The translations under genes and the position numbers were made by a program. A DNA stretch of 64,000 nt from a virus. The stretch spans positions 1-64,000 of IMG/VR virus record IMGVR_UViG_3300022934_002389. One strand, written 5' to 3'. The notes under the pieces were generated by a model. It saw only the letters and a program-made list of their open reading frames with translations. It did not search any database and was not told the origin of the DNA. Below, in pieces: positions 1-64,000 of the stretch. Position 1 is the first letter of the stretch. Every line of letters starts with the position of its first letter.

Positions 1-2
1 GA

Positions 3-3000
3 TTAGAACCATCGTTAGACATATTGAAAAACCGTTTAGTACCTAGTGTAGAATTTACAGATCAAATGCTGAATGTTGCATTGTCTAACCCAACAGCACC
101 AGCAGAGTTTGAAACTTGGGCACGTAGCATTGCAGACGATGGGTTTGCATTTGGTAACATTGACAAAAGCACTTCACCACCAACAATTAGAAGTGCAGAT
201 GTTTTGCAGTTTATAAAAATTAGAGAGGGTACTGCTGCACAAGACAACGTTGACCGTTGGAAAGATATTATTTTACCTAGTTTATTAGAACAGTCTTGGT
301 ACAATGATACCTTTACTTTAGGTCATAGCGGTAGCGGTATTGAAAAACAAGGTACAGTTTATCTATACAAACAAGATGCTGATACAGGATTGTACGAAGT
401 TGAACATATTATTTGCTCACCGTTTCCAAAGGCAAACGAACAATTTGGTACAAAGGTACAATTAAGGAAAGCAGCAAACGGTTCTCTTAAAATGTTTGTT
501 GGTGCTCCTGGTGCAGACGGAACTGATGTTGGTAGAATTTACATGCTAGATAACGAAGGCGGTGAATGGAAATATAGTGCTGACAGAAGTTATAAAGGTG
601 TGTACAATGATCTATTCAAATACAATGAAAATGATTTAACGTTCTATAACGGTGCATTGTATAAAGCTGTAACTAACATTGCACCTGGTACAAGTTTACC
701 TTCTGATGCTCCTAATTTATGGATTGAACAAACAGATGTAAACACAGAATATACAGGATACGTGCCTAGACAAAACTTTATTGCAAGTGAAAACGAAGGA
801 GATGTTACTAACCAAAGTATTAACATTGGTAAAGTTTTTGATACAAACAAATTAGGCGATGTACTGGCATTTAGTGCAAAATCTGGCAATGACGAACTTG
901 TTAGTATCTATACTAATGTTTTTGCTAGATGGAGGCTAAGTCAAAGTATTGTAAATCAAGAAGGTATTGATTATAGTGTTGCTGTAAATGATACAGGAGA
1001 TACAATAGGTATTGGAGCTCCATTATATAACACTGAAGAAATTACAGATGCAGGTAGTGTAAAATTATACACTCAAAACTCAACAGGCGATACTTGGGAA
1101 TTAACTCAAACTCTTACAAGTCCATACAAAGAAAAAAACGAAGCATGGGGACTTGCAATTGATTTTTCTGCAGATAAACTATTAGTTGTAGGCAAGAATA
1201 CTGACACACGTACTACTACAACATTTGACAGATATGTTGAATATAAAAAGTATGCAATAGGAAAAAATGAATTTAAAAATACAATTTACAGTAGATATGT
1301 AAATGATAACACAGGTACACAAAATACAGAAAAAACTACATTTGACGGCGGCAGGACTACCTTTGTAACAAAAGAAATTGATTCGGGAAGATTAGGTATC
1401 TACGAAAAGTTAGGTGATAAGTTTATATTTGGTGAAGATCTACCTTACTCAAGAAAAACAATAGCCAATGATTTAAGTAATATTAAATTACAAGACAACA
1501 ATGTATATGTTGGATTACCTATGATTAATCCATCTGAATTTACAGATTCATCTCGTTTAGAAAATGAAGATTCTACTGCCGGTATGTTTGTAAACTTTAG
1601 AGCAGATAAGAATAAGAATAGTTGGAAAGTAATTACATCAGAAACTGGTCAAGTTGATCTAAATAAAATTGGTAGAGTATTTTTATACAGTCAAGCAACA
1701 AATGATATTATAACTAATTTAGATGTAATTGATCCTAGACAGGGAAAAATTGCAGGTGTTGCTGATCAAGAAATAAATTATAAAACACCTTATGATCCTG
1801 CAATTTATAGCAATGGTGGTGCAAAAGTTATTGTTGATCAAGCAGCAAATTGGTGTGAAGAACACGTAGGGGAAATTTGGTGGAATATTGATACAGTAAG
1901 TTGGTTTAATCCATACCAAGGTCCAATACAATATAGATCTGCAAATTGGCACAAGCAAACACAAACAAGTCTTGTTACTGTGCTAGAATGGGTAGAAAGC
2001 ACGGTTCCTCCACAAGAATATATTTCACTTGCTGACACTACACAAGGATATGCACAAGGTATAAGCGGCACACCTTACTATGATGCAAACACATATAGTG
2101 TAAAAAGCAAAGTTGATTCTGTAAGCGGTCAAGCAAAACTTTACTATTACTTCTGGGTACAAAATAAACAAACTATACCTAATATTCCTAATAGAGCATT
2201 AAGTGTATTTGAAATAGCAAAATTAATTGAAGATCCATCTAGATATGGATATAGATACATTCAGTTACTTGATGACAATAAATTTAGTTTGCATAATGTA
2301 AAATCATTTATTAATGACAAAGACACTATTTTACACTTTACATTAATTGATGATGCAGAGCAAAAAACACCAATTCATAATGAATATCAATTAATGAGTT
2401 CAGGGTTAGCAACAAGCAAACCAAACGATGAAATAGAATCTAAATGGATTGATAGTTTAGTAGGTTATGATCTAAATAATGCAACAGTTCCTGATCCAAA
2501 TCTATCTCCTAAAATGAAGTACGGCATATTAAACTATCCAAGACAGGGTATGTTTATCAACAGAATTGAAGCATTAAAACAAGTTGTTGAAAGAGTCAAC
2601 ACGGTATTTGCTAAAACACAAATTGTAGATAATTATGATATTAGTTTGCTACAGCAAAATGATCCTGTACCAAATGTTTCTGAAAACCTATACGACACAA
2701 CAGTTGAAACAACTGATTTATTAAGATTTGTGGGTACTGCAAAAGTACAAACAGCTGAGTTTACACCAGTAATTGAAAACAGTAAAATTGTTTCAGTTAC
2801 AATTACTAATCCGGGACGTGGATATGTTTATCCGCCTACTGTTAGAATAGAAGATACCTATGGCAAGGGTGCTGTTATCAATACCACAATAAACAACTTA
2901 GGACAAGTTACAGGAGCAACTGTAAGAAAGCAAGGTAAAAATTACAGTAATGCAACAACAATAACTGCAAGACCATTTAGTGTTCTTGTAAATTCTGATA

Positions 3001-6000
3001 GTGATATTGGAGGTAGATGGGCAATCTATACATATGATGCAACATCAAGTGAATGGGATAGATTAAGGTCTCAGTCATATGTAACTACAGGTTATTGGAA
3101 TTATGCTGATTGGTATGCAACAGGATATAATTCACAAACACCAATTGATCAAACAGTTGATTTGGCATATGAATTATTTAGACTAGAAAACAATATTGGC
3201 GACATTGTAAAAATTAAAGAAGTTGGCACAGGCGGCTGGCTATTGTTGAAAAAAATTGATGACCAGTTAATTGAGGATTACACAATTAATTACGAAACTA
3301 TTGGTCGCCAAAACGGCACTATTAAATTAAGTAACAAACTTTATAATTTCTTAGAAGCTGCTGGCGGTTTTGATACTGAAATATACGATACATCATTCTA
3401 TGATAGAGAACCTATCCAAGAACTTAGAAATATTTTAAGTGCATTAAAAAATGACATCTATATAAATGATTTAGCAGTAGAGTGGAATAACTTATTCTTT
3501 GCAAGTTTAAAATATGCAATGAGCGAACAAACTGACTTAGACTGGGCGTTTAAATCTAGTTTCATTAGAGTAAAACACGTACTTGGCGATTTTGAACAAA
3601 AATTGTCTTACCAAAATGACAACTTAGAAAATTATGAAGACTACGTAAAAGAAGTTAAGCCATATCATAGTAAGATAAGAGAGTACATTAGTTCTTATGA
3701 TCATGTTGAACCTACAAACAGTTTAACAACTGACTTTGATGTACCTCCTAGTTATAGTACTTCAAAAGAAATCGAAACAATTGCTGCAAAATATGATAAT
3801 GGTAATGTTACAGATATTATTGAAAAGTATCAGCAATATCCTTACAAAAGTTGGGTAGACAATAACGGATATGACATCATTCAAATAGAAGTTACTAACG
3901 GAGGATCAAACTATAAAGAAACTCCTCCTGTGACTATTTTAGGAGATAGCGGAGCAACAGCAAAAGCATATTTGTCTAAAGGTAGTGTTAGCAAAATTGA
4001 AATTGTCAATATAGGTAGTAAAGTTTATGAAGCACCATTAGTAGTAATTGACGAACCAAGTCCTGGAGGAATACAGGCTAAAGCAACTGCTATTATTGGA
4101 AACCCATTAGTGCGTTCTACACACATGGTAATGAAGTTTGATAGAACAACAGGCACATACTTGATGACAAATGTAGACGAATCTGAAACGTTTACTGGCA
4201 CAGGTTCTACTACTAAGTTTTCTTTAAAATGGCCAATTAATAGAAATACAAATACGTATGAAGTAACTGTAGATGGATTACCAATTTTAAAAGGTGAATA
4301 TTCTGTAGACAATGAAAACGACACATCAAAAGGTTATGACAGAGAATTAGGGTATATTACATTTGAAGAAGCACCTGCGACAGGAGCAACAATTGTAATT
4401 ACATATAAGCGTAATCTAAACATGCTTACAGCAGCAGATAGAATTTATCATGCTTATAACCCAACCGCAGGCATGCCTGGCAAGGACCTATCACAACTAA
4501 TGGACGGTGTTGATTATGATGGCGCTGTATATGATGGTATTAGTTTTGGTACTGAACAAGGTTTTGATATCGGCGGTTTTGCAGAATACAGATTTGATAC
4601 CATTGCAAATACAACAGATGATGAAATTTTTGTTTTAGATGGTAGCACAACAACATTTACACTAAGCACTCCGTTAGAAGACGGTGTGCAATACAACGTA
4701 TATTGGAAGTCGATAAATGCAAAATTAAATGATGATCCAATAAGACTAGATGATCCTGACTATGATGGAATAACAGTATTAGATAACAAATATGCACTAA
4801 TGTTGCCATTATCAGGTGATGGTGTTACTGATACTGTAAATATCGATTGGACAAAATGGAAAACTGTAGAAGACAGAGATTTTCTTGTTGCAGGTGACAC
4901 AGTAATAATTAGAAAATCAACAAGTGACGGAAGTTTTGAACTTGCAGGAAGCACATATGACGTTGATTTATCAGGTGGTGATATTGACTATGGAGATGCA
5001 CTGGGCGTAAGTCCTAGCGATATTGTTGTAGATGGTGATGGATTTGTAACTCCAACAACTTCAAAAGGACCTGAGGAACTTGTACCAGGACAATTATTAG
5101 ATACACTAGACATTTCAGTATATCATAGAACAACAGACGGTACAGGAATGATTGGTTCAATAAATTATATTATTGATGAATCAACTTCAGTTTATGTGTT
5201 GCCTAGTGTTCCACATAGCAATGATGCTATTATTGTAAAACTAGATAATGAAACTATTGATAATGATAGATATGAAGTTGACTGGGATACACAAACACTT
5301 ACATTTACTGATAGCACAGTGCCTTACGGAACACATTTAAACATTACAACCATTGGTACAAATGGTGCAGAAATGCTTGATACTGATTATGTAAAATTTG
5401 ATGGCAGTACATATTCATACATTACAGCAGCAAAATGGTCAGATGCATTAACAGCATTTGTAACAATTAATGGCGTTGTTCAACAGCAAGGCGTAAACTT
5501 TACTGTAGAACGTAGCACTTCATCAGATGTATTTGAAAATAGAGTAAAACTTACATTTGAAGATGGAACAATGCAACCAGATGATTATATTCAATGGAGC
5601 ATTTATGCAAGTAATCTAAAAACATATAGTCAAGTGTTAATCGATAACACATTTGAACCAGATGGACAAAATGATTATTATCAGTTTACAACAACTGAAT
5701 TTCCTATTCCTTTCAATAGAAAGCCATTAGGACATCAAATATTAGTATTCCAAAACAAAAGATTGTTACAACCAGGATATAGTATCAAACATACTGCAAC
5801 AAATTCAGTAACCTATGAAATAGAAAAATGGCAGTTCAATGATCCTACACTAATTGAAAGTGAAAACATTTTAGTTTTTGTTAATGATAGACAACTTACA
5901 AAAAATGAATTTACTTATGATACAGTAAATGCTAGAGTGTTCTTAAGTAGAAGAGATATCTTTGAAGAAGGTGATACTATTGGTATCTATGTTATTCAGT

Positions 6001-7385
6001 ATGCAGATTACTATTTTGTTGATACAAAACTTACATGTGTACTAGATGATAGTACTGCACCTGCGTTAGACACATACTTAGAAGTAGGTAATGAACTTGT
6101 TATAGAATCAATTGGTGATAGCACAACTTATACAAGTACAATTGTTGCAGTAGAGGAAAACACTGTAACAATTAGAAGCAAACGTGATGATATATTTGCA
6201 AGTTGGGTTGCAGGTAATGATTTTGTAATTAGTGTAAATGATGGCGATAGTACACCATTGCAAATGAGTGATATCGAATACGTTTCAAGCGATTCAATGA
6301 CATTTGCAACAGCACCTAGCAGCGGTGCTAACATCGAAGTTTACCAATTTAGTAATCATGATATTAATAATTTTGAAAGACAGCAATACGATGTATTAGC
6401 AACAACAACTGTAAGTGCAGGTACAGATGCGTACTTCAAACGCAACCTACTATCACAAGGGTTTGTTAATTTAAGAAGTAATATTCAAAACGTACAATAT
6501 GTTTGGGTTGCAAAAAATGGCGAACTACTAAGTCCAAACGCAGATTATACGTTAAATGCAAAATACAATGCAGTAAGTTTGAATTTGCCTGTTTTAGATG
6601 GCGATAGAATTGATGTGTTAGAATTTGGTAATGATCCAGCAACACCTAGATTTGGATATAGAATATTTAGAGATATTCTAGGTAGAACACATTACAAACG
6701 ATTAAATGAAGAAAATGCGTTCTCACTTAAAGATCCTTTGAACTATTACGATACACGTATTGTACTCGAAGGCGGCGCAGATAATTTATATAGACCATCC
6801 AAAGGATCGACACTACCTGGAGTAGTATGGATTGACGGCGAACGTATTGAATATTATGATATTAAGGGAACTACATTGTTGCAATTACGTAGAGGTACGT
6901 TAGGTACTGGTGTAATTGAGTATTGTGCAGCAGGTACAAGAGTGTTAGGTCAAGGCCCTAATGAAACTATTGAGTATTCAGATACAACATATGAACAAGA
7001 AATTATTGCAGACGGTAGTTCTAGTGCAACTGAATATACACTAAACTTTACACCGTCATCAGTTAATGAAATTGATGTATTCTTAGGAGGCAAGCGTTTG
7101 CGTAAAACAGGTATGCAAATGTTTAATTGGCAAACTAATCAAGACAGCACAGAAGCAGACTATACTCTTGATGCAGAGTATAGAGTAAGCGGTTCAAATA
7201 TATACATTGAACCAAGAAATCCTTTAACAAATGACATTATTCCACCGTCGGACTTTGAAGGACAAAAAATTAAAATCGTTAGAAAAACAGGAAAAGTATG
7301 GAATGATACAGGTAAATCGTTGGCAAATAGCGATAATAAAATTGCAAAATTTATTAGAGCAGCCACAATCCGTTTGCCTAAATAA
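3..7385 (+). CDS. Very large virion structural protein, 5' partial
   Basis: The reading frame is open back to base 3 with no stop (codons read L-E-P-S-L-D-I-L before the TTG at 24). The gene therefore starts upstream of the window, and the TTG is probably not a start. At least 2,453 residues are seen. Residues ~100-520 (numbered from the TTG) hold FG-GAP-like beta-propeller blades, for example VGAPGADGTDVGRIYML and IGIGAPLYNTEEITDAGSVK. Two G-x-x-Y-x-x-P-P-x-V modules lie near residues 925 and 1285. From ~1390 to ~2350 there are about eight beta-rich repeats of the form D-G-S-T-T-x-F-x-L followed by V-x-V-N-G and Y-x-x-x. No signal peptide or membrane segment is visible. It precedes the fibre genes, so a baseplate, tail-fibre or other tail-tip role is likely, but I cannot assign a T4 gene number. 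Confidence 0.8.
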   Translation, partial: LEPSLDILKNRLVPSVEFTDQMLNVALSNPTAPAEFETWARSIADDGFAFGNIDKSTSPPTIRSADVLQFIKIREGTAAQDNVDRWKDIILPSLLEQSWYNDTFTLGHSGSGIEKQGTVYLYKQDADTGLYEVEHIICSPFPKANEQFGTKVQLRKAANGSLKMFVGAPGADGTDVGRIYMLDNEGGEWKYSADRSYKGVYNDLFKYNENDLTFYNGALYKAVTNIAPGTSLPSDAPNLWIEQTDVNTEYTGYVPRQNFIASENEGDVTNQSINIGKVFDTNKLGDVLAFSAKSGNDELVSIYTNVFARWRLSQSIVNQEGIDYSVAVNDTGDTIGIGAPLYNTEEITDAGSVKLYTQNSTGDTWELTQTLTSPYKEKNEAWGLAIDFSADKLLVVGKNTDTRTTTTFDRYVEYKKYAIGKNEFKNTIYSRYVNDNTGTQNTEKTTFDGGRTTFVTKEIDSGRLGIYEKLGDKFIFGEDLPYSRKTIANDLSNIKLQDNNVYVGLPMINPSEFTDSSRLENEDSTAGMFVNFRADKNKNSWKVITSETGQVDLNKIGRVFLYSQATNDIITNLDVIDPRQGKIAGVADQEINYKTPYDPAIYSNGGAKVIVDQAANWCEEHVGEIWWNIDTVSWFNPYQGPIQYRSANWHKQTQTSLVTVLEWVESTVPPQEYISLADTTQGYAQGISGTPYYDANTYSVKSKVDSVSGQAKLYYYFWVQNKQTIPNIPNRALSVFEIAKLIEDPSRYGYRYIQLLDDNKFSLHNVKSFINDKDTILHFTLIDDAEQKTPIHNEYQLMSSGLATSKPNDEIESKWIDSLVGYDLNNATVPDPNLSPKMKYGILNYPRQGMFINRIEALKQVVERVNTVFAKTQIVDNYDISLLQQNDPVPNVSENLYDTTVETTDLLRFVGTAKVQTAEFTPVIENSKIVSVTITNPGRGYVYPPTVRIEDTYGKGAVINTTINNLGQVTGATVRKQGKNYSNATTITARPFSVLVNSDSDIGGRWAIYTYDATSSEWDRLRSQSYVTTGYWNYADWYATGYNSQTPIDQTVDLAYELFRLENNIGDIVKIKEVGTGGWLLLKKIDDQLIEDYTINYETIGRQNGTIKLSNKLYNFLEAAGGFDTEIYDTSFYDREPIQELRNILSALKNDIYINDLAVEWNNLFFASLKYAMSEQTDLDWAFKSSFIRVKHVLGDFEQKLSYQNDNLENYEDYVKEVKPYHSKIREYISSYDHVEPTNSLTTDFDVPPSYSTSKEIETIAAKYDNGNVTDIIEKYQQYPYKSWVDNNGYDIIQIEVTNGGSNYKETPPVTILGDSGATAKAYLSKGSVSKIEIVNIGSKVYEAPLVVIDEPSPGGIQAKATAIIGNPLVRSTHMVMKFDRTTGTYLMTNVDESETFTGTGSTTKFSLKWPINRNTNTYEVTVDGLPILKGEYSVDNENDTSKGYDRELGYITFEEAPATGATIVITYKRNLNMLTAADRIYHAYNPTAGMPGKDLSQLMDGVDYDGAVYDGISFGTEQGFDIGGFAEYRFDTIANTTDDEIFVLDGSTTTFTLSTPLEDGVQYNVYWKSINAKLNDDPIRLDDPDYDGITVLDNKYALMLPLSGDGVTDTVNIDWTKWKTVEDRDFLVAGDTVIIRKSTSDGSFELAGSTYDVDLSGGDIDYGDALGVSPSDIVVDGDGFVTPTTSKGPEELVPGQLLDTLDISVYHRTTDGTGMIGSINYIIDESTSVYVLPSVPHSNDAIIVKLDNETIDNDRYEVDWDTQTLTFTDSTVPYGTHLNITTIGTNGAEMLDTDYVKFDGSTYSYITAAKWSDALTAFVTINGVVQQQGVNFTVERSTSSDVFENRVKLTFEDGTMQPDDYIQWSIYASNLKTYSQVLIDNTFEPDGQNDYYQFTTTEFPIPFNRKPLGHQILVFQNKRLLQPGYSIKHTATNSVTYEIEKWQFNDPTLIESENILVFVNDRQLTKNEFTYDTVNARVFLSRRDIFEEGDTIGIYVIQYADYYFVDTKLTCVLDDSTAPALDTYLEVGNELVIESIGDSTTYTSTIVAVEENTVTIRSKRDDIFASWVAGNDFVISVNDGDSTPLQMSDIEYVSSDSMTFATAPSSGANIEVYQFSNHDINNFERQQYDVLATTTVSAGTDAYFKRNLLSQGFVNLRSNIQNVQYVWVAKNGELLSPNADYTLNAKYNAVSLNLPVLDGDRIDVLEFGNDPATPRFGYRIFRDILGRTHYKRLNEENAFSLKDPLNYYDTRIVLEGGADNLYRPSKGSTLPGVVWIDGERIEYYDIKGTTLLQLRRGTLGTGVIEYCAAGTRVLGQGPNETIEYSDTTYEQEIIADGSSSATEYTLNFTPSSVNEIDVFLGGKRLRKTGMQMFNWQTNQDSTEADYTLDAEYRVSGSNIYIEPRNPLTNDIIPPSDFEGQKIKIVRKTGKVWNDTGKSLANSDNKIAKFIRAATIRLPK

Positions 7386-7389
7386 ATAC
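7382..7389 (+). promoter_or_regulatory. Candidate T4-type late promoter
   Basis: ATAAATAC sits in the gap between the large structural gene and the next gene, overlapping the stop codon region. It resembles the T4 late consensus TATAAATA and shares TAAATAC with the motifs at 11974 and 15680. It ends 16 nt before the chosen ATG, closer than its counterparts (24-26 nt), so this copy is less certain. Confidence 0.4.
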
Positions 7390-7405
7390 AGTATAGGTGA
7401 TTATG

Positions 7406-8017
7406 ATGAATGAAATAAATGAATTAAACGGCATACATGTAGAAGGTCATATTAAGATTTTTGACCCTAAAACTGATGAAGTTTTTATAAACCAACGTAA
7501 TGCTATTCATTACGAAAATATGAGTATTGCATTGGCAGAAAGTTTGTCTAATGCAGGACAAGGGTTCATAAATGAAATGGTATTTGGCAATGGCGGAACA
7601 AGTGTTGATCCAACAGGGATTATTACATATTTGACTCCTAACACAACAGGAACAAATGCAAGTCTTTACAACCAAACCTATACTAAAGTTGTAGATGATC
7701 AAAATGTAAACAACACAGATGCCAGCAGAAACAAAACAGAAATTAGACATGTAAGTGGAACTAATTATACTGATATTTTAGTAAGTTGTTTATTAGATTA
7801 CGGCGAACCAGAAGGACAAGATGCTTTCGATACTGCTAATGATACAGAACAACTATATGTGTTTGACGAACTAGGCTTGCGTAGTTATGCAAGTTCTGGC
7901 ACAGGTCGTTTAATCACACACGTAATTTTCCATCCTGTACAAAAATCTTTGAACAGACTAATTCAAATTGATTATACTGTAAGGGTACAAAGTTTAAGCG
8001 GATTCAACGAGGTGTAA
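7406..8017 (+). CDS. Conserved phage structural protein, about 203 aa
   Basis: A small protein between the giant structural gene and the fibre genes. I do not recognise a named domain. The sequence is rich in beta-forming stretches and Asn/Thr/Gly, with an early G-H-I-K-I-F-D-P segment and a late R-L-I-T-H-V-I-F-H-P segment, the style of marine T4-like virion proteins. The frame can open at GTG 7397, ATG 7403 or ATG 7406. The AGGTGA at 7395-7400 suits 7406 or 7403 best, so 7406 is used. The stop is separated by one base from the next ATG, indicating co-translation with the fibre gene. A virion role is inferred from position only. Confidence 0.6.
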   Translation: MNEINELNGIHVEGHIKIFDPKTDEVFINQRNAIHYENMSIALAESLSNAGQGFINEMVFGNGGTSVDPTGIITYLTPNTTGTNASLYNQTYTKVVDDQNVNNTDASRNKTEIRHVSGTNYTDILVSCLLDYGEPEGQDAFDTANDTEQLYVFDELGLRSYASSGTGRLITHVIFHPVQKSLNRLIQIDYTVRVQSLSGFNEV

Positions 8018-8018
8018 C

Positions 8019-10088
8019 ATGAGTGATCAATATGATGTAAGATTTACAGATTTTAGCAACAAGGGCAGTGTTACAGTCGATGCCGATGAAATAAACACAG
8101 AAACAAGTGTTAGTTTTATTGGTCGGAACAAATCAGATTATGGTTTGTCCTTAAATGAAAACTTCTTGCATTTACTTGAAAACTTTGCAAACAATGATTC
8201 TCCATCAAATCCAGTTGAAGGACAACTTTGGTATGACACAACCGCAGGAGTTGATCAATTAAAAATTTATGATGGCACTGGTTGGGTCAGTGCAGGCGGC
8301 ATTAAAAAAGCCAGTTCTGCACCTGACAATAGTGCATCTACTGTAGGAGACCTTTGGGTCGATACTGTTAACCAACAGTTGTTCATTTATACAGGAAGTA
8401 ATTATGTTTTAGTAGGACCGACTTACACACAAGGGTCTGCAACAGGACCACAATTTGTAAGTGTTCTGGGAACTGATAACATAGAATATCCAGTTGTAAT
8501 AAATTATGTAAACAGTGTTCCTATTACAATTTATGCTGAAACAGAATTTACACCCAAAGCAACACTAGCAGGTTTTACCACAATTAAAAAAGGTATGACT
8601 GTAACTAGCAACGGCAAGTATTATGGTGTTTCAGAAAAAGCAGAAAATCTTTTAGTAAGCGGGCAAACATATGCAGGTAGTGAATTTGCAAGATTAAGTG
8701 CTGCTAATACATTTACACAGCCTGTTAGAATTTCAAACAGCAATGGATTAGTTGTCGGAGAAACAGAAACACTTGCTTTTAATATTACAGGTAGTAATTC
8801 ACAGATTGTTAATAAAGCATCGGATGGTGCGATTGATTTTAGAGTCCAGTCTACTCAAACTGCAATTAGAATAAAGTCAGATGGCAATGTAGGCATTGGC
8901 ACACTTGCAGCAGAAGAAAAACTTCAAGTTGAAGGCAATATTAAATTAAGCGGAAAACTATCAATTGGATCTACAAATGATAGTTCAAGCATTAGTGATT
9001 CAAATGCAAGTTTATATACACCAGGCGGCGTAGCAATTAGTAAGTCGTTGAATGTAGGTGGTAGTGCAAATATTGGAGGAAACTTAGAAGTAGGAGATAT
9101 TACTCCACAGGCGCTTGGAAAAAATCTAGGCACTGCTGCTTTGCCTTACAATAATGTTTATGGTAATACATTTAGAGGCAACCTAGTAGGTAATGTTACA
9201 GGTTCACTCACAGGTAGTGTTAGCGGATCAGCAGCAAAATTAAACAGTGCAACAACGTTTAGTATAAGTGGTGATGTTTCTACATTAGCTGACTATAGTT
9301 TTGATGGTACACAAGGTGCAATTGAAATGGTAGTAGAAATTGATCCTGACTTAATTGCAGATAAAACAATTTACACTGATGATGATAAATTAAATGGCAC
9401 AGAAACATTATTAATTTACAAAGAACAAAGAAACGCAAGTGATCCTGATAACAATCTTCCGTTAGGATTATACAAGACAACAGTTGATAGTGTTCTTGCA
9501 ACAATACCACAATTTCAACCAGGTATGATTATGCCATATGGTGCAGGAACCGCACCAACCGGTTGGCTATTGTGTTACGGACAAGAAGTTCTAATAACTG
9601 ATTATCAAGCATTATACGACATTATAGGAACAACATTTGGTACACCTAGCAGCGCACTAAAATTTAAAGTACCTGATTTAAGAGGCAGATTTCCATTGGG
9701 TTATCTTGCTGGTGAGGGTAGAACACTTTCGACAGATGAAGACAGAGTGTATGACGATGCAGCCGCAGATATTTTAGGTGCAGATGGTGGTAGCAATAGA
9801 GACTGGATTACAAAAGATCAACTTCCAGAACACGAGCATACATTGATGGGAGATGCAGGTAATCAATATTATGCTGTAAACAATCTACCTAGCGCAGGTG
9901 ATGGAAATAGTGTTGCTGTTAATACATTAGGGACTAATCCAGGAAGAGGTTTACAAGGAACAGAAGGCGTTGATGGTTTAACAACTACAACAGAAACAAT
10001 AGACGGTACACCACAAGACGTTGGTAACAAGTTTGATACTGTGCCTCCTTTCTTAGCAGTCAATTATATCATTTACACAGGGGCATAA
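8019..10088 (+). CDS. Tail fibre protein with phage tail-collar domain
   Basis: 689 residues. Residues 1-95 form the N-terminal module shared with the next two genes (N-E-N-F-L-H-L-L-E-N-F-A, then G-Q-L-W-Y-D-T and G-T-G-W-V-S-A-G-G). It probably mounts the protein on the particle. The middle has the N-V-G-I-G-T ... K-L-Q-V-E-G-N pattern typical of trimeric fibre shafts and Gly/Ser-rich repeats (N-V-T-G-S-L-T-G-S-V-S-G-S). Residues ~500-560 match the phage tail-collar family: M-P-Y-G-A-G-T-A-P-T-G-W-L-L-C-Y-G followed by P-D-L-R-G-R-F-P-L-G. The C-terminus ends H-E-H-T then P-P-F-L-A-V-N-Y-I-I, as in receptor-binding collar fibres. A GAGG motif lies before the ATG. A receptor-recognition role follows from family knowledge. 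Confidence 0.85.
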   Translation: MSDQYDVRFTDFSNKGSVTVDADEINTETSVSFIGRNKSDYGLSLNENFLHLLENFANNDSPSNPVEGQLWYDTTAGVDQLKIYDGTGWVSAGGIKKASSAPDNSASTVGDLWVDTVNQQLFIYTGSNYVLVGPTYTQGSATGPQFVSVLGTDNIEYPVVINYVNSVPITIYAETEFTPKATLAGFTTIKKGMTVTSNGKYYGVSEKAENLLVSGQTYAGSEFARLSAANTFTQPVRISNSNGLVVGETETLAFNITGSNSQIVNKASDGAIDFRVQSTQTAIRIKSDGNVGIGTLAAEEKLQVEGNIKLSGKLSIGSTNDSSSISDSNASLYTPGGVAISKSLNVGGSANIGGNLEVGDITPQALGKNLGTAALPYNNVYGNTFRGNLVGNVTGSLTGSVSGSAAKLNSATTFSISGDVSTLADYSFDGTQGAIEMVVEIDPDLIADKTIYTDDDKLNGTETLLIYKEQRNASDPDNNLPLGLYKTTVDSVLATIPQFQPGMIMPYGAGTAPTGWLLCYGQEVLITDYQALYDIIGTTFGTPSSALKFKVPDLRGRFPLGYLAGEGRTLSTDEDRVYDDAAADILGADGGSNRDWITKDQLPEHEHTLMGDAGNQYYAVNNLPSAGDGNSVAVNTLGTNPGRGLQGTEGVDGLTTTTETIDGTPQDVGNKFDTVPPFLAVNYIIYTGA

Positions 10089-10089
10089 C

Positions 10090-11970
10090 ATGAGTTATAA
10101 GATTAATAAAACAGATGGTACATTACTAGTAGATTTGATAGATGGGCGTATCGATCAAGATACCACTGACTTAACTCTTGTAGGACGTAACTATAAAGGT
10201 TACGGAGAAATTTTTAACGAAAATTTTGTGCAAATGTTAGAAAACTTTTCTAATACTGCTCCGCCGAGCAATCCATTAAGAGGTCAACTTTGGTACGACA
10301 CAGAAGAAGGCAGATTAAAAGTTTGGACAGGAACAGAATTTAAAGCAACTGATACAACAACAGTTTCAGACACACAGCCTACACTTATTGCAGGCGATGT
10401 TTGGATTGACAGCGGACGTAAGCAAATTTATTTTTCAGATGGTACATCAGATCTTATATTAGCAGGCCCTGGGTATACAGCACAGCAAGGCGAAACAGGC
10501 TGGCGTACTGTAACTGTAATTGATAATTTTGGTATTGAAAGAATAGTCGCCTTACTAATGATTTCAGGTTCTCCTGCTGCACTTGTAAGTAAAGAAGACT
10601 TTACAGCAGCAGCAACAGATGCAAATCTAGCACTTATTCCTAATTTTGCAATTACAATCAAAGCAGGTTTTAATATTTCAACAGCATTTGCTGATTTTGA
10701 GTTTGATGGCAATGCTGCAACTACAAGTGCATTACTTGACTCAACATTACAAAGTTATACACCAGACGATTTCTTAAAACTAGATCCGCCATTAGATAGT
10801 GGCAGCGGTCAGCGTAGAAATACTAGTAATGGTGTTATTTTTGTAAATGATGATAACGGTCTTTATGTAGGAACAGATGGTGATTTAAGAACTTTTGTAT
10901 CAGGAAATGAAGTATACCAAAGATTGCAAAACACTACAACCACTGCATTTAGAATGCAATACAAGTCAAGCGGTATTGACACTGACTTCTTTACCTTAGA
11001 TAGATCATCTGGTAGAATTGGTTTATTTACATCATCACCTACATCCACAGTTGACATTACAGGTGATTTAAAAATATCAGGAGATTTATTAGTTGAAGGC
11101 GATGCAACTTATTTGAATGTTGCGACATTACGTGTTGAAGACAAACAAATAGAATTAGCAACTACAGACGATAGTAGTACACAAACAGATGCACAAGTTA
11201 ATGAATCTGGTATTGTTGTTAAGGTAGACGATGGCGATGATAAAGAATGGATTTGGGAACTAGCAAATAATGCATGGAACACAAATAAACAAAATATAAA
11301 TCTAACAAGTGGCTATGCTTATATGATAGGAAACTCAAATGTTTTAACACAAAATGAATTGGGTGCAAGTGTTGTGAGTGCTCCAGGATTAACAAGCCTT
11401 GGTACACTGTCGAGTCTACAAGTAGATTATTTGAATTTGGATAATGCAACTATTACAGCAACTACTTTCCCGCTTAACATTATAAGTGAAGGCGATATTG
11501 TTGTTGCAGGCACAGGCGGTAGTCCAAATGTAAAAATTACAGGTGTAACATCACCTGAAGTTAGTGATCCGCCAGACTATGTTGCAACCAAGGGTTATGT
11601 AGACGAACTATATAAAGATACAGATATTAAATTTTCATTAGATATTACAGGACTTTCTAATATACAAATTGCATTAGTTTTAGAAGACTTGTTCCCTGCT
11701 GTAGGTTATAACACAGGTGTGTACTGTTTTGTTCACACTGTTGATTATAGTGCAGGCGGTACTACAAGTTTTGATGTAGATGATAGTTTAACAAAAAGTT
11801 TAGTTGCAGTTGATAGTAATGGTGTTCAAAACCAATCGGTCTTACAGGACATAAGTTTTACTACACAAGTAGCAACAGTATCATTTTCACCAACAAGAGG
11901 ACTAAAACGGTTTATTATTGACGGTGCCTATAACTGGATATTTGTTGACGATTTGGTATCTAGTGTGTAA
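10090..11970 (+). CDS. Fibre-type protein paralogous to the collar fibre
   Basis: 626 residues. The first ~95 residues clearly parallel the upstream fibre (L-V-G-R-N-Y-K-G-Y-G-E, N-E-N-F-V-Q-M-L-E-N-F, G-Q-L-W-Y-D-T). The middle has G-R-I-G-L-F-T-S-S-P-T-S-T-V-D-I-T-G-D-L and then L-R-V-E-D-K-Q-I-E-L-A-T, the shaft style of many phage fibres. No collar domain is present. The C-terminus instead ends with a beta-rich segment containing R-G-L-K-R-F-I-I-D-G-A-Y-N-W-I-F-V-D-D. An AGGGG Shine-Dalgarno precedes the ATG and only one base separates it from the gene before. I infer a fibre or fibre adaptor with a different tip. Confidence 0.75.
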   Translation: MSYKINKTDGTLLVDLIDGRIDQDTTDLTLVGRNYKGYGEIFNENFVQMLENFSNTAPPSNPLRGQLWYDTEEGRLKVWTGTEFKATDTTTVSDTQPTLIAGDVWIDSGRKQIYFSDGTSDLILAGPGYTAQQGETGWRTVTVIDNFGIERIVALLMISGSPAALVSKEDFTAAATDANLALIPNFAITIKAGFNISTAFADFEFDGNAATTSALLDSTLQSYTPDDFLKLDPPLDSGSGQRRNTSNGVIFVNDDNGLYVGTDGDLRTFVSGNEVYQRLQNTTTTAFRMQYKSSGIDTDFFTLDRSSGRIGLFTSSPTSTVDITGDLKISGDLLVEGDATYLNVATLRVEDKQIELATTDDSSTQTDAQVNESGIVVKVDDGDDKEWIWELANNAWNTNKQNINLTSGYAYMIGNSNVLTQNELGASVVSAPGLTSLGTLSSLQVDYLNLDNATITATTFPLNIISEGDIVVAGTGGSPNVKITGVTSPEVSDPPDYVATKGYVDELYKDTDIKFSLDITGLSNIQIALVLEDLFPAVGYNTGVYCFVHTVDYSAGGTTSFDVDDSLTKSLVAVDSNGVQNQSVLQDISFTTQVATVSFSPTRGLKRFIIDGAYNWIFVDDLVSSV

Positions 11971-11973
11971 TTA

Positions 11974-11982
11974 GGTAAATAC
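11974..11982 (+). promoter_or_regulatory. Candidate T4-type late promoter
   Basis: GGTAAATAC lies in a 36-base intergenic gap and ends 24 nt before the ATG of the next fibre gene. It shares TAAATAC and almost the same distance with the motifs before 15715 and 13498. A GAGGGAG ribosome-binding site follows at 11989-11995. T4-type late promoters need the phage late sigma factor, which is not in this window. Confidence 0.5.
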
Positions 11983-12006
11983 AGTGCAGAGGGAGTAAGC
12001 TCACAA

Positions 12007-13470
12007 ATGGCATATACAATTAATAGATTTAACGGCACAGTCTTAACAAATGTTGAAGACGGCACAATTAACACTACTACAGATTTGAAGTTAGTAGGGA
12101 AGAATTATAGTGGTTACGGTGAAAGCCAAAACGAAAACTTTTTGTTTTTGTTAGAAAATTTTGCAGGTGTAAATGCACCTACAAAACCAATCAGTGGTAT
12201 GATTTGGTTTGACAGTGGAACTAACAAACTTAAATTTTATAATGGAACATCATGGAAGCCAGCAGGCGGCACTGAAATAAGCACAACAGCACCAGCAGGA
12301 TCATCAGAGGGAGACTTTTGGTGGGATAGCAACAACGAGCAGTTTTATGTAAGATCAGCATCTGGCAACTGGGTGTTAATTGGTCCACAAGGTGTTGGCG
12401 CAGGATTTGGTGTAACACAAACTAAAAGTCTTACACTTACAGATACTACAGGTACCATTCATGCCATTTTGGCTACCTATGTAGAAGACACTGTAATTTC
12501 AACTATCAGTCCAGATACATTTACTCCTAACACAGCAAGTGCAATTACAGGTTTCCCAACAATTTATGCAGGTATTACACTCCTAAATTCAAATTCAGGA
12601 GAAACAACAACTACACATAGATTCTATGGTACTGCAACTAATGCTGACAAACTAGGTGGATTAAGTTCTAGTGATTTTGTTAGATCAACAGGTACAACAA
12701 ACTTTAGTTCTCTAGTTACATTTAGTGATATTGGATTTACATTAGGTACAGGCACAGATTTAACTTTTGAAATAGATACAGACGGTATTACACCTGTATT
12801 TAAAATGAATCAAGATAAGTTGCGTATTAAAGATAGTTCAGGCAATGTTGTAGTTTATTGGGATGCAACAGGTATGCATCCTGGTGCAAATGCAAACGGC
12901 ACAATTTACAATTTAGGAAAAGGTGCTGAAAAATTTGAAAATGTATATGCAACAACTTTTAATGGTACAGCAACACAAGCAGATACTTTAAAAGTTGGAA
13001 GTGCATATAGAAGTGCAGCAACTTCTGCAACATTTGATAGTATTGCAGCAAGAGATAGTGCAGGTAACCTAACAGCCGTTGTGTTTAGTGGTACAGCAAC
13101 TAAAGCAAGATATGCCGACTTAGCAGAAAAATATACTACAGGTGATATAGATTTAGAGCCAGGAACAGCAGTAGCAGTAGGTACAGATGATTGTTGCGAA
13201 GTAGTACCAGCAAAGTCAAGCGATATTTGCATTGGAGTTGTATCAACTGATCCTGCAATTATGATGAATAGTGAAGCAGATGGTCAATACATTGCACTAA
13301 AAGGTCGTGTTCCTGTAAAAGTAGAAGGTCCTGTAAAAAAAGGACAAGCAATTTATGCATGGGAAGATGGTATTTGTAAAACAGTAGCAACCACTGCACT
13401 AATAGGTGTAGCACTTGAAACTAAAGACTCAGATGATGTAGGATTAGTGGAGTGTGTGCTAAAAGTATAA
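12007..13470 (+). CDS. Fibre-type protein with chaperone/autocleavage-like C-terminus
   Basis: 487 residues. It shares the N-terminal fibre module of the two preceding genes (K-N-Y-S-G-Y-G-E, N-E-N-F-L-F-L-L-E-N-F, G-M-I-W-F-D-S, G-T-S-W-K-P-A-G-G). The last ~125 residues read Y-A-D-L-A-E-K-Y, then L-E-P-G-T-A-V-A-V, I-G-V-V-S-T-D-P-A-I-M-M-N, A-L-K-G-R-V-P-V-K-V and K-G-Q-A-I-Y. This is the pattern of the C-terminal domain common in phage fibres and related to Peptidase_G2/intramolecular chaperone regions. Whether it is cleaved is unknown. It has its own candidate late promoter, so it may be expressed apart from the two upstream paralogues. Confidence 0.75.
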   Translation: MAYTINRFNGTVLTNVEDGTINTTTDLKLVGKNYSGYGESQNENFLFLLENFAGVNAPTKPISGMIWFDSGTNKLKFYNGTSWKPAGGTEISTTAPAGSSEGDFWWDSNNEQFYVRSASGNWVLIGPQGVGAGFGVTQTKSLTLTDTTGTIHAILATYVEDTVISTISPDTFTPNTASAITGFPTIYAGITLLNSNSGETTTTHRFYGTATNADKLGGLSSSDFVRSTGTTNFSSLVTFSDIGFTLGTGTDLTFEIDTDGITPVFKMNQDKLRIKDSSGNVVVYWDATGMHPGANANGTIYNLGKGAEKFENVYATTFNGTATQADTLKVGSAYRSAATSATFDSIAARDSAGNLTAVVFSGTATKARYADLAEKYTTGDIDLEPGTAVAVGTDDCCEVVPAKSSDICIGVVSTDPAIMMNSEADGQYIALKGRVPVKVEGPVKKGQAIYAWEDGICKTVATTALIGVALETKDSDDVGLVECVLKV

Positions 13471-13473
13471 ATA
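13466..13473 (+). promoter_or_regulatory. T4-type late promoter, exact TATAAATA
   Basis: A perfect match to the T4 late consensus TATAAATA, overlapping the stop codon of the upstream gene and ending 24 nt before the ATG at 13498, with a TTAGGAG ribosome-binding site between. Position and spacing are what is expected for a phage late promoter in front of a virion gene. Confidence 0.65.
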
Positions 13474-13497
13474 TACTAGTACTTATTAGGAGTTTCG

Positions 13498-14385
13498 ATG
13501 GCAGTAGGATCAGTAATATCAGCAGCACGTTACAATGCAATTCAGTCTCAAGTTGAACAAGTTTTAGGTGTTGGATCCGGCCGATTTGGTTATAACAATA
13601 CAGTAACTAGTGCTCCGGTTTCAAGCGGATCAGGCACAGTAAACGAAGTGCATATGTCAGCACTAAAAGCAGACTTAACAGATGCTTATGTACACCAAAC
13701 TGGATCATCTCCTACACCTTTAACTAGTGTTGCTGTTGCAGATGATATTACAGATGCTGTATATTTAGAATACGAAACAATTGGAAATTACATATATCTA
13801 AATAAAGATGATTTGTATGCTTCTACTCAAGCAAGTGTAGAATCTAAAGTTTCATCATCAAGAGGTACTTCTAGTCCTTGGGGAGATATTTCATCAAGAG
13901 AAACAATTACACACGAATTTACAGCGACATTTACTGATGCAAATCATAGACGTGCATTTTTCAATGCAGGAGGTCAAGTTAGAGTTAGCACAACAGTAAC
14001 AAATGCATCTGGTGCAAAAGGATCTGACTGGGCATCTATGATGTCAGCAATAGGTACAGTCGCTATGGATAGATCACAAACTACTGCATCATCGCCTGGA
14101 ACATCGATTGGTAATTATGATCTTAACACAACGTATCAAACAATTTTTACTAAATCAGGTTCTGGTGTTTATGCAAGCAATAGTTATACTATTAAAGCTA
14201 AAGCAGACAGTGATACAGTTTTAAGATTTAAAGTTGAATTTTATGACGGTATTCCTGCAATTGGTGCTGGTGGCACTGATGAAGCAGTTATTGCAGATAT
14301 TACATCAAGTGTTTCTCAACTAAGGGCAACGGGTTCATATGTGTCAGTACCGACTCCGACATACGCTAACGTTTCTACCTTATAA
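13498..14385 (+). CDS. Putative virion protein, paralogue of the next gene
   Basis: 295 residues. The N-terminus (V-I-S-A-A-R-Y-N-A-I-Q-S-Q-V) and the segment A-Y-V-H-Q-T-G-S match the next gene in order and spacing. The C-terminal half has H-E-F-T-A-T-F-T-D, F-F-N-A-G-G-Q-V-R and W-A-S-M-M-S-A-I-G-T-V-A-M-D, again mirrored there. No named domain is recognised. An exact late-promoter motif and GGAG precede the ATG. The context (fibre genes before, sister gene after) argues for a virion component, perhaps a fibre or accessory decoration protein. Confidence 0.65.
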   Translation: MAVGSVISAARYNAIQSQVEQVLGVGSGRFGYNNTVTSAPVSSGSGTVNEVHMSALKADLTDAYVHQTGSSPTPLTSVAVADDITDAVYLEYETIGNYIYLNKDDLYASTQASVESKVSSSRGTSSPWGDISSRETITHEFTATFTDANHRRAFFNAGGQVRVSTTVTNASGAKGSDWASMMSAIGTVAMDRSQTTASSPGTSIGNYDLNTTYQTIFTKSGSGVYASNSYTIKAKADSDTVLRFKVEFYDGIPAIGAGGTDEAVIADITSSVSQLRATGSYVSVPTPTYANVSTL

Positions 14386-14388
14386 GTA
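14381..14388 (+). promoter_or_regulatory. Weak late-promoter-like motif
   Basis: TATAAGTA matches TATAAATA at 7 of 8 positions and overlaps the stop codon of the upstream gene, but it ends only 15 nt before the next ATG. It may be chance in AT-rich sequence, or a minor promoter for the second paralogue. Confidence 0.25.
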
Positions 14389-14403
14389 CAGTAGGAGTTA
14401 CTA

Positions 14404-15675
14404 ATGCCGTTTACTATTGGCCAAACAATTACTGCATCTAATTATAATACACTTCGTACAAACGTACTAGGTGTGTATCAAACTCTGTACGGACAATCAC
14501 CTTATTCTAGCACAGTAACTGGTAATAGCACTCCTAATGCAGGTGATGGTGATCAAATTACAACCACTGAAATGTTGAATTTATTTTTAGATGTTCAGGC
14601 AGCATACTTGCATCAAACAGGAAGTGTTAACAGTAATATTGCAGTACCAGAAGTTGGTTTAACAGTATCAGCAGACGAATCTGAAGCAGGCGGCCATAGC
14701 GGTATGATACTTGCTGTAGGTTTAACAAATCCTGCAACTATAACAACAGACACAAACCATAATTTAAAAGATGGAGTGTTAATAACATTTAATGACGTAG
14801 AAGGTACTACTGAACTAAACGGATTAAGTTACTATGTCAAAGTTACAGGGTCAGCCGATATAGAATTGTATACAAACAGTGCGTTGACAACAGGTCTAAA
14901 TGCAACAGGCTATACTACATTTAGCGGATACGGGCATTGGAATGCTCAAGCAACAGCAGTAACAGACGGCACAAAAATGGGTTACAATGATTATGAAACA
15001 GCGATTTTAGATGTTGTAAACTTTAATGGAGAAGTATCAGGTTGGCCTTTGCTTACCAACTTTACTTTAGGAACACCTACTGCAAGTGCAACAAGAACAG
15101 CAAGTTGGGGCGGTACAGGTACAGGCGGCAGCGGTCCGCCTAATAGCATTTATCATGTAGTAACAGTGACATTTACAAGTGCTGCCGCATTAGGATATTA
15201 TTTCAACGCTGGCGGCCAAATAAGATTTAATGCTTCTGCGTCAGGCGGCTCTGATCCTAAAGATACAGAATGGATCGGTATGCTTAGTGCTATGGGCACA
15301 ATATCATTTGACAAATATGATACTTCTGCAAGTAGCGGTACAAGTGCAGGCTTAGGCGCAGACGATCTAACAGCCTCATATCAAACTTTGCTAACTAAAT
15401 CAGGAAGCGGTGCTTATGCAAATAACGAATATACACTTGAAGGACTTAAATCTGCTGGTAATGTGTTGAGATTTAGAATCAGCATGAATGACGATTACAC
15501 CGGTACATTTTTTGATTACGACATAACTGCTGATTTTGATAGTTCTTGCACTTCTTTTAGACCAGACAGTAGTTTTACATATAATTCTACAACATATACA
15601 GCAGTTGATTTACCTCATCCTACAATATCAAACGCTACAGAATTGACTGCCGATTTAGCAAGTCCTCCGTCATAA
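14404..15675 (+). CDS. Putative virion protein, paralogue with inserted beta-domain
   Basis: 423 residues. It is related to the previous gene at both ends (I-T-A-S-N-Y-N-T-L-R at the N-terminus, A-Y-L-H-Q-T-G-S, then Y-Y-F-N-A-G-G-Q-I-R-F and W-I-G-M-L-S-A-M-G-T-I-S-F-D). Between them, residues ~105-180 hold an extra module: T-N-H-N-L-K-D-G-V-L-I-T-F, T-E-L-N-G-L-S-Y-Y-V, and Y-T-T-F-S-G-Y-G. This resembles the small beta-barrel of the E1 FCCH type that recurs in phage tail proteins. It is the last clear structural gene before the biosynthetic block. GTAGGAG precedes the ATG. Confidence 0.65.
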   Translation: MPFTIGQTITASNYNTLRTNVLGVYQTLYGQSPYSSTVTGNSTPNAGDGDQITTTEMLNLFLDVQAAYLHQTGSVNSNIAVPEVGLTVSADESEAGGHSGMILAVGLTNPATITTDTNHNLKDGVLITFNDVEGTTELNGLSYYVKVTGSADIELYTNSALTTGLNATGYTTFSGYGHWNAQATAVTDGTKMGYNDYETAILDVVNFNGEVSGWPLLTNFTLGTPTASATRTASWGGTGTGGSGPPNSIYHVVTVTFTSAAALGYYFNAGGQIRFNASASGGSDPKDTEWIGMLSAMGTISFDKYDTSASSGTSAGLGADDLTASYQTLLTKSGSGAYANNEYTLEGLKSAGNVLRFRISMNDDYTGTFFDYDITADFDSSCTSFRPDSSFTYNSTTYTAVDLPHPTISNATELTADLASPPS

Positions 15676-15679
15676 TTAA

Positions 15680-15688
15680 GTTAAATAC
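15680..15688 (+). promoter_or_regulatory. Candidate T4-type late promoter before the biosynthetic block
   Basis: GTTAAATAC lies in the 39-base gap and ends 26 nt before the ATG at 15715, with GTAGGAG between. If active, this is the promoter that opens the long co-directional block of overlapping genes downstream, which would make at least its beginning a late transcript. Confidence 0.5.
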
Positions 15689-15714
15689 GTACATTATTAT
15701 GTAGGAGTATCCGT

Positions 15715-16062
15715 ATGGACGATCGTCTTGAACAAGCAATAGATTCTGCCAATTTTTTAATTACATTAGAAAATACAAAACGCATATTGAAAGAGCAATA
15801 TAAAGAATCTTTGGTTTGCTATCATAACAAAGGACAATTTAGTATTAGCATGGAACTTATAAGTTATTTGCAAACACTAATAGGCATGAATCAAACAGAA
15901 ACTGTTCTAATTGACGATCACGATATTCCTATTCAAATCGAAAATTTAAAACTTTTTGTTTTAGAAGTAATGAATCAATTTTATAATGCAAACAACAAAT
16001 ATCTTATAGAGTATAACAAACTTGTTAAAAAGAGGTCAACAAAGGATATTGTAGAAGTATGA
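15715..16062 (+). CDS. Small helical protein of unknown function
   Basis: 115 residues, largely predicted helical by eye, with charged/hydrophobic spacing and no Cys or catalytic motif I can recognise. It contains an H-D-I-P-I-Q-I segment in the middle and a Lys/Arg-rich tail. It sits at the junction between virion genes and the glycosyltransferase block, and its TGA overlaps the next ATG (ATGA). It could be a virion accessory protein or a partner of the glycosyltransferases. Position alone cannot decide. Confidence 0.6.
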   Translation: MDDRLEQAIDSANFLITLENTKRILKEQYKESLVCYHNKGQFSISMELISYLQTLIGMNQTETVLIDDHDIPIQIENLKLFVLEVMNQFYNANNKYLIEYNKLVKKRSTKDIVEV

Positions 16063-16910
16063 GCAAAGGTGTCCTCTTTATTGCAAGAAACAATAAAGAA
16101 ATTAACTATCTTTACCAAGCAGTGTTCAATGCACACAGAGTACACAAATATTTAGGTGTACCTGTTTCGATAATTACAGATAACAAAGAATATTTAGAAA
16201 CACGATTCGATAGTCATCCTTTTGAACATGTTATAGAAATTCCAAACGATCAAGATTATGGATATAGAAAATACAATGACGGAACGTATTCTAAAAGAAA
16301 TTTAGAATGGAAAAACACTTCACGGGCAAAAGCATACGACCTTTCTCCTTACGAAGAAACACTATTATTAGATACAGATTATATAATTGCAAATAGTTTG
16401 TTAAAAGATTGTTTTAACCAATTACATGATTTTTTAATTTATAAGGATAGTGTTGAACTTAGTGGATGGAGAGACGTATCAGAATTTGAATTATGTAGTG
16501 ACAAGACAATAGATTTTTATTGGGCAACTTGTGTATATTTTAGAAAAAGTCCTGACAACAAACGGTTCTTTGATCTGCTTCATCATATATCAGAGAATTG
16601 GGAACATTATAGAAACTTGTACCAAATTAAAAGTGCAATTTTTCGTAATGATTATGTTTTTAGTGTTGCAATACACATAATGAATGGACATTATAAAAAC
16701 GGGTTTGCAAAAACTTTACCTGGTAAATTGTTTTATACAATTGATAGAGATTTGCTTATTGACATTGATGGCGATGATTTTTTATTTTGTTTAGAGAAAA
16801 AAGATAGTTTTGGTAATTACATGCCATTGAGAATGAGAGGTTCTAATGTACATGTAATGAATAAATTTAGTTTAACGAGAGCAATGTATGTCCCAGAATT
16901 CAAAGATTAA
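16059..16910 (+). CDS. GT-A-type glycosyltransferase-like protein
   Basis: 283 residues. The N-terminus has a beta-strand/helix start (G-V-L-F-I-A-R-N-N) followed by V-P-V-S-I-I-T-D-N, the layout of GT-A nucleotide-sugar transferases. L-L-L-D-T-D-Y at residues 102-108 gives a D105-x-D107 metal/nucleotide-sugar binding motif after A-K-A-Y-D-L-S-P-Y. The next gene is a related protein (D-V-D in the same place). It overlaps its upstream neighbour by 4 bases. It probably transfers a sugar from a nucleotide donor. Donor and acceptor are unknown. Confidence 0.7.
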   Translation: MSKGVLFIARNNKEINYLYQAVFNAHRVHKYLGVPVSIITDNKEYLETRFDSHPFEHVIEIPNDQDYGYRKYNDGTYSKRNLEWKNTSRAKAYDLSPYEETLLLDTDYIIANSLLKDCFNQLHDFLIYKDSVELSGWRDVSEFELCSDKTIDFYWATCVYFRKSPDNKRFFDLLHHISENWEHYRNLYQIKSAIFRNDYVFSVAIHIMNGHYKNGFAKTLPGKLFYTIDRDLLIDIDGDDFLFCLEKKDSFGNYMPLRMRGSNVHVMNKFSLTRAMYVPEFKD

Positions 16911-17742
16911 TTTTACATTGTTTGCACAAAATACAGATGTTGATTATGTTCAGCAAGCATGTCTTTGCGCAATGAGTATTAAAAATTCAAATCCGAACAG
17001 TTCTATTTGTTTGGTAACAAATGATGTTGTGCCTGATAAGTATCAAAATTTATTTGATTATATAAAAGAAATACCTTGGGGAGATGCTGCACAAGGACAA
17101 GAATGGAAGATTCATAATCGCTGGAAATTATACCATGTTACTCCGTATGATAATACAATTGTATTAGATGTTGATATGCTTGTGCTAGACGACATTAGCC
17201 GTTGGTGGGAATTTTTACAAACAAAGGAATTATTTTTTACATCAAATGTAAGAACATATAGAAATGATATTGTCACAAGTAGATTTTATAGGCCAGCATT
17301 TGATAAATTTTATTTGCCAGATACTTATGTGGGATTTTATTATTTTAAAAAATCTGATCTAGCACACACTTATTTTAAATGGCTCGAACTAGCAGTTAAT
17401 AATTGGGAAAAGTTTCAAGGAGATTTTGCAGGAGGCAAATACTATCAGCGTGTAGCAAGTATTGACATGCTGACTGCAATAATTATAAAAATTCTTGGAA
17501 TCGAAAACGAAGTCACCTGCAAAGTTAGAGATTATCCCCATTTTACACATATGAAGTTACATTGCCAAAATTGGACTAATGTTAAAGTAGACAGTTGGCA
17601 AAAGTATGTAGGCACATATCTTACAAATGACGGTAAATTAAAAATAGGCAACTATTTCCAACAAGGTGTCTTTCATTATACAGAAGATGACTTTGTAAAC
17701 GATAGAATTATAAACATATATGAAAAGCTTGTAGGAGTTTAA
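16888..17742 (+). CDS. GT-A-type glycosyltransferase-like protein
   Basis: 284 residues. It is a sister of the preceding gene: an early F-T-L-F-A-Q-N-T-D strand, then S-I-C-L-V-T-N-D, and V-L-D-V-D-M-L with D94-x-D96 as the DxD motif. A later Y-V-G-F-Y-Y-F-K segment and G-G-K-Y-Y-Q-R resemble acceptor-loop regions. It overlaps the previous gene by 23 bases, and the next start follows its stop directly. The paired arrangement suggests two successive glycosyl transfers in one pathway. Confidence 0.7.
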   Translation: MSQNSKINFTLFAQNTDVDYVQQACLCAMSIKNSNPNSSICLVTNDVVPDKYQNLFDYIKEIPWGDAAQGQEWKIHNRWKLYHVTPYDNTIVLDVDMLVLDDISRWWEFLQTKELFFTSNVRTYRNDIVTSRFYRPAFDKFYLPDTYVGFYYFKKSDLAHTYFKWLELAVNNWEKFQGDFAGGKYYQRVASIDMLTAIIIKILGIENEVTCKVRDYPHFTHMKLHCQNWTNVKVDSWQKYVGTYLTNDGKLKIGNYFQQGVFHYTEDDFVNDRIINIYEKLVGV

Positions 17743-18321
17743 ATGTTACAAATATCTACTAACAAATTTATTTACTTTGATGAAAATGGAGAACTTTTAT
17801 CTGTTAGCAATACTAACGCAGAAGAAGGGAACTGGATTGAAGTAGACATTGATGCAGTTAAAGATATTTTAGATGCAAAGGATTCTATGACAAATTATAG
17901 TGTTGCATTTGATAGCACTACAAAAAAATATGAACTAAAGCATAAACTTATAGCAGTAGACTTCAATACTGATATATGGTATGACATTTTTGAAATACCA
18001 ATTACAGAAAAAGCAGATGTAATTGTTACACAAGATTGTAAAAATAAAGAATGGTTATTTGAACTAGATCCTATGATAGTAAAAGAAACAAAATCTAAAG
18101 ACTCTTTTTATAACTTTCCTATGCAATTCTCGATCACAGAGTTTAATGATCCTCATAATTTATTGCAGTTTATTAAGTTTGGCTTTAGAGATTTGATAGA
18201 AGAAAATGTAGTAAAAGTTGCGTTTGATGATAATTTTAAGGTAGACAAAACTGACATAAGTGTGTATACTATTAAAAAATTCGATACCTATTGTCGGAGA
18301 ATGGTGAATGAGCAAATTTAA
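17743..18321 (+). CDS. Hypothetical protein
   Basis: 192 residues with no motif I recognise. The N-terminal third looks beta-rich (T-N-K-F-I-Y-F-D-E-N-G-E-L-L-S-V). The rest is acidic and Lys-rich, with single Cys residues near residue 110 and near the C-terminus. GTAGGAG lies just before the ATG, which follows the stop of the glycosyltransferase with no gap. The 3' end overlaps the next glycosyltransferase-like gene by 14 bases. Its placement between sugar-transfer genes suggests membership of the pathway but not a function. Confidence 0.6.
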   Translation: MLQISTNKFIYFDENGELLSVSNTNAEEGNWIEVDIDAVKDILDAKDSMTNYSVAFDSTTKKYELKHKLIAVDFNTDIWYDIFEIPITEKADVIVTQDCKNKEWLFELDPMIVKETKSKDSFYNFPMQFSITEFNDPHNLLQFIKFGFRDLIEENVVKVAFDDNFKVDKTDISVYTIKKFDTYCRRMVNEQI

Positions 18322-19249
18322 AATACTAGACTATGACATTATCTATCTTAGTTATGACGAACCTAATGCTGAAAAAAACTATGCAGATTTGTGTAGGAAA
18401 ATTCCTTGGGCTAAACGTGTACACGGTGTAGACGGAAGTGATGCAGCACACAAGGCATGTGCAGAACTTTCAGAGACGGATAGATTTATTACTATCGATG
18501 GCGATAATATTATTGATTCTGAGTTTCTTACAAAAGAATATGATTTAGAAACACACGAAGACATGCACTGGAATCGTGATATAAAGTTTGAAGACTGTGT
18601 AGTAAGTTGGAGTGCTAGAAATACAATTAACGGACTAATGTACGGTAACGGCGGTATTAAATGCTGGCCTAAAGATAAAGTGTTAAACATGCGTACACAC
18701 GAAAATGCAGATCCTAATAATGCACATGCTCAAGTTGATTTTTGTTGGGACTTAGAATATATTCAAATGAATGCGTGTTATAGCGAAATTATGAATAATG
18801 CTACTCCGCAGCAAGCATGGCGTGCTGGATTTAGAGAAGGTGTCAAAATGGCACTTGACAGAGGTATGAAACCTACTTTGAATGATTTTAAACGTAATCA
18901 TTGGAAGAACTTGCATCGTTTGTATATTTGGCTAATGATAGGCGCTGATGTAGAAAATGGTAAATGGGCTATTTACGGCGCAAGAGAAGGTCTTTATAAA
19001 ACAATGTGTACGGATTGGGACTTTGTAAATGTTCGTGATTTTAAATGGTTAAATGAATATTGGGCAAATGAAGTTGAATCTAAAGTATCTTTAGAAGGAC
19101 TTGAAGATTCAATTGAGGAATATGGTATTAAACTAATTAACGAACTCGATTTACCTATTGCTGAAGAATGCTTAACTGCACAACAAAGTAATTTTTTCAA
19201 AACAGTATATCAAAATCCGGGTAGAACTGCTGGACAACAATTTATATGA
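18308..19249 (+). CDS. DGD-type glycosyltransferase-like protein
   Basis: 313 residues. The first half (Y-D-I-I-Y-L-S-Y-D-E-P-N-A, then A-K-R-V-H-G-V-D-G, T-D-R-F-I-T-I-D-G-D-N) has the strand order of GT-A enzymes, with D64-G-D66 in the metal-binding position. The same fold, with the same E-P-N-A, R-V-H-G-V and D-G-D markers, forms the C-terminal domain of the 854-residue protein at 34993. The remaining ~150 residues are helical and Trp-rich (F-K-R-N-H-W-K-N-L-H-R-L-Y-I-W). It overlaps its neighbours by 14 and 4 bases. Enzymatic activity is inferred. Confidence 0.6.
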   Translation: MSKFKILDYDIIYLSYDEPNAEKNYADLCRKIPWAKRVHGVDGSDAAHKACAELSETDRFITIDGDNIIDSEFLTKEYDLETHEDMHWNRDIKFEDCVVSWSARNTINGLMYGNGGIKCWPKDKVLNMRTHENADPNNAHAQVDFCWDLEYIQMNACYSEIMNNATPQQAWRAGFREGVKMALDRGMKPTLNDFKRNHWKNLHRLYIWLMIGADVENGKWAIYGAREGLYKTMCTDWDFVNVRDFKWLNEYWANEVESKVSLEGLEDSIEEYGIKLINELDLPIAEECLTAQQSNFFKTVYQNPGRTAGQQFI

Positions 19250-20628
19250 AATCAGAAACAGATAGAATTAAAGAAGCCGCTAGTATAATGGAGGATGTAA
19301 GTCCGACATTCTGTTTGGCTAAGTGGCATCATACTACAATTTATTTACACACAGGTGATACACACAGTTGCTATCATCCGTCGCCGCATAAGATTGATTT
19401 AGAAGAAATTAAAAACAATCCTAGTGCATTGCACAATACACTTACAAAGAAAAAAGAACGTGCAAAAATGCTTGTAGGTGAAAAACCTAAAGGCTGTACC
19501 TATTGCTGGAATGTCGAAGCACTAGGAGATGATCATATTTCTGATAGAAACATTCGTAATGAAAGTATTTACAAGCCTGAGCGATTACAAGAAATTGTAG
19601 ATTCGCCTTGGGATTTTGACGTAAATCCAGAATATATCGAAATTGCATTTAGTAATGAATGCAATTTTAAATGTGGATATTGTTCACCTATGGCAAGTAG
19701 TAGCTTTTATAACGAAGTCAAAAAACATGGTCCGTATGATATGGTTAAAAATCATCGATGCGATGTTGATTGGTTTCAGCCTATGGAAGAAGGGTCAAAT
19801 CCTTACGTAGATGCATGGTGGAAATGGTGGCCTGAAGTAAGTAAGACACTAAACATTTTACGCATTACAGGCGGTGAGCCTCTTATGCATAAAAGCACAT
19901 GGCGTATATTTGACGAACTTAAAGAAAATCCACGTCCTCATATTGAACTTAACCTCAATAGTAACATGGGTTTAAGTCCACGCATTGTGTCTAAGTTTGC
20001 CGATAATGTAAAAGAACTTTTAGAAGGTAACAAAATTAAAAAGTTTAAAGTATATTCTAGTATAGATACATTTGATAATCGTGCAGAATATCTTCGCACA
20101 GGTTTAGATGTAAATCTTTGGGAAAGTAATATGAAAAACTTTTTAAATATTACTGGCTCCGATTTAACAATCATGTGTACGTTTAATATTCTTAGTGTTA
20201 CAAGTTTTAATTTATTCCTACAAAAAGTTTTAGATTGGCGTAAAGAATTTTATGATCCTAAGCGTAGACGTATTAGATTTGATACACCTTATCTAAAAGA
20301 ACCGTTACAATATGATATGCATATTTTACCTAAGGATGAATTTTTGCCTTACATGGATAAAATTTTACAATTTATTAATGACAATAGAGACGACAAAGAC
20401 ACTACGAAATTTAGTGATTTAGAATATGAACGTTTTCGTAGAGTAAGAAATTATTTTGCAAATGTTAACTATGACGAACCGAGAGTAAAAGAAGGCAGAG
20501 CAGATTTTTACAATTGGTTTAATGAATATGATGTTAGAAGAAACGTTAATTTTTTAGAAACATTTCCTGAGATGGAAGGGTTTTATAATTTATGTAAGCA
20601 AACTAAGGATGAACTAGAAGTTGTCTAA
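19246..20628 (+). CDS. Radical SAM protein with N-terminal twitch-type Cys region
   Basis: 460 residues. The [4Fe-4S]/SAM motif is C139-x3-C143-x2-C146 (E-C-N-F-K-C-G-Y-C), with the SAM-binding glycine segment I-T-G-G-E-P-L about 75 residues later. An N-terminal Cys set precedes the core (F-C-L-A-K-W, then S-C-Y-H-P, then G-C-T-Y-C-W). This is the arrangement of twitch radical SAM proteins, where an auxiliary cluster domain comes first. It ends with E-T-F-P-E-M-E-G-F-Y, a tail echoed in most sister genes here. Closest paralogue in the window: 33470. It overlaps both neighbours (4 and 8 bases). The substrate is unknown. Confidence 0.85.
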   Translation: MKSETDRIKEAASIMEDVSPTFCLAKWHHTTIYLHTGDTHSCYHPSPHKIDLEEIKNNPSALHNTLTKKKERAKMLVGEKPKGCTYCWNVEALGDDHISDRNIRNESIYKPERLQEIVDSPWDFDVNPEYIEIAFSNECNFKCGYCSPMASSSFYNEVKKHGPYDMVKNHRCDVDWFQPMEEGSNPYVDAWWKWWPEVSKTLNILRITGGEPLMHKSTWRIFDELKENPRPHIELNLNSNMGLSPRIVSKFADNVKELLEGNKIKKFKVYSSIDTFDNRAEYLRTGLDVNLWESNMKNFLNITGSDLTIMCTFNILSVTSFNLFLQKVLDWRKEFYDPKRRRIRFDTPYLKEPLQYDMHILPKDEFLPYMDKILQFINDNRDDKDTTKFSDLEYERFRRVRNYFANVNYDEPRVKEGRADFYNWFNEYDVRRNVNFLETFPEMEGFYNLCKQTKDELEVV

Positions 20629-21463
20629 TTTGTTTTGTTACGGGTGCAGTTTTACAAATTACAGTTGGCCTATGTATCCTGAATACTTGGCACAGGAGTT
20701 TGATAAAACATTTAATTGTGGATTATCTGGTTTAGGTAATTTTGCAATATATCATAGATTACTAGGCACTGTTTTAGAAAACAAAATTAAAGAAAATGAT
20801 ACTGTAATTGTTCAGTGGTCAGAGCCATCAAGGCATGATTACCTTGACAAAGAAGAAGAATGGTCTAATATTGGCGGCGGCTTAGCCTTAGAACTAACTG
20901 CAAAAAGATTAGATCATATTATATCTCATAGTTCGTCTTACGTTAAAACTTTGACATATATGTTTCATACAGTTAACTTACTTGAATCTTTAAAAGTTAA
21001 CTGGACTTTTCTTTTTCTTACACCAGATGCAATGGCACACCTAAGTATTCAAAGAGGTAAACATATAGATTTAGCAGGACATCAAAAACGCATAGCACAA
21101 AATATGACGAACAAAGTTAACAAGTATCGTCATAAGTTTATCGAGTTACCATTAATGCATCACTTTAATCATAAAGATCCTGTGTTTATGACAAATCATG
21201 GTGGCAATTGGTGGGATGACCATCCTAGACCTAAATCAACATATAAATTTGTAAAGGAAGTTTTAGCACCAAAATTACAAATTAATACTAATAATATAAC
21301 TAGTTACAACAAATATGTTTGTAACAGAATATTTGTACCTGTAAAAGAAAGAACATACAATCAAGAATTTATGATTGAAGCAATGCGTGAGTTACCTGAC
21401 AATCTCAAGTATAGTTATGATATAAGTGAATTAATAAATGAAACAATTGATATGGGCATATAA
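20621..21463 (+). CDS. SGNH/GDSL hydrolase-like protein
   Basis: 280 residues. It starts F-C-Y-G-C-S-F-T, placing a Ser in the nucleophile position of SGNH hydrolases (G-x-S). A later W-W-D-D-H-P-R-P segment provides the C-terminal Asp/His pair (D-x-H-P), and G-L-G-N-F sits where the block III Asn lies. The start is TTG at 20621, overlapping the upstream stop by 8 bases. No earlier in-frame ATG gives the conserved strand. Related proteins occur at 32560 and 39723, each next to a radical SAM gene. It may act as a sugar O-acyl esterase or transferase, by family analogy. Confidence 0.6.
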   Translation: MSNLFCYGCSFTNYSWPMYPEYLAQEFDKTFNCGLSGLGNFAIYHRLLGTVLENKIKENDTVIVQWSEPSRHDYLDKEEEWSNIGGGLALELTAKRLDHIISHSSSYVKTLTYMFHTVNLLESLKVNWTFLFLTPDAMAHLSIQRGKHIDLAGHQKRIAQNMTNKVNKYRHKFIELPLMHHFNHKDPVFMTNHGGNWWDDHPRPKSTYKFVKEVLAPKLQINTNNITSYNKYVCNRIFVPVKERTYNQEFMIEAMRELPDNLKYSYDISELINETIDMGI

Positions 21464-22745
21464 TTGGATTGGGCCACTAGGTCCTTTAAATAACCATAAG
21501 ATACCAGATGTATATGATCTGGCTAAGCGCATTGACGACATTGATGTTAAGTTTAGCGATGCAACAATGGAGCATGATCCTGCTGTTATGGAGATAGGAA
21601 ATTTTGTACCTTGCAAAATTATTCCATCTTCCGAGATAAAAGATATAGGGGATAGCAAATTTTTCTATGAAGTTATTTTAAGTCCTAACTTAAATTACAT
21701 GTCTATCACAATGGATATGTTTTGCGGATTTTTACAAAGAACGCCTATTCCTGGCGAGGTTTGGGATAAAATTTACAATGGTAACGGATATCTATTTGTA
21801 AACTGTAGATATGAAAGTTTTGTTACGCATAGAGATTTTCAAACATTACATGATTATTTTAATAGTCAAGGTGTGCCCTTGAACAAAGTTATCTATGCAA
21901 CAAACTGTGCAAATATACAAACTATTTACGACAAGTACTGTTTACAAGCAGGTGTAGGCGAAGATAAATTAAATGTCGAATATATGGGTTTGTATATACA
22001 AATTACAAAAGACATTTTACGTGATGAAGTTTATGAAAGTCGTGTTGACTTGGGCAAACAAGATAGATTGTTTTTAAATTTTAACAGACGTAGTCATGAA
22101 CATCGTATGTTGCTGTTATTGCAAATGATTAAAAATGATATGCTAGATGACTGTCATATGAGTTTTGACAGACATGGAGGTGTTAATAGACCATTTGAAC
22201 ATTTTATATACGATTTTGAGAGAACTTCTTCAAAATATAATTTAGAATTTGAAAGAGAAGATTTTGAAAATTTATGGGACGATTTGCCTTTTGTGCTAGA
22301 CAGTAAACATTTTGACAGATTTCCTGTAGAAGAACACTTAATGGATACTGCTGAATGGTATGATCGAACATATATTCATCTTGCAAGCGAAACAAATTTT
22401 GAAAATAATGTAATTCATTTGACAGAAAAAACAATGAAGCCAATTATATTCAAACAACCATTTATTATTGTTGGCCCTGCGTTTACACTTCAGTATCTTA
22501 AAAAATTAGGATTTAAAACTTTTGATGCTTGGTGGGACGAAAGTTATGATGAAACACTAAATGGGAAAGATAGAATGCAAGCAATTATAAAAGTATGTAA
22601 AGATATCAAGTCTTGGCCTAAACAAAAATTAAAACAGTTATATACACAAACACATGAGATACGAGAATACAATATTCAACATTTTAAAAATTTAAAACCT
22701 GTAGAACTATTAGATCTTGTTGAAAAATATGGAGCAGACATATGA
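21438..22745 (+). CDS. Fucosyltransferase-like GT-B glycosyltransferase
   Basis: 435 residues. The C-terminal third carries H-L-A-S-E-T-N-F, then L-T329-E330-K331-T-M-K-P and P-F-I-I-V-G. This resembles the donor-site signature of alpha-1,3-fucosyltransferases (T-E-K ... P-x-x-x-G), followed by L-G-F-K-T-F-D and D-E-S-Y-D-E. The same block occurs in the genes at 23707 and, twice, at 26827. The N-terminal half, presumably the acceptor domain, is unlike those. ATG 21438 overlaps the SGNH gene by 26 bases. Donor could be GDP-linked given the neighbouring epimerase, but that is inference. Confidence 0.55.
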   Translation: MKQLIWAYNWIGPLGPLNNHKIPDVYDLAKRIDDIDVKFSDATMEHDPAVMEIGNFVPCKIIPSSEIKDIGDSKFFYEVILSPNLNYMSITMDMFCGFLQRTPIPGEVWDKIYNGNGYLFVNCRYESFVTHRDFQTLHDYFNSQGVPLNKVIYATNCANIQTIYDKYCLQAGVGEDKLNVEYMGLYIQITKDILRDEVYESRVDLGKQDRLFLNFNRRSHEHRMLLLLQMIKNDMLDDCHMSFDRHGGVNRPFEHFIYDFERTSSKYNLEFEREDFENLWDDLPFVLDSKHFDRFPVEEHLMDTAEWYDRTYIHLASETNFENNVIHLTEKTMKPIIFKQPFIIVGPAFTLQYLKKLGFKTFDAWWDESYDETLNGKDRMQAIIKVCKDIKSWPKQKLKQLYTQTHEIREYNIQHFKNLKPVELLDLVEKYGADI

Positions 22746-23710
22746 GTAAGGTATTAGTATGCGGAGCCGGAGGATTCATTGGAGTTCATTTGGTAAGAAG
22801 TTTAAAAGCACAAGGACATTATGTAATTGGTGCAGATTTAGAGTATCCTGAATTTAGCGAAACCGAATGTGATGAATTTCATATTGTAGATTTGCGAGAA
22901 CAAGCAGATGTACGTAAATTAATTACAGAAGACATTTATGAAATATATCAACTTGCTGCGGATATGGGAGGAGCAGGATATATTTTTACAGGCGATAATG
23001 ATGCTGATATTATGCACAACTCTGCTATGATTAATCTTAACATTTTGAAAGAAATGGTTGTTAAAGGTGTAAAACGTATTTTTTATAGTTCAAGTGCTTG
23101 CATGTATCCTGAACACAATCAGATGGATCCTGATAATCCTTTGTGTAGCGAAGAAAGTGCGTATCCAGCAAATCCTGATTCTGAATATGGTTGGGAAAAA
23201 TTATTCAGCGAACGCTTGTGTATGTCTTTTGAAAAGAATTATGGTATACGTGCAAGAATGTGTCGTTTTCATAATGTGTTTGGACCAGAAAGCACATGGA
23301 CTGGAGGTAAAGAAAAATCTCCCGCAGCCTTATGTAGAAAAGTTGCAATGAGCGAAGACGAAACTGTAGAAATTTGGGGACCTGGCACACAAACAAGAAG
23401 TTTTCTTTATATCGATGAAGCTATTGAAGGCATTCATAGGATTATGGAAAGCGATTATAATCAGCCGTTAAATCTTGGCAGTGAACGTATGATTGCTATA
23501 AATGATTTAGCACACCTAATTGCGAGTGTTAACACTAACAAAAAACTGAGAATTAATAATGTGCCAGGACCTGTTGGTGTTAATGGCAGAAACAGTCATA
23601 ATAAACTTATTAAGGAAACCATTGGTTGGGCACCGCAAGACAATTTAGAATATGGCTTGCAACAAACTTATCAATGGATACTACAACAAATTGAGAAACA
23701 AGAAAATTGA
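22742..23710 (+). CDS. GDP-mannose 3,5-epimerase-like NAD-dependent epimerase
   Basis: 322 residues, a full-length extended SDR enzyme. The NAD-binding G-A-G-G-F-I-G is at residues 8-14. Cys120 (S-S-S-A-C-M-Y-P-E), Tyr149 and Lys153 (Y-G-W-E-K), and Lys192 (G-G-K-E-K-S-P-A) match the catalytic Cys, Tyr, Lys and Lys of plant GDP-mannose 3,5-epimerase with identical spacing (29, 4 and 39 residues). M-G-G-A-G-Y-I, R-F-H-N-V-F-G-P and the C-terminal P-G-P-V-G-V-N-G-R-N-S also fit that enzyme. It should convert GDP-mannose to GDP-L-galactose or a related sugar, feeding the adjacent GT-B genes. ATGA overlap upstream, TTGA overlap downstream. Confidence 0.85.
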   Translation: MSKVLVCGAGGFIGVHLVRSLKAQGHYVIGADLEYPEFSETECDEFHIVDLREQADVRKLITEDIYEIYQLAADMGGAGYIFTGDNDADIMHNSAMINLNILKEMVVKGVKRIFYSSSACMYPEHNQMDPDNPLCSEESAYPANPDSEYGWEKLFSERLCMSFEKNYGIRARMCRFHNVFGPESTWTGGKEKSPAALCRKVAMSEDETVEIWGPGTQTRSFLYIDEAIEGIHRIMESDYNQPLNLGSERMIAINDLAHLIASVNTNKKLRINNVPGPVGVNGRNSHNKLIKETIGWAPQDNLEYGLQQTYQWILQQIEKQEN

Positions 23711-24936
23711 AACTTGCTGCATACTATCATGATAAAATAGGAAATATGCACGGTGTACAGCCGTACATTTTTGATACGTGGTTATATTCTCGAACACTGA
23801 AAAAAGCAGGTTTTGGTATAAAACAAATTAAAGATGGGTGGAACTGGCCTGGAATATATTTTGTAAGTGTTGCAGGTCATTCTAATGATTGGGGAACACA
23901 TGACAATCATGTGTTAAACAATTTGCCCAGCGAAGTTGCTAATGCAGTTCGTAGAGGAAAAATTAAAATTGTAATTGATAATTCGTCTGAAGGTATGAAT
24001 ATGATATTTCCTGGATGTGATGGGTTTTATAATATGCACGAAATAATGGAAGAAAATGATTTTCATAAAAATAGTGTTATACTTATGGACGGCAATGCAG
24101 ATTTCTCTACAAATTATTTAACATGGTGTAACAGAAATTGGGATATACCGTTGTTTGCACATGTTCATAGTTTTACGCATACCTTTTATTTCGATAATAG
24201 AATACCACAAAGCGCACTAGTTATAAATGCTATTAAAAATAAAGATTCCAAAGATTTCCTTAGCATGAATAGAAATACAAGACCATCAAGGCTGGAGCAT
24301 TTATTTTGGTTGTTAGATACAGGTTATGTAAGCAAGGGACTTGTAAGTGGAAGTTTACCGCAAAAAGAACAAGTAGGTGCGCCTAGTAGAATTACACTAC
24401 AGGATGACAATTTATGGAATAAAACCTTGCTCAAAGGTTTGCCTTTAGACATAGATGGCGTAGATTGTAAAAGTGACCCTGACAAAGATGCCACTATTTT
24501 TAATCATGCCCTTTATGAAAATAGTTTGCTCAGTGTGGTTACAGAAACTGCATTTGCAGAAGAAGGGATGTTTATTACAGAAAAAGTAATGAAACCCATT
24601 GCAGCAGGACATCCTTTTATGATATTAGGACAATTTAGAGTCTTAAAATATCTAAGAAGTTTAGGTTATAAAACTGACTTTGAAGGCATAGATCAAAGTT
24701 ACGATGAGATTTTAAATCCTAACGAAAGATTCCAAGCATTTCATAAAAGTTTAGAAAATTGGATTAAATTGACAAGAGCACAAAAAGAAGATATAATTAT
24801 GGAAAATCTAAATAAGATTACATATAATCAAAATTTATTTAGATCTACAAATTATAATAGAGATACTGGATTGCGACTCATGACAACTGTTCAAAATCTT
24901 TTTAACAATAAATATACTATCAATGAAAAAAATTAG
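23707..24936 (+). CDS. Fucosyltransferase-like GT-B glycosyltransferase
   Basis: 409 residues. The donor-site region reads F-N-H-A-L-Y-E-N-S, then F-I-T291-E292-K293-V-M-K-P-I-A-A-G-H-P-F-M-I-L-G, very close to the fucosyltransferase pattern of E-N-S followed by T-E-K and P-x-x-x-G. L-G-Y-K-T-D and D-Q-S-Y-D-E follow, as in the gene at 21438. The start is TTG at 23707, forming TTGA with the stop of the epimerase gene. Coupling to a GDP-sugar epimerase supports a GDP-sugar donor, though this is inference. Confidence 0.6.
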   Translation: MKLAAYYHDKIGNMHGVQPYIFDTWLYSRTLKKAGFGIKQIKDGWNWPGIYFVSVAGHSNDWGTHDNHVLNNLPSEVANAVRRGKIKIVIDNSSEGMNMIFPGCDGFYNMHEIMEENDFHKNSVILMDGNADFSTNYLTWCNRNWDIPLFAHVHSFTHTFYFDNRIPQSALVINAIKNKDSKDFLSMNRNTRPSRLEHLFWLLDTGYVSKGLVSGSLPQKEQVGAPSRITLQDDNLWNKTLLKGLPLDIDGVDCKSDPDKDATIFNHALYENSLLSVVTETAFAEEGMFITEKVMKPIAAGHPFMILGQFRVLKYLRSLGYKTDFEGIDQSYDEILNPNERFQAFHKSLENWIKLTRAQKEDIIMENLNKITYNQNLFRSTNYNRDTGLRLMTTVQNLFNNKYTINEKN

Positions 24937-26887
24937 TTTTGTAAATCCGAATTTCCAGCAAGGACCTAAAGAGTTTAACGCTTATTACTTACCGTATAGT
25001 GTTGGCATACTTTGGTCTTATGTAAACCAGTTTGAATCTATTAATACCCAATATGAACTTGATGAGTTTGTATGGCGAAGAGATCCTATTGCTGAAACAG
25101 TTGAACTTTTAAAAGATAACACAGTAGTAGGCTTTTCTACATACATATGGAACAAGCAATACAATAATGTTTTAGCCAGAGAATTAAAAAAAGCAAATCC
25201 AAATATTGTAATTTTATTTGGCGGACCTGAGCCGCCTATCGAAGACCCAAACTTTTTTGAACGTTTTCCTTATATTGATGTTTGTGTAAAACAGGAAGGA
25301 GAAAGAAGTTTTAGAAAAATTCTTGAAGCATTAGACGATAGAGATTCTTGGTTAGATGTAAAAGGTTTAATTGTAAATGTAGATGGTGAAACTGTAGACA
25401 CAGGTGCTCAACCAAGAATTAACGAATTAGATGAGATACCTAGTCCTTATCTAACTGGTGTGTTTGATAAACTTATGGTAAAGCATCCTGAAGTGACATG
25501 GAATGCTACACTGGAAACAAATCGAGGTTGTCCGTATGCTTGTACTTTTTGTGACTGGGGCAGTTTAACATATAATAAAGTTAAAAAGTTTAATTTAGAA
25601 CGTGTGTTTGATGAATTAGAATGGATCGGTAAAACAGGTTGCGACTTTGTAAGTTTAACGGATGCAAACTTTGGTATTTTTGCAGAACGTGATAGTATGA
25701 TTGCAGATAAACTTATTCAAGTGCAAAAAACATACGATAACCCAAAAGCATATACTATTGCTTGGGCTAAAAATCAAAAGAAAGAAGTTGTAGATATTGT
25801 TAGAAAACTTATCTATGATGGCGGTGCAAAAATTGGATTGAATTTATCTGTACAGTCAATGGATGAAAATGTTTTAGAAATTATCAAACGTAAAAATCTT
25901 GAAATGAATAAAATTGAACAAGTGTTTGATATGTGCGAAGAAAATAATATTCCGTTATATACAGAGTTAATTTTAGGGTTACCCGGAGAAACATTAGAAA
26001 CATGGAAAGATAATTTTTATAGTCTATACAAAGCTGGTAACCATACAGGCGTTACAGTATATCAAGCACAGTTGCTTGAAAATGCAGAAATGAATCTTGT
26101 GCAAAAACAAGAATTCAAAATTGAAGGTAGAAAAGTTACTGACTATCTTGTTGGCGCTTATAACGAAGATGAACTTAAAGAAGGTATAGATATTGTTGTA
26201 TCTACAAAAGACTTATCTTATGAAAAGATGCTAGATGCACAAGTGTTTAGTTGGTTTCAAAATACTTTCCATATCAACGGTATCACAAATTATATCAGTC
26301 GATTTTTATACAACTTTAGCAACATAGAATATAGTGAATTTTACGAAAAATTATTTGACCATATAAGCCGAGATCCTTGGTTAAAAAGCGAAATTGATCG
26401 CATAAGAAAATACTATATTAACTGGGGTACTAACGGTAGAATTGATCACCCTAAAATTCAAGGTATTGAAATACACGGATGGAATCTTATCCACAGCACT
26501 ATTATTAATTTACACAGTGAAGATAAAGCATCACATGTGTTTAGTGTTGTAAAAGATTTTATGCAAAAAGAATACGCACATTTTCCACAAGATGTAATGG
26601 ACCAACTTATGGACTTCCAATCTAGTTACCTTATCGATTACAACAAAATTAAATCTTACCCGCTCACAAAAGATTACGATTACGATTTTCTCGGATACAT
26701 ACATAGTGGGGAAGAATTGAATAATAAGAGTACTTTATTTTTTGATTTTCCTGAAAACCAAGATATGAGTTTACAACAATTTTGTGAACAGATATTTTTT
26801 GCAAGAAGAAGGAATTTTGGTAAAGCATGGGTGACCAAGAAAAAGTTGCACACATTTACGCATGGCAATATGGAAATGCAGAACTAG
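24923..26887 (+). CDS. B12-binding-type radical SAM protein
   Basis: 654 residues. Residues ~1-150 form a cobalamin-binding-like Rossmann domain (P-Y-S-V-G-I-L-W-S-Y, V-V-G-F-S-T-Y-I-W-N, I-L-F-G-G-P-E-P-P). A linker I-P-S-P-Y-L-T-G precedes the radical SAM core with C203-x3-C207-x2-C210 (R-G-C-P-Y-A-C-T-F-C). D-A-N-F-G-I, S-V-Q-S-M and E-L-I-L-G-L-P-G-E-T complete the core signature. The canonical D-x-H-x-x-G cobalamin motif is not visible. About 200 C-terminal residues are unassigned. Paralogues lie at 55024 and 58566. Such enzymes often methylate unreactive carbons or rearrange substrates, and here the substrate is unknown. Confidence 0.8.
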   Translation: MKKISFVNPNFQQGPKEFNAYYLPYSVGILWSYVNQFESINTQYELDEFVWRRDPIAETVELLKDNTVVGFSTYIWNKQYNNVLARELKKANPNIVILFGGPEPPIEDPNFFERFPYIDVCVKQEGERSFRKILEALDDRDSWLDVKGLIVNVDGETVDTGAQPRINELDEIPSPYLTGVFDKLMVKHPEVTWNATLETNRGCPYACTFCDWGSLTYNKVKKFNLERVFDELEWIGKTGCDFVSLTDANFGIFAERDSMIADKLIQVQKTYDNPKAYTIAWAKNQKKEVVDIVRKLIYDGGAKIGLNLSVQSMDENVLEIIKRKNLEMNKIEQVFDMCEENNIPLYTELILGLPGETLETWKDNFYSLYKAGNHTGVTVYQAQLLENAEMNLVQKQEFKIEGRKVTDYLVGAYNEDELKEGIDIVVSTKDLSYEKMLDAQVFSWFQNTFHINGITNYISRFLYNFSNIEYSEFYEKLFDHISRDPWLKSEIDRIRKYYINWGTNGRIDHPKIQGIEIHGWNLIHSTIINLHSEDKASHVFSVVKDFMQKEYAHFPQDVMDQLMDFQSSYLIDYNKIKSYPLTKDYDYDFLGYIHSGEELNNKSTLFFDFPENQDMSLQQFCEQIFFARRRNFGKAWVTKKKLHTFTHGNMEMQN

Positions 26888-28992
26888 AAAATAAAATCTG
26901 TTCACGTGTATGGGATCATATTTATTTTTGGTGGTATCATGAATTTGAAATTGATCTTTCCCAAAAATCTGTAAAACACATAAACAAAAACAATATAAAA
27001 TATACTGTTGTAACTTGCATTAACGATTTACCTTTACTTCAAAAAAGACTACGAGTAATAGGCTTACGGCCACATGGCAGAGCAGATATTTGGCCTGAGT
27101 TCTTCATTGTAAGAGCACATCAAGAACTGTTGAATAACAACTTCTTGTATGATGATTTAATATTACAAGACAAACATACTTGGGATATATGGAAGCATCC
27201 TTTCTTATCGATGAATGGTAGAGAGCGTCATCATAGAGATGTTTTCATTGATGTTCTTGCTAGAGAAAATTTAATAGATAAAGGATTAATAACATACCAT
27301 CAGACTCATCGGAATGATGATCCTACTCAGTATTTTAAGTATCATGATGGTAGTAGATTGACTACAAATGATAGGTTTACTGAAAAATTATGTAGTTTTG
27401 ATTTTAATGATGACTTTATCTATAGTTTCCTACATATTCCTACCGAAAGTTATACAGAAGGTATGACAATAACAGAAAAGACAGCCACACCTATGTTATG
27501 TAAACTTCCGTTCTTAACTGTCGGTAGTAGATATTTCCATTCTAAATTAATGGAAATGGGTTTCGAAATATATGATGAAGTTTTTGACTATAGTTTTGAC
27601 AATTTAAAAACTGACGAAGAACGTATCGAAGGTATAGTTAAAAATATAAAATATGTTGTAGATAACAAACATAATTTGCAAGGTATGTATGACACACTAA
27701 AGCCTAAATTACAAAAAAATGTAGAACACATATTTGACAAATACATATCAAAGTTTGAACACGTGCCTTCCACTGTGCAAAATAGGATTTTGGAAATTAC
27801 TGCACCAGGAGGTGTAATGGAAGGCGATGAAGGAGAACTTTTAACTTTAGCAAAAAGGTTTACTGATAGAAAAATCAAAGCCAAAGGTCTAAAAGAAAGA
27901 AGAGATTATCTTTGGTATAATTATTGGTGTTCACATGAAAATGGAGATGGTTTTAATTTTAGACAAATTTTAAAAGATCTTAAAACTGTAAAAACTGATA
28001 AAGTTGTAATAGATGGTAGCGCAGAATGGGAACCATGGTTTGATCCAGAATATGTAGAATATGTGAATGCTAATCCTAATATAGAAACTATTGTGATTAG
28101 TGGTTGTGCAAAAAATTCTTATTATGAAAATAAATTAAAAACAAGCGGCATAAACAGAATTAGAAGTTTACACTGGTCGACTTTCTTTTTCCATTATTCT
28201 ACAAAAACAATTCTTGATGCATACGAGGATTATAACACACCAAAAGATGTTAGAGAATATTGGAATATAGATGACACAACAACAAAATGGCCTTGGATTT
28301 GTTTGCAAAACAGAGCACATTTACATCGTTGTCATTTAATTGATAATATTAAAAAATATAATTTACAAGATGCAGGTTATGTAACATGGATCGATGGCGG
28401 CAAAGAAAGACCAGACTTTCCATACAAATACCATGATGGTAAACAAATGACGCTAGAAAATGATACTTTTAGTCTTGATATGGATTCATACAAATTACCT
28501 GAAGAATATTGGCATACACTATGTGATTTTGTATCTGAAGCATGTTGGGAAACTATATTTGTTACTGAAAAAACAATATATCCTTTGTTAAGTAAAAAAT
28601 TATTTTTGGTATGCGGAGCACAAGGATTTCACGAACATTTAGATAAACTTGGGTTTGTTAGATATGATGAAATATTCGACTACAGTTTTGATAAAGAAAC
28701 AGACTTAGCAAAACGTGTAGCAATGTATACTGAAGAAATGAGAAAGTACAGTGAAAATACTTTTTCTACTATTAAGACACACATACAAGAATACAATGAG
28801 TTGTATCATAAAATTGAATATAACCACAAGCGTGTGTTTGAAATCTTAAAAAGAGATCCTTACATGCCTAAAGCAGTAAAATATCAATGGTCAAGAATTG
28901 ATACTGAAATACAAGATCAAGCATTGCCGCCGTGGCAAAAGTTATATTTAGAACTTAAAAAACAAGTGATACGTGCGAGAAAAGAATTATGA
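26827..28992 (+). CDS. Tandem double fucosyltransferase-like protein
   Basis: 721 residues with two copies of the GT-B donor-site block. The first has I-T216-E217-K218-T-A-T-P and P-F-L-T-V-G, then M-G-F-E-I-Y-D and D-Y-S-F-D. The second has V-T580-E581-K582-T-I-Y-P and F-L-V-C-G, then L-G-F-V-R-Y-D and D-Y-S-F-D. Each is preceded by a K-Y-H-D-G segment (near residues 173 and 535), so the protein is an internal duplication of a ~330-residue unit. The 61-base overlap with the radical SAM gene is unusually long, but no later Met precedes the conserved region. It probably transfers two sugars, or one copy may be inactive. Confidence 0.6.
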   Translation: MGDQEKVAHIYAWQYGNAELENKICSRVWDHIYFWWYHEFEIDLSQKSVKHINKNNIKYTVVTCINDLPLLQKRLRVIGLRPHGRADIWPEFFIVRAHQELLNNNFLYDDLILQDKHTWDIWKHPFLSMNGRERHHRDVFIDVLARENLIDKGLITYHQTHRNDDPTQYFKYHDGSRLTTNDRFTEKLCSFDFNDDFIYSFLHIPTESYTEGMTITEKTATPMLCKLPFLTVGSRYFHSKLMEMGFEIYDEVFDYSFDNLKTDEERIEGIVKNIKYVVDNKHNLQGMYDTLKPKLQKNVEHIFDKYISKFEHVPSTVQNRILEITAPGGVMEGDEGELLTLAKRFTDRKIKAKGLKERRDYLWYNYWCSHENGDGFNFRQILKDLKTVKTDKVVIDGSAEWEPWFDPEYVEYVNANPNIETIVISGCAKNSYYENKLKTSGINRIRSLHWSTFFFHYSTKTILDAYEDYNTPKDVREYWNIDDTTTKWPWICLQNRAHLHRCHLIDNIKKYNLQDAGYVTWIDGGKERPDFPYKYHDGKQMTLENDTFSLDMDSYKLPEEYWHTLCDFVSEACWETIFVTEKTIYPLLSKKLFLVCGAQGFHEHLDKLGFVRYDEIFDYSFDKETDLAKRVAMYTEEMRKYSENTFSTIKTHIQEYNELYHKIEYNHKRVFEILKRDPYMPKAVKYQWSRIDTEIQDQALPPWQKLYLELKKQVIRARKEL

Positions 28993-30164
28993 AAAAAGTA
29001 GCAATGATAGGATGCGGCAAATTAGGACAAGATTGTGCCGAAGTAATGGCAACACATTATGATGTTGTAGGTTATGATGTTGCAAAGCGGACACCGCGAA
29101 ACTTTTCTATGTGTCAAACTATAAAAGACGCAGTTACAGATACAAATATAATTTTTGTTGCAGTGCCCACACCACACGAAGCACAATATGGAGGCGAGAC
29201 TCCTACTAGTCATTTGCCTAATAAAGATTTTGACTATAGTATTGTTGAATCTGTGTTACGTAAAATTAACAAGCATGTAAACAAATCACAGTTAGTTGTG
29301 CTTATTAGTACAGTTCTTCCTGGTACAACTAGAAATAGATTTATCAAACTAATAAAAAATGCACGTTTTGTTTACAATCCTTACTTAATAGCAATGGGTA
29401 CAATTAAATGGGACATGGTAAATCCTGAAATGGTTATTATTGGCACTGAAGACGGTAGCACTACAGATGATGCAAAAGAGTTGATCGACTTTTATAAGCC
29501 TATAATGCAAAACAATCCTAGATATGAAATAGGCACATGGGATGAAGCAGAAGCTATAAAAATATTTTACAATACGTTTATCAGTACTAAACTAAGTTTA
29601 GTTAATATGATACAAGATGTTGCTGAAACAAGTGGTAATATTAATGTTGATGTTGTTACAGAAGCCCTTGCAAAAAGCACATACCGAATTATGGGGCCAG
29701 GCTATATGCAAGCAGGTATGGGAGACGGAGGCGCATGTCATCCTAGAGATAATATTGCTTTACGATATCTAGCACAACGGTTAGACTTAGGTTATGATTT
29801 GTTTGATAGTATTATGACTGCAAGAGAAGTACAAGCCAAAAGAATGGCACAGAGATTGATTAGAGAAGGTAATGATATTTGTATTGTAGGAAAAGCCTAT
29901 AAGCCAGGAGTTTATTACACTATAGGCAGTAGTAGTATGCTAGTAGGACATTATGTAGAAGAATTAGGAGGGTCTCTAACTTATTATGACATCAACACAG
30001 GAGATACGGTATTTCCTAAAGCAGATGTATATCTAATAGGTTATTGGGAACAGTATGTAGAAGAAATTGAATGGCCGCTTGGGTCTACAGTAGTAGATCC
30101 TTGGAGGAAACTTAGAGATTCAAACGAATTCAAAGTTGTACATTACGGTAACACACGGAGTTAA
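28989..30164 (+). CDS. UDP-glucose/GDP-mannose dehydrogenase family protein
   Basis: 391 residues. The N-terminal NAD motif is G-C-G-K-L-G at residues 8-13. V-A-V-P-T-P, S-T-V-L-P-G-T-T and N-P-Y-L-I-A-M-G follow the family order. The catalytic Cys is C250 in G-D-G-G-A-C-H-P-R-D, matching the usual G-G-x-C-x-P-K-D with Arg for Lys. A C-terminal G-K-A-Y-K-P-G-V corresponds to the third domain. Length is near the family norm (about 390-430). It should oxidise a nucleotide sugar to its uronic acid, giving the pathway acidic sugars. ATGA overlap with the previous gene. Confidence 0.8.
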   Translation: MKKVAMIGCGKLGQDCAEVMATHYDVVGYDVAKRTPRNFSMCQTIKDAVTDTNIIFVAVPTPHEAQYGGETPTSHLPNKDFDYSIVESVLRKINKHVNKSQLVVLISTVLPGTTRNRFIKLIKNARFVYNPYLIAMGTIKWDMVNPEMVIIGTEDGSTTDDAKELIDFYKPIMQNNPRYEIGTWDEAEAIKIFYNTFISTKLSLVNMIQDVAETSGNINVDVVTEALAKSTYRIMGPGYMQAGMGDGGACHPRDNIALRYLAQRLDLGYDLFDSIMTAREVQAKRMAQRLIREGNDICIVGKAYKPGVYYTIGSSSMLVGHYVEELGGSLTYYDINTGDTVFPKADVYLIGYWEQYVEEIEWPLGSTVVDPWRKLRDSNEFKVVHYGNTRS

Positions 30165-30171
30165 ATATTGC

Positions 30172-30912
30172 ATGGAACTAGTAACACATCTTAAAACAAC
30201 ATATCCAAACATTAAAAAATTAAATTATGAATTTGTAGGAACACCGCCATATCCTATGATTACATTAGACAATTTTTTGCCAGAATCAATGGCAAAAGCA
30301 ATGGAACTTGAGTGCGAAAGCATACCAGAATTCCATTGGAAAGAATTTACCCGTCGCGATAGTTATATGCGTGAACTTACAAATTTAGAGGTAGCACCTG
30401 TAGCACAAAATTTTACAAATCAAATGCACAGTCAAGCAGGTATGCAATGGTTGATTAAACTTACTGGTATTAAGGATCTTATTCCTGATCCTTATATTGT
30501 AGGTGCAGGTTATAGTAGAAGTTATCCAGGATGTAAATTATCAATCCATACAGATTTTAACTGGAATGATACAATTAAAGTACATCGTATGCTGAGTATG
30601 ATAATTTATCTAGGATCGGATTGGGAAGAAGAATGGGGCGGCCATTTACATTTCAATGACTTCAACAATAAAGGTCCTGTACAAAAAGTTGCACCAATGT
30701 TTAATAGAGCAATTATTTGGAGACACCATGAAAGAGGGTTCCATGGGTTTCCTGATGCACTAGCATGTCCTGAAGGGCGTACAAGAAATGCATTTAGATT
30801 GTTCTTTTACGTAAGCAATGCAAAACACGATGATGAGAATTTACCTCATCGTAGTTTGTATTGGTTTGATGAAGAAACAGGCGAACCCTATGATATTACA
30901 ACTGAAAGATAG
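30172..30912 (+). CDS. 2OG-Fe(II) oxygenase
   Basis: 246 residues from ATG 30172, which has GGAG at 30157-30160. A TTG at 30136 in the same frame would add 12 unconserved residues and is rejected. The double-stranded beta-helix iron site is visible: H126-x-D128 (S-I-H-T-D-F), distal H191 (F-H-G-F-P) and a 2-oxoglutarate-binding R209 (A-F-R-L-F-F-Y). G-Y-S-R-S-Y-P-G-C precedes the HxD and W-G-G-H-L-H-F lies between. This is the prolyl-4-hydroxylase-like layout common in marine phages. It would hydroxylate an unknown small molecule, sugar or peptide. Confidence 0.8.
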   Translation: MELVTHLKTTYPNIKKLNYEFVGTPPYPMITLDNFLPESMAKAMELECESIPEFHWKEFTRRDSYMRELTNLEVAPVAQNFTNQMHSQAGMQWLIKLTGIKDLIPDPYIVGAGYSRSYPGCKLSIHTDFNWNDTIKVHRMLSMIIYLGSDWEEEWGGHLHFNDFNNKGPVQKVAPMFNRAIIWRHHERGFHGFPDALACPEGRTRNAFRLFFYVSNAKHDDENLPHRSLYWFDEETGEPYDITTER

Positions 30913-31540
30913 AACTGTAGAGTTAAACGATCCTTGGGATGCAGTCACAGTATTTGAAGATAGACTAGCAGAATATGCTGGATCTAAATATGCAGTATGT
31001 GTTGATAGTTGTAGTAATTCAATGTTTCTTTGTATGAAATACTTAGGCGTAACAGGTCAAACAATTACATTGCCTGCACATACATATTCAAGCACACCAA
31101 TGCAGTGTATTCACGCAGGTAATAAAATTAAATTTATTGATAAAGAATGGAGTGGTGATTATTTTTTAGATCCTACTCCTATTGTTGACGGAGCAACTAG
31201 ATTCCGTAAAGGAATGTATATACCTGAGTCATATTATTGTGTAAGTTTTCATCATAGAAAAACACTTAAATTAGGTAAAGGTGGAGTAATACTAACAGAT
31301 GACATAGACTTTGTAGAATGGTGCCGTCCTATGATTTATGATGGGCGCCACAAATATGTTAGACATGAAGATGACGATTATAGTTGTATAGGCTATCATA
31401 TGTATATGACTCCAGAAGAAGCCATAAGAGGTATTACACTCTTTGAAGAATTAGGACCAGATAATCCTGATACAGGTTCTAGTACAACATACAAAGATTT
31501 ACGAAAACAGAAAGTATTTGACGAGTATAGAGATGAGTAA
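30890..31540 (+). CDS. Compact DegT/DnrJ/EryC1-type aminotransferase-like protein
   Basis: 216 residues from ATG 30890. The frame is open further upstream to 30818, but only over shadow sequence of the oxygenase gene. Family signs: F-E-D-R-L-A-E-Y-A-G-S-K-Y-A-V-C-V, S-C-S-N-S, L-P-A-H-T-Y-S-S-T-P, and S119-F-H-H-R-K124 followed by L-G-K-G-G-V-I-L-T. Lys124 is at the PLP-lysine position (Ser+5). It lacks the small C-terminal domain of normal ~370-residue members, so it is a minimal or truncated version. It could aminate a keto-sugar or act as a partner protein. It overlaps its neighbours by 23 and 8 bases. Confidence 0.65.
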   Translation: MILQLKDRTVELNDPWDAVTVFEDRLAEYAGSKYAVCVDSCSNSMFLCMKYLGVTGQTITLPAHTYSSTPMQCIHAGNKIKFIDKEWSGDYFLDPTPIVDGATRFRKGMYIPESYYCVSFHHRKTLKLGKGGVILTDDIDFVEWCRPMIYDGRHKYVRHEDDDYSCIGYHMYMTPEEAIRGITLFEELGPDNPDTGSSTTYKDLRKQKVFDEYRDE

Positions 31541-32576
31541 AATAAACGCAAACACAGAATGGGGCACACTTAAAGAAGTAATTTTAGGTAATGCAGAGTG
31601 GGCTCAAGTTCCTAGGATCAAAAACAAAGATATACATTGTGTTGACTATGCTAACATAGATGATTTATCCGACATGCCGGGCGGGCAATATCCAGAAGAT
31701 GTTATTAACGAAACTATAGAAGACTTAAACGTGTTTCAAAAACAACTTGAAGACATTGGTGTAAAAGTCATGCGTCCTACAAAGTTTAATCATGGAGTTA
31801 CACACATGTCTCCTGATTGGTCTACTGATGCATACTATAGTTATTGTCCACGTGATAGTGTGCTTACTATTGGTGATATGCTTATCGAAACTCCTATGCC
31901 TCTTAGAAGTAGATATTTTGAAACATTTGGTATGAGAAGTATTTTCAAAGAGTATTTTGTAAACGGCAGTAGATGGATTGCAGCACCTAAGCCTAGATTA
32001 CCAGATAAACTTTATGATAGATCAGATCTAAATGCTCCTACACTTACTGAATATGAACCAGCATTTGATGCTGCTAACTGTGTAAAGATAGGTAAAGATA
32101 TATTATATCTTGTTTCAAACAGCGGAAACAAAATGGGCGCACGGTGGCTACAAAGTACACTTGGTGAAAAGTATACAGTGCATATGTTAGAAAACGTGTA
32201 TGCATATGTACATTTAGATACTAGTATTATGCCATTGGCACCTGGTAAAGTATTATTAAATTCTGAAAGAGTAAAAGAAGAACAACTACCTGACATATTC
32301 AACAAGTGGGAAAAAATATGGGCACCTGAACCACATGAAACACAGGTTATGCATGATTGGGCACCTGCAAGTCCTTGGCTAGGAATGAATATTTTAAGTT
32401 TAAGTGAATCTTTAGTTGCCGTTGAAGAAAATCAACATAGTTTAACAAAAACTTTAGAAAATTCAGGCTTTGATGTTATGCACGTAAAGATGAGACATTG
32501 TCGAACACTAAGCGGCGGCCCCCATTGTGTTACACTTGATACAGTTAGAGAGGATGAATATGCAGACTATCGATAA
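31533..32576 (+). CDS. Amidinotransferase (glycine/inosamine amidinotransferase family)
   Basis: 347 residues from ATG 31533. The frame also opens at 31518, but the M-S-K start fits better with the 8-base overlap. The catalytic set of the family is complete: D179 (A-F-D-A-A-N), H227-x-D229 (Y-V-H-L-D-T-S-I-M-P-L-A-P-G) and C332 (S-G-G-P-H-C-V-T-L-D). The N-terminal W-G-T-L-K-E-V-I-L-G is also typical. It should move an amidino group from arginine to an amine acceptor, perhaps the product of the aminotransferase just upstream. A related but altered copy lies at 47293. Confidence 0.85.
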   Translation: MSKINANTEWGTLKEVILGNAEWAQVPRIKNKDIHCVDYANIDDLSDMPGGQYPEDVINETIEDLNVFQKQLEDIGVKVMRPTKFNHGVTHMSPDWSTDAYYSYCPRDSVLTIGDMLIETPMPLRSRYFETFGMRSIFKEYFVNGSRWIAAPKPRLPDKLYDRSDLNAPTLTEYEPAFDAANCVKIGKDILYLVSNSGNKMGARWLQSTLGEKYTVHMLENVYAYVHLDTSIMPLAPGKVLLNSERVKEEQLPDIFNKWEKIWAPEPHETQVMHDWAPASPWLGMNILSLSESLVAVEENQHSLTKTLENSGFDVMHVKMRHCRTLSGGPHCVTLDTVREDEYADYR

Positions 32577-33450
32577 AGCAATTATTGGCTTAGGTTGTAG
32601 TTGGACACAGGGCGAAGGCGGCTATACAGAAGAAACATGGAAGAAACACAACGGAAAGATGAATTTTCCTATGGATCAAAGCACAGACCTTATTCCTATG
32701 GAATGGGAAAACAGTTGGGTTAATGTATTAGCAAGGGATCATTTTACGGATTATACAGCAGTTAATTTAGGTCAGCGAGGTATAGGTAACAGAGCAGCAG
32801 CAAGGTGTTTGTACTTGACAGATATAGATTGGGATGCAATGGAAGATTGCATTATTGTGTTTATGCTAAGTGGATACGAACGTTTTGATTTTTTTAGACA
32901 AGACATGCATTTTGACGAAGAGCCGCATTTTACAAGACACAGAGAACACCCTTATAAACGTGCTCATCATTATAACTTTAATACTGTATGGCCTAATGAT
33001 AGTGACAAGTTTTGGAAAGCATATACAAGAACTTGTTGGAGCGAAACATGTGCAAGTATGGAAACTCTATGTAGTATTTTAGAAGTGCAAAATTTTTGTA
33101 AGGCCTATGGATTTAAATTTGTTCTTGCAAATGCATTTGATTATAGAGGAAAACATGATTTAGAAACAAGAACAGGCGGTTTGCACGATCAAATAGATTG
33201 GACAAAGTATATACACGATTATAGACATTATGATCAATTTGTAGATTTGCTAGTAGAAGCAGATGATTGGTTACAAGGTGAACATGAAAGATCACAATGG
33301 TGGGATAGATATCATAATTTAGATTATCCTAAACAGTTTCTAACAAATGATATTCATCCAAATATCAATGGCTACAAGTTAATGGCAAAAGAACTTGCAG
33401 AATTTATTACAGAAACATATGGCTTGACAACTGCAAAAAATCCTGTATAA
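32560..33450 (+). CDS. SGNH/GDSL hydrolase-like protein
   Basis: 296 residues from ATG 32560, placed 6 nt after AGAGAGG. ATG 32554 and GTG 32527 are possible but less well spaced. I-I-G-L-G-C-S-W-T-Q gives the Ser of block I, R-G-I-G-N-R the block III Asn, and T-N-D-I-H-P-N-I-N-G-Y the C-terminal Asp-x-His pair, as in GDSL esterases. His/Trp-rich insertions lie between. It is preceded by an amidinotransferase and followed, after a promoter, by a twitch radical SAM gene. Confidence 0.7.
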   Translation: MQTIDKAIIGLGCSWTQGEGGYTEETWKKHNGKMNFPMDQSTDLIPMEWENSWVNVLARDHFTDYTAVNLGQRGIGNRAAARCLYLTDIDWDAMEDCIIVFMLSGYERFDFFRQDMHFDEEPHFTRHREHPYKRAHHYNFNTVWPNDSDKFWKAYTRTCWSETCASMETLCSILEVQNFCKAYGFKFVLANAFDYRGKHDLETRTGGLHDQIDWTKYIHDYRHYDQFVDLLVEADDWLQGEHERSQWWDRYHNLDYPKQFLTNDIHPNINGYKLMAKELAEFITETYGLTTAKNPV

Positions 33451-33451
33451 T
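33424..33451 (+). promoter_or_regulatory. Consensus sigma70 promoter
   Basis: TTGACA at 33424-33429 and TATAAT at 33446-33451 are separated by 16 bases. Both hexamers are perfect matches to the housekeeping consensus. The promoter overlaps the end of the SGNH gene and precedes one of the few true intergenic gaps (19 bases, containing AAAGGA) in the block, ahead of ATG 33470. It suggests the right part of the block can be transcribed by unmodified host polymerase, that is, early. Confidence 0.6.
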
Positions 33452-33469
33452 TTATAAAAAGGATTTCGT

Positions 33470-34993
33470 ATGAGCGATTATAATCAGTCTGCAGATATTG
33501 CAGAAAAGCAGTTAAAGAATATCAGCAAGACAATGTGTTATGCAAAATGGACACAGGTTTCTATGCATCTTACAAATGGTAAAACGCATAGTTGCTATCA
33601 TCCGCCATTGCATGATATGGATGTTGATGCTGTAAAAGCAAATCCTAAAGCCTTACATAATACTGCACAAAAGAAAGAAGAACGTGCAATGATGCTCAAA
33701 GGCGAGCGTCCTGCAGGTTGTGCATATTGCTGGAAGATTGAAGACGTAGGAGGTCGCAGTGATAGAATATACCGTTCCGGAGAGTATTGGGCACAGAATA
33801 GTAGAAGTGATATTATTGATGCACTAGATACAGGTGACGTAGATCCACGTTATATGGAAGTTAATTTTAACCAAGCATGTAATTTTTCTTGTATGTATTG
33901 TTCTCCACATTTAAGCACAACATGGGAAGAAAAAATCAAAGAACATGGCGAATTTAAAATACTAGATGCAGAGGGCAAGGAAACAGGACATAACAATCTA
34001 GAGTATTTGCAAGAAAAAGGACTTATGCCTTTGAAAGTACGGCAAAGCGAAAATCCTTATCTTGAAGCTTTTTGGAAATGGTGGCCTAGTTTATATAACA
34101 AACTAGAAGTATTTCGTATTACAGGCGGCGAGCCGTTAATGGACATCAACACATTTCGTGTACTTGAATATATCTATGAAAATCCAAACACATGGCTTGA
34201 ATTAAGTATTACAACAAACATGTGTCCTCCTAAAGAAGAACTTATGGATAGATTCTTATCTAAAGTAAAAAAACTTGAAGAGATACAAATTTGGGAAGAT
34301 AAAAATCGTTGGAATCCAGGTAGCGGAAACAACTGGTATGTTAACATGGCATTGAAAAACTTTGCGTTGTTTATTTCAGTTGACAGCGTAGGCTCACAAG
34401 CAGAATACATACGTGGCGGATTAAAGTGGGATACAATGACACGTAATACTATGCGTTTTCTAACAGAAACAAAAAATACAACTGTTACATTTATTAATAC
34501 TTTTAATGCTTTGTCTGTGCCAAAAGTAAAAGACTATTTAGAATACGTGTTAAAATTAAGACAGCGTTTTAGTGCAAGTAATCAAGGTGTGCAATATATT
34601 CCTATACACGACCCTTACACTAAACACGATGATTATGAAATACATCCTCGTCAGCGTATTTGGTTTGATATACCTCTAATTAGATATCCTGACTGGCAAA
34701 CTATTCAAATTTTAACACCAGACTTTGACAAGTATCTTGAAGAAGCAATTGACTTTATGAAACAAAATAGCAATGTAAGCGATTTTGCAGGATTCTATGA
34801 TTTTGAAATTGCAAAACTAGAACGCAATCTTGCTATAATGCGTGAACGTGTTGACATTAATCAAAACAAAATAGAATTAGATAGAAAAAACTTTGCAAGG
34901 TTTTTTGATCAGTATGACGAAAGGAACTTCTTAAAATTTGTAGAAGTGTTTCCTGAAATGGAAGATTTCTACAAGTTATGTAAAACTCTATAA
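33470..34993 (+). CDS. Radical SAM protein with N-terminal twitch-type Cys region
   Basis: 507 residues, the nearest paralogue of the gene at 19246. N-terminal Cys set: M-C-Y-A-K-W, S-C-Y-H-P and G-C-A-Y-C-W. Core motif C137-x3-C141-x2-C144 (A-C-N-F-S-C-M-Y-C), then R-I-T-G-G-E-P-L-M. W-K-W-W-P before the glycine motif is identical in both paralogues. It ends V-F-P-E-M-E-D-F-Y-K-L-C-K. A longer middle region (~50 extra residues) separates it from its sister. It starts after a strong promoter and AAAGGA, and its stop overlaps the next ATG by one base (TAATG). Confidence 0.85.
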   Translation: MSDYNQSADIAEKQLKNISKTMCYAKWTQVSMHLTNGKTHSCYHPPLHDMDVDAVKANPKALHNTAQKKEERAMMLKGERPAGCAYCWKIEDVGGRSDRIYRSGEYWAQNSRSDIIDALDTGDVDPRYMEVNFNQACNFSCMYCSPHLSTTWEEKIKEHGEFKILDAEGKETGHNNLEYLQEKGLMPLKVRQSENPYLEAFWKWWPSLYNKLEVFRITGGEPLMDINTFRVLEYIYENPNTWLELSITTNMCPPKEELMDRFLSKVKKLEEIQIWEDKNRWNPGSGNNWYVNMALKNFALFISVDSVGSQAEYIRGGLKWDTMTRNTMRFLTETKNTTVTFINTFNALSVPKVKDYLEYVLKLRQRFSASNQGVQYIPIHDPYTKHDDYEIHPRQRIWFDIPLIRYPDWQTIQILTPDFDKYLEEAIDFMKQNSNVSDFAGFYDFEIAKLERNLAIMRERVDINQNKIELDRKNFARFFDQYDERNFLKFVEVFPEMEDFYKLCKTL

Positions 34994-36879
34994 TGTATGA
35001 CATCTTTTTTATTGGTGTAAAAAATGACACTTATGAATATCTAAAAGCAAATTTTGTTACAGCAAAATATGCACCTAATTTTTTAACTGCCCAAAGTCAA
35101 TCCTTAACAGACTTTTTTTGGGTAGTTCCTGATGATGTAAGTATAGTAGAAAATTTTACATTTGACTATGAGCCTGATGATTGGAGCAAGAATTACAACC
35201 ATGTGTTTCTTAATGACACCAAATATGACGGTGTGTGTTTGATTCCTAAAGATAATGAAATTACTCTAGACGAAATTGAAAAAAGATGTTATAATAAACA
35301 AAAACAAGTAGAATTACAAGTTAGCGTACCAAAACCGTATGATAAGTTTTATATTGAAACATACGATGATTATAAAGACGCACTGGAGTCGTCAAACACT
35401 GCAATGTTTTGGGCATTGTCATACAACTTAGAATTAAAGGAAGACTTTGACTTTGATTTACATTTTGCACATGATAACATATATGACAAAGAAACAAATC
35501 ATGTGTTCGTTCACGAAGTAAATGGACAAAAGTTATACAATGGAGTAGCACTGTTGACAAAAGCAAGAATTTTAACAAAAAAAGAAATTGAACATCGTTT
35601 TATTGTAAACAGAAAAGAATGGAACATTGTAGCAAGTGGACCTGTAAAATATAATAAATTTGTAATTGATAGTTGGGAAGACTATCAATATGCACTTGAA
35701 AATTCAAATACAGAAATGTTTTGGGGAACAAGTGTTAATATCGATACAAGCGGGTTTGCATTTGATACTTATTTTACACATGACAATGAATATGATAGAA
35801 AAACAAATCATGCATTTATACATCGTGTAGATGATAATGATTTATACAATGGTGTATTTTTATTTTCAAAACATGCACCAGTATCGCAAAGAGAAATTGA
35901 GCATAGATTTATTGTAAATCACAAACCATGGGATGTAGTGGCAAGTAAACCTATACAATATGATAAGTTTCCTATAGACAGTTATCAAGACTATGTAACA
36001 GCATTAAATTCAAGCACAACAGAAATGTTTTGGGGTATTCCTAAAGATGTAGACGTTGCTGATGATTTTAAATTTGATCTATACTTTGAACATTCTAATA
36101 CATATGACCGCAGTGTTAATCATGCATTTTTAAATAATGATACATATGACGGCATTATGCTTTTTAGTAAGCAGTCGCCGGTATCACAACGTGAAGTTGA
36201 TTATAGATTCTATGCAAACAAAAAAGAATGGGACATTGTAGCAAGTACACCTAAACCGTTTGATGTGTTTAATATTGATACGTATGAACAATATCTACAA
36301 GCCTTAGACAATACAACAACAGAATTATTCTGGTTTAGTACAAATAATATTGCACTTGATGAAAAGTTTGTTAATAGTTTTTATATCAGTCATCATGAGC
36401 AAATTGATAGAAAACAAAATCATAGTTTTGTACATAAAGTAGAAGATAAAGACTTGCGTACTGGTGCATATCTATGTAGTATCCATAAACCTGTAAGTAA
36501 AAAAGAAATAGAACACAGGCATCTAGTAGAGCGTAAAGAATGGAATAATGTTGCTAGTGGACCTGCACAATACGATAGATTTAATGTTGAGTCTTGGGAA
36601 GATTATTTACGTGCAGTTAAGATGAGTAAAACTGAATTATTTTATGCAGATGATCCTAATATTGATACAAGCAAGTTTAGATTTAATATGTATTTTGATC
36701 ATGCAAACACATATGACAGAAAACAAAACCATGCATTTGTACACAAAGATGGCTCTGAAACAGGTTACAATGGATTGTTTTTGTTGTCTAAACAATCTCC
36801 TATTACCAAAAAAGAAATTGAACACAGATTTGTTGTTAATCACAAGCCTTGGAATATTATGGCAAGTGAATACAAAATT
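34993..36879 (+). repeat. Six tandem ~300-bp coding repeats
   Basis: Units start at about 34993, 35338, 35650, 35959, 36259 and 36571, with periods of 300-312 bases, all in frame. They encode diverged ~100-residue modules (shared E-M-F-W, N-H-x-F, E-H-R-F and V-A-S markers). Similarity is clearest at the protein level, so the array is old rather than a recent slippage product. The first unit is the most divergent. Confidence 0.75.
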
Positions 36880-37557
36880 TATGATGTTGTGTTTATTTCA
36901 TATCAAGAACCTAATGCAGACGAAAATTATGAACTACTGCTAGAACGTGTACCAAATGCAAAACGTGTACATGGAGTAAAAGGTATTCACCAAGCACATA
37001 TCGAAGCAGCAAAACTTTGCGAAACTGAAATGTTTTGGATTGTTGACGGTGACGCACAAATTGTAGATGATTTTAGTTTTGAATATCGTGTTCCACGTTG
37101 GGACAGAGACATGGTGCATGTATGGCGTACACAAAACCCAATTAATGATCTAGTATATGGTTATGGCGGACTAAAACTGTTTCCAAGAATGTTAACTATT
37201 AATATGGATACAAGTAAGCCTGACATGACAACAAGTATTACAAACAAATTCAAGGCTGTCCAACAAATATCAAACTTAACTTGTTTTAATACAGGACCTT
37301 TTGAAACATGGAAGTCAGCATTTAGAGAATGCTGTAAACTTTCATCAGGTGTTATTGACAGACAAAAAGACTTAGAAACACAAGAGCGTTTGGATATTTG
37401 GTGTACAAAAGGTGTAGATAAACCATATGGTGAATATGCTATAGCAGGTGCAAAAGCAGGTGCAGCATATGGTAAAGAAAATGCAACTAATATTGCTGCA
37501 CTAAAACTTATTAATGACTTTGATTGGCTAAAGGATAAGTTCAATGCAGACACATGA
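34993..37557 (+). CDS. Multi-repeat glycosyltransferase-like protein
   Basis: 854 residues. It contains six consecutive ~100-residue units beginning near residues 1, 116, 220, 323, 423 and 527, then a C-terminal domain from residue 630 related to the DGD-type protein at 18308 (Y-Q-E-P-N-A, K-R-V-H-G-V, V-D685-G-D687). Each unit has (T)-E-M-F-W, a D-R-x-x-N-H-x-F segment, L-x-N-G-x-x-L-F-S-K, and E-I-E-H-R-F ... W-x-x-V-A-S. The units resemble the centre of the C-terminal domain (E-T-E-M-F-W-I-V-D-G-D), but with the D-G-D lost. It could be a scaffold or binding array ending in one active transferase domain. Confidence 0.6.
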   Translation: MYDIFFIGVKNDTYEYLKANFVTAKYAPNFLTAQSQSLTDFFWVVPDDVSIVENFTFDYEPDDWSKNYNHVFLNDTKYDGVCLIPKDNEITLDEIEKRCYNKQKQVELQVSVPKPYDKFYIETYDDYKDALESSNTAMFWALSYNLELKEDFDFDLHFAHDNIYDKETNHVFVHEVNGQKLYNGVALLTKARILTKKEIEHRFIVNRKEWNIVASGPVKYNKFVIDSWEDYQYALENSNTEMFWGTSVNIDTSGFAFDTYFTHDNEYDRKTNHAFIHRVDDNDLYNGVFLFSKHAPVSQREIEHRFIVNHKPWDVVASKPIQYDKFPIDSYQDYVTALNSSTTEMFWGIPKDVDVADDFKFDLYFEHSNTYDRSVNHAFLNNDTYDGIMLFSKQSPVSQREVDYRFYANKKEWDIVASTPKPFDVFNIDTYEQYLQALDNTTTELFWFSTNNIALDEKFVNSFYISHHEQIDRKQNHSFVHKVEDKDLRTGAYLCSIHKPVSKKEIEHRHLVERKEWNNVASGPAQYDRFNVESWEDYLRAVKMSKTELFYADDPNIDTSKFRFNMYFDHANTYDRKQNHAFVHKDGSETGYNGLFLLSKQSPITKKEIEHRFVVNHKPWNIMASEYKIYDVVFISYQEPNADENYELLLERVPNAKRVHGVKGIHQAHIEAAKLCETEMFWIVDGDAQIVDDFSFEYRVPRWDRDMVHVWRTQNPINDLVYGYGGLKLFPRMLTINMDTSKPDMTTSITNKFKAVQQISNLTCFNTGPFETWKSAFRECCKLSSGVIDRQKDLETQERLDIWCTKGVDKPYGEYAIAGAKAGAAYGKENATNIAALKLINDFDWLKDKFNADT

Positions 37558-38452
37558 GTTACTTGATAGATTTGAATTGATGTATCCTAGAGATACTAGA
37601 TTAAGTGATTTACGTAGAGCATATATTGACAAAGATATGAGTAGTATCTTTAGACTACTTCCTACTGTTATACGTGGAAGTACAGATGATTTGCGTAAAG
37701 TAATGATGGAAAATAATTTACACAGTTTGTTTAGACTTGCAGAAGATGAAGAATTGCGTAAGTTATTATTAGAAAACAATACATATAAACTTTGGCCAGT
37801 ATTGAAAAGATTTAAAGATACAAGATTTATTGATGCGTTTAAAAATCTACAAATAAACAATATTGAATACGATACAGATTGTTTTAGTAGAGGACAACTT
37901 GAAAGTAAACTTTGGTTAGTACAAGAATTACAAAGACAAAAAATTGATTTAGGCACAGTATTTCTTTGTGCAGGATGGTACGCTACACTTGCTACAATGT
38001 TATTTGAAAGTAACATTAAGTTGGATAAAGTTAGATCTTTTGACGTTGATCCTACTTGCGCAAACATTGCTGAAGTTTTCAATAAGCCTTGGGTAAAAGA
38101 AGAATGGCAGTTTAAAGCCTGTACACAAGATATTATGGAAATACAATGGGATGGGCATAGTTATCCTGTAAATAGAAGTGATGGTAGTGTTTGTATGCTT
38201 TATGATACACCAGATACAATTATTAATACTAGTTGCGAACATATAGAAAACTTTGCAAAATGGTATGATTCAATACCAGAAGGTAAATTAGTTGTACTAC
38301 AAAGCAACAACTATTATGAAATTGAAGAACATGTAAATTGTGTAGGAAGTATTGAAGAGTTTGCAGTAAAGGCATCTATGAATAATATTTTATATGCAGG
38401 TGAATTTGATTTGCCCAAGTATACGAGGTTTATGTTAATTGGATTTAAGTAA
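37544..38452 (+). CDS. Class I SAM methyltransferase-like protein
   Basis: 302 residues. Residues ~1-105 form a charged helical region (L-R-K-L-L-L-E-N-N). The second part has a Rossmann start V-F-L-C-A-G-W-Y-A-T-L-A, then V-R-S-F-D-V-D-P-T-C-A where an acidic residue would bind SAM ribose, and I-I-N-T-S-C-E-H-I. The G-x-G-x-G motif is modified (C-A-G-W-Y), so activity is inferred by fold. The start overlaps the repeat protein by 14 bases. Confidence 0.55.
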   Translation: MQTHELLDRFELMYPRDTRLSDLRRAYIDKDMSSIFRLLPTVIRGSTDDLRKVMMENNLHSLFRLAEDEELRKLLLENNTYKLWPVLKRFKDTRFIDAFKNLQINNIEYDTDCFSRGQLESKLWLVQELQRQKIDLGTVFLCAGWYATLATMLFESNIKLDKVRSFDVDPTCANIAEVFNKPWVKEEWQFKACTQDIMEIQWDGHSYPVNRSDGSVCMLYDTPDTIINTSCEHIENFAKWYDSIPEGKLVVLQSNNYYEIEEHVNCVGSIEEFAVKASMNNILYAGEFDLPKYTRFMLIGFK

Positions 38453-38666
38453 GTTTACAACTAGACAGTTGCAATTAGAATGTGCAAGAGCACTGAGCAC
38501 AATGCAAGCAACTAATAACAACATATGGCAGTTTAACAAAGAAGCACACCATAACAGTTGGAATTGGTATTGTGCTGTCATACACTGGTATATTGAACAG
38601 TATGGTGATTTACCTAGTAAAGTCGGCCCTGGCAAGGATGTGGAGTTAGTTTACGATAATGTATAA
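38439..38666 (+). CDS. Small aromatic-rich protein of unknown function
   Basis: 75 residues starting at TTG 38439, 10 nt after GAGG and overlapping the previous stop by 14 bases. It reads S-K-F-T-T-R-Q-L-Q-L-E-C-A-R-A-L, then N-S-W-N-W-Y-C-A-V-I-H-W-Y-I-E-Q-Y-G-D and P-S-K-V-G-P-G-K-D. It has four Trp and two Cys. It is the only small gene next to a SPASM radical SAM gene (8-base overlap), so a substrate or partner role is conceivable. Its even, folded-protein composition argues as much for an ordinary small phage protein. Confidence 0.5.
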   Translation: MDLSKFTTRQLQLECARALSTMQATNNNIWQFNKEAHHNSWNWYCAVIHWYIEQYGDLPSKVGPGKDVELVYDNV

Positions 38667-39726
38667 TTATGAAGATATTAAAACTATTCATTTAGAAGTT
38701 ACACAAAACTGTCAAGCCAGTTGTCCAATGTGTGATCGAAACATGAATGGTGAAGGAATAAATCCTCATATTAACCTTGATGAATTGTACTATGAAGATT
38801 GCGTAAAGATATTTGATGCTTCCTTTATAAAACAATTGGATACTATGTACATGTGTGGTAATTTGGGCGATCCTATTGTTGCACAAGATACACTTGAAAT
38901 ATTCAAATATTTTAGAAAGCATAACCCTAATATGTGGTTAAGCATGAATACAAACGGAGGAGCAAAAAATGAAGAATGGTGGAGACAACTGGCTGAAGTT
39001 TTTGGAAGGATGGGTGCCGTTATATTTAGTGTTGACGGTTTGCGTGACACTAATCATCTATATCGCCAAGGTGTTGTATGGGATAATGTAGAACGCAATA
39101 TGAGAGCCTTTATAGACGCAGGTGGCAGGGCACGTTGGGACTATTTGATATTTGAACATAACCAGCATCAAGTAGAAGAAGCAGAAGCACTTGCTAATGA
39201 ATGGGGTTGCGAAAAGTTTATGAAGAAAAAGACTGGACGCTTTATTACACAAGATTCAAAAAAGAAAGAATCGCATCAAGCAGTTGATCGTAAAGGTAAA
39301 GAAACTACTGAACTAAAAAAACCTGATGAAAAGTACCAAAACAAAGCTTTAACTAAACAAGATAAAATTATAGAAAAATACGGAAGTATGGATGCATATT
39401 ACAATGCTGTTCCTGTAATATGTAAAGTAAAAAAAGAAAACAGTCTGTTTATAACAGCAGAAGGACTTGCGTTGCCCTGCTGCTGGACTGCTGGACGTAT
39501 GTACAAATGGTGGCATAAAGATCCTAAAATAGAACAAATATGGGATTTCATTGAAGATAAAACAAAATTAGATGCACGTAATGGATTAGAAAAAGTTTTT
39601 AAAACAGGTATTTTTGATGCTATACAAAACAGTTGGAATAAGCCGAGTTGTTTTGCAGGTAAATTAAAAGTTTGTGCTATGAAGTGCGGTGCGGAGTTTG
39701 ATCCATTTGCGGAGCAATTTAAATGA
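38659..39726 (+). CDS. SPASM-type radical SAM protein
   Basis: 355 residues. The core motif is near the N-terminus: C18-x3-C22-x2-C25 (N-C-Q-A-S-C-P-M-C-D-R). S-M-N-T-N-G-G and F-S-V-D-G-L follow. The C-terminal part has V-I-C-K-V, A-L-P-C-C-W-T and C-F-A-G ... V-C-A-M-K-C-G, a SPASM-like auxiliary cluster region. A Lys-rich stretch (residues ~193-235) interrupts it. It is a homologue of the genes at 42765/43411 and 45066. It overlaps both neighbours (8 and 4 bases). SPASM enzymes modify peptides or sugars, but here the target is unknown. Confidence 0.85.
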   Translation: MYNYEDIKTIHLEVTQNCQASCPMCDRNMNGEGINPHINLDELYYEDCVKIFDASFIKQLDTMYMCGNLGDPIVAQDTLEIFKYFRKHNPNMWLSMNTNGGAKNEEWWRQLAEVFGRMGAVIFSVDGLRDTNHLYRQGVVWDNVERNMRAFIDAGGRARWDYLIFEHNQHQVEEAEALANEWGCEKFMKKKTGRFITQDSKKKESHQAVDRKGKETTELKKPDEKYQNKALTKQDKIIEKYGSMDAYYNAVPVICKVKKENSLFITAEGLALPCCWTAGRMYKWWHKDPKIEQIWDFIEDKTKLDARNGLEKVFKTGIFDAIQNSWNKPSCFAGKLKVCAMKCGAEFDPFAEQFK

Positions 39727-40448
39727 TATTATTTAATGGATGCAGTTTTACATACGGCGATGAATTAATAGATGCTGAAAATACATGTTTTGCTGCACTT
39801 GCAGGAAAAAAATTAAATCAAGATTTTAAAAATTTAGGAACACTCGGCGGCAGTAATCATAGGATTGTTAGAACTACATTTGCAAATTTAGATGAAAATA
39901 TTAAAGCAGCAGTTATACAATGGACATCTCCTACAAGATTTGAACATTTTGTACAAGATAGTTTAGAGACAAACGATGGATATAGAAAAGTTACTTTACA
40001 AAAATTAGGACCTATAGGTCACCATCATGATAGGACTATATGGAGAATGTTTAATGCAAACCAGTATAGTAAAACAAATCTTGCACTTAAAAAATATGCA
40101 GTGCAAGTTAGAACTTATAGAGCAAACTGTATAGAATTTTTATATCAAGTACATCAAATTCAAACAGCCTTAAGATTAGCAGATATACCTTATTTTATGG
40201 TAAACGGAATAAAAGAAATACATCAAGATATATTTCCAGATAATTTATCTCATTTAAGAAATAGTTGTCCTGTATATAATAAAATTGACTGGAGTGACAA
40301 AGTTTGGTTGTTAGATCCAAAAACTGATAGTATAGAAGACTGGACTAAACGTAATAACTATGCTATAGGTAGCGGCGAGCATCCACTTGAGGAAGCACAT
40401 GATGCTTTTTCTGATATAATACTACATAGATTGAAAGATAAAATATGA
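39723..40448 (+). CDS. SGNH/GDSL hydrolase-like protein
   Basis: 241 residues. F-N-G-C-S-F-T-Y-G-D-E provides the block I Ser, followed by L-G-T-L-G-G-S-N-H-R for block III. The C-terminal S-G-E-H-P-L-E-E-A-H-D region offers the catalytic His, with Glu where Asp is usual. A V-I-Q-W-T-S-P-T-R-F strand parallels V-I-V-Q-W-S-E-P-S-R in the gene at 20621, showing that these two are sisters. ATGA overlaps on both sides with a radical SAM gene and an oxygenase gene. Confidence 0.65.
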   Translation: MILFNGCSFTYGDELIDAENTCFAALAGKKLNQDFKNLGTLGGSNHRIVRTTFANLDENIKAAVIQWTSPTRFEHFVQDSLETNDGYRKVTLQKLGPIGHHHDRTIWRMFNANQYSKTNLALKKYAVQVRTYRANCIEFLYQVHQIQTALRLADIPYFMVNGIKEIHQDIFPDNLSHLRNSCPVYNKIDWSDKVWLLDPKTDSIEDWTKRNNYAIGSGEHPLEEAHDAFSDIILHRLKDKI

Positions 40449-41443
40449 TAGAGGTACATTCAGAACCGTTTACATACTATACTAAAGAAGAGTTTTTTAA
40501 TGCTGCGGTATTTTCTTACTTAGATAAAACTTATCCCTACGATAAAATTTATCAATATGCAAAACTCGAAGGTACCCATGAAGCAAAAGGTATTGCTGAA
40601 AATAATTATGTTTTACCATTAGAAATTGCAGATTATGAAGACGGCATTGATGAAGGAAAACAAAAACAGTTTTATCCTGCATTTGACACTATACTTAATG
40701 AATTGCCTAAACTAAAAAAAGTAATTTTTGGTAAAGATTTTAATCATGATAGTTTTTATGTAAATTATCATCACGACCTTGACGGTAGTTTTATAGAAAC
40801 GCACAATGATTTAAAAGACTTTAGGTGGTTGGTAACTTGTCAAATTTATTTCGATTACGGTAATCAAGGTGCTTGGACAGTAGACAAACGCGGAGAAATG
40901 CACAGTCAAGTACCTCAAAAACCTAACTTCTTTTATGCTATACCTGCTACTAATTACAGTTGGCATTGTGTAGATGACATTGTTGATACCAAAAGATCTA
41001 TATTATTTAGATTTGCTAAACGCAGACACAGAAGTGTGTTACGACCAAGTAAAAGTAAATTAGCATTTGTTATCGATAATACAATTAAACATAGTGATAA
41101 GACTTATATTAAAATGAGTATGCGAATGGGCAATCTTACAGAAGCATGGCTTGCCTCAAAAGACTGTGAAAATATTTTCCATACAAAATGGAAAGATGAA
41201 GATCAAAAAGAACGATTATTATACCATCTTATAGAAAAAGGTTATGATCCGATTGTTATTCCGTCAGGTTGTTTTCCTAACAATCCGTTAAGTCCTGAAC
41301 ACGATGAATATAGAGTAATTCAAGAATCAGATGCTCAACAATATGATGATATGGTTTTTAGAAAAGATGATTCTGATCCTCTGTTTTGTAAAGCAGAAGA
41401 AATATTAGAAAAACATAATCCTATGGAATACGAAGACGTATGA
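40445..41443 (+). CDS. 2OG-Fe(II) oxygenase-like protein with C-terminal extension
   Basis: 332 residues. The N-terminal ~200 residues hold E-T-H-N-D (H-x-D), then C-Q-I-Y-F-D-Y-G, F-F-Y-A-I-P-A, S-W-H-C-V-D-D (distal His) and R-S-I-L-F-R-F (2OG-binding Arg). This is the arrangement of 2OG oxygenases. Residues ~205-332 form a separate unassigned domain (L-A-F-V-I-D-N-T-I-K, T-Y-I-K-M-S-M-R-M-G, Y-D-P-I-V-I-P-S-G). Fusion suggests the second domain binds the substrate or partner. ATGA junctions at both ends. Confidence 0.65.
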   Translation: MIEVHSEPFTYYTKEEFFNAAVFSYLDKTYPYDKIYQYAKLEGTHEAKGIAENNYVLPLEIADYEDGIDEGKQKQFYPAFDTILNELPKLKKVIFGKDFNHDSFYVNYHHDLDGSFIETHNDLKDFRWLVTCQIYFDYGNQGAWTVDKRGEMHSQVPQKPNFFYAIPATNYSWHCVDDIVDTKRSILFRFAKRRHRSVLRPSKSKLAFVIDNTIKHSDKTYIKMSMRMGNLTEAWLASKDCENIFHTKWKDEDQKERLLYHLIEKGYDPIVIPSGCFPNNPLSPEHDEYRVIQESDAQQYDDMVFRKDDSDPLFCKAEEILEKHNPMEYEDV

Positions 41444-42765
41444 TTAAAACACTTGAAGATATGCGAAACGAATTAGAAAAGTTAGGATTAAATCCCGATA
41501 CATTCTGTTTTGCACCTTACATTAACGCTGACTTGGATCAATCCGGTTCTGTATATACATGCTACAGGGGTAGAGAACGTGTAGGCAATTGGAAGAAACA
41601 ACCATTTACAAAACTGTTTAACAATGATTATTATAAAAATATTAGGAATGACCTGTATTGCGGACAAAGAAATAAAAATTGCGTAAGTTGTTGGAATGCA
41701 GAAGATTCTAATAGTAAGTCGCCTAGAATGGATTTTTTTGGAGATTTTGAAAGACAAGTTGAAGATAAAGATGCACTTATAGATTTTATAAAAAATAATC
41801 CAGACGAATCTAGACTTACTGATCTTGAAAGGATAGAAATACGTCCTAGTAATTTATGTAATTTGCAATGTATGCACTGCGGCCCAGGCAGTAGTACACT
41901 TTGGGTAACAAGTTTAACTGACAAAGAAACTTTTGAAATATATGAAGAAACATCTTACGATGTTGGTAAAGAAGTTGATGATTTAGATGAATCTGTTACA
42001 CATAATAATATATCTAAATTATTCAAAGTTGCTCTCAATAGCGAAAGCAGATATAAAGAAGACATAAAAGAATTACTCGCATCTGCTTCTATGATTCATT
42101 TTACAGGCGGTGAACCGTTACTTACTCCAGAACATATAGACTGGTTAGAATATATGACAAGTAAAAATCCGCAAGATCAAAAATTAGTCTATAATACAAA
42201 TCTTAATGTCAAAGACATATCAAAGTATTTAAAGTATTGGATGAAGTTTAAACAAGTAGAAATTGTTTGTAGTATAGATGCATCGTTTGACACATATGAT
42301 TTTTTTAGAATGCGTGGAGATATTGAACTTGTTAAAAGCAATTTACGCAGAATTAAAGATTTCAATTTAAGTAACATAATTCTAAAAGGCACTGTAACAT
42401 TTAACATGTTTAGTGCTTTGCGTTGGACTGATATTTTAAACAATTGGTTAGAGTATGATTTATTATTTCATACTAGTCTAGTACTAGATAATCCTGTATC
42501 TAGTTTAGAATTACCAGATTCTATTAGACAAAGATGTATAAACGAAATGCAAGACAGTATAGAAAAAGCAAAACTGTCGACAAATAATAAAGATTTTATT
42601 GATAGGTGGGAATACTTTACAAATGATTGTTTGAATTATATGAAAAATAATTTTAACGGCCAAGAAAAATTATCTGAAAGATCTACAAAATATATTAAAC
42701 TGTGTGAACGTATTAACAATAAAAAAATGTTAGATTATTTTCCTGAACTAGAGGAATATGTTTAG
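41440..42765 (+). CDS. Radical SAM protein with N-terminal twitch-type Cys region
   Basis: 441 residues. N-terminal Cys: D-T-F-C-F-A-P, Y-T-C-Y-R-G and N-C-V-S-C-W-N. Core motif C140-x3-C144-x2-C147 (L-C-N-L-Q-C-M-H-C), then H-F-T-G-G-E-P-L-L. The C-terminus ends D-Y-F-P-E-L-E-E-Y, a variant of the shared P-E-M tail. The single Cys before Tyr in the second position (C-Y-R) follows the 19246/33470 subgroup rather than the Cys-Cys subgroup. The next gene starts on the last base of its stop codon. Confidence 0.85.
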   Translation: MIKTLEDMRNELEKLGLNPDTFCFAPYINADLDQSGSVYTCYRGRERVGNWKKQPFTKLFNNDYYKNIRNDLYCGQRNKNCVSCWNAEDSNSKSPRMDFFGDFERQVEDKDALIDFIKNNPDESRLTDLERIEIRPSNLCNLQCMHCGPGSSTLWVTSLTDKETFEIYEETSYDVGKEVDDLDESVTHNNISKLFKVALNSESRYKEDIKELLASASMIHFTGGEPLLTPEHIDWLEYMTSKNPQDQKLVYNTNLNVKDISKYLKYWMKFKQVEIVCSIDASFDTYDFFRMRGDIELVKSNLRRIKDFNLSNIILKGTVTFNMFSALRWTDILNNWLEYDLLFHTSLVLDNPVSSLELPDSIRQRCINEMQDSIEKAKLSTNNKDFIDRWEYFTNDCLNYMKNNFNGQEKLSERSTKYIKLCERINNKKMLDYFPELEEYV

Positions 42766-43430
42766 TGGATTACAGAAAGTTTGAAACATTAGAATTTAGT
42801 CCTACAACTTATTGCCAAGCAAAATGTCCTTTATGTCCAAGAACAGAGTTAGATGCAAAGGACAAATTAGTATATAGACATTTTTCCTTAGAAACTTATA
42901 AGAAGATGGTAGACACTGCTCCGAGTGCAGTCGAAGTAATTTATTTTTGCGGAGATTATGGAGATCCATTAATGCATCCTGATATAGAAGAAATGATAGA
43001 TTATGGATGTGCTTCAGGTAAAGAAGTTCAAGTAGCAACAAACGGTGGCCTAAGACAGAAAGATTGGTATGTAAGTATTGCAAAACGTTGGAAAGATCAA
43101 CTACGTTTGAATTTTGGTATAGATGGTATAACAGCAGAACAGAGTAGTAAATATAGAATTGAGGTAGATTTTAACAGAGCGTGGGAACATATGATTGCTG
43201 CAAATGAATCAGGTGCTGTAGTATGTTGGGATTTTTTAGTGTTTACATTTAATTATAGAAGTGTACCCGAAGCTATTGAATTAGCAAGGAAAAATAAATT
43301 AGAAATGGATATAAAATTAAATACTAGAGATTGGAAGTATAAAATTGTAGACAAAGAAATGAAAGAACAAGTTTTTGCTTGGGCAAATAAAGTCAGCGAA
43401 TGGAAATGGTATGACAAAGATAAAGTGTAG
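42765..43430 (+). CDS. Radical SAM core, split from its SPASM domain
   Basis: 221 residues from GTG 42765, 8 nt after GAGGAA. C17-x3-C21-x2-C24 (Y-C-Q-A-K-C-P-L-C-P-R), Y-F-C-G-D-Y-G-D-P-L, V-A-T-N-G-G and F-G-I-D-G-I form a complete radical SAM barrel start like the gene at 38659. It stops at TAG 43428 just where homologues continue into the SPASM region, which is found intact in the +1 frame. It is either a frameshifted gene, a programmed +1 frameshift or a true two-subunit enzyme. Confidence 0.7.
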   Translation: MDYRKFETLEFSPTTYCQAKCPLCPRTELDAKDKLVYRHFSLETYKKMVDTAPSAVEVIYFCGDYGDPLMHPDIEEMIDYGCASGKEVQVATNGGLRQKDWYVSIAKRWKDQLRLNFGIDGITAEQSSKYRIEVDFNRAWEHMIAANESGAVVCWDFLVFTFNYRSVPEAIELARKNKLEMDIKLNTRDWKYKIVDKEMKEQVFAWANKVSEWKWYDKDKV

Positions 43431-43689
43431 GACAAAAGGTATTGTTATAGACACTGACGGACATGCATGGCCCTGTTGCTGGACACTTACTGAGCCAAGC
43501 ATGTCTCCTTATCTAAAAAGTTTAGATAAAGACTGGAATTCTATTGCAAAAAATGGATTAGATGCTATAATAGATAGTGAAGCATTCAGTAAACATTTTA
43601 ACACTGAAGGTTGGGAAACAGATCCTGATCCTATATGCAAAAAATTTTGTAAAGCGATAAACAATGAATACAAAACACACAAAGATTAG
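43411..43689 (+). CDS. SPASM domain separated from its radical SAM core
   Basis: 92 residues from ATG 43411. The frame is open back to 43375, but that stretch only shadows the core gene. K-I-K-C-R-T-K-G-I-V-I-D-T-D-G-H-A-W-P-C-C-W-T and the later I-C-K-K-F-C match the C-terminal auxiliary-cluster region of the genes at 38659 and 45066. It overlaps the core gene by 20 bases in the +1 frame. Dropping one base near 43419 would join the two into a normal-length protein (W-Y-D-K then I-K-C-R). It may be translated by re-initiation. Confidence 0.6.
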   Translation: MTKIKCRTKGIVIDTDGHAWPCCWTLTEPSMSPYLKSLDKDWNSIAKNGLDAIIDSEAFSKHFNTEGWETDPDPICKKFCKAINNEYKTHKD

Positions 43690-45088
43690 CGACACATTTT
43701 GTTTATTACCTTGGGTGCATCTAAGCACAAGACCAGACGGTAGTATGAGAGTATGCTGCACAGCAAATGCAAGTTCAGTTGGTGCAACAAATGATAAAGA
43801 ACACGGGGGCCAAGTAGGCATTCTTAAGGATGATGAAGGACGTCCTAACAATTTAAATGTAAGTGATTTTCAAAGTGCTTGGAACAGCACATACATGAAG
43901 AATGTACGTAAGCAAATGCTTGCTGGTGAAAAGCCACCTAGTTGTTTAAAATGTTTTAAAGAAGAAGCAGCAGGTCATCGTAGTAAACGTATGTGGGAAA
44001 CAGACTACTGGAGTCAGCGTGTTGATGTAGATAAGATACTACAAGAAACAAATGAAGACGGCAGTGTGCCACCTAATCTAGCGTATATTGATTTACGTTT
44101 CGGAACAAAATGTCAACTTGCATGTGTAATGTGTTCACCGCATGATAGTTCAGGTTGGATTAAAGATTGGAAGGCAATTTTTCCTGCTGTTAAAAATGAG
44201 TCTCTCAAAGAAATTATGCAATGGGAAAACAAAGGCAGTACAAACGGAAGTAGTTACAACTGGCACAAACAAAATCCTGTGTTTTGGGAGCAATTCTATG
44301 AACAAATGCCGAGTATGCAGCAGATTTATTTTGCCGGTGGCGAGAGTCTTATTATCGAGGAACACTATGAAATACTTGAACATGCAATTAAAATGGGTTA
44401 TGCAAAAGATCTTGAACTACGTTATAACTCAAATGGAGTTGAATGGAGAGAAGATTTATTTGATTTATGGCGAGAATTCAAACTTGTGCGTTTTCACTAT
44501 TCGATAGATAGTATTAAAGAAATGAATAGTTATATTCGTTATCCAAGCGAATGGAAACGTCAAGAAGAAGTGTTTCGTATTTTAGATACACAAACTAGTA
44601 ATAATGTAGAAGTTACTATTGCATGTGCAGTTCAAGCACTTAATGTATATTATCTTCCTGACTTTATTCAATGGAAACTAGAACAAGGTTTTAAGAAAAT
44701 AAACATGTGGCCATTTGGCGCAGGTGGCATTAGTCAGCATTTTGTATATTGGCCTGCCCATTTAAATGTAAAAGTTTTGCCTAAATGGTTTAAAGAAGAA
44801 TGTAGACGCAAGTACGAATCATGGTATCCTTGGTGGGAAGAAAACTGGGAACTTGGTATTCCTAGATGGCACAAAGGTAAAGTTACGTATGAACAATTCC
44901 GTAGTGCAGAATACGGAATTAAACGTCTTAATGGTATTTTAAGTTTTATGGAAAGTGAAGACTGGAGTAGACGCTTACCAGAAATGAAAGAATTTTTAGA
45001 TTTGTGCGATCGCCAACGTGGCATAACATTTGCAGAAACTTTTCCTGAAATGAAAGATATATTCGATGTTTCATTTGAAACACAGTGA
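43664..45088 (+). CDS. Radical SAM protein with N-terminal twitch-type Cys region
   Basis: 474 residues. Twitch-type Cys: D-T-F-C13-L-L-P-W, R-V-C31-C32 and S-C-L-K-C-F. Core motif C150-x3-C154-x2-C157 (K-C-Q-L-A-C-V-M-C). The glycine motif is A-G-G-E-S-L rather than the usual G-G-E-P. It is closest to the gene at 52714 (shared Y-I-R-Y-P-S-x-W-K, E-D-W-S and C-terminal P-E-M/P-E-L tail). It overlaps the upstream SPASM gene by 26 bases and the next gene by 23. Confidence 0.85.
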   Translation: MNTKHTKISDTFCLLPWVHLSTRPDGSMRVCCTANASSVGATNDKEHGGQVGILKDDEGRPNNLNVSDFQSAWNSTYMKNVRKQMLAGEKPPSCLKCFKEEAAGHRSKRMWETDYWSQRVDVDKILQETNEDGSVPPNLAYIDLRFGTKCQLACVMCSPHDSSGWIKDWKAIFPAVKNESLKEIMQWENKGSTNGSSYNWHKQNPVFWEQFYEQMPSMQQIYFAGGESLIIEEHYEILEHAIKMGYAKDLELRYNSNGVEWREDLFDLWREFKLVRFHYSIDSIKEMNSYIRYPSEWKRQEEVFRILDTQTSNNVEVTIACAVQALNVYYLPDFIQWKLEQGFKKINMWPFGAGGISQHFVYWPAHLNVKVLPKWFKEECRRKYESWYPWWEENWELGIPRWHKGKVTYEQFRSAEYGIKRLNGILSFMESEDWSRRLPEMKEFLDLCDRQRGITFAETFPEMKDIFDVSFETQ

Positions 45089-46082
45089 TATATTCACGTT
45101 ACAAATAGAATTTACATCTTATTGTAATGCTAGTTGTGGTAGTTGTGATCGCAACATCGATGGCGGCAAAATAAATCCTAGACTTAAACTAAAACACTTT
45201 CCGGTAAGAGCTTGGCACAGTTTATGTAAGTCTAATTTGTCAACTGTTAAAGAAATAGTGTTTAATGGATCAGTAGGTGATTTTCAAATGCATCCTAGTG
45301 CATTAGAAATGATTAATTATCTTGCCGAAACTAATCCACACTTATATGTTGTTATTCATACAAACGGTAGTGCAAGAAATAAAGAATGGTGGTATTCTTT
45401 AGGTAAAACATTACAAAAGTTTAAAGCACATGACTTAATTTTCAGTATTGATGGATTGGAAGATACTAATCATATTTACAGACGAGGAGTAAACTGGCAC
45501 AAAGTTATAGAAAACGCTACTTCTTTTATCGAGTCTGGTGCTAATGCTGTATGGAGAACGATTGTTTTTGATTACAATTTGCATCAAATAGAAGAAATAA
45601 GTAATACAGCAAAAAAACTTGGTTTTGTAGGCTTTCAAGTTAACAGATCTTGTGTAAAAGAAATTGATATGGTTGAATATAAGAGTTATACTGCAACTAA
45701 AATCAAAGGTATCGATTTTCAAACTGTAAAAGAATTACAAAAATTCAACTACAAAACTGTGTCAGTAGATATAGGAGATCAACCTACTTTTAAAACTGTA
45801 TGTCCTTGGATGAAAAGAGGTGAAATACAAATAAGCGAAACTGGTCATGTATGGCCGTGTTGTTATAGTTTAAAATCTATGACATACGAAAATGAACAAT
45901 ACAATGATTTAAAAGAATTTATACATGCACCAGATTTATACGGACAAAATTTTAATAGTTTAAATAGTTTTACATTACAAGAAATATTAGAGCATACTTT
46001 TTTCAAAGACACTTTGCCAAAAAAAATTACTAATAACGAAATAGGCGAATGTAATAAATGTTCAGAAAGGGAATTTTTTTGA
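45066..46082 (+). CDS. SPASM-type radical SAM protein
   Basis: 338 residues. C20-x3-C24-x2-C27 (Y-C-N-A-S-C-G-S-C-D-R-N) followed by N-G-S-V-G-D, H-T-N-G-S and F-S-I-D-G-L. C-terminal cluster region: T-V-C-P-W, V-W-P-C-C-Y-S and G-E-C-N-K-C. The D-G-L-x-D-T-N-H-x-Y-R segment is shared with the gene at 38659, so the two are close paralogues. It lies between two twitch-type genes with overlaps at both ends, suggesting fixed stoichiometry. Confidence 0.85.
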   Translation: MFHLKHSDIFTLQIEFTSYCNASCGSCDRNIDGGKINPRLKLKHFPVRAWHSLCKSNLSTVKEIVFNGSVGDFQMHPSALEMINYLAETNPHLYVVIHTNGSARNKEWWYSLGKTLQKFKAHDLIFSIDGLEDTNHIYRRGVNWHKVIENATSFIESGANAVWRTIVFDYNLHQIEEISNTAKKLGFVGFQVNRSCVKEIDMVEYKSYTATKIKGIDFQTVKELQKFNYKTVSVDIGDQPTFKTVCPWMKRGEIQISETGHVWPCCYSLKSMTYENEQYNDLKEFIHAPDLYGQNFNSLNSFTLQEILEHTFFKDTLPKKITNNEIGECNKCSEREFF

Positions 46083-47266
46083 GTAAGAACAGTTGTGTAT
46101 TACCATGGAAGCATATGGCATTAGGTGCTGAGAACGGGAAGCCTACTGTTTTGCCGTGTTGCAGATTTAAGGCATTTGGAGAAAGTGAATTTAAAGAATA
46201 TAAGTTTTTACCACCAGAGGAAGCAGTTAATCACCCAGAATACTTTCAAAAAATTAGAGATAAAATGAAAGCAGGTGAAAAATTGCCTGAATGTGTTAAA
46301 TGTTGGGAAGAAGAAAAACTTGGCGGTCGCAATATGCGTATGCACTTTAACCAACTTTACGGCTATATAGAAGATAAATTTGAACTAGATTACTTAGAAG
46401 TGTTTTTAAGTAATCATTGTAATCTTGCATGTAGAATGTGTAATGTAGATGAAAGCACAACGTGGGCAAGATTATATAATGCTGCATGGAAAGATGCTCC
46501 TAGAACAGACAGCATGATGCATCATGTACCAGATCATTATTATAATCAAGGTGCCAAGGTTAAACCAGAAGTAAACACAGTACGTGACTTTGATTTAACA
46601 AAATTTAACAAACCAACAATGATTAAAATACTCGGAGGCGAACCCTTTATGTCTCCTGAACATTCGCCTTTTTTACAAGACCTAGCAAAATACGATGATT
46701 TATCCGATGTATCTATAGTCTATCATACAAATGCAACTAAATTTCCTACAAAGGAAGATATTGAAGTTTGGAAAAAATGTAAAAGTGTTGAATTATGCTT
46801 TTCGATTGATGGCTATGGTTATGGTAATGATTACAATCGTACACTAAGCAATTGGAATGAAATTGAAGAAAATGTAAAAAAGTATTTAGATTTAGATGCT
46901 AATTTAATTTTTAGTGTTCATAGTTGTTTAAGTGTATTTTCTATTTGGAGTTTTAACGAATTATCTAAATGGGTACAAAGTATTATACACAAAGACAAGC
47001 ATTCTATAGATTGTATAAGATGGCCGGAATATACTTCTATTGGTACAATGCCAGAAGAGTATAAGCAACACCTAATAGATAAAATGGAAACTTGGGATAA
47101 CGTCCAGCCCTTTCATAAACGTGCAATAATGCAAGGACTTAAAGGTGGCGAGACAGATTTAGAGTTATGGAACGAACTTCTAGAACGGTCAGCGGAAATG
47201 GATGCCGTAACAGGATTAGACTATAAGAAGGTTTTACCTATTGACAATAAAGGAAATTTATGTTAG
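46079..47266 (+). CDS. Radical SAM protein with N-terminal twitch-type Cys region
   Basis: 395 residues from TTG 46079, which forms TTGA with the upstream stop and sits 7 nt after AAGGGA. ATG 46058 in frame would add M-F-R-K-G-I-F, which is shadow sequence. Twitch-type Cys: S-C6-V-L-P-W, P-C27-C28-R and E-C-V-K-C-W. Core C114-x3-C118-x2-C121 (H-C-N-L-A-C-R-M-C) and L-G-G-E-P-F. The C-terminus lacks a clear P-E-M tail. It is followed by one of the few real gaps in the block. Confidence 0.85.
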   Translation: MSKNSCVLPWKHMALGAENGKPTVLPCCRFKAFGESEFKEYKFLPPEEAVNHPEYFQKIRDKMKAGEKLPECVKCWEEEKLGGRNMRMHFNQLYGYIEDKFELDYLEVFLSNHCNLACRMCNVDESTTWARLYNAAWKDAPRTDSMMHHVPDHYYNQGAKVKPEVNTVRDFDLTKFNKPTMIKILGGEPFMSPEHSPFLQDLAKYDDLSDVSIVYHTNATKFPTKEDIEVWKKCKSVELCFSIDGYGYGNDYNRTLSNWNEIEENVKKYLDLDANLIFSVHSCLSVFSIWSFNELSKWVQSIIHKDKHSIDCIRWPEYTSIGTMPEEYKQHLIDKMETWDNVQPFHKRAIMQGLKGGETDLELWNELLERSAEMDAVTGLDYKKVLPIDNKGNLC

Positions 47267-47269
47267 TAT
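47241..47269 (+). promoter_or_regulatory. Candidate sigma70-like promoter with palindrome
   Basis: TTGACA at 47241-47246 is followed after 17 bases by TAGTAT (47264-47269), a 4/6 match to the -10 box. The -10 overlaps a perfect inverted repeat, TTAGTA-TAG-TACTAA, at 47263-47277, which could be an operator. It lies at the end of a radical SAM gene and before the 26-base gap ahead of the second amidinotransferase. The weak -10 and AT-rich setting keep confidence low. Confidence 0.3.
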
Positions 47270-47292
47270 AGTACTAATAATGGAGAACTATA

Positions 47293-48339
47293 TTGGCAAC
47301 TTTTACCGAATTTCAAAAACTTACTGATATCATTGTAGGCGGCACTTATAACGCTGAAGATTTTAATGATGTTCCTGACTCAAATGCAAGAGATTTACTA
47401 AAACGTGTAAATGAAGAAACTGCTGAAGACTTAGAATCTTTAGTAAAAATACTTGAAGATTTAGATGTTACAGTACACCGTCCTAATAATCTAATGCAAT
47501 ATAGTTGGGATAAAGCAACTGTACAAACGCCATGGTTTGGTAGTCATTTTCCTAACCATCCACTTATGCCAAGAGATGTGTTAGGTGTGTTTGGCAACAC
47601 TATTGTAGAGCACTATACAGCAAGCGGTGGTAGATTTTTTGAGAATCTTGCATATACTGACATTAGTAGACAATTCTATAATAATGGTTATAGATGGTTA
47701 AGTATGCCTATGGCAAAACTTACAAGCAAAGCACCTCCATATAATGAAAACGATCAAATTATGTTTCATGCTGCAAACATTATTAAGTGTGGTAAAGATT
47801 TGTTTCATTCTCAAAGTGGTAATAAAGATCTTAAAAAAGGCAAAGGTACCGATGTTGGATTAGACTGGCTGAAAAAAGAACTAGGCGATGAGTTTAGATG
47901 GAACGAAGTTGCTGTCGGCGGACACTGTGACGGCAAGATTGCACTATTAAAGCCGGGTGTACTAATGACATGGAATAAAAAATGGATACCAGAAAAATTA
48001 CAAAACTGGGATATTATTGAAGTGTCTAGCGAAACAGAACTTCCAGACGAATTTGATAAAATGCGTAAGCAACGTTTTTACAAAGACTTTATTGATGAAT
48101 ATTTTAGTCATTGGACAGGTTACGTAGATGAAACAGTTTTTGATGTAAATGTGTTAAGTGTGTCTGAAGATTATGTTATTTGCACTGGCACAAACAAAGA
48201 AGCATTTGCAAGAATGGAAAAACAAGGTATTACACCTATCTACTGGAACTTTAGACACCAGTATTTTTGGGATGGCGGTGTGCATTGTGTAACACAAGAC
48301 TTAGCAAGACAAGGTTCTCAGGAGGACTACTTTGCTTAG
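47293..48339 (+). CDS. Amidinotransferase-family protein with altered active site
   Basis: 348 residues from TTG 47293, 7 nt after TGGAG. C332 (D-G-G-V-H-C-V-T-Q-D) and H211-x-D213 (G-G-H-C-D-G-K-I-A-L-L-K-P-G) match the family. The Asp of the usual F-D-A-A-N is replaced by His159 (M-F-H-A-A-N). The intact copy at 31533 has Asp179 there. Total length and the position of the nucleophilic Cys (332) are the same in both. The change may shift specificity (hydrolase or dihydrolase-like chemistry) or inactivate it. It overlaps the next gene by 8 bases. Confidence 0.75.
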   Translation: MATFTEFQKLTDIIVGGTYNAEDFNDVPDSNARDLLKRVNEETAEDLESLVKILEDLDVTVHRPNNLMQYSWDKATVQTPWFGSHFPNHPLMPRDVLGVFGNTIVEHYTASGGRFFENLAYTDISRQFYNNGYRWLSMPMAKLTSKAPPYNENDQIMFHAANIIKCGKDLFHSQSGNKDLKKGKGTDVGLDWLKKELGDEFRWNEVAVGGHCDGKIALLKPGVLMTWNKKWIPEKLQNWDIIEVSSETELPDEFDKMRKQRFYKDFIDEYFSHWTGYVDETVFDVNVLSVSEDYVICTGTNKEAFARMEKQGITPIYWNFRHQYFWDGGVHCVTQDLARQGSQEDYFA

Positions 48340-49552
48340 TAACTATAACTGCATTGCGCCGTTTAAATGCGTTGCTATTGATTATGATGGCAATGTAAAG
48401 CCTGATGCAATTTATAAAGTTCCACTAGGTAATTTGAACAATAATTCTTTAGTGGAAATATGGAATGACAATCCTTGGACACAACTAAGGAAAGATCATT
48501 CACAGTTTCAACAAAACAAAGGCTGTGAAAAGTGTTATAAAAAAGAAGAACTAAGTGGACACAGTCGTAGATTGTTTTTTGAAACACTATTTGTTGACCG
48601 AGCAACTTGTTACAATAATAAACCTATAGTAACAGATATTAACACACCTAGTTTTTTAATGCTTGATGTTATTCCTAGTAACAAGTGCAATTTAAAATGT
48701 ATACATTGTAGCGGTGCAGTTAGTACAGCATGGGTTGCAGATGAAAAAAAATTATTAAAAAACAAAACAGGTTATTGGAGAAACAGCGATTACGGACATT
48801 TTGTATTAGATGATTCTGTTATAGACAACGTTTTTGCTGATACTAGTGTATTTGAAGATTTGTGTTATGTTGCTATACGTGGCGGTGAACCAATGTATGA
48901 GCCTAAAAATAGAGCAATTTTACAAAAGTTAATTGACTTGGGACTTAACAAACAAGTTACTATTGATATAAGCACAAATGCTACAGTAGATGATGAGCAA
49001 TTGTTTGATCATTTACGACAGTTTAAAAGTCTTATATTTTATATTAGTATAGAAGGTACAGGAGAACTGTATAATTATACAAGAGGCGGCAATAATTATG
49101 ATATATCTGTTGTTGAGAACATGATCGAAAAACTAAAAACATTTGATAACCTTGAAGAAGTGTGTATAACATTTACAACAATGGCTGCAAATGTATTTGC
49201 AATTAGAGATGCATGGAATTTTGTTCAAAAGTATAAAGATTTTTGTAGTTTTAGTTTTTCAAATACAGTTGTTAATCCTGCTTATCTTAGTTTAGATGTG
49301 TTAAGTGCAGAAATGAAAGAACAAGCAGCATCTATGATTGAAGACATAGACGATAAAATAAAATGGCCAGGCCAAGATAATTATTATTCTGTAGGTATAA
49401 GCAAATTGGCACAACAACTTAAAAAACCAGAACATGCAGAACAACAAAAATTGTGGAAATATTTCAAAGAATACATTGTTGATTTAGATAAAATAAGAAA
49501 TACAGACTTTATTAGTGCTGCTCCGCAATTTAAGGAGTATTGGAATGAGTAA
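48332..49552 (+). CDS. Radical SAM protein with degenerate N-terminal twitch region
   Basis: 406 residues from TTG 48332, supported by AGGAGG at 48320-48325 with 6-nt spacing. Core motif C119-x3-C123-x2-C126 (K-C-N-L-K-C-I-H-C) and R-G-G-E-P-M. The N-terminal region has Y-N-C-I-A-P-F and K-G-C-E-K-C-Y, but where sisters have P-C-C or S-C-Y after the D-G segment it reads D-G-N-V-K-P-D-A-I-Y. One auxiliary-cluster ligand is therefore missing unless Cys13 (F-K-C) substitutes. It ends S-A-A-P-Q-F-K-E-Y-W, a diverged version of the shared tail. Confidence 0.8.
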   Translation: MLSNYNCIAPFKCVAIDYDGNVKPDAIYKVPLGNLNNNSLVEIWNDNPWTQLRKDHSQFQQNKGCEKCYKKEELSGHSRRLFFETLFVDRATCYNNKPIVTDINTPSFLMLDVIPSNKCNLKCIHCSGAVSTAWVADEKKLLKNKTGYWRNSDYGHFVLDDSVIDNVFADTSVFEDLCYVAIRGGEPMYEPKNRAILQKLIDLGLNKQVTIDISTNATVDDEQLFDHLRQFKSLIFYISIEGTGELYNYTRGGNNYDISVVENMIEKLKTFDNLEEVCITFTTMAANVFAIRDAWNFVQKYKDFCSFSFSNTVVNPAYLSLDVLSAEMKEQAASMIEDIDDKIKWPGQDNYYSVGISKLAQQLKKPEHAEQQKLWKYFKEYIVDLDKIRNTDFISAAPQFKEYWNE

Positions 49553-50471
49553 ACAATGGGAATCACTATATAAAAAGTATTTAGGCACAACAGGAAATAG
49601 TGCTAAGATACATGAGTGTCCTAAATTCTTATCACGACATGTGAAAGAGCATGGCTGGTTTAATAGAGATTTTAATGTTCAAGACGAATATTTAGATTTT
49701 TATCCTAAATGGATTGAATCATCTGTAAGTACAAAGGTCAAAGGATTAGAAACTTTACCTAATCGTTATGTAAGTCTTGGTGTAACACAAACACTAGATT
49801 GGTTTCATTTAGAATGTGCAAGAAATGGTTGGCGTATGCGCTTGCTTCGTGGCGAATATCCTTATAACAGAGATGTGTTCGACTTTGATTGGGATACTTA
49901 TATTGATGATGCACCATTAGAGCGTGGAGATGCTGTAATTATTAGTGTGCCATTTAGTGGATCTGGCAGTGTGCATCCAATGTACGAAGAGATTATGGAA
50001 ACTTGTACAAAACTTGATATTCCTGTAATGGTTGATTGTGCTTGGTTTGGTACATGTTACGATTTAGAATGGAGTGTAGACTATGATTGTGTTAAGGTAG
50101 TTGCATTTAGTACAACAAAAGGTTTGCAAACAGGTAATTTCCGTAGCGGTATATGTTTTAGTAAATGGACACATGGCTCTCTTGCTGTACAAACTGAATG
50201 GCATCACGGAATACATGCAAATACATATGCAGGACTAATGCTAATGAAGGAATTTTCACCAGATTTGGCTGCAAATATATACAAAGAACACCAAAAACAA
50301 GTTTGCGAAAAATTTGGACTTATAGCTACTAATACAGTGCATGTTGCATTAGGAAATGAAGAATGGAATTACTTTCATAGAGATAAAGCATATAACAGAA
50401 TTAACATTAGATTGCCTTTATTAGATGCAAGACAAGGAAAATTAGAAGATGAAATACATAGAATGCTGTGA
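49545..50471 (+). CDS. Fold-type I PLP aminotransferase-like protein
   Basis: 308 residues from ATG 49545, after AAGGAG. The frame also opens at 49515 without a matching ribosome-binding site. P-V-M-V-D164-C-A-W provides the pyridine-nitrogen Asp, and F-S-T-T-K192-G-L-Q-T-G-N-F-R-S-G the Schiff-base Lys with a following phosphate-binding Arg, as in class I/II aminotransferases. S-V-P-F-S-G-S-G-S-V-H-P precedes them. It is shorter than the usual ~380 residues, mainly at the C-terminus. It could supply an amino group for the adjacent amidinotransferase-type chemistry. Confidence 0.7.
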   Translation: MSKQWESLYKKYLGTTGNSAKIHECPKFLSRHVKEHGWFNRDFNVQDEYLDFYPKWIESSVSTKVKGLETLPNRYVSLGVTQTLDWFHLECARNGWRMRLLRGEYPYNRDVFDFDWDTYIDDAPLERGDAVIISVPFSGSGSVHPMYEEIMETCTKLDIPVMVDCAWFGTCYDLEWSVDYDCVKVVAFSTTKGLQTGNFRSGICFSKWTHGSLAVQTEWHHGIHANTYAGLMLMKEFSPDLAANIYKEHQKQVCEKFGLIATNTVHVALGNEEWNYFHRDKAYNRINIRLPLLDARQGKLEDEIHRML

Positions 50472-51222
50472 ATATTATAAAAATAATATAATACACAATT
50501 TTAGTCCTGCAAAAAAGATTGATAATTTTTTTACAGCAGAAGAAATAGAAATTCTGAGACTTTATCAATTTCAAAATGCAAGAACAGTAAAGTTTCAAGC
50601 ATCTAGTAGTAATATTCAGCCATTAGCAAGTATTCCTATGCTATTTAGAAATGAAAAATGGTTAAGACACAAGTTTTTAGATATTTTTGGAGACTTTAGT
50701 GGTAATCATTCAGGTAACTATTTTATTTCTAATCAGCCGCACGATGCACACCTTGATTTGATTACTGAGGAAGAAGGCGCCCCTGAAGATCCATATTTTG
50801 ATAATGTTATACCTTTTAAGAGTGTAATTATTCCTTTGTTTTTGACAAAAGGAGCACGAGCACATACTGCTTTTATGAATCAACGCAGAATCGGTTATAG
50901 TGTTATTTTAGACAGAGACGCAGAAAAAAGCCAAGATACAGCAATGTATGAAATATCAAGAAATTATAATAATTTTATTGATATAAATGGCGAGTCTATG
51001 AACCCGGAAAAAGATTATGGTGAATGGGATCCAAATAAATATCCACATATAAGTGAAAATAGTTTTCGTGGATTAAGTCATGAAACTATATTAGAACAGG
51101 ATGTAGGCAGTATTTTAGTTTTTGATGCATGTCAAGTACATGCAAGTATTGTAATAGATAAAGAGCCTTGGTTAAAAAATGCAATTAACGTACAATTTTA
51201 CAAAAGTTATAACGAAGACTGA
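50449..51222 (+). CDS. 2OG-Fe(II) oxygenase-like protein
   Basis: 257 residues. Q-P-H-D-A-H-L-D-L-I contains an H-x-D iron-binding pair, and F-D-A-C-Q-V-H-A-S supplies the distal His. V-I-I-P-L-F-L-T between fits the beta-helix. I cannot place the usual 2OG-binding Arg with certainty (N-V-Q-F-Y-K-S replaces it). Phytanoyl-CoA dioxygenase-like or other cupin-fold enzymes remain possible. It overlaps its neighbours by 23 and 44 bases. Confidence 0.5.
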   Translation: MKYIECCEYYKNNIIHNFSPAKKIDNFFTAEEIEILRLYQFQNARTVKFQASSSNIQPLASIPMLFRNEKWLRHKFLDIFGDFSGNHSGNYFISNQPHDAHLDLITEEEGAPEDPYFDNVIPFKSVIIPLFLTKGARAHTAFMNQRRIGYSVILDRDAEKSQDTAMYEISRNYNNFIDINGESMNPEKDYGEWDPNKYPHISENSFRGLSHETILEQDVGSILVFDACQVHASIVIDKEPWLKNAINVQFYKSYNED

Positions 51223-51661
51223 TTTTGACAGTTTTCAAAAAGAGTTTTTAGATTGGGTAGAAGAAAAAATAGAAAAGATTCGACCTGAAAATGGTTTTCC
51301 TATTTGTCCTTTTGCACGACGGGCTCGATTAGACAACAAAATACAATTAATAGACGGTAGAGAAAACTACCAACATGACATATACCAATTTGACAGACGC
51401 AACTATGATATAGGTGTTGTTTGGCTAGGACCTAATGCAAATCTTTTAGAAGCAGAAAAATTTGTAAACAGATTAAAGGGTAGAGAATTACTTTATTTTT
51501 TAAGTACACCTACTTCTGGGTATTTTGCTAAAAATCCATGTAATTGTATTTTTATACAAGACAAAGGAGATATTCAAGTTAAGCGTAAATATCTTGCGTC
51601 AACAGAATATTACAGAGATTGGCCAGAACAATACTTCTTTGAGATAATGAATAATGTCTGA
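51179..51661 (+). CDS. Stand-alone C-P-F-A domain protein
   Basis: 160 residues. Pattern: F-x-x-E-F-L-D-W-V-E, I-C-P-F-A-R-R-A-R, N-K-I-Q-L-I-D-G, G-V-V-W-L-G-P, F-L-S-T-P-T-S-G and N-P-C-N-C-I-F-I. The same order (D-F-L-E-W, C-P-F-A-K, N-Q-I-Q-F-L-D-G, G-V-V-Y-L-G, N-P-F-Q-C-I-I-I) forms the N-terminal half of the gene at 60994, where it is fused to a methyltransferase. I do not know this family. The conserved Cys and Asp suggest an enzyme or binding domain. The 44-base overlap makes the exact start uncertain. Confidence 0.55.
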   Translation: MQLTYNFTKVITKTDFDSFQKEFLDWVEEKIEKIRPENGFPICPFARRARLDNKIQLIDGRENYQHDIYQFDRRNYDIGVVWLGPNANLLEAEKFVNRLKGRELLYFLSTPTSGYFAKNPCNCIFIQDKGDIQVKRKYLASTEYYRDWPEQYFFEIMNNV

Positions 51662-52727
51662 TACTTATTGCCCGTTGCCGTGGACTATGTTAACAAGCAC
51701 TACCAATGGGTCTTATAGACCTTGTTGTGAATTTGTTTCTCAAGGTAACAAAAAACAAGTCTTGTGGAATCAAGATATTGAATTATACGAAGAATATATT
51801 GAACCTATAAAACAACAACTGTTAAATAACCAAAAACCTTTAGAATGTAAACGTTGTTGGGATAGAGAAGAGCGTGGATTAGAAAGCCAACGAACACGGC
51901 ACTTGCATGAAAAAGGTCAAACGTACAATTCAATTGATTTAAAATTAGGTAATAAATGTAATTTAGGATGTAGACATTGCGAAGCAAATAGTAGTAGTGT
52001 ACTACAATCAGAAATAAACAGAAATCCTAACGAAGATTGGACAGAAACACAAGTGTCTGATGCACGTATTAACTTTAGTGGAGACAATTGGGTAGATGCT
52101 GCACTAGATAAAATTACAAAAATGGAAGGAATAAAACAACTAAAGTTTACAGGCGGTGAACCTTTATATATTCCTAAAGTAAAAGATTTAATAAAAAATC
52201 ATCCTAATAAAAAAGACATTAGTATTGATATTGTAACAAATGGTTTACTTTTTACTGAAGAAATGGCCAACGATTTAGATGCCTGGAAAAGTGTGTTAGT
52301 TAATGTAAGTGTGGATGCAATTAAAGATCATTACAGTTATGTTCGTTGGCCTGGTAAATGGGAAGATTTGGAACCTAAATTAGATTTACTTGCAACAAAA
52401 AAACATTGGAGAATTAATATTTGCATATCGGTTAGTGCATGGAATATTTGGCACTTACCTGAGACAATATTATATTTTAAAAAGAAAGGGTTTACCTATG
52501 ATTTAAATTTTGTTGATGACCCTATTTGGCAGCATCCTTGGATATATCCTGAAAATTTAAGGAATCACATTATAAACAAATTTGAGAATTATAATAATCG
52601 ATTATTAGACGATTTAGCATCAGTTGTAAGTTTTATAAAACCATATGATGAAAAGTTATACAAAGAATTTTTAAAACAAAAAGAAATAAAAGACAGATTA
52701 AGGAAACAAACTTTTGAATTTGGATAG
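51654..52727 (+). CDS. Radical SAM protein with N-terminal twitch-type Cys region
   Basis: 357 residues, the shortest of the eight. Twitch-type Cys: T-Y-C-P-L-P-W, R-P-C-C-E-F and L-E-C-K-R-C-W. Core C102-x3-C106-x2-C109 (K-C-N-L-G-C-R-H-C), then K-F-T-G-G-E-P-L-Y. I-V-T-N-G and V-S-V-D-A-I mark later strands. It lacks the P-E-M tail. It overlaps its upstream gene by 8 bases and the next twitch-type gene by 14, making a direct pair with it. Confidence 0.85.
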   Translation: MSDTYCPLPWTMLTSTTNGSYRPCCEFVSQGNKKQVLWNQDIELYEEYIEPIKQQLLNNQKPLECKRCWDREERGLESQRTRHLHEKGQTYNSIDLKLGNKCNLGCRHCEANSSSVLQSEINRNPNEDWTETQVSDARINFSGDNWVDAALDKITKMEGIKQLKFTGGEPLYIPKVKDLIKNHPNKKDISIDIVTNGLLFTEEMANDLDAWKSVLVNVSVDAIKDHYSYVRWPGKWEDLEPKLDLLATKKHWRINICISVSAWNIWHLPETILYFKKKGFTYDLNFVDDPIWQHPWIYPENLRNHIINKFENYNNRLLDDLASVVSFIKPYDEKLYKEFLKQKEIKDRLRKQTFEFG

Positions 52728-53877
52728 TACATTTTGTATTTTACCGTGGATGCATCTTGCTACAAACGCAAGTGGTAATCTTCGTGTATGCTGTAACTCA
52801 ACTCCTGGTAAGAATTTTGTAACGAAATCAGACGGCAAGCCTTACAAAGTTTATAAAGACGATTTACAAGAAGCATGGAATAGCGAAGTTTATACAAATA
52901 TTAGAAAACAAATGCTAAACGGTGAACGACCTGATATGTGTCAGCGTTGTTTTAGAGAAGAAGATGCAGGTGTTAGAAGTGCAAGACAAGCATGGAATGA
53001 TAAATGGCAGCAAGACAAAGAATATGAAGAATATGCACCTTTTGATATACAGTATGTAGATATACGATTAGGTAATTTATGTAACCTAAAGTGCCGTATG
53101 TGCAATCCTTATGCAAGTAATCAATGGGTAAAAGAATGGGCGTTGGTTGAGGATGCGTTAGAACCTAGTGAATATGAACGGTTAAGCAAAATGGACTGGC
53201 CTGAGAATGAAAAGACATGGGAAAATCTTTTTAGTATTGCAAACACTGTAGAAGAAATATATCTAACAGGTGGCGAGCCTACAATTATCAAAGAACAGCA
53301 TAAGCTTTTAGATTATTATATTGATAATAGTACTGCACATAAAATTAAATTAAAATATAACACAAACTTAACAAATGTTCCGCAGCATTTAATAGACAAA
53401 TGGAGTGAGTTTAAACAGATACAATTAAACTGTTCTATTGATGCAACAGACAATTTAGATAGATATATCAGATATCCAAGTAATTGGAAAAAAATTGTCG
53501 AAAACTTTGAAACAATACGACAATTGCCTAATGCAAATATAGAAATACATTGCACAGTACAAATGTATAATATTTTAAGATTAGATAAACTTATAGATTG
53601 GGCAGAACCTTACGGACATAAAATTTATTTTAACATTTTAAATCATCCTGAATATTTAAACATAAGATGTTTACCTAAAGAACTTAAAACACAAGCAAAC
53701 ATAATGCTTTGTAGATATAAACATTTAGAAAAGGTACAAGGTATAATTGATTACATGTATGCAGAAGACTGGAGCGATAAGTTGCCGCAGTTTTATGAAT
53801 ACACAGCACAGTTAGATAAAAGTAGAAATGAAAATTTGTTTGACATTATCCCTGAATTGCGTTATAATAAACCATGA
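52714..53877 (+). CDS. Radical SAM protein with N-terminal twitch-type Cys region
   Basis: 387 residues from TTG 52714, 9 nt after AGGA. Twitch-type Cys: T-F-C-I-L-P-W-M-H-L, R-V-C-C-N and M-C-Q-R-C-F-R-E-E. Core C123-x3-C127-x2-C130 (L-C-N-L-K-C-R-M-C) and L-T-G-G-E-P-T. Y-I-R-Y-P-S-N-W-K and A-E-D-W-S-D tie it to the gene at 43664. It ends with a shortened I-I-P-E-L tail. ATGA overlap with the following SPASM-like gene. Confidence 0.85.
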   Translation: MNLDSTFCILPWMHLATNASGNLRVCCNSTPGKNFVTKSDGKPYKVYKDDLQEAWNSEVYTNIRKQMLNGERPDMCQRCFREEDAGVRSARQAWNDKWQQDKEYEEYAPFDIQYVDIRLGNLCNLKCRMCNPYASNQWVKEWALVEDALEPSEYERLSKMDWPENEKTWENLFSIANTVEEIYLTGGEPTIIKEQHKLLDYYIDNSTAHKIKLKYNTNLTNVPQHLIDKWSEFKQIQLNCSIDATDNLDRYIRYPSNWKKIVENFETIRQLPNANIEIHCTVQMYNILRLDKLIDWAEPYGHKIYFNILNHPEYLNIRCLPKELKTQANIMLCRYKHLEKVQGIIDYMYAEDWSDKLPQFYEYTAQLDKSRNENLFDIIPELRYNKP

Positions 53878-55052
53878 CTGAAGATTTAAAGTGGAGCGAA
53901 TACGATTTTACGAAAATTCCGTTCGATGATATCGTTAGCGTCGGCCAACGCACTATGCTATATAGAGATTTGTTTACTGTCTCTTGGCTTCTTGGTAGAT
54001 TTTGTAATTATCGTTGCAGTTATTGTTGGCCATACGCTCGTAGCGACAAAAAAGATCATAGACCTACAGAACTATGTTTAAAAACAATTGATGAAATAAA
54101 GAGGCAAGCCCGTGAGAATGGATTTAATTCTTATCATTTTAGTCTTAGTGGTGGGGAGCCTACTTTCCATCCTGGCTACTTGGACATTTTACAGCATTTG
54201 GCAGATGATGTAGATAATACAAATTATACAAGTGTACACATGACGTCAAACTGTTCACGTCCTATGCGTTGGTTTGAACAGTATGTAGAATGTGTAAAGC
54301 CATTTCATAGAGCAAGTATTACAGCAAGTTTACACACAGAACATTTAAATTCTACTGAAAAGTTACAAGACTTTGCAGACAAACTTATACTGTGTCAAGA
54401 GCATGATGTACAAGTTACAATTAATATGGTTATGGTGCCAGACTGGTTTGAAAGAGATTGGGAAAACGCTTTGTTCTTTCATGAGCAAGGTATCAACGTC
54501 ACCCTTAAACCGCAGTCCGACCCTACGGCGTCGAGAGTTGTTGAAGGCTACACAGACGAAATGCTCAAGCGATTATGGAACGGAATGCCACAAAGAGCAT
54601 ATACAGAAGAAAAGCGTAAATGGGCAGAACGTCCAAAGCCAAATTTTAGAGTAGATAAAGACGATAAATATTTACATCAGCAAAAGAGTGTTCCTTGGCA
54701 CATGCAAGTAGAGTTTAAAGACTCTAAAGGAAAAACTTGGTATATGGATCAAGCAGAACGCTTTAATGCTTTTAACTTTAATAAATTCTGCGGATGGGAA
54801 TGTAGTTCAGGTTTTAGAAGCATTATTATCCGCGAACCAGACGGTTCTATAAAACGATCATATTCTTGTCATGATGCTCCGCTTGGCAATATCGAAACAG
54901 GGTTTAAACTGTTTGATAAGCCAATGCCTTGTACAACACAAAGTTGTGTAAGTTCAGCAGATAGTAAAATACCAAAGCGTAGAGCAGGAGAAAAAATCCC
55001 GTTATATCCGGGAGACAAGACATATGAAGAAAGTTTATTTCACTCAAATTAA
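53874..55052 (+). CDS. Radical SAM protein with C-terminal Cys-rich region
   Basis: 392 residues. The core motif is C44-x3-C48-x2-C51 (F-C-N-Y-R-C-S-Y-C-W-P), with S-L-S-G-G-E-P-T-F-H. The C-terminal quarter has F-C-G-W-E-C-S-S-G, S-Y-S-C-H-D-A-P and P-C-T-T-Q-S-C, consistent with an auxiliary Fe-S cluster domain of SPASM type but with its own spacing. It is not a close sister of the three other SPASM-type loci. It overlaps the B12-type gene by 29 bases. Confidence 0.8.
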   Translation: MTEDLKWSEYDFTKIPFDDIVSVGQRTMLYRDLFTVSWLLGRFCNYRCSYCWPYARSDKKDHRPTELCLKTIDEIKRQARENGFNSYHFSLSGGEPTFHPGYLDILQHLADDVDNTNYTSVHMTSNCSRPMRWFEQYVECVKPFHRASITASLHTEHLNSTEKLQDFADKLILCQEHDVQVTINMVMVPDWFERDWENALFFHEQGINVTLKPQSDPTASRVVEGYTDEMLKRLWNGMPQRAYTEEKRKWAERPKPNFRVDKDDKYLHQQKSVPWHMQVEFKDSKGKTWYMDQAERFNAFNFNKFCGWECSSGFRSIIIREPDGSIKRSYSCHDAPLGNIETGFKLFDKPMPCTTQSCVSSADSKIPKRRAGEKIPLYPGDKTYEESLFHSN

Positions 55053-56877
55053 CAATGTTATTGCTGAAGCAACTTTTCTGCCTCTCAGTGTTGCCTATGT
55101 TTGGGAATACTGTAGAGCCAATGTTGAAGGTTGGGAATTAGGCGACATTATATTTGAACGTGATACTGTAGAAAATTATATGGAGAATATAAAAGATCCT
55201 GATGTATTTGCAATAAGCACATATGTTTGGAATTGGAATATTAGCCAAGAACTTGCACGAGCAGTAAAAAGCAAATATCCTAATTGTTTGGTTGTAATGG
55301 GAGGTCCACAAGTACCATACGATCAAACTTGGCTTTCAAAAAACAAAGATATCTGTGATGTTATTGTTACTTATGCAGGAGAAAGAACTTTTGCAGAAAT
55401 ATTAAATGGTAACTTAGATGCACCTGGTGTTATGACCGTAGAAAGTTATACACCTCCTAAGCCAGATAAAGATGTTACTGATATTCCTAGTCCTTATCTA
55501 AGCGGGCTAATGGACAGCCTTATGAAGCCTGACAGACAATATAGTGCAATTATTGAAACCAACAGAGGTTGTCCATATGCTTGTACATTTTGTGATCAAG
55601 AAGCATTATATTATAATAAGATTGCAAAATTTGAATACGCTAGAGTTATAAGAGAAATAGATTGGGTGGTTGATCATAACATTGACTTTTTGTATTTTGC
55701 AGATAGTAATGTAGGCATATTTGACAGAGATGTTGATTTTATAAAATACATTGCACATTGTCGAAAAGCGACAGGATTTCCTAGACAGATAGATTACAGC
55801 ACTGCAAAACAACAACCTAAACGCATTGTAGAATTAGGACGTATATTAAATCAAGAAGCAAATATAAAACGTGGTGTAACAATTGCATTACAAAGTATGA
55901 ATCCTGATACTCTCAAAGCTATTAAGCGTATCAACATTGCTAATACTAAATTAGAGGAAATGGTAGGAGAATACAATGCAGCAGGTGTTGATAATTATTG
56001 CGAACTCATAGTTGGCTTGCCAGAAGAAACACTAGACAGTTGGATACAAGGTATAGGAAAAATACTCGAACTAGGTAGTGATCATGCTTTAACTGTACAC
56101 CCCCTAAGTATTGTTCCTAACACACCTTTTGCAAAAGAGGAGTATAAAGAAAAATACGGGTTAAAATATGTGCCAACACCTGCACCTGCAGGTGGCAATA
56201 CATATCCCGACGCAAGTGAAGGAGAAATTGATTTTGTTTGCCACCAAAGCAATAGTTTTACAACACAAGATTATATAGATATGTATTTCTTTGCAAAAGG
56301 CATTGTTATTCCGCATCATTATCACGGAGTATCACAAGTAGTTGCAACATATTTGCAAAGAGAACATGACATACCATTAATTGAATTTTACAAATTATTA
56401 TTTGATTGGAGTAAAAATAGTGGTACTGTGTTTAATAAAGAATATGAAAATCATACAAATAGTTTAAAGGATAGTTTGTTTAATATGAAAACATGGGGCA
56501 GACCTATTGAGGGAGGTGACAATTTCCACTTCCAAGATAATGGTGCTACTGCTGCAACATTATATAAAAATATAGATGATTTTTATAAACAAATTAAAAT
56601 GCTTTGTTTAGCAAAATACAATGTTGATGTTGAAGAAGCACTAAAATTTAACAAACACATTTTAGATTTATATGGTAAAAAAAGGAATGTAGAAACATTT
56701 ACAAAAAATTGGCACAGTTGGTTTTTTGATGGCGAGCCATTAAAAGATGTAAACACAAGTGTTTCGGTTAAGCCAAATGTATATCATAGTATAACTGATC
56801 ATGCAAGACATTTATTTTGGTATGGACGTAAAAGTAAAAGATGTTTTTTAAAATCTACGGAGGAAATTAATGATTAG
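55024..56877 (+). CDS. B12-binding-type radical SAM protein
   Basis: 617 residues. N-terminal cobalamin-domain-like fold (S-V-A-Y-V-W-E-Y, F-A-I-S-T-Y-V-W-N-W, V-V-M-G-G-P-Q-V-P), linker D-I-P-S-P-Y-L-S-G, core C183-x3-C187-x2-C190 (R-G-C-P-Y-A-C-T-F-C), D-S-N-V-G-I, L-Q-S-M-N-P and E-L-I-V-G-L-P-E-E-T. The D-x-H-x-x-G motif is not seen. It shares domain order with 24923 and 58566. GGGAGAC lies before the ATG. The substrate is unknown, and its neighbours suggest the same pathway. Confidence 0.8.
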   Translation: MKKVYFTQINNVIAEATFLPLSVAYVWEYCRANVEGWELGDIIFERDTVENYMENIKDPDVFAISTYVWNWNISQELARAVKSKYPNCLVVMGGPQVPYDQTWLSKNKDICDVIVTYAGERTFAEILNGNLDAPGVMTVESYTPPKPDKDVTDIPSPYLSGLMDSLMKPDRQYSAIIETNRGCPYACTFCDQEALYYNKIAKFEYARVIREIDWVVDHNIDFLYFADSNVGIFDRDVDFIKYIAHCRKATGFPRQIDYSTAKQQPKRIVELGRILNQEANIKRGVTIALQSMNPDTLKAIKRINIANTKLEEMVGEYNAAGVDNYCELIVGLPEETLDSWIQGIGKILELGSDHALTVHPLSIVPNTPFAKEEYKEKYGLKYVPTPAPAGGNTYPDASEGEIDFVCHQSNSFTTQDYIDMYFFAKGIVIPHHYHGVSQVVATYLQREHDIPLIEFYKLLFDWSKNSGTVFNKEYENHTNSLKDSLFNMKTWGRPIEGGDNFHFQDNGATAATLYKNIDDFYKQIKMLCLAKYNVDVEEALKFNKHILDLYGKKRNVETFTKNWHSWFFDGEPLKDVNTSVSVKPNVYHSITDHARHLFWYGRKSKRCFLKSTEEIND

Positions 56878-57457
56878 AGTAGGAGATAAAATACCTAACA
56901 TAAAGACTATGCACAAAGTTGGTACAACAACACGGTGGATTGATACTTATGAATTATTTGAAAACAAGAAAATATTGCTGTTAGGTTTACCTGGATTGTT
57001 TTTAGTCGAATACGCTGCAAGTCAAGCAAGAACTTATGATTTTTATTATGATAGATTTAAAGAACTAGGTTTAGACGAAATTTGGTTTACAAGTATAGAT
57101 GACACATATGTACAACGTGCATGGATTAAAAACGATGGTTTGCAAAATATACAAGCGTTGCCAGATCCTACAGGCAAATGGGCAGAAACCATAGGAATGG
57201 CAGAAGATATGAGCAGAGAAGGTTTAGGAGAAAAGCGTAGTCATAGATATGCGATGGTAATAGATAATTTGATTATGAAACATATGAAGTACGAAGATTT
57301 TACACACAACCCTATGACCTGTTTTCAAGTAACAGATGCAGATACAATGATAAAGTATTTTGAAATTATACAAACAAATTATGAAAGGTGGAACGATGAC
57401 GCAAGAGACAAAGTCGATGTTCTCGGAAGAGACAAAGTCAACACCGTACTGTCGTGA
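56870..57457 (+). CDS. Peroxiredoxin-5-like protein lacking the peroxidatic Cys
   Basis: 195 residues with the redoxin layout: I-L-L-L-G-L-P41-G42-L-F44, then L-G-L-D-E-I-W-F-T-S-I-D-D, R-A-W-I, A-L-P-D-P-T-G-K-W and G-E-K-R-S-H-R-Y-A-M-V-I-D. In active Prx5-type enzymes the first motif reads P-G-A-F-T-P-x-C. Here the Thr position is Leu45 and the Cys position is Tyr48, so both catalytic residues are gone. The protein cannot act as a normal peroxiredoxin and may be a binding or scaffold version. It overlaps its neighbours by 8 and 62 bases. Confidence 0.7.
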   Translation: MIRVGDKIPNIKTMHKVGTTTRWIDTYELFENKKILLLGLPGLFLVEYAASQARTYDFYYDRFKELGLDEIWFTSIDDTYVQRAWIKNDGLQNIQALPDPTGKWAETIGMAEDMSREGLGEKRSHRYAMVIDNLIMKHMKYEDFTHNPMTCFQVTDADTMIKYFEIIQTNYERWNDDARDKVDVLGRDKVNTVLS

Positions 57458-58037
57458 ACTTCCGACACTTTGGTACGATAGGGAATATTTGCTAGATCAT
57501 TTAGAAAATATTGATAATGAAGATTGGTATCAATTTGATTGCGGCCATATTAGATGGACAGTGCATGAAGCGTTTAATCCAAGATTAGAATGTAAAAACT
57601 ATAAATGGAGCGAGTTTCATTATGAACTTGCAATGTTGTTTAAGCCTGCTATTACACCTGACACAATGTTATACACAAGCACACCTATAGGAGGCACACC
57701 ACCGCATCAAGACAGAAACAGACCTGCTGTGCTTAACTTTGCTGTGCGTGGAAAGTTTGAAGATGTAAGTCCGCAAACATTTTATGAAGATTTTGATAGA
57801 AGTACTAAAAAATATGTAATGCCTTATAGTGTTAGCGAAAAAACTAATGAATTTGCTCCATGGATGTTCAAAGGTCCAGAAATACACGGAGTAGATAATG
57901 ATGCTGATGAAGATAGAGTGATTATTACAAGTTGCTGGCGTCATAATAGTTATGCCGAAATAGAACAAGGAATATTAGACGGTAGCATCATTGACTGGGA
58001 TCAAAATGAAAAGAATAAAAGGATAAAATTTTTATGA
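57396..58037 (+). CDS. 2OG-Fe(II)/cupin-fold oxygenase-like protein
   Basis: 213 residues from ATG 57396, with AAAGGTGGA just upstream. The frame opens at 57360, but that start has no good site. T-P-P-H-Q-D-R-N provides H-x-D, A-V-L-N-F-A-V-R-G follows as a beta-strand, and E-I-H-G-V-D-N with D-R-V-I-I-T-S-C-W gives the distal His and an Arg. The layout recalls aspartyl/asparaginyl hydroxylase-like phage proteins. It overlaps the peroxiredoxin-like gene by 62 bases. Confidence 0.55.
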   Translation: MTQETKSMFSEETKSTPYCRELPTLWYDREYLLDHLENIDNEDWYQFDCGHIRWTVHEAFNPRLECKNYKWSEFHYELAMLFKPAITPDTMLYTSTPIGGTPPHQDRNRPAVLNFAVRGKFEDVSPQTFYEDFDRSTKKYVMPYSVSEKTNEFAPWMFKGPEIHGVDNDADEDRVIITSCWRHNSYAEIEQGILDGSIIDWDQNEKNKRIKFL

Positions 58038-58573
58038 ATTGGTATCACAGAAAACTTAAATTACAATACGATCCTAAGATTTTTAATGATATAGTAGAGT
58101 ATGCTAAATCAAAAGATTGGAAACAAGGCTATGATCAAAACGGACTACAGTGGAACGTAGAAGAACTTCCGCTTGACGTTAAAGACTTTCCTATACTTGA
58201 AGAAATTTACGAAGGGTTTAACGCAGAATTTAAACGTCCGAGTTTCTTCCTAAGCAGTGTAAAGCCAGGCGGCCTAGTAAATCATATAGATCATCGCAAG
58301 TGGGGAAATTTTGGCATACCTCTTGTAGGAGACTTTAGCAAGACTCCTCAGTATTACTATGATCAATTTAATCATCCTGTAGAAAAATTTGTAATGGATG
58401 CACCTACAATATTTTATACAAGGATGTTACATGCAGTGCCACGCAAACTTGATGATACGGAACCACGTTGGATTCTAATGATGGATTTGTTTGATTGGAT
58501 TGATAATTTGTTTAACAAAATAGATGACAACACAATATGGAAAAATACAGAACATTTTAAATATAATGGATAA
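58034..58573 (+). CDS. 2OG-Fe(II)/cupin-fold oxygenase-like protein
   Basis: 179 residues. L-V-N-H-I-D-H-R gives H-x-D, followed by I-P-L-V-G-D-F, F-Y-T-R-M-L-H-A-V (distal His) and E-P-R-W-I-L-M-M-D (Arg). The arrangement parallels the gene just upstream, and both are short single-domain proteins. ATGA overlap upstream and an 8-base overlap with the third B12-type radical SAM gene. It may oxidise the product of that enzyme, by context only. Confidence 0.55.
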   Translation: MNWYHRKLKLQYDPKIFNDIVEYAKSKDWKQGYDQNGLQWNVEELPLDVKDFPILEEIYEGFNAEFKRPSFFLSSVKPGGLVNHIDHRKWGNFGIPLVGDFSKTPQYYYDQFNHPVEKFVMDAPTIFYTRMLHAVPRKLDDTEPRWILMMDLFDWIDNLFNKIDDNTIWKNTEHFKYNG

Positions 58574-60230
58574 TCTATATTTTATACAAATCCCACTAAC
58601 AAGAAGTATGGCGTGTTTACCTCAAGCAGTAGGCACTATCTGGGGATATTGTGAACAGTTTAAAGAAGTTACTGATAGATATCAATTAGCAGGTGTTTTG
58701 TGGAAAGATAATATCGATATACAAAATCCTAAAGTTGTTGCTGCAAGTTGTTATATGTGGAATTGGAAGGAAACATATGATATTATAAAAAAAATTAAAA
58801 AAGAATATCCTGATTGTATAATAGTAGTGGGCGGCCCAGATCCAAAATACACAAGTGAATGGTGTAAAGATCATCCAGAAATAGATGCAGTAATTGCGTA
58901 CTATGGCGAAGAAACAATGCGTAAAATTCTTGTTAGTGATACTTTAGACTTGCCTGGTGTAGTAACAAAAGAGTTTAACAATGCATTAGAAGCAGAATAT
59001 GCTGATCCAAAAGATATACCAAGTCCTTATCTTAACGGGTTTTTTGATACATTGTTAAAAGGAAATAAACAAAAAATAAGAGTAGTTTTTGAAGGAAATC
59101 GAGGTTGTCCATATAGTTGTAGTTTTTGCGACATAGGGCATAAAAAGTACCAAAAAATACAAATGTTCGATACTGAAAGATGCTTGGCAGAATTAGAATG
59201 GATATGTAATAATAATGTTAGAGTAATTGATGTAGCAGATAGTAATTTTGGTATATTTCCAAGAGATGAACAATTAGTAGATTATATTGTAGAGCAAAAA
59301 GAGAAAGGTAATTTTGACGGTACTTTTATGCCTACGTGGGCGAAAACACATGGAGAAAAAATTATTAAACTTGCTAAAAAATTACAACAAAGTGGTGTTG
59401 ACGAGGTATTTGGATTTAGTTTACAAAGCACAAATCCAAAAACACTAAAAAATGTTAAAAGAAAAAATACATACGATATAAAGGGCTTTGCTCCAATTAT
59501 TAAAGATTTGTCTGATGCAAACTTAAGCTCTTATACAGAACTAATTTTTCCTATGCCAGGAGATACTATAGATAATTTTAAAAGCGGGCTACACGAGATA
59601 TTAGATATGCCTGCCCCTTTTCAGATGCTACAAGTGAATAGTTTAAGTAGGTTAAGTAATACAGAGTTCAATACAGGATTTAAAAAACTTACCTGGGCAA
59701 ACATAAAAGGCACAGCAAAACCATATGATAATGATGTTGTAGATGAAATATGCGTAGCAACAGATACACTTACAAAAGGAGAGGTGTTTGAAGGACTGTT
59801 TTACAGTAGGTCTTTTGTAATTCCTATGTATTGGTATGGACTAGCAACATACATGCTTGATGAGAATTATAAAATGCATAGCACTAGGAGTAAACTTATT
59901 AAAAACATTTATACTAAACTTTTTGAGATAAGTAAATTTCAAAAACTTAAACAAGAAATGAAAGATCATTATTTTAAAAGTATTGAAAAATACGATCATA
60001 TAGGCTACCGTATTATTAATAGAGAACTATCAGACTATTATACTGATACAGCTTATAGCCATTTGTATTACATTAAAAATAATATATTTGATGTGTTAGT
60101 AGATATATATCCTCAATATAGTGATATTATCAATAAAAATAAAAAAGATATGAAAAGCATAGATAATTTAGAAGATTGGCTACAAGACATACATGTTAGA
60201 AGGAGATTTACAACAGCATGGAAAAGTTGA
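58566..60230 (+). CDS. B12-binding-type radical SAM protein
   Basis: 554 residues from ATG 58566. The frame is open to 58524, but residues before M-D-N-L-Y-F-I-Q are shadow sequence. Cobalamin-domain-like strands: V-V-A-A-S-C-Y-M-W-N-W and I-I-V-V-G-G-P-D-P. Linker D-I-P-S-P-Y-L-N-G. Core C181-x3-C185-x2-C188 (R-G-C-P-Y-S-C-S-F-C). D-S-N-F-G-I, L-Q-S-T-N and E-L-I-F-P-M-P-G-D-T follow. No D-x-H-x-x-G. It is the third member of this subfamily in the window. Confidence 0.8.
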   Translation: MDNLYFIQIPLTRSMACLPQAVGTIWGYCEQFKEVTDRYQLAGVLWKDNIDIQNPKVVAASCYMWNWKETYDIIKKIKKEYPDCIIVVGGPDPKYTSEWCKDHPEIDAVIAYYGEETMRKILVSDTLDLPGVVTKEFNNALEAEYADPKDIPSPYLNGFFDTLLKGNKQKIRVVFEGNRGCPYSCSFCDIGHKKYQKIQMFDTERCLAELEWICNNNVRVIDVADSNFGIFPRDEQLVDYIVEQKEKGNFDGTFMPTWAKTHGEKIIKLAKKLQQSGVDEVFGFSLQSTNPKTLKNVKRKNTYDIKGFAPIIKDLSDANLSSYTELIFPMPGDTIDNFKSGLHEILDMPAPFQMLQVNSLSRLSNTEFNTGFKKLTWANIKGTAKPYDNDVVDEICVATDTLTKGEVFEGLFYSRSFVIPMYWYGLATYMLDENYKMHSTRSKLIKNIYTKLFEISKFQKLKQEMKDHYFKSIEKYDHIGYRIINRELSDYYTDTAYSHLYYIKNNIFDVLVDIYPQYSDIINKNKKDMKSIDNLEDWLQDIHVRRRFTTAWKS

Positions 60231-60976
60231 CCCTTAACAAAAAAATGTTTATTGATTTAGACGAAATTATACAAGTTGAAAAGTGTCCAGATATAACAGA
60301 TATGATTGTGGATAGTGTGAATCATATCAGACACAACTGTAATATTAGAACTTTTGATCTCAAAGGAAATCAAATTAAAGATGCTTGGTATGCAAAACAG
60401 ATATTAGACTGTGACCTTAAAGATAATAAAAAAATATTACAAGCAGAACTAAAACATGGTGTTAGAAGTCCTTACTATGTATTAGCATTAAGAGAAGGTG
60501 GTCATGATAGTTATGTCTACGATTCGATAAACACAGATGATAATGTGTGGAAGAAGATAAAGTGGAAAGAAGATTTAAAAGACACTTTTGCCCCTCTAAT
60601 AGAATATATAGAATCTTTACCTTTAGATAGAATAGGTCATTGTAGTTTTTTTATAAACAGACCAGACATTATTCCTTGGTATCATGTCGATAGTGGCACA
60701 GACGACGAACTAGAAACGTGGAAACCGAAACCACACAGAGAAGAGTTTATATGGATAAACTTTAGCTCGGACAAAACATTTTACGTCTTAGACGAAAAGG
60801 TACCTGTTCCAATAACATCTAGAAGTGCTTTTTTTAACACAAACAACTATCATGGATCGCACGAAAGCACACCGAGGTATTCTTTCAGTTTACGTATTGA
60901 ATGCGTTTTTTCGGAAAAATTAAGACAACAAATGGGAATTGCTCATTTAGAAAGGTACTATTACGAAAATGTATAA
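60218..60976 (+). CDS. 2OG-Fe(II)/aspartyl-hydroxylase-like protein
   Basis: 252 residues. W-Y-H-V-D-S-G gives H-x-D, then E-F-I-W-I-N-F-S and F-Y-V-L-D-E strands, N-N-Y-H-G-S-H (distal His) and R-Y-S-F-S-L-R-I (Arg). This is consistent with a double-stranded beta-helix oxygenase of the asparaginyl hydroxylase kind. It overlaps the B12-type gene by 13 bases and is followed by a 17-base gap. Confidence 0.6.
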   Translation: MEKLTLNKKMFIDLDEIIQVEKCPDITDMIVDSVNHIRHNCNIRTFDLKGNQIKDAWYAKQILDCDLKDNKKILQAELKHGVRSPYYVLALREGGHDSYVYDSINTDDNVWKKIKWKEDLKDTFAPLIEYIESLPLDRIGHCSFFINRPDIIPWYHVDSGTDDELETWKPKPHREEFIWINFSSDKTFYVLDEKVPVPITSRSAFFNTNNYHGSHESTPRYSFSLRIECVFSEKLRQQMGIAHLERYYYENV

Positions 60977-60993
60977 CAATAACGAGATATTTT

Positions 60994-61992
60994 ATGTCGA
61001 CTAAATTATTTGATTCTTTTGTGCATGATTTTTTAGAATGGAGCAAAACAAGTGTTGAACCAAAAAATGCTTGTCCATTTGCAAAAACTTCACGTGTCAA
61101 AAATCAAATACAATTTTTAGATGGCAGTTCTAATTTTGATGTTATTAAAGATTGGGATTCTTCTAAAGAAATGGGTGTGGTGTATCTTGGACAAGATGTA
61201 GACAAAGAAATAATAATGGAAAAAATATATAAAGCAAGGGCTAACGATCCTAGTAAAGTTTTTTTCTACACTGCACCTATTAAAGGAGTAAAAGATAATA
61301 ATCCCTTTCAGTGTATAATAATTCATAATAAAAAAGAATTTATGTTGAAACAGCGTATTTTATACGAAAAAGGAGACTATTATAAAAATTATCCAGGAGA
61401 AAAATTAGACAAATTTATAAGTGTCTATCCAATAACAAAAACAACAAAGCAAAAAATTGGAACTGCAAAGCAAGGTAAAGTATTCCAACATTATTTTAAA
61501 GGACAAGGTAGTGTTTTAGATATTGGAGGCGCAGCAGGTAATTTATTATACTATGTACCTATAGCACAATACACATGTATAGATGTAAATGAAAAAGCAA
61601 TCAAGTTAGGTAAAGAAATTTATCCTGAGCATAATTTTATACATTGGAATAGGTACAACAGATACTATAATAAAACAGGATATGCTCTTTTGGAGTTTCC
61701 AAAAGTCAGTCCACATGATTTTACATTTGTTAACAGTGTTTTTACCAGTTGTGATCACGACACTATAATGCACATAATGTCAAATATTCTTAAAATAACA
61801 AATAAAAAAGTTGTTTTTAGTGTATTTGATTATAACAACAAAGAATTAAAAAACAAGTTAGGAAATGCTGTAAATTATCATGACGTATTTAAATTAAAAA
61901 ATGTTTTAGAATTTGAATTTAAAATAGATTGTAAAGTTTATAATCCTTGTAGTATAGATAATAATTTTGCAGTGTTTAGTATAGAAAGGTAA
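60994..61992 (+). CDS. C-P-F-A domain fused to a class I SAM methyltransferase
   Basis: 332 residues from ATG 60994. The frame also opens at 60901 over shadow sequence. Residues ~1-130 match the stand-alone protein at 51179 (D-F-L-E-W, A-C-P-F-A-K, N-Q-I-Q-F-L-D-G, G-V-V-Y-L-G, N-P-F-Q-C-I-I-I). Residues ~165-330 form a methyltransferase: S-V-L-D-I-G-G-A-A-G-N, C-I-D-V-N-E-K-A, F-V-N-S-V-F and K-V-V-F-S-V-F-D. The fusion implies that the first domain works on or presents the methyl acceptor. Confidence 0.65.
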   Translation: MSTKLFDSFVHDFLEWSKTSVEPKNACPFAKTSRVKNQIQFLDGSSNFDVIKDWDSSKEMGVVYLGQDVDKEIIMEKIYKARANDPSKVFFYTAPIKGVKDNNPFQCIIIHNKKEFMLKQRILYEKGDYYKNYPGEKLDKFISVYPITKTTKQKIGTAKQGKVFQHYFKGQGSVLDIGGAAGNLLYYVPIAQYTCIDVNEKAIKLGKEIYPEHNFIHWNRYNRYYNKTGYALLEFPKVSPHDFTFVNSVFTSCDHDTIMHIMSNILKITNKKVVFSVFDYNNKELKNKLGNAVNYHDVFKLKNVLEFEFKIDCKVYNPCSIDNNFAVFSIER

Positions 61993-61994
61993 AC

Positions 61995-62912
61995 ATGTAT
62001 AACAATCCTCTTAATAAATTAATTTGGGATAAAGTGCAAGAAATGTTTTATTGGAACATTGCACCAGAATCTCCAATATGCCAATTGCCGTTTACACAAG
62101 AATTTATTGACGCATGTGAACAAGAATTTTCAATGACTGTTCGTGATATGCATTATCCTATTTCCTTAGGAAAAGTTGATCAATGGTTTGGTAAACGTAT
62201 GCAAGATTTTGTAAAAGAAATTGACGCACAATATCAGCACAATTATTTTGTCGGAGAAAATGGAACTAGCACAACTGGTGTAGTAGGAACTATATATGAT
62301 GTTGACGAAAAACCTATTACAAACAAATGGAATATTAGAGGACAAGCACTTGTAGACAGATTACAGGCTATGCAAAAAGAAAATCCTAATTTAACAATTT
62401 TAGATATGGGTTGCGGAGTTAACGAATACAAAAAACATTTGAATAATGTTACTGGAGTTGATCCGTATAGAGAAGAAGCAGATATTTTGTCCAAGCAAAG
62501 TGATTTTATTACGCAAGGTAAAACTTGGGATATAATCATTTGCTTTGGCCCACAGAATTGGTATACTTACGATGAACAATTTAGAAACTTCAAAAAACTC
62601 AAAGAATGTTTGGCACCGGGCGGGTTACTTTTGTGGTCGCACGTACATCACTATTATAAAGTATTTCAGCCCGATCATCTTTATGCGCACACTTGGATAC
62701 ACGGAGACATGGATCATGCTCAACGTAATAGTGCTTTTTATTTTTATGATCGCGATTGGAAATATACTTGGTATTTCAATTGGACCGAACATGCCGTAGA
62801 AACACTTGCTAAACATGTAGGACTGTCTATTGATAAAGTAGATTATGATCATTGTAATTTATATAGACCGCCTATGTATAGAATATTTGTGGAGATGACA
62901 CATGAAAAATAG
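61995..62912 (+). CDS. Class I SAM methyltransferase
   Basis: 305 residues. The centre reads L-T-I-L-D-M-G-C-G-V-N-E-Y, then V-T-G-V-D-P-Y-R, W-D-I-I-I-C-F-G and C-L-A-P-G-G-L-L-L-W-S-H, a full set of motifs I, II, IV and post-IV of SAM methyltransferases. About 125 N-terminal residues are unassigned and may bind the substrate. Two bases separate it from the fused methyltransferase upstream, and it overlaps the next oxygenase-like gene by 11. Target unknown. Confidence 0.75.
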   Translation: MYNNPLNKLIWDKVQEMFYWNIAPESPICQLPFTQEFIDACEQEFSMTVRDMHYPISLGKVDQWFGKRMQDFVKEIDAQYQHNYFVGENGTSTTGVVGTIYDVDEKPITNKWNIRGQALVDRLQAMQKENPNLTILDMGCGVNEYKKHLNNVTGVDPYREEADILSKQSDFITQGKTWDIIICFGPQNWYTYDEQFRNFKKLKECLAPGGLLLWSHVHHYYKVFQPDHLYAHTWIHGDMDHAQRNSAFYFYDRDWKYTWYFNWTEHAVETLAKHVGLSIDKVDYDHCNLYRPPMYRIFVEMTHEK

Positions 62913-63471
62913 ATGGGACGTAACAGTAGCAGCGTCTAATTATCATTGGGATCCTAACGCAAACGATAGCAATACTATTAGAATAATAAGTAATGTGTTT
63001 GATGAATGGAATGATGAAATCGAACGTGCTATAGAATTACAAAAACCTGTTATTAGTGACGGAACAATCGAAAAGCACATATCTGCCGGAACGCACATGT
63101 ATAACGGAGTTATAGTTGATACTACAGAATTTCCAATACTCGGTAGTATCGGTAAAAAACTAGGATTTGAAGAATATAATACAAGTATTCAAACACAAAC
63201 TACTGGAATGACAACTCCATTGCATATAGATTCATCTTCTGGAGATAAAGAAAGAGTTATTGTTATGCTTCAAGACTGGTACTGGGGACAAATACTTCAA
63301 TTTGGTAATATAGTATTACATAATTGGAAAGCAGGGGATGTATTATATTTTAGTATCAATGGTACACCGCATAGTACAGCAAATTTAAGTCCACATAGTA
63401 GAACTATAGCAAAAATTACAGGACGCACAACAGATGCATTTGAAAAATTATTAAAGGGAGAGTCTCAGTGA
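62902..63471 (+). CDS. 2OG-Fe(II)/cupin-fold oxygenase-like protein
   Basis: 189 residues. T-P-L-H-I-D-S-S gives H-x-D, then V-I-V-M-L-Q-D-W, G-Q-I-L-Q-F-G, W-K-A-G-D-V-L-Y-F and G-T-P-H-S-T-A-N with a distal His and S-R-T-I-A-K-I. This is the cupin-like layout of phage 2OG-dependent proteins. It has a tandem sister immediately downstream whose first 27 coding bases are identical. GGAGATGACAC precedes the ATG. Confidence 0.6.
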   Translation: MKNRWDVTVAASNYHWDPNANDSNTIRIISNVFDEWNDEIERAIELQKPVISDGTIEKHISAGTHMYNGVIVDTTEFPILGSIGKKLGFEEYNTSIQTQTTGMTTPLHIDSSSGDKERVIVMLQDWYWGQILQFGNIVLHNWKAGDVLYFSINGTPHSTANLSPHSRTIAKITGRTTDAFEKLLKGESQ

Positions 63472-63495
63472 AAAATAGATGGGACGTAACAGTAG
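62903..63495 (+). repeat. 27-bp direct repeat at the starts of two tandem paralogues
   Basis: Bases 62903-62929 and 63469-63495 are identical (27 bases, coding K-N-R-W-D-V-T-V in both genes), while the following sequence diverges quickly. Similarity returns around T-S-I-Q-T-Q-T-T-G-M versus T-N-I-Q-T-Q-H-T-G-M. The pattern suggests tandem duplication, with the 5' end kept alike by recombination or selection. Confidence 0.85.
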
Positions 63496-64000
63496 AACAA
63501 AGTAATTATGATTTTAATCCGTTTAGAGAAAGTGATCATGGCAAAAGCTTTAGAACAGTAGGAAATATAGAACCTACATGGAAAGATGAAATACCTATTG
63601 CAAATGCTAATCAATACGACTTTTATTGGCCTTCGCCTGTGTCTCCAGAAGGCGACAGTTTTAATTATGACTATGAAGAATTGCTTTGCAAGGATTGGGG
63701 TATACCTTTAGACTTTGTTGTATACAGACAGTGGACAACAACGGATGAAACACCAATACTAAACAGTCTAGCCGAACAAATCGGTTTAGAAAATGCACAA
63801 ACAAATATTCAAACTCAACATACAGGAATGATGCTACATTTACATATAGATAGTTTAACTGGTTTACGAAAAGAACGTACAGATCAAACAAGTAGTAGAG
63901 CAACAGACGATGAATGGGGTAGATGCTTTGTAATGCTTGATGATTGGGCACCTGGACATATTATTCAATTTGGTAATACCTACGTACCACCTTGGCATGC
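63468..64000 (+). CDS. 2OG-Fe(II)/cupin-fold oxygenase-like protein, 3' partial
   Basis: An open frame from GTG 63468 to the right edge with no stop (at least 177 residues). It starts M-K-N-R-W-D-V-T-V like its upstream neighbour, forming GTGA with that gene's stop, after AAAGGGAGAG. It shares I-Q-T-Q-H-T-G-M, H-L-H-I-D-S (H-x-D), F-V-M-L-D-D-W and I-I-Q-F-G-N with the sister. A ~45-residue insertion precedes the shared region. The distal His lies at or beyond the edge (P-P-W-H at the last codons). Confidence 0.6.
   Translation, partial: MKNRWDVTVEQSNYDFNPFRESDHGKSFRTVGNIEPTWKDEIPIANANQYDFYWPSPVSPEGDSFNYDYEELLCKDWGIPLDFVVYRQWTTTDETPILNSLAEQIGLENAQTNIQTQHTGMMLHLHIDSLTGLRKERTDQTSSRATDDEWGRCFVMLDDWAPGHIIQFGNTYVPPWH

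Follow-up and report, generated by a model that had tools for sequence, protein, structure and literature searches.

The window analyzed here, a 64,000-nucleotide stretch (positions 1 to 64,000) of the viral record IMGVR_UViG_3300022934_002389, encodes what is apparently a phage glycosyltransferase (GT) with a single predicted catalytic GT-A domain at its C-terminus, behind a head unit and five repeats that derive from the same domain (table 1). The repeats carry none of the catalytic motifs, are under purifying selection, and recur in many viruses as arrays of variable length, often close behind long tail-fibre genes. The ORF is uninterrupted, near-identical relatives also keep the full length, and its ATG overlaps the upstream stop codon (TAATG).

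Table 1. Repeat gene of the window, its subdivisions, and its genomic surroundings
Feature	Positions	Strand	Description
Three conserved genes (283, 284, and 192 aa)	16059-18321		Recurrent; flanked by tail-fibre genes and the single-domain GT
Paralogous single-domain GT, 313 aa	18308..19249	+	Identity to the C-domain about 39%; VDxDN variant
Sugar/radical-SAM island	19246-60230		About 15 genes for radical SAM proteins, with SPASM, twitch, or B12-binding domains in several of them; also 2OG oxygenase, DUF6071, methyltransferase, and nucleotide-sugar genes
240-aa ORF	30818-31540		Partial match to the DegT/DnrJ aminotransferase family; may be a fragment
Twitch-domain radical SAM gene	33470..34993	+	NF033640, 302 bits vs cut-off 170
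Repeat gene, 854 aa	34993..37557	+	Pseudo-glycosyltransferase array and C-terminal GT-A domain
Unit 1	34993..35331	+	Residues 1-113; degenerate GT-A head, beta1-alphaA-beta2-alphaB-beta3 kept, PDD instead of DxD
Repeat 2	35332..35640	+	Residues 114-216
Repeat 3	35641..35949	+	Residues 217-319; folded singly, pLDDT 96.6
Repeat 4	35950..36249	+	Residues 320-419
Repeat 5	36250..36564	+	Residues 420-524
Repeat 6	36565..36870	+	Residues 525-626
C-domain	36871..37554	+	Residues 627-854; C-terminal intact GT-A domain
D-G-D motif	37045..37053	+	Residues 685-687; [VIL]D[GA]D form in 78/79 C-domains
302-aa gene	37544-38452		Recurrent neighbor of the repeat gene

Layout of the array and homology of its units

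The units of about 100 residues described in the original prediction are real. Self-comparison of the protein gives diagonals spaced about 100 residues apart, and the best 30-residue window scores 132, whereas 200 shuffles gave 33 on average and never more than 52. The three sequence markers that had been assigned to the units are also real, but they are not exact in each of them. NHxF is present in six of six units; EHRF occurs unchanged in units 2, 3, and 6 and in variant form in units 1, 4, and 5; the EMFW marker takes the forms EMFW, AMFW, ELFW, ELFY, and FFW. Similarly, six degenerate units are indeed distinguishable, but they are not six equal repeats. Unit 1 is longer and of a different kind, with a beta1-alphaA-beta2 head, and the array is therefore better described as 1 + 5. 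Unit 1 is also the most similar to the C-terminal domain (C-domain): its residues 42–71 align with residues 681–710 with a score of 78, above that of all shuffles, and its HMM E value is 7e-6. As had been predicted, D-G-D is missing from all six units.

The proposed alignment of the units with the center of the C-domain was confirmed by profile comparison. Using hhalign, a profile of 41 repeats matched positions 44–110 of a profile of 16 C-domains, hybrid rows being excluded, with a probability of 96.5% and an E value of 1e-9. An earlier comparison that included the repeat-to-tail hybrid L040 gave an E value of 1e-13 and is not relied on. Judged from these profiles, the repeats share ancestry with the middle portion of the C-domain.

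AlphaFold2 predicts the repeats as a reduced GT-A fold, and not as a fold unrelated to that of the C-domain. The full-length model has a mean pLDDT of 91.1 and a pTM of 0.56, a value at which the arrangement of the units is uncertain. In this model, the C-domain is ordered strand-helix-strand-helix-strand-DxD, followed by later strands and a last helical part. Its 228 aa and its predicted fold agree with the Rossmann-like GT-A core of about 230 positions (PMC7185993). Repeats 2–6 consist of one strand, alphaB, beta3, and later strands, and end with a long last strand. Three catalytic parts are thus missing from them: beta1/alphaA, DxD, and the final helices; compared with the repeats, the C-domain has beta1-alphaA in front and helices 769–853 behind. 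In many GT-A enzymes, the catalytic base is located on the helix following the last core strand (PMC7185993). The C-domain carries an invariant R-E (778–779) in a predicted helix 769–785, with Glu and not Asp as in xED. Searched against the PDB, the whole model has only GT-A transferases as top matches (E values 2e-4 to 1e-3). For the single-repeat model, 17 of the 20 top matches belong to the GT-A/nucleotide-sugar transferase superfamily; none is significant, the best E value being 0.4. Searching the PDB by sequence yielded no relative.

Motif loss, selection, and copy number in the repeat family

DxD is found in register in 78 of 79 C-domains, as in metal-binding GT-A enzymes, and in none of 113 distinct repeats, which argues that the repeats are not catalytic members of the GT-A superfamily. 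The second Asp of the motif is kept in 35 of the 113 and is replaced by Asn in 44. Between close orthologues, pN/pS is about 0.07–0.10 for the repeats, about 0.2 for unit 1, and about 0.01 for the C-domain. Among 60 aligned repeats, F27, H57, and G71 are conserved in all, E85 in 59, S102 in 58, and R89 in 55, and K95 is nearly invariant. None of the polar residues of this set (H57, E85, R89, and K95) is conserved among the aligned C-domains. As GT-A homologues without catalytic motifs that are maintained by selection, the repeats resemble pseudo-GT accessory domains, and this selection together with their own conserved residues makes them look like re-purposed GT-A copies and not like decaying ones. 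That they are functionless duplicates, as the missing motifs and the variable unit number might suggest, was rejected as most improbable on the basis of the pN/pS values, together with the repeat-specific residues and the retention of arrays in divergent viruses and in repeat-only proteins. Hardly more credible is that they are still enzymes working without DxD: GT-A families such as GT14 and prokaryotic GT6 are active after loss of this motif (PMC7185993), but the repeats have also lost beta1-alphaA and the helix after the last strand.

Comparison with Pfam, PHROG, and NCBIfam gave no profile match to the protein above the cut-off. The GT2 profiles PF00535 and PF13704 do not match the window protein and match only 3 of 25 relatives, with a best E value of 0.0025, below the curated cut-off. 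An identity as aldose-1-epimerase (NCBIfam) was dismissed, with 22.8 bits compared with a cut-off of 251.

In IMG/VR, at least 597 stretches encode relatives of the C-domain. Their architectures span the C-domain alone to 12 repeats followed by a C-domain. Among 148 distinct ORFs, 86 are single C-domains and 50 carry 1–12 repeats and a terminal C-domain, proportions that are not population values, as these ORFs were collected using the C-domain or the whole protein as query. By nearest neighbor, 33 of 34 first units are closest to another first unit and 28 of 34 last units to another last unit, so arrays grow mostly internally. The two close viruses L114 and L123, about 93.5% identical over 10 kb, differ by exactly one repeat (~300 bases). 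Two complete tandem GT-A domains occur in L066, L068, L079, and L127, possible intermediates between single domains and arrays. Repeat proteins of about 540 aa are encoded by L156 (7644-9245; the same gene in L040) and by L166-L168; in L040 and L156, the helical tail of the C-domain is fused straight to a repeat and the catalytic core is absent.

No significant match to the repeat protein was found in annotated phage genomes or isolates. Only five relatives were identified in bacterial genome bins, and two of these bins also contain phage gp23, so binned phage contigs are a likely source there. In BFVD, A0A6J5LK21 and A0A6J5L5L5, two uncharacterized proteins of uncultured Caudovirales, match the structure over the length of the array (E values 1e-37 and 1e-35), but they are only about 15% identical to the array protein.

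Genomic setting and the tail-fibre cassette

The window's virus is a large T4-like phage. A 256-kb record of this virus encodes the identical repeat protein and a T4-type gp23 capsid protein (E value 8e-103), whose nearest isolates, at about 70% identity, are Sinorhizobium phage Phosso and Vibrio phage 2.275.O. No gp23 turned up in the 135-kb record, so the phage type is taken from the longer one. Within the window, structural and tail-fibre genes extend up to 15.7 kb and are followed by the sugar/radical-SAM island, where most of the radical SAM matches are above the Pfam cut-off. The repeat gene lies in this island, about 19 kb downstream of the tail-fibre genes. In 30 of 50 repeat-bearing loci, an ORF has the single-domain GT paralogue as its best match in the window. 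This ORF frequently sits immediately in front of the repeat gene, with twitch radical SAM genes commonly next in line.

Elsewhere, repeat proteins often belong to a conserved cassette, composed of a long tail fibre of the S74 type, a gene of ~135 aa (phrog_1409), an Anp1-like GT (phrog_1574), and the repeat protein, in this order. The Anp1-like GT matches PF03452 with 34.5 bits (cut-off 28.8), and profile comparison detected no relationship between it and the C-domain. Used as a query, it retrieved 80 loci, with a repeat protein directly downstream in 60. These proteins have 3–11 repeats, with or without a C-domain. A Peptidase_S74 fibre domain is located just upstream in 26 of the 27 records checked. 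The same order is widespread (L143, L157-L222). It is also found in a divergent 330-kb virus and, in addition to the window copy, which is outside such a cassette, in the window's own virus: the 256-kb record encodes a second repeat protein, of 842 aa and without catalytic domain, which is preceded by a fibre ORF of 3,371 aa, the gene of ~135 aa, and the Anp1-like GT. The cassette fibres contain 20–25% Ser+Thr. This composition is usual for phage fibres and does not prove that they are glycosylated. The array had been suggested to act as a ruler. Taken as a fibre-length ruler, this did not hold: repeat number and fibre length are not correlated (Spearman 0.05, p 0.85, n=17, including several related records), which removes the simplest ruler model.

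Possible roles of the array and its closest analogues

The gene order of the cassette is the strongest clue to the function of the repeat protein. The position behind a long tail-fibre gene points to a role of the dead copies in holding the target during sugar addition. We tentatively favor the repeats being a non-catalytic scaffold that holds the acceptor for the C-terminal or a neighboring GT acting on the tail fibre or its glycan. The tandem modules would hold either the long Thr/Ser-rich fibre or its growing glycan, and the C-domain would add sugars in cis. For arrays without a catalytic domain, the neighboring Anp1-like GT would act in trans. Products of the radical SAM, nucleotide-sugar, and methyltransferase genes nearby may supply or modify unusual sugars. 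The system would serve to glycosylate tail fibres or, alternatively, surface glycans. It is somewhat unlikely that the 3–12 dead modules go further and form a multivalent clamp that guides a very long fibre along a single catalytic site, located in cis or in trans, the module number tuning glycosylation.

Modification of the host surface polysaccharide (LPS/O-chain), by which the phage would block superinfection and in which the repeats would bind the host polysaccharide, seems unlikely overall but has to be taken seriously for the window copy. This copy lies past the tail-fibre genes among genes for a UDP-sugar dehydrogenase, an epimerase, a DegT aminotransferase, and many radical SAM proteins, and in such an island host-surface chemistry is equally natural; the hypervariable regions of pelagimyophages, with their GT and radical SAM genes, were interpreted in this way (PMC7029224). 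Surface modification leaves unexplained why the repeats also occur in a compact cassette immediately after the long fibre gene. The array could also be a virion part, either a fibre-tip adhesin or a fibre assembly factor, in which a re-purposed GT-A fold binds host sugars. Repeat-only proteins are encoded three genes behind a long fibre, near the position that gene 38 has in T4, and repeat number varies as it does in adhesins. However, most members have an intact and very strongly conserved catalytic domain, and a GT gene stands between fibre and array in the cassette loci, making such a role distinctly unlikely. Less probable still are docking modules that would join the radical SAM, methyltransferase, and GT proteins of the island into one complex. 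In the relatives, genes for twitch radical SAM proteins recur as neighbors, as does the 302-aa gene, and the repeat gene overlaps the radical SAM gene by one base, but the cassette repeats have no radical SAM genes directly adjacent.

Known inactive GT domains lend support to a helper role of dead GT-A domains, towards substrates or towards partners. The accessory (AC) domain of LH3/PLOD3 is inactive, GT-A-like, and adjoins an active GT domain; it was proposed to aid the recognition of collagen (PMC6082870, PMC11838735). The same association of an inactive and an active domain exists in mimivirus R699, which is among the PDB fold matches of our whole model. In LH3 and R699, however, there is one accessory domain, placed after the catalytic one, in contrast to up to 12 here, and we found no sequence relation between them and the array protein. 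COSMC is an inactive GT31 paralogue with a helper role that has lost DxD and the catalytic-base motif (PMC7185993). The GT-A copies described here likewise lack both, but COSMC is a separate, single chaperone and not a tandem. The E. coli K4 chondroitin polymerase and other two-domain GT-A polymerases, also retrieved as fold matches, have tandem GT-A domains in one chain, and a few of the relatives found here likewise have two complete domains. In the polymerases both domains are catalytic, whereas here all but the last are deprived of motifs and parts of the fold. The hypervariable host-recognition region of pelagimyophages resembles the loci described here in combining GT and radical SAM genes with structural and tail-fibre genes in T4-like phages. 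GT8 is its best represented GT family, and the sections of that account drawn on here do not mention repeat arrays (PMC7029224).

The closest known analogues are single pseudo-GT domains, the LH3 AC domain and COSMC, and not arrays, none of which we found described in the open-access literature or family libraries searched. Single dead GT helpers are known. Apparently new are an array that gains and loses single units, with or without a catalytic domain, and the cassette linking a fibre, a ~135-aa gene, an Anp1-like GT, and a repeat protein. The series of arrays provides a natural test set for the effect of the number of binding modules on an enzyme, and their fixed place behind long fibre genes offers a handle on whether and how phages sugar-coat the fibres with which they choose their hosts.
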